DNA of 10,608 nt, from positions 5,409 to 16,016 of the forward strand of contig DCGA01000093.1 in the NCBI GenBank assembly GCA_002314465.1, given 5' to 3'. This DNA is from a bacterium UBA1790 (GTDB taxonomy: Bacteria > Bacteroidota > Bacteroidia > Bacteroidales > Muribaculaceae). Position numbers and translations under genes: made by a program. The first letter of the stretch is position 1. The number at the start of each line of letters is the position of its first letter. Under the pieces are notes generated by a model that did no database searches, was not told where the DNA came from, and saw only the letters and a program-made list of their open reading frames with translations. Below, in pieces: positions 1-10,608 of this stretch.

Positions 1-906
1 GATGTAACCCACACGTTTGCCGACGGGCATACCGACTGGCTGTTCGACGGCTTCCTGTTCCTCGATTTCAACGACGGGCGCGGCAACACATTTGTCCCGG
101 TACTGGGTGCCGATAACGGGAAGAAAGAGGACTGGGCATGGTATCTCGACCGCCTGTTCGAACGCGGCAAGTCGCTTGATGCGCTTGATAATCTCATCAG
201 CGAACTCAAAATAAAGATAGGCAATCCGGGCTTCAAGCACAAAGTGGTTCTCACACTGCTTACTCCCATTCCCAAGCATACCGGATGGGGCGAACTCAAC
301 GGCAAGGCTCTTGATTTCAACAACTACGAGGACCAGGCAGCAGCTGTGGCTTGGTACATCGACCAGATAGTGCCTCGCTTCAAGCAGCAGCACTACAAGA
401 ACCTCACTCTATCGGGACTCTACTGGGTTGACGAGGACATGTGCCACACCAAGGAACTGTGCAAGTATATTGCACCGCTTGTCCATCGCAAGAAACTTGA
501 ATTTGTATGGATTCCTTACTTCAAGGCTCGTGGAAGTGACCACTGGCAGGACTATGGTTTTGATATCGTTTATCACCAGCCCAACTATTTCTTTGATGCC
601 GCTGTGCCCATGTCGCAGCTTACAGGTTCTTGCGACTATGCGTTGCAGCATGGTATGGCTATGGAATTTGAATGTGATGCCAAGGCTCTGTATGATAGCC
701 CTAATTCGTTCCACTACCGCATGGAGGACTATATCAATGTCTTTGAGCGCTACACTGTATTCCGTAACTCGGCTATTGCCTACTACACCGGTAGCAAGGG
801 ATTTATTGATATGTTAAATAGCAAATCGCCGCAGGACCAGGCTATCATGGACCGGTTGGCAAAACTGATTGTGGACCGACGTAAAATCCATTCTTTGAAA
901 AAATAA
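1..906 (+). CDS. DUF4855-like protein, 3' portion (5' end outside window)
   Basis: The frame is open from the first base to TAA at 904-906, giving 301 visible residues; the start lies upstream of the window. The protein resembles the DUF4855 family of Bacteroidota and Firmicutes, which has no assigned reaction. Visible landmarks, numbered from base 1, are WLFDGFLFLDF near residues 13-23, SGLYWVDED at 138-146, VWIPYFKARG at 169-178, YHQPNYFF at 191-198 and GMAMEFE at 218-224. Short hydrophobic strands ending in acidic or aromatic residues look like TIM-barrel strands of a glycoside-hydrolase-like fold; that is inference, and no catalytic pair is proven. The signal peptide, if there is one, would be in the missing part. 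The stop codon overlaps the next start (TAATG), so the genes are probably translationally coupled, and an epimerase follows. This suggests a role in glycan handling. Family call is fairly sure; function is unknown. Confidence 0.75.
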   Translation, partial: DVTHTFADGHTDWLFDGFLFLDFNDGRGNTFVPVLGADNGKKEDWAWYLDRLFERGKSLDALDNLISELKIKIGNPGFKHKVVLTLLTPIPKHTGWGELNGKALDFNNYEDQAAAVAWYIDQIVPRFKQQHYKNLTLSGLYWVDEDMCHTKELCKYIAPLVHRKKLEFVWIPYFKARGSDHWQDYGFDIVYHQPNYFFDAAVPMSQLTGSCDYALQHGMAMEFECDAKALYDSPNSFHYRMEDYINVFERYTVFRNSAIAYYTGSKGFIDMLNSKSPQDQAIMDRLAKLIVDRRKIHSLKK

Positions 907-1877
907 TGAAACGCGTATATTTCATATTGCTGACAATGCTTGTGGGCTGCATGACGGCTCACGCCGCTAAGCCTATTAGCGTAGTTAAGCAGGGCGAACG
1001 CCTTGCCATACTCACTATGCACGATGGTTCACAGTATGAATATGTCTTTGAGCGTTGTATGGCTAATGAACTATACACGTTCCACACCGTTAAGGTGAAC
1101 GGCGTCATTGTCAACGAGGCAACAAGCGACAACATAGGGCCGCTACTCGTGGAAAATGCCGGATGGACCGGTGGCAATCATCTTCTTGATAACGGCAACC
1201 GCTCGGCTCGCACTGTCGAGGTCGGTTTCATGGCCGACGGCAAGAAGATGGAAAAGGATAAGACCTACAACTGCAATCGTGTGGATATTGCAGTGAAAAA
1301 CGTGCTTGCAGACCCTCGCAATGAGGATAACGTCTTGTGCACCGAGCAGGTTGCTTACGTTGTTATGGGTAATTCCATCGACGTGACACTTCAACTCTCA
1401 TTTGAATGTAAGGAACCTTGCGTAATCGACCGCTACTACGGCATGCAGTCGATGATGGTAGGGGAGAAGGCTGTTTATACCCCTGGCGGTGCCTATAGCG
1501 ATTTTACCCGCATTGACGATGTGAATAGGTTCAAGCAAGGCGATTATCCCTCATTCAACTGCTTCATTGAGCAGGGAGAGAAGTGTACACAGGCTTCCTA
1601 TCTGGCTCCAGAAGACCTGGGCAGGCACACACTTGTTGCCGACGACGATGTGTCGTTCATAGGCAATTCAAGCGGCAAGTGCTACCACAAGATGATGGGA
1701 GGCACTACAGTGCAGAGTGGTGACACCTTTAAGTGGCATGGCGTGTATGTGTGGTATGTCAATGATTTCACGCTGCGTGGCAAATACGCGTTCAAGGGAT
1801 TCTACAACGGCGAGCCGGTGATTTACGAGTGTGATACCAACGGTGCACGCCCCCTAATTACGAAAAATAAAAAATAA
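906..1877 (+). CDS. Exported protein of unknown function
   Basis: This 323-residue protein is not recognised. Its N-terminus is an export signal: MKR, then a hydrophobic stretch (residues 4-14). Two cleavage routes are possible: a lipobox-like LVGC at 12-15, giving a lipoprotein, or an AHA site at 18-20, giving a soluble periplasmic protein. The mature part is rich in aromatic, Gly and Thr residues and in alternating hydrophobic patterns, consistent with a mostly beta protein. It has several cysteines and no internal membrane segment. A central AGWTGGNHLLDNGNRS segment (about 85-100) and RYYGMQSMM (about 176-184) are memorable but match no motif I know. It starts on the last base of the preceding stop codon (TAATG) and the next gene begins 9 nt after it, so it sits inside a three-gene operon with a DUF4855-like protein and a GlcNAc 2-epimerase. 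A sugar-binding or glycan-processing role is a guess from context only. Confidence 0.8.
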   Translation: MKRVYFILLTMLVGCMTAHAAKPISVVKQGERLAILTMHDGSQYEYVFERCMANELYTFHTVKVNGVIVNEATSDNIGPLLVENAGWTGGNHLLDNGNRSARTVEVGFMADGKKMEKDKTYNCNRVDIAVKNVLADPRNEDNVLCTEQVAYVVMGNSIDVTLQLSFECKEPCVIDRYYGMQSMMVGEKAVYTPGGAYSDFTRIDDVNRFKQGDYPSFNCFIEQGEKCTQASYLAPEDLGRHTLVADDDVSFIGNSSGKCYHKMMGGTTVQSGDTFKWHGVYVWYVNDFTLRGKYAFKGFYNGEPVIYECDTNGARPLITKNKK

Positions 1878-1886
1878 CACATAGAT

Positions 1887-3068
1887 ATGATGAATAAGAC
1901 TTTTCAACAACTATCCAGTCAGTATCGCGACGAGTTGATGAACTCGGTATTACCCTTCTGGCTTAACAACTCGCAAGACAAGGAAAACGGCGGTTACTTT
2001 ACTTGCCTCACACGCGACGGTAAGGTGTTCGACACCGATAAGTTCGTGTGGATGCAGGGACGTGAAGTGTGGCTGTTCTCTATGCTTTACAACAAGGTAG
2101 AGAAACGCCAGGAATGGCTCGACTGTGCCATCCAGGGTGCCGAGTTCCTTCGCAAGTATGGCCACGATGGTGAACTCAACTGGTATTTCTCCCTTACAAG
2201 TGACGGCAAACCTCTGGTAGAACCATATAACATCTTCTCTTACACATTTGCCACGATGGCGTTCGGACAGCTTGCAATAGCAACAGGCAACAAGGAATAT
2301 GAGCGCATAGCACTTGAAACCTACAAGAAAGTGCTTAGCAAGCAGGACAACCCCAAGGGAAAGTGGAATAAGGTGGTGGGCGGCACTCGTCCCCTCAAGA
2401 ACTTTGCGCTGCCCATGATTCTGTGCAACCTCGCTCTTGAGATTGAGCCGCTGCTCGATGCCGACTTCATGGCACAGAGCATCGACCGTTGCATACATGA
2501 GGTTATGGACGTGTTCTTGCGTCCCGAACTGGGAGGCATTGTTGTGGAGAACGTGGGGCTTGACGGCGAACTTGTTGACTGCATGGACGGACGCCACATG
2601 AATCCCGGTCATGCAATTGAGGCGATGTGGTTTATCATGGATCTGGGTGTGCGCCTTAACCGCCCCGAACTTGTTCAGCGCGCCAAGGACACTGCAATCA
2701 AGATGGCCGAGTACGGCTGGGATGAGAAGTATGGCGGTATTTTCTATTTCATGGATCGTCTGGGATATCCCACACAGGAACTTGAATGGGACCAGAAATT
2801 GTGGTGGGTACACATCGAAACACTCATTGCCATGATTAAGGGTTATGAACTCACCGGCGACGAGCGTTGTCTGGAATGGTTCAACCGTGTTCACGATTAT
2901 GTGTGGACTCATTTCAAGGACGCCGAGCATCCCGAGTGGTTCGGTTACCTCAACCGTCAGGGCGAGGTGCTGCTATCGCTCAAGGGCGGCAAGTGGAAGG
3001 GCTGCTTCCATGTTCCTCGTGGCTTGTATCAATGCTGGCAAGTGCTTGACCGCCTTGCAAAGAAATAA
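1887..3068 (+). CDS. N-acylglucosamine 2-epimerase (AGE / renin-binding protein family)
   Basis: This 393-residue cytoplasmic (alpha/alpha)6-barrel enzyme should interconvert N-acetylglucosamine and N-acetylmannosamine. In Bacteroides relatives this step links sialic-acid-derived ManNAc to GlcNAc metabolism. Family landmarks run in order: ENGGYFTCL (33-41), FVWMQGREVW (53-62), NPGHAIEAMWF (239-249), PTQELEWDQKLWWVHIET (295-312), EWFGYLNRQGEV (350-361) and KGCFHVPRGL (371-380). The expected catalytic or substrate-binding residues are present: R59, H242, E311 and H375. These blocks match the mammalian renin-binding protein/AGE branch much better than cellobiose or mannobiose 2-epimerases, and length is normal. 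ATG 1887 is followed directly by a second ATG at 1890, so the true start could be either. There is no signal peptide. It is last in a three-gene operon and is followed by an intrinsic terminator. No sialidase, neuraminate lyase or hexosamine kinase is visible here, so the physiological substrate stays inferred. Confidence 0.92.
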   Translation: MMNKTFQQLSSQYRDELMNSVLPFWLNNSQDKENGGYFTCLTRDGKVFDTDKFVWMQGREVWLFSMLYNKVEKRQEWLDCAIQGAEFLRKYGHDGELNWYFSLTSDGKPLVEPYNIFSYTFATMAFGQLAIATGNKEYERIALETYKKVLSKQDNPKGKWNKVVGGTRPLKNFALPMILCNLALEIEPLLDADFMAQSIDRCIHEVMDVFLRPELGGIVVENVGLDGELVDCMDGRHMNPGHAIEAMWFIMDLGVRLNRPELVQRAKDTAIKMAEYGWDEKYGGIFYFMDRLGYPTQELEWDQKLWWVHIETLIAMIKGYELTGDERCLEWFNRVHDYVWTHFKDAEHPEWFGYLNRQGEVLLSLKGGKWKGCFHVPRGLYQCWQVLDRLAKK

Positions 3069-3083
3069 CCCCAAGTGAAGGAG

Positions 3084-3105
3084 AAAGCCGTCTCTGTATG
3101 GCTTT
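3084..3105 (+). other. Small hairpin between epimerase stop and terminator
   Basis: AAAGCCGT (3084-3091) pairs with ATGGCTTT (3098-3105), eight pairs including one G.U, around the loop CTCTGT. It lies 15 nt after the epimerase stop and just before the main terminator stem. It has no T-run of its own, so it is more likely a transcript 3'-end stabiliser or accessory stem than a terminator. Confidence 0.45.
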
Positions 3106-3112
3106 ATGGGGA

Positions 3113-3153
3113 GAGGGGAGCACCGTTATGGCGCTCCCCTCGCTATTTTTTTT
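3113..3153 (+). terminator. Intrinsic terminator after the epimerase operon
   Basis: GAGGGGAGC (3113-3121) pairs perfectly with GCTCCCCTC (3133-3141). The loop allows two more C-G pairs after an A.C mismatch. After CGCTA a run of eight Ts (3146-3153) follows. This is a classic rho-independent terminator for the plus-strand operon. In the opposite direction the stem is followed by CTCCCCATAAAG, not a T-run, so the converging minus-strand operon gets little or no termination from it. Confidence 0.9.
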
Positions 3154-3172
3154 CACAATGTAAATGCTTGTG

Positions 3173-3916
3173 TTACCTTAGCCTTGGGAAAACGGCTACA
3201 ATGGGCCTGTGGTCGCTTGCCATGGGCTCTTCTAATACAGTGTACCCCTTGGCTTGTGCGCGACGAGCCACAGCGTTTTTGTACACGGCTATGTAGTCTA
3301 TCTTGATGTTGGGTTTGTCGGCGGGGAATGTCGGGATAGTGCTGTCGCCCACAACCGTAAAGTGTTTGCCGAATTGCGCTATGAACTCCTCGGTTGGCTC
3401 GGCATTGAAATCTCCGGCAATGATAAAGGGCTTGTTACTCTGTTTGGCCGCCTCAATTATTATGGGCAACGACGCTATGCGGTCGGCCTCGGTAAGCGAC
3501 AAGTGTGTGCATGCAACGATGTATCGCTTGAACTCCACAACCACAAGTGTGCGATTCTCCTCGCGTCCGGGCAGCGCGTATTGCTTTACGCTAATAGGCT
3601 TGTTGCGTGATAACAGGGCAATGCCGTATTTCCCGCCTTGGAAGTTAATGGCAGGGGCATAGGTGGCAACATATCCGCAAGCCTGGGCAATCGTGTCGCT
3701 CACCACGGCTCCGCCATAGCGCACAGTGGCACTGTCCACTTCCTGCAGCATTAATATGTCGGGCTTTTGGGCATTGATTACATCAATCACGCGGGTGTAA
3801 TCCACGTTTTTGTCCATGCCCTTGCAATTGCGTATGTTGTAAGACATCACCTTTAGGCCTCCGGCCATAGCGGTGAGGCTGCATGCCATTGCCAGTATTA
3901 AGAGCCATTTTTTCAT
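3173..3916 (-). CDS. Secreted endonuclease/exonuclease/phosphatase-family protein
   Basis: This is a 247-residue metal-dependent hydrolase of the EEP fold (DNase I / ExoIII / sphingomyelinase / inositol phosphatase superfamily). The N-terminus (MKKWLLILAMACSLTAMA, cleavage after A18) is a signal peptide, so it acts in the periplasm or outside. Conserved EEP blocks are all present: MSYNIR with N27, LQEVD with E59 (metal ligand), THLS with H138, GDFN with D169 and N171, KIDYI with D207, and SDHRP with D235 and H236 (catalytic His). The active site therefore looks intact. The substrate cannot be read from this: Bacteroidota encode many such exported EEP proteins annotated loosely as endonucleases or phosphodiesterases. 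It begins 6 nt after the sugar transporter stop, so it is almost certainly co-transcribed with it, which suggests removal of a phosphate or phosphodiester from a carbohydrate. I see no strong terminator downstream on this strand. Confidence 0.9.
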   Translation of the reverse strand: MKKWLLILAMACSLTAMAGGLKVMSYNIRNCKGMDKNVDYTRVIDVINAQKPDILMLQEVDSATVRYGGAVVSDTIAQACGYVATYAPAINFQGGKYGIALLSRNKPISVKQYALPGREENRTLVVVEFKRYIVACTHLSLTEADRIASLPIIIEAAKQSNKPFIIAGDFNAEPTEEFIAQFGKHFTVVGDSTIPTFPADKPNIKIDYIAVYKNAVARRAQAKGYTVLEEPMASDHRPIVAVFPRLR

Positions 3917-3922
3917 AGCGGT

Positions 3923-5323
3923 TTATTTTTTACGGTTGGTCCAGTAGTGCTCTATTTCTTCAAGAGACTTGCCCGCGGTTTCGGGGATATAGCGCCACAT
4001 GATGAACAGGTAAGGCAGGCACATTACAGCAAACAGGAGGAATGTACCGCTTGCTGTGATTGTCTCGAGCAGCCACGGAGTGAGTTGTCCCACAAGGTAT
4101 GTGCCTATCCACAGCGCAAATCCGGCAATAGACATCGCGAGGCCACGCACGCGGGTGGGGTACATCTCGCTGAGCAATACCCATACAACTGCACATATCG
4201 ATACCGCTGTGAAGAATACATAGAGCAAGAATAACACCAGCATGACCACACTGGGGATACCCAACTTGGCGCCCATGGTGAAGTAGAATGCAATGAGGAT
4301 GAGCGATACAATCATGCCGCTCACACCATAATAGATGAGTTTCTTGCGGCCCACCTTGTCGATGATGAACAGGGCAAGCACCGTTGTGAGCATGTTAACC
4401 ATACCCACCAGCACCTGGTAGAACAGTGAGTCACCGCTCGACAGACCTGCGTCCTCAAATATCTTGGGACCGTAGTAAAGCACTGCGTTCACGCCCATGA
4501 ACTGCCCCAGGATGGCAATGAGGGTTCCGCACACGAGTGCGGTGAAGATACCGGGCGAGAAGAGCAGTTTTACATCGCTCTTCACCTCGTTGCCCACGCT
4601 TTGCTTCACTTCCTCGACCTGCTGTTCCGAGTCGCTCTGCTCAACATATATCTTGTTGAATGTAGTTACTGCCTTGTCGGCCTTGCCGTTAACGATGAGC
4701 CAACGCGGACTCTCGGGCAGCATGAAAATCACCGCAAAGAAAAGCAGTGCGGGAATGGTTTCGAGTCCCAGCATGCCTCGGTACACCTGTGTAACCATGA
4801 TTTCGTTCCACAATCCCTCGCCGACGGGTGCCGTGAGAGAGTAGTTAAGCACCATGTAGTTGGCAAGATATGCTGCCACAAAGCCTATGGTGATGGCAAG
4901 TTGATAGGTTGATACAAGTGTTCCCCTTATCTTGGTCACGGCAATCTCCGAGATATACATGGGGCATACAATCGATGCCACACCTATACCCACTCCGCCA
5001 ATGATGCGGTAGGCTACCAGCGAAGTGAAATCACTGCAGAGGGCACAACCTATCGCTGATGCCGAGAACAGGATTGCCGACAGAATCATGGTGGGCTTGC
5101 GGCCCCATGTGTCGCTCATCTTTCCCGATGCGGCTACACCGAGTATTGAGCCGAGGAGGGCGCACCCCACATACCAGCCTTGTGACACTGCATCAAGGCC
5201 GTATATTTCACTCACTTGGCTGATTGTTCCTGAGATTACTGCGGTATCATATCCGAAGAGAAAACCGCCGCCTGCAGCCACCAGCGACAGGAATATTACA
5301 TATCCGAGGTTAAAGTTCTTCAT
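3923..5323 (-). CDS. MFS sugar:H+ symporter (XylE/GLUT-type sugar porter)
   Basis: This 466-residue inner-membrane protein has the 12-helix pattern of the major facilitator superfamily, with a charged central loop (about 211-255). Sugar-porter signatures are in place: GYDTAVISG (24-32), SDTWGRK (70-76), PMYISEIA (121-128), PESPRWL (204-210), QFMGVNAVLYYGP (274-286), DKVGRKK (322-328), VVWVLLSEMYP (379-389) and PETAGKSLEEIE (447-458). It is closest in feel to XylE-type proton symporters. Residues matching the XylE sugar pocket include Q274, N279 and W381. The first glutamine of the usual QQ pair is Gly273, which may shift specificity. The substrate (a pentose or hexose) is not determined. It is the first gene of an operon with the secreted EEP protein and is divergent from a ROK repressor that probably controls it. 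Its upstream region carries a promoter and a perfect palindrome. No Shine-Dalgarno sequence precedes the ATG, as usual in Bacteroidota. Confidence 0.93.
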   Translation of the reverse strand: MKNFNLGYVIFLSLVAAGGGFLFGYDTAVISGTISQVSEIYGLDAVSQGWYVGCALLGSILGVAASGKMSDTWGRKPTMILSAILFSASAIGCALCSDFTSLVAYRIIGGVGIGVASIVCPMYISEIAVTKIRGTLVSTYQLAITIGFVAAYLANYMVLNYSLTAPVGEGLWNEIMVTQVYRGMLGLETIPALLFFAVIFMLPESPRWLIVNGKADKAVTTFNKIYVEQSDSEQQVEEVKQSVGNEVKSDVKLLFSPGIFTALVCGTLIAILGQFMGVNAVLYYGPKIFEDAGLSSGDSLFYQVLVGMVNMLTTVLALFIIDKVGRKKLIYYGVSGMIVSLILIAFYFTMGAKLGIPSVVMLVLFLLYVFFTAVSICAVVWVLLSEMYPTRVRGLAMSIAGFALWIGTYLVGQLTPWLLETITASGTFLLFAVMCLPYLFIMWRYIPETAGKSLEEIEHYWTNRKK

Positions 5324-5337
5324 TGCTTGTTTGTGTT

Positions 5338-5351
5338 ATTTGATTTCAAAT
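5338..5351. promoter_or_regulatory. Candidate repressor operator (perfect inverted repeat)
   Basis: ATTTGA-TT-TCAAAT is a perfect 6+2+6 inverted repeat. It sits between the minus-strand -7 element (5353-5360) and the transporter start codon, over the expected transcription start. A dimeric repressor bound here would block initiation. The divergent ROK protein is the obvious candidate ligand; that assignment is inference. A weaker related repeat, CAAA-TG-TTTG, lies at 5423-5432 nearer the ROK gene. Confidence 0.5.
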
Positions 5352-5352
5352 G

Positions 5353-5383
5353 CAAATATAGTCATTTATATCCACATAATAAA
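5353..5383 (-). promoter_or_regulatory. Bacteroidota-type promoter for the transporter operon
   Basis: On the minus strand, TATATTTG (5360-5353) matches the -7 consensus TAnnTTTG exactly. A TTTA (5383-5380) stands 19 nt upstream at the position of the -33 TTTG element, one base off consensus. Start of transcription would fall around 5347, about 25 nt ahead of the transporter ATG. Confidence 0.65.
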
Positions 5384-5394
5384 TTTTTTTATTA
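5377..5394. repeat. AT-rich inverted repeat in divergent control region
   Basis: TAATAAA-TTTT-TTTATTA is a perfect 7+4+7 inverted repeat overlapping the -33 position of the transporter promoter. It may be a second regulator site or an AT-rich promoter enhancer. Low base complexity makes chance occurrence plausible. Confidence 0.3.
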
Positions 5395-5464
5395 AGTAAA
5401 TGACGATAAGTTAAGCCCGTTACAAATGTTTGACTAATTATTGAAAAATAAAGGTCTGCTAATT

Positions 5465-5494
5465 TTTGTTTTTCATGGTTTTTGTGTATTTTTG
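5465..5494 (+). promoter_or_regulatory. Bacteroidota-type promoter for the ROK gene
   Basis: TATTTTTG (5487-5494) is a full match to the -7 element TAnnTTTG. TTTG at 5465-5468 is 18 nt upstream, one short of the usual 19-21 spacing. Transcription would begin about 5500, leaving a leader of only about ten bases before ATG 5511. This promoter covers the alternative upstream ATG at 5466, which argues against that longer start. Confidence 0.65.
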
Positions 5495-5510
5495 CATTAA
5501 AATTATAATT

Positions 5511-6722
5511 ATGACCCATAGTATATTTGAGGACCTTAAAAGTGGAAGTAAATCGTCGTTGTTGCGCAAACGTATGATTTCGCACTTGATATTGAACGGG
5601 AATACTACCATTAACGATTTATCTAAGGTGGTGGATGTGAGTGTGCCCACAGCAACCAAATTGGTGGATGAACTTTGCGGACAGGGCATTCTTGATGTTT
5701 TCGGCAAGATGGAGACCAATGGTGGCCGCCATCCCTATCTTTATGGCCTCAACCCCGATGCTGCCTATTTTGTGGGTGTTGACATCAAAAACAGTGGCGT
5801 CAACATGGGACTCATCAATTTCAACGGTCAGATGATTGAAAGCGAGATGAACATGCCTTACACCTTTGAGAATTCCGAAGAGGGTCTCAAAAACCTGTGT
5901 GACGTGATTTCGCGCTTTATCAACGAATGCGACGTAAACAAGGAAAAGATATTTAATATCCATGTCAATGTATCGGGCCGCGTCAATCCCGATTCGGGAT
6001 ATAGTTACAGTTGGTTCAATCTGGGTGAGAGTCCTCTGGCAAGTACCATGCAGGAAATGCTGGGTTATAATGTAACGCTTGATAACGATACCCGCGCAAT
6101 GACTTATGCCGAGTTTGTCAGTAGTCGTGAAAATAGCGACAACGTTTTGTTTGTCAACCTCAGTTGGGGTCTTGGTATGGGCATTATCATTGATGGCAAT
6201 GTTTATTCGGGTCGCTCAGGATTCGCGGGGGAGTTTGGTCATACACCTGCGTTCGACAACGAGATAATGTGCCATTGCGGCAAGAAGGGCTGCCTCGAGA
6301 CCGAGGCTTCGGGACGTGCGATGCATCGCATCCTGGGAGAGCGCATAAAGGCTGGCGAGAGCAGCATCTTGAGCGAGCAGTATCTTAAGAATCCCCAGTC
6401 GGTTACACTTGAGAATATGGTTGATGCCGTTAACGGCGACGATACCCTGTGCATCGACATTGTGGAGGAAATCGGTGCAAAACTCGGCAAGAGCATTGCA
6501 GGCCTTATCAATGTGCTCAACCCCGATACCGTTATCATTGGCGGTATCATGTCGGTTACCGGCGACTACTTGTTGCAGCCCATCAAGACATCGGTGCGCA
6601 AGCATTCGCTCAGTATCGTCAACAAAGATACTAAGATTGTACTTTCTACCCTTCAGGGCAAAGCCGGTATTGTGGGCGCATGTATGCTGGCACGCTATCG
6701 TGCCTTCGACTTCGTCAAGTAA
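5511..6722 (+). CDS. ROK-family transcriptional regulator (NagC/XylR type)
   Basis: This is a 403-residue DNA-binding sugar sensor. Residues about 18-65 form a winged helix-turn-helix (LRKRMISHLILNGNTTINDL, then SVPTATKLVDEL as recognition helix), with the wing carrying TNGGRHP (69-75). The rest is a ROK domain: VGVDIKNSG (89-96), the sugar-site DNDTRA (191-196), LSWGLGMGI (218-226), GEFGHTP (240-246), the zinc cluster CHCGKKGC (254-261) followed by LE, and VIIGG (341-345). The nucleotide-binding DxGGT loop is altered to DIKNSG, as expected of a regulator rather than a kinase, although N192-D193 of the kinase active site remain. An ATG 45 nt upstream (5466) is in frame, but it would add a hydrophobic FFMVFVYF extension and lies inside the promoter, so 5511 is preferred. 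It is divergent from the transporter-EEP operon, which it probably represses in the absence of a sugar ligand. It may also influence the epimerase operon. Confidence 0.92.
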   Translation: MTHSIFEDLKSGSKSSLLRKRMISHLILNGNTTINDLSKVVDVSVPTATKLVDELCGQGILDVFGKMETNGGRHPYLYGLNPDAAYFVGVDIKNSGVNMGLINFNGQMIESEMNMPYTFENSEEGLKNLCDVISRFINECDVNKEKIFNIHVNVSGRVNPDSGYSYSWFNLGESPLASTMQEMLGYNVTLDNDTRAMTYAEFVSSRENSDNVLFVNLSWGLGMGIIIDGNVYSGRSGFAGEFGHTPAFDNEIMCHCGKKGCLETEASGRAMHRILGERIKAGESSILSEQYLKNPQSVTLENMVDAVNGDDTLCIDIVEEIGAKLGKSIAGLINVLNPDTVIIGGIMSVTGDYLLQPIKTSVRKHSLSIVNKDTKIVLSTLQGKAGIVGACMLARYRAFDFVK

Positions 6723-6748
6723 TTTTTATATTACTCGTCCATAATAAC

Positions 6749-8029
6749 CTAGTCTGTTCTGAAAATAATGTTAACAATGTCATTTATGTCGGCAATGTCT
6801 ACTTTTTCATCGTCATTAACGTCGGCACGGTTTCCGTATCTCATGTGATTTGAAAAGGAAAGCATTGAGTTAAGAATACAATTTATATCTAGAATATCGA
6901 TATTATTATCGTTATTGACATCTCCAGCTTCGCTTCTTTTGCAAAGTTCTTTCATTTCTGGAAAGTCTTTTATTAATTGGTCGGCTAAAGCTTGTGCTCC
7001 TAGTGCTGAAGGGTGTAAATTATCTGAACTCAAAAATCCTTCGGTCCATTTAGCCCCTTTCTCCGTAGCATTAACAGCTGTTGCAAAATCAATATATTTG
7101 ACATTGTTCTGTCTTATCCAATTGTTTTTTGCTACGTGGCATCTTGTTGGTGTGTTAGGAATTGTAGAAATGATAAGTTGTATTCCATTCTCATCACAAT
7201 ATTTTTTTAGGTTTGTGAGTTGGTACATCCATGATGATTGAACTGTTTCTTCATCAGGGTCTGGATTGTTCATTCCTAAGAACCACAGAATGTAAGAGGG
7301 ATTAATAAATGGTTTCAAGCGTTCAATTTCAAAACTTGTATCCCACGCGGTTGCTCCGCTTAATGCATCAAAAAGGAAATTGAAATAACCGCTATTTCGT
7401 ACATAATATGGCCATCGTGCTGAAGCAACACTCATGTAAGAATCACCAAGAATCAATACAGGTCTATTAAAATCTGCGCAATCGGCTGTAAGAGTCCCAT
7501 TTGTGCCTGTGGTATTTACACTTTCAAAAAATGTAGTGCCATTATGGCCATAATACCAGTCAATAGGCCTATTAAGAGTTTGGTCTTTTGTCTTAATTTG
7601 AATTTTGGATTTAAATGACGATGCATCATTTCCCTTATAACTACCAATGAAAATATGTACACTAATTGTATCAATGATATTCAAATTATGTTTGATACTT
7701 GTGAACTCAGTTGTGTCTTTGTCTCGACTTACTCTTTTTATTGAGAGAATGCTATCATTTATTTCTAAATAGCATGCCGACAAGTAGTCCCCTTTCATAT
7801 CTGGTTGACGTTGCCCAATGCGTATGCACTCAAAGTGATCTATCCTTGAATTAAAAGAGAAGTATAATTCTTTATGAATATTATATGGGAAGTTTTTCAA
7901 TTCTAGACTCGTATGGTTTTGAATTGAATCTATTTGAATTAAGGAATTGTTGGTGCCGTTAATTGTTGATGATAGTGCTAATAAGTTGATAGCAACAGCG
8001 GATAGGATAAGGATTTTTTTTAGGGCCAT
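6749..8029 (-). CDS. Secreted SGNH/GDSL hydrolase with C-terminal type I dockerin
   Basis: This 426-residue exported esterase/lipase-like protein has three parts. It starts with a signal peptide (residues 1 to about 24). An N-terminal region (about 28-185) is probably beta-sandwich. The SGNH domain spans about 188-360. Catalytic blocks are intact: GDS (195-197, nucleophile S197), G225 in SGATAWD, GMN with N254, and DNLH with D336 and H339. Such domains in Bacteroidota often de-acetylate or de-esterify polysaccharides; the exact substrate is unknown. Residues 368-425 form a dockerin: two calcium-loop repeats, D370-V-N372-x-D374-x3-D378-x2-D381 and D403-V-N405-x-D407-x3-D411-x2-D414. No cohesin or scaffoldin gene is in the window. 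The gene is strikingly AT-rich and uses A/T-ending codons unlike its neighbours, suggesting recent acquisition. It converges on the ROK gene with a gap of only 26 nt and no evident terminator. About 290 nt of structured sequence precede it. Confidence 0.9.
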   Translation of the reverse strand: MALKKILILSAVAINLLALSSTINGTNNSLIQIDSIQNHTSLELKNFPYNIHKELYFSFNSRIDHFECIRIGQRQPDMKGDYLSACYLEINDSILSIKRVSRDKDTTEFTSIKHNLNIIDTISVHIFIGSYKGNDASSFKSKIQIKTKDQTLNRPIDWYYGHNGTTFFESVNTTGTNGTLTADCADFNRPVLILGDSYMSVASARWPYYVRNSGYFNFLFDALSGATAWDTSFEIERLKPFINPSYILWFLGMNNPDPDEETVQSSWMYQLTNLKKYCDENGIQLIISTIPNTPTRCHVAKNNWIRQNNVKYIDFATAVNATEKGAKWTEGFLSSDNLHPSALGAQALADQLIKDFPEMKELCKRSEAGDVNNDNNIDILDINCILNSMLSFSNHMRYGNRADVNDDEKVDIADINDIVNIIFRTD

Positions 8030-8035
8030 AATATT

Positions 8036-8164
8036 TCATTTTTTCGTATAAGTACCTGTTTTGCAGATAAGCACAAATTCTAAAATCGGATATTCGGGCA
8101 CAAAATACGTGAGCCTTGAATGTCGTTTCTTAGAGGCTCGGCAAAGCCCTACCACAAACGACAT
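8036..8164 (-). CDS. Possible 42-residue small ORF in the structured region (doubtful)
   Basis: ATG at 8164 opens a frame of 42 codons ending with TGA at 8038-8036, just 6 nt before the SGNH start codon. The frame stays open upstream to a TAG at about 8227. The product would begin MSFVVGLCRASKKRHSRL and end FVLICKTGTYTKK. It has no signal peptide or known motif. The same bases form the long stem and closing stem of the predicted RNA, which better explains their constraint. It could be a leader peptide coupling translation to the SGNH gene, but spurious reading of a non-coding RNA is more likely. Confidence 0.15.
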   Translation of the reverse strand: MSFVVGLCRASKKRHSRLTYFVPEYPILEFVLICKTGTYTKK

Positions 8165-8309
8165 ACAATGGCTCACGCCATAGTCTGTTCCTAGTTTCCT
8201 CTGGGCACTTATATAGCGTGAGCGCTATTGTCGATAGTCCTTGTGGTATGAAATTTTGCCGATTTCTAAGAAGGACAATACCTTTATAACGCGTCTTCGT
8301 TATCTGCAA
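8061..8309 (-). ncRNA. Highly structured RNA (6S-like candidate or long leader of the SGNH gene)
   Basis: The roughly 446-base gap between SGNH and dgt is not empty. Bases 8061-8070 (TTGCAGATAA) are perfectly complementary to 8300-8309 (TTATCTGCAA), closing a domain of about 250 nt. Inside, 8083-8089 pairs with 8259-8265 (7 bp) and 8101-8106 with 8253-8258 (6 bp). A long arm pairs 8108-8115 with 8170-8177 (8 bp) and 8120-8128 with 8156-8164 (9 bp). Local hairpins lie at 8213-8228 (6 bp, TGAG loop) and 8286-8303 (6 bp). Transcription is assigned to the minus strand because a consensus promoter sits just beyond its 5' end. On that strand, 8254-8240 reads ATTTCATACCACAAG, which as I recall it equals a segment of E. 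coli 6S RNA beside the central bubble. End-pairing plus an internal bubble fits 6S in outline, but length and branching do not fit cleanly. No T-run ends it before the SGNH start, so a structured 5' leader is the main alternative. Confidence 0.55.
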
Positions 8310-8338
8310 TGTAACATTGCAAAGTTATTATTTTTTTT
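8305..8338 (+). terminator. Weak terminator-like hairpin with T-run
   Basis: TGCAATG (8305-8311) pairs with CATTGCA (8315-8321) around TAA. It is followed by AAAGTTATTA and eight Ts (8331-8338). It could end a plus-strand transcript of the structured region. The stem is AT-rich, the T-run is offset by ten bases, and the same bases hold the minus-strand promoter, so this reading is less likely. Confidence 0.25.
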
Positions 8339-8351
8339 AAAACAGAACAAA
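8320..8351 (-). promoter_or_regulatory. Consensus Bacteroidota promoter driving the structured RNA / SGNH gene
   Basis: On the minus strand, TTTG (8351-8348) and TAACTTTG (8327-8320) are separated by 20 nt, an exact match to TTTG-N19-21-TAnnTTTG. Transcription should start near 8313, a few bases before the closing stem of the structured RNA. Transcription toward SGNH would give an untranslated leader of about 285 nt. Confidence 0.7.
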
Positions 8352-8415
8352 TTATTTTTAGTAAAAATAGTGTGTAGTATGAAATTGGTTAATGAAAATG
8401 AAATTAATTTACGCT

Positions 8416-8454
8416 GGTGGGGGTGGTGTGGGTGCGAAAAGTTTTGTATATTTG
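8416..8454 (+). promoter_or_regulatory. dgt promoter with G-rich upstream tract
   Basis: TATATTTG (8447-8454) is an exact -7 element, placing the transcript start around 8460. No TTTG lies at the -33 position. Instead a tract of G runs (8416-8434: GG, GGGGG, GG, GGG separated by one to three bases) occupies it. The tract could form a two-tier G-quadruplex or bind a factor. Bases 8352-8415 are AT-rich with nothing further recognised. Confidence 0.55.
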
Positions 8455-8475
8455 CATTTTATTATGGATAATATG

Positions 8476-9798
8476 ATGAATTGGGATAAACTCATTAGCG
8501 ACAAACGACTGGGGTTGGAACACTACCACGATAACAAGGGTGGCGTTCGCAGTGACTTTGAACGCGACTACGACCGTCTGGTGTTCTCTTCTCCTTTCCG
8601 CCGCTTGCAAAATAAGACTCAGGTGTTCCCGCTTCCCGGTAGCATCTTCGTTCACAACCGTCTCACCCACAGCCTTGAGGTGTCGTGCGTGGGAAAATCG
8701 CTCGCCGGCGAGGTTGCGCTTCAACTGCGCGAACGCCATGCCGATGAGCCCTGGTGCGACAAACTGCGTGACCTGGGCGAAATCGTAGCGGCCGCTTGCC
8801 TTGCCCATGACCTGGGCAATCCGCCGTTCGGTCACTCGGGAGAAAAAACCATTGGCGCTTACTTCAGCGAGGGCAAGGGCCTGAAGCTGCGTGAGCATTT
8901 TACCGAACAGCAGTGGAACGACCTCATCCACTTTGAGGGCAATGCCAATAGTTTCCGCACACTGGTGCATCAGTTTAATGGCCGTCGCCCCGGTGGTTTT
9001 GCAATGACCTATTCTACGCTCGCTTCTATCGTGAAGTATCCCTACTCGTCGTCACAGGCCGGGACCAAGGGTAAATTCGGTTTCTTCACAACCGAGAAAG
9101 AACAGTTTGAACGCATTGCCAACGAACTGGGTATGATTAAACTGGGCGAGGAACGTTATTCTCGCCATCCGCTTGTCTATCTTGTCGAGGCTGCCGATGA
9201 CATCTGTTACCAGATTATGGATATCGAGGACGGCCACAAACTCAAGATCATCAACACCGAGGAGACCATGAACCTGCTGCTTTCTTTCTTTGATGACGAG
9301 CGTCGCGACCACATGCATGAGGTACTCAAGCACGTTGCCGACCCCAACGAGAAGATTGCCTATTTGCGTTCGTCGGCTGTGGGCTTGCTTGTCCAGGAAT
9401 GTGCTCGCACCTTTGTTGAGCGTGAACAGGAGATTCTTGAAGGCCGCTTCGAGGGCTCTCTCATCGACAATATCTCGCCCCGCGCGACACAGGGTTACAA
9501 GCGTTGCGGCCAGGTGGCATTTGAACGCTTGTACCGTGCAGGTTATGTGGTCGATGTGGACCTCGCCGGTAACCGCATCATCAACCTCCTTCTTGAGAAA
9601 CTTATCGACGCGGTGATGCACCCCGAGCGCAACTATTCGCAGTTGCTGCTCAACAAGTTCCCGCAGCAATACGATGTTCATGCGGCATCGGTCTACGAGA
9701 AGGTGCAGGCTGTTCTCGACCATATAAGCGCTATGACCGACATCTATGCGCTTAATCTCTACCGCCAGCTCGACGGTATTTCTATCCCCACTGTATAA
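8476..9798 (+). CDS. dgt: Deoxyguanosinetriphosphate triphosphohydrolase (dGTPase)
   Basis: This cytoplasmic HD-domain hydrolase splits dGTP (and possibly other dNTPs in this clade) to the nucleoside and triphosphate, tuning dNTP pools. From ATG 8476 it has 440 residues, normal for Bacteroidota and shorter than E. coli Dgt. Signatures are MNWDKLI at the start, SSPFRRLQNKTQVF (38-51), HNRLTHSLEVS with metal ligand H65, ACLAHDLGNPPFGHSGE with H111-D112, VEAADDICYQIMD with D241, and SPRATQGYKR (334-343). All four HD metal ligands are present. The frame is open further upstream, with ATGs at 8392, 8464 and 8473. Those before 8464 fall upstream of or inside the promoter, and homologues usually begin MNW, so 8476 (or 8473) is chosen; 8464 would leave almost no leader. 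pncB follows 20 nt later, probably in the same transcript. Confidence 0.95.
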   Translation: MNWDKLISDKRLGLEHYHDNKGGVRSDFERDYDRLVFSSPFRRLQNKTQVFPLPGSIFVHNRLTHSLEVSCVGKSLAGEVALQLRERHADEPWCDKLRDLGEIVAAACLAHDLGNPPFGHSGEKTIGAYFSEGKGLKLREHFTEQQWNDLIHFEGNANSFRTLVHQFNGRRPGGFAMTYSTLASIVKYPYSSSQAGTKGKFGFFTTEKEQFERIANELGMIKLGEERYSRHPLVYLVEAADDICYQIMDIEDGHKLKIINTEETMNLLLSFFDDERRDHMHEVLKHVADPNEKIAYLRSSAVGLLVQECARTFVEREQEILEGRFEGSLIDNISPRATQGYKRCGQVAFERLYRAGYVVDVDLAGNRIINLLLEKLIDAVMHPERNYSQLLLNKFPQQYDVHAASVYEKVQAVLDHISAMTDIYALNLYRQLDGISIPTV

Positions 9799-9818
9799 CC
9801 ATAAAACAAACTACCATA

Positions 9819-10608
9819 ATGGAACAAATCGTTAAACACTTTACCGACAATGATGCATACACCTATAGTTGTATGTACTACATATTGCAGAAGTATCCTC
9901 GTGCCGAGGTTGAGTACACATTCTTCGACCGCAACCACACCAAGTATCCCAAGGGATTTGATGCGTTGCTGCAAGAGCAGGTAGACTATATGCCATCGGT
10001 AGTTATCACCGACGAGGAAGTCGACTTCATGATGAACAGGATGTACTTCCTGCCCATGTGGTTCTTCACCTACCTGCGCGGTTTCCGCTTCAATCCCGGC
10101 GAGGTCAACATCCATCAGGACGAGGAGGGTTACTTGAGCATCCTCATACGCGGCAAGTGGTACTCGACCATCATCTGGGAAATGGTGCTCTTGCAGTGCA
10201 TCAGCCAACTCATGCACACCATTAACGGCGACATGGAAGGCTATAACGCCGTGGTAGAGGAAAACCGCACTCGTGCCAAGGCCGAGCGCGCCCTTAAGAA
10301 CGGACTCATTATCAGCGATTTCGGCTCTCGCCGTCGCTTCTCGTTCGACCATCAGGATATGGTTGTTCGTGTTTTCAAGGAAGTGCATGAGCAAGGCGGC
10401 TACACCGACGAGAACGGTGAGTTCCACAAGTGGACCGGCTCATTCCCCGGCACAAGCAACGTCTATCTGGCAATGAAGCACAACCTTACCCCCATTGGTA
10501 CCATGAGCCACCAGCTCATCGAGTTTGAGGAGAACGTGAGCGGCTTGTTTGAGTGCAATTTCAACGTTATGCGCAAGTTCAGCGACGTCTATGACGGCGA
10601 CAACGGCA
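9819..10608 (+). CDS. pncB: Nicotinate phosphoribosyltransferase, 5' portion (3' end outside window)
   Basis: The first 263 residues of an enzyme that joins nicotinate to PRPP with ATP hydrolysis, forming nicotinate mononucleotide in the Preiss-Handler NAD salvage route. Recognisable blocks are NDAYTYSCMYYI (11-22), the EFGTRR-like DFGSRRRFS (167-175), GSFPGTSNVYLA (207-218) and PIGTMSHQ (225-232). H231 is the likely phosphorylated histidine of the family, by analogy with the Salmonella enzyme. The family usually runs to about 390-400 residues, so roughly a third is missing beyond the window edge; nothing suggests a broken gene. ATG 9819 follows the dgt stop by 20 nt with an A/T-rich spacer and no Shine-Dalgarno sequence. 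The protein is cytoplasmic. The pairing with dgt groups two nucleotide-metabolism genes, but no direct functional link is known to me. Confidence 0.95.
   Translation, partial: MEQIVKHFTDNDAYTYSCMYYILQKYPRAEVEYTFFDRNHTKYPKGFDALLQEQVDYMPSVVITDEEVDFMMNRMYFLPMWFFTYLRGFRFNPGEVNIHQDEEGYLSILIRGKWYSTIIWEMVLLQCISQLMHTINGDMEGYNAVVEENRTRAKAERALKNGLIISDFGSRRRFSFDHQDMVVRVFKEVHEQGGYTDENGEFHKWTGSFPGTSNVYLAMKHNLTPIGTMSHQLIEFEENVSGLFECNFNVMRKFSDVYDGDNG

Follow-up and report, generated by a model that had tools for sequence, protein, structure and literature searches.

A two-fold leader RNA, probably a transcription attenuator, upstream of an SGNH-dockerin gene and of diverse genes in other Bacteroidota

Introduction

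RNA-based control is thinly charted in Bacteroidota, a dominant phylum of the gut and rumen. Trp-type attenuators are built on leader segments that pair as 1:2, 2:3 and 3:4, the terminator consisting of 3:4 and a U-tract. Terminator-controlling riboswitches and antitermination RNAs of the put and EAR type are structured leaders that overlap an intrinsic terminator. In kissing antisense RNAs such as CopA-CopT, two complementary hairpin loops seed a longer duplex.

The element described here, from a 10,608-nucleotide stretch of DNA (the window) of a Muribaculaceae bacterium (UBA1790, contig DCGA01000093.1), resembles each of these systems in part. It shares with trp-type attenuators the three-way scheme and the use of 3:4 plus a U-tract as terminator, whereas its loops L1 and L2 pair mutually to give one long hairpin, its downstream genes do not, by Pfam, form amino-acid operons, and it lacks an Rfam match. 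Like riboswitches and put/EAR RNAs it is a structured leader overlapping an intrinsic terminator, yet it is without a recognised constant, unpaired, aptamer-like core and its downstream genes are unrelated. As in CopA-CopT, two hairpin loops show complementarity, here covarying, from which a longer duplex can grow; unlike in that system, both loops sit in one molecule.

Among RNAs reported from the phylum, the Bacteroid-trp motif (RF01692) and Bacteroidales-1 RNA (RF01693), the latter without assigned function, are listed in PMC2864571. PMC8040213 describes HMP2_4205, HMP2_1065 and HMP2_1032, Bacteroidetes RNAs of 80-132 bp near TPR, ruvA or tonB genes; compared by description only, they are like the element in being palindromic predicted terminators of Bacteroidetes, but are shorter. 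Our literature search, which also covered passages of PMC7366714 and PMC10994844, found nothing describing the element, and PMC8632094 and PMC11109978 contain none of the Bacteroidota terms looked for in them; the 64 structured 5' regions of a flavobacterium (PMC9723704) or the 3161 candidate RNAs of PMC8040213 could contain it undescribed.

Results

The element lies between dgt on the plus strand, whose product has HD and HD_assoc domains (Pfam), and an SGNH/GDSL-like dockerin gene on the minus strand. An earlier note, made from the letters of the window alone, had proposed a structured RNA in this gap (8061-8309) with more pairing than expected by chance, and folding bears this out: the interval has a z-score of -6.70 on the plus and -5.50 on the minus strand, with 0 of 200 dinucleotide shuffles equally stable in either case. 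A coding explanation, which the note had discounted, was dropped; among ORFs of 60 aa or longer, the lengths listed for the window, a single one enters the interval, from a TTG at 8241. The minus-strand promoter described there, TTTG-N20-TAACTTTG, is present to the letter and directed at the SGNH-dockerin gene, and its boxes are presumed to follow the -33/-7 consensus of Bacteroidota type that the note had applied. Transcription would start at about 8313-8316, and the structured RNA extends from about 8314 to 8102 (minus strand), between the promoter (8320-8351) and the start codon at 8029. We read the minus-strand element as the 5' leader of the SGNH-dockerin gene, its functional strand being set by homologues. 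The 426-aa product scores 26.6 bits for Dockerin_1 (cut-off 22.9) and 22.3 bits for Lipase_GDSL_2, under the cut-off of 32.9. Positions 1-6722 of the window encode a DUF4855 protein, a GlcNAc 2-epimerase, a protein of the endonuclease/phosphatase fold, a sugar transporter and a ROK regulator (Pfam), possibly a glycan-related cluster.

All stems named beforehand were recovered as inverted repeats (Table 1), several of which are mutually exclusive alternatives rather than parts of one fold. Left unconstrained, the leader in the window folds into a long hairpin of -73.7 kcal/mol; its halves alone reach -22.1 and -40.0 kcal/mol. The 10-bp stem TTGCAGATAA/TTATCTGCAA (8061-8070/8300-8309), taken in the note to close the whole structure, is real in the window (p 0.01) but not conserved in the family, where an equivalent at p<=0.05 occurs in 10 of 83 elements against about 4 expected.

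Table 1. Features of the leader and its surroundings, in positions of the window
Feature	Position	Strand	Basis
-33 box TTTG, Bacteroidota-type promoter	8348..8351	-	Sequence; upstream box counts in 84 elements
-7 box TAACTTTG	8320..8327	-	Sequence; promoter counts in 84 elements
Segment 1 (a1), outer part; partner is segment 2 in fold X (HP1a) or segment 4 in fold Y (P1)	8286..8297	-	Column map, pair counts
Segment 1, inner part (HP1b); partner within 8226-8241 in fold X	8272..8280	-	Inverted repeat I19, pair counts
Loop L1: P2 arm 8265-8272, hairpin hp1 with P3 loop 8255-8262, P4 arm 8241-8248	8241..8272	-	I11-I13
Segment 2 (a2); partner is segment 1 (X) or segment 3 (Y, P5a/P5b)	8212..8241	-	I4, pair counts
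Apical region, variable, almost missing in some distant members	8183..8211	-	Core lengths and sequences
Segment 3 (b1); partner is segment 2 (Y) or segment 4 (X, terminator)	8156..8182	-	I3, I4, I10
Loop L2, complement of L1: P4 arm 8150-8157, hp2 with P3 loop 8138-8145, P2 arm 8126-8134	8126..8157	-	I11-I13
Segment 4 (b2), 3' arm of predicted intrinsic terminator	8104..8126	-	I10, I3; 3' part alone -40.0 kcal/mol
U-tract UAUUUU behind terminator	8102..8107	-	Sequence
10-mer past terminator, partner 8300-8309; no family feature	8061..8070	-	Inverted repeat and family test
Presumed regulated gene, SGNH/GDSL-like with C-terminal dockerin, 426 aa	6749..8029	-	ORF; Pfam
Inverted repeats I11-I13	8127-8134/8265-8272, 8138-8145/8255-8262, 8150-8157/8241-8248		
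Inverted repeat I4	8171-8182/8212-8223		
Inverted repeat I3	8116-8128/8156-8168		
Inverted repeat I10	8108-8115/8170-8177		
Inverted repeat I19	8226-8232/8274-8280		

A blastn search of 101 genomes gave long matches in just two others, both of the same genus (two copies at 73% and 71% identity in one, G043, and one at 69% in the other, G027), and short partial matches in three further genomes. The homologues found in this way keep the same hairpin with letters altered in concert, the compensatory stem changes that the note had named as a check on its proposal. RNAalifold on four sequences returned a mixed fold, a first sign of alternative pairing. In 120 genomes of relatives, a covariance model of the core (R1, 159 positions) picked up members in 58 at E<=0.01. 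A second model, R2, spans the full length (237 positions) and was trained on 36 sequences, the window among them. It matched 102 of 247 genomes and 78 of 166 genera in an order-wide sample, and 27 of 296 genomes in a phylum-wide sample, eight of them outside the class with lower scores; the window's genome is counted in all three scans, and the order and phylum of the sampled genomes are taken as Bacteroidales and Bacteroidota. The best R2 score in 67,694 bases of other DNA was 8.8 bits, the window as a training sequence scores 104.8 bits, and members outside the training set reach up to 169.4 bits (L140). The order and phylum scans scored just 7-8 candidates per genome; with 150 candidates scored, ten genomes picked for many matches or a single-contig assembly (G315, G416) held 16, 14, 25, 9, 9, 7, 6, 14, 21 and 6 copies. 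The window's genome has one copy in an assembly that is 60% complete. Two paralogues (L017 and L022) carry an extra hairpin in the promoter region, CTTGTGGGTC..GCCATAG..TTGGCA..CACAAG, that the window copy lacks.

None of the 4227 families of Rfam 15, 6S, Flavo-1 and Bacteroides-1 included, matched over the element in the window at E<=5. The same held for seven homologous loci at E<=1 and for 19 class- or phylum-level loci at E<=0.5, where the few matches sit elsewhere. The note had proposed a check against 6S and Bacteroidales-specific families; neither 6S nor Bacteroidales-1 matched. Bacteroidales-1 (RF01693) was found in 56 of 101 genomes, 55 of them over the cut-off, and not in that of the window; as a separate locus, with no RF01693 match in the window at E<=5, it was dropped. 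A FopS small RNA (RF04319, 81.6 bits) was seen at 6505-6575 (minus strand) of locus L080, about 2.3 kb from its leader copy.

Comparison of the homologues points to two alternative structures. In fold Y, P1 (1:4), P2, P3, P4, P5 (2:3) and the apical part make up a single long hairpin. Fold X consists of the hairpins 1:2 (HP1) and 3:4 (the terminator), with inner hairpins hp1 and hp2 whose loops form P3. Using the same segments, the two predicted folds are mutually exclusive in full. Pairing was scored on a MAFFT alignment (A5) of 36 of 43 elements, from which six with short apical regions (L069, L072, L074, L075, L077, L083) and L087, close to L086, were left out. Covariation was counted for P2 and P3, and P4 was omitted since its columns align poorly. 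On A5, the remaining 49 pairs of fold Y were standard in 87.6% of cells, and both sides had changed in 247 cells compared with 81.7 (sd 8.1) in shuffles, none of 500 reaching the observed value; sliding the fold by 1-3 columns lowered pairing to 40-47%. Both sides had changed in eight of nine P2 pairs. The P2 arm has 31 distinct sequences among the 36 rows, 28 of which form every one of the seven inner pairs. The 42 pairs of fold X were paired at 87.1%, with 66 cells changed on both sides (shuffles 22.3, sd 3.9; 0/500).

A second set (A6, 44 rows, mostly other families) behaved alike. Two of its rows, L149 (an antisense match at 26.8 bits) and L164 (a fragment at 29.2 bits), enter the pair counts but not the count of gene context. 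Here fold Y was paired at 90.2% with 384 both-side changes (shuffles 115.6, sd 10.0) and fold X at 87.7% with 77 (shuffles 26.4, sd 4.5; 0/500). Fold Y underlies both covariance models and the fit of A6, which makes fold X the cleaner test on this set. In the first set, the pairs of HP1a, P1 and the terminator drove no detection, because R1 covers neither segment 4 nor the outer portion of segment 1. The terminator helix T was paired at 92.9% on A5 and 94.0% on A6. Two elements (L165, L173) carry a concerted change of one position in all four segments, as a four-partner scheme requires; three others (L148, L159, L172) show such a change in part only. A putative antiterminator pairing has been kept in evolution, with P5a/P5b excluding T, T2 and HP1 on the same segments.

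Folding energies were derived from alignment-column constraints and are unreliable for misregistered rows, the window's X value included. Before the second loop is made, 2:3 is lower than 1:2 in 18 of 36 elements with a mean difference of 0.9 kcal/mol, a balance that holds across the set only: in individual elements the gap reaches 25 kcal/mol, in either direction. At the terminator, fold Y is lower in 35 of 36 elements, by 10.3 kcal/mol on average. Since Y is favoured at that point, termination would have to be kinetic or factor-driven. At least six T follow within 9 nt of the terminator arm in 70 of 84 elements, a count for which the chance expectation was not computed; the U-tract of the window is a weak one. 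Of the 75 elements that could be scored, 39 have a complement to segment 4 past the terminator (p<=0.05; about 4 expected); the other nine of the 84 lacked a clear arm or enough sequence. The window has no clear partner of this kind (p 0.92).

The prevalence of fold Y also suits a stability or processing element, in which Y would protect the 5' end of the mRNA or serve as substrate for a double-strand RNase, the terminator-like fold being incidental. The sequence freedom of the P2 arm, with its inner pairs retained, is what a need for a helix only would produce. A protective hairpin, however, needs neither compensatory changes in the pairs of fold X nor a T-run past the 3:4 arm, and we hold this explanation to be rather unlikely.

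The surroundings of the copies bear on whether the RNA acts in cis. With ORFs called by a simple script, the nearest downstream ORF shared the element's strand in 38 of 43 cases (two opposite, three with none in reach), in 39 of 42 of the second set and in 17 of 19 class- or phylum-level loci (one opposite, one with none), while the upstream neighbour was on that strand in 20/43, 28/42 and 10/19. Three genomes, G150, G416 and G315, gave a same-strand downstream ORF for 19 of 20 elements. These 43, 42, 19 and 20 elements are a subset of all matches, mostly picked by score, and the sets overlap, the window being in the first two and L212 of the last being L184 of the third. TAnnTTTG occurs within 130 nt upstream of 74 of 84 elements (8.2 expected) and a two-box promoter upstream of 32 (0.8 expected). 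Together, promoter, same-strand ORF and T-run indicate a 5' leader of the following gene that would end in an intrinsic terminator.

The earlier note had left the choice between an independent small RNA and a leader of the SGNH-dockerin gene, and of the two it is the leader that the same-strand ORFs favour. A small RNA of about 210-250 nt would have its own promoter and terminator, which do bound a discrete unit, and its loops could target other RNAs; the neighbouring gene would be transcribed by leakage or from elsewhere. It would leave unaccounted for the next ORF, mostly close behind on the same strand and more often called exported than other ORFs of the same loci, and the frequent post-terminator complement to segment 4. 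We therefore regard an independent RNA as improbable, and note that a short terminated RNA would still be a natural product of a leader.

The downstream products appear diverse and enriched for exported proteins. Pfam, applied to 65 of 77 downstream ORFs, found 52 families, including subtilase, FGE-sulfatase, outer-membrane barrels, restriction-modification and HNH; LRR_5 was present in 11 proteins, Dockerin_1 in six and a type IX secretion tail in three. A crude signal-peptide rule called 45 of 66 downstream products (from 84 elements) exported; among the remaining ORFs of these loci the figure was 105 of 346 (Fisher p 1e-8), with length limits that differ between the groups (80 versus 120 aa). 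A small GTPase-like gene (GxxNAGK by eye) follows the leader in two genomes (L062, L078), and a subtilase gene does so in different genomes (L073, L084; by eye). Retention of the leader with the same gene family across genomes is what a cis element should show. In three loci from other orders of the class (L182, L183, L189), the downstream ORF looks by eye like a SusC/TonB-dependent receptor with the leader about 210 nt before it, a possible link to glycan-uptake loci.

No common pathway was seen among the 65 downstream proteins with Pfam, and no signal was pointed to. This diversity weighs against a metabolite riboswitch with its aptamer in the conserved core, for which the switch geometry, a sequence-conserved small hairpin (GAAA...TTTC) and the CGCTCACG/GCGTGGGG segments might otherwise speak. 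The conserved bases, moreover, largely coincide (by eye) with the pairing segments of both schemes, and the apical region has shrunk to a short loop in some distant members, which leaves a riboswitch with little credence.

Multiple copies within a genome suggest how the leader may have spread. The 1.9-Mb genome G150 holds 14 copies (L198-L211), five of which (L198, L203, L205, L206, L209) have common blocks of 694-826 nt at 75-83% identity. These blocks reach into the intergenic DNA upstream and stop past the terminator but short of the start codons, the genes themselves being unrelated, which suggests copying of the leader in front of new genes. We keep this as a lead, because the DNA upstream of L203 also has tandem repeats.

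The upstream intergenic blocks of G150 contain tandem AAATTAAACGGCGTTT-like repeats. Gene cassettes are not claimed for this genome; the 3' motif shared behind the genes, a hairpin followed by a T-run, is probably a terminator typical of the species. Some copies sit close to contig ends, at a few hundred bases or less (e.g. G076:C597:198, G150:C36:207, G196:C40:57; chance level not computed), as if repeated or variable DNA beside them had broken the assemblies. Plasmid or phage cargo was dropped as an origin; viral, plasmid and phage collections gave no match by blastn or exact pattern, searches that a diverged copy would escape. A DNA-level repeat (a MITE, or a recombination or gene-cassette site) placed before genes by chance would fit the several diverged copies in other genomes and the shared G150 blocks before unrelated genes, but the lone copy in the window's incomplete assembly, the orientation to the next gene with promoter and U-tract on one strand, and the lack of a viral, plasmid or phage match for the queries used make it highly implausible.

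Discussion

In our view the element is probably, with real room for doubt, an mRNA leader that acts in cis as a transcription attenuator. At the level of sequence, this reading has behind it a promoter, a leader position, a terminator, two conserved folds and covarying complementarity between two loops. Attenuation is a kind of control already known; what looks new is the loop-loop arrangement and the spread over unrelated genes, often for exported proteins.

As polymerase leaves the promoter, hairpin 1:2 would be made first. If 3:4 then closes, polymerase would stop about 210 nt past the start. Alternatively, the loops of hp1 and hp2 may kiss through P3 and zip via P2 and P4 before 3:4 can close. 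The kiss would seed conversion of fold X into the single long hairpin of fold Y and allow read-through into the gene. In about half of the members tested, an extra segment just before the gene is predicted to pair with the freed segment 4 and could hold the read-through form open. The balance between X and Y may be set by a factor or by polymerase speed; candidate inputs are an RNA-binding protein, a small RNA, a metabolite or the speed of polymerase itself. Of these, a metabolite seems to us less likely than a trans factor or polymerase speed, as no constant unpaired core was recognised across the family.

A broader proposal, which we put forward as a speculation with the odds against it, is a new class of cis-regulatory RNA across Bacteroidota. 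In it, a kiss-driven change from terminator to antiterminator would respond to one trans factor and govern surface and accessory genes, which copying of a promoter-leader cassette would have joined into a common regulon. If the attenuator reading is right, one leader RNA absent from Rfam would control a set of genes for exported and accessory proteins in each genome, through a termination decision of unusual architecture in which two loops of one molecule pair, and a new global RNA regulator of Bacteroidota could emerge.
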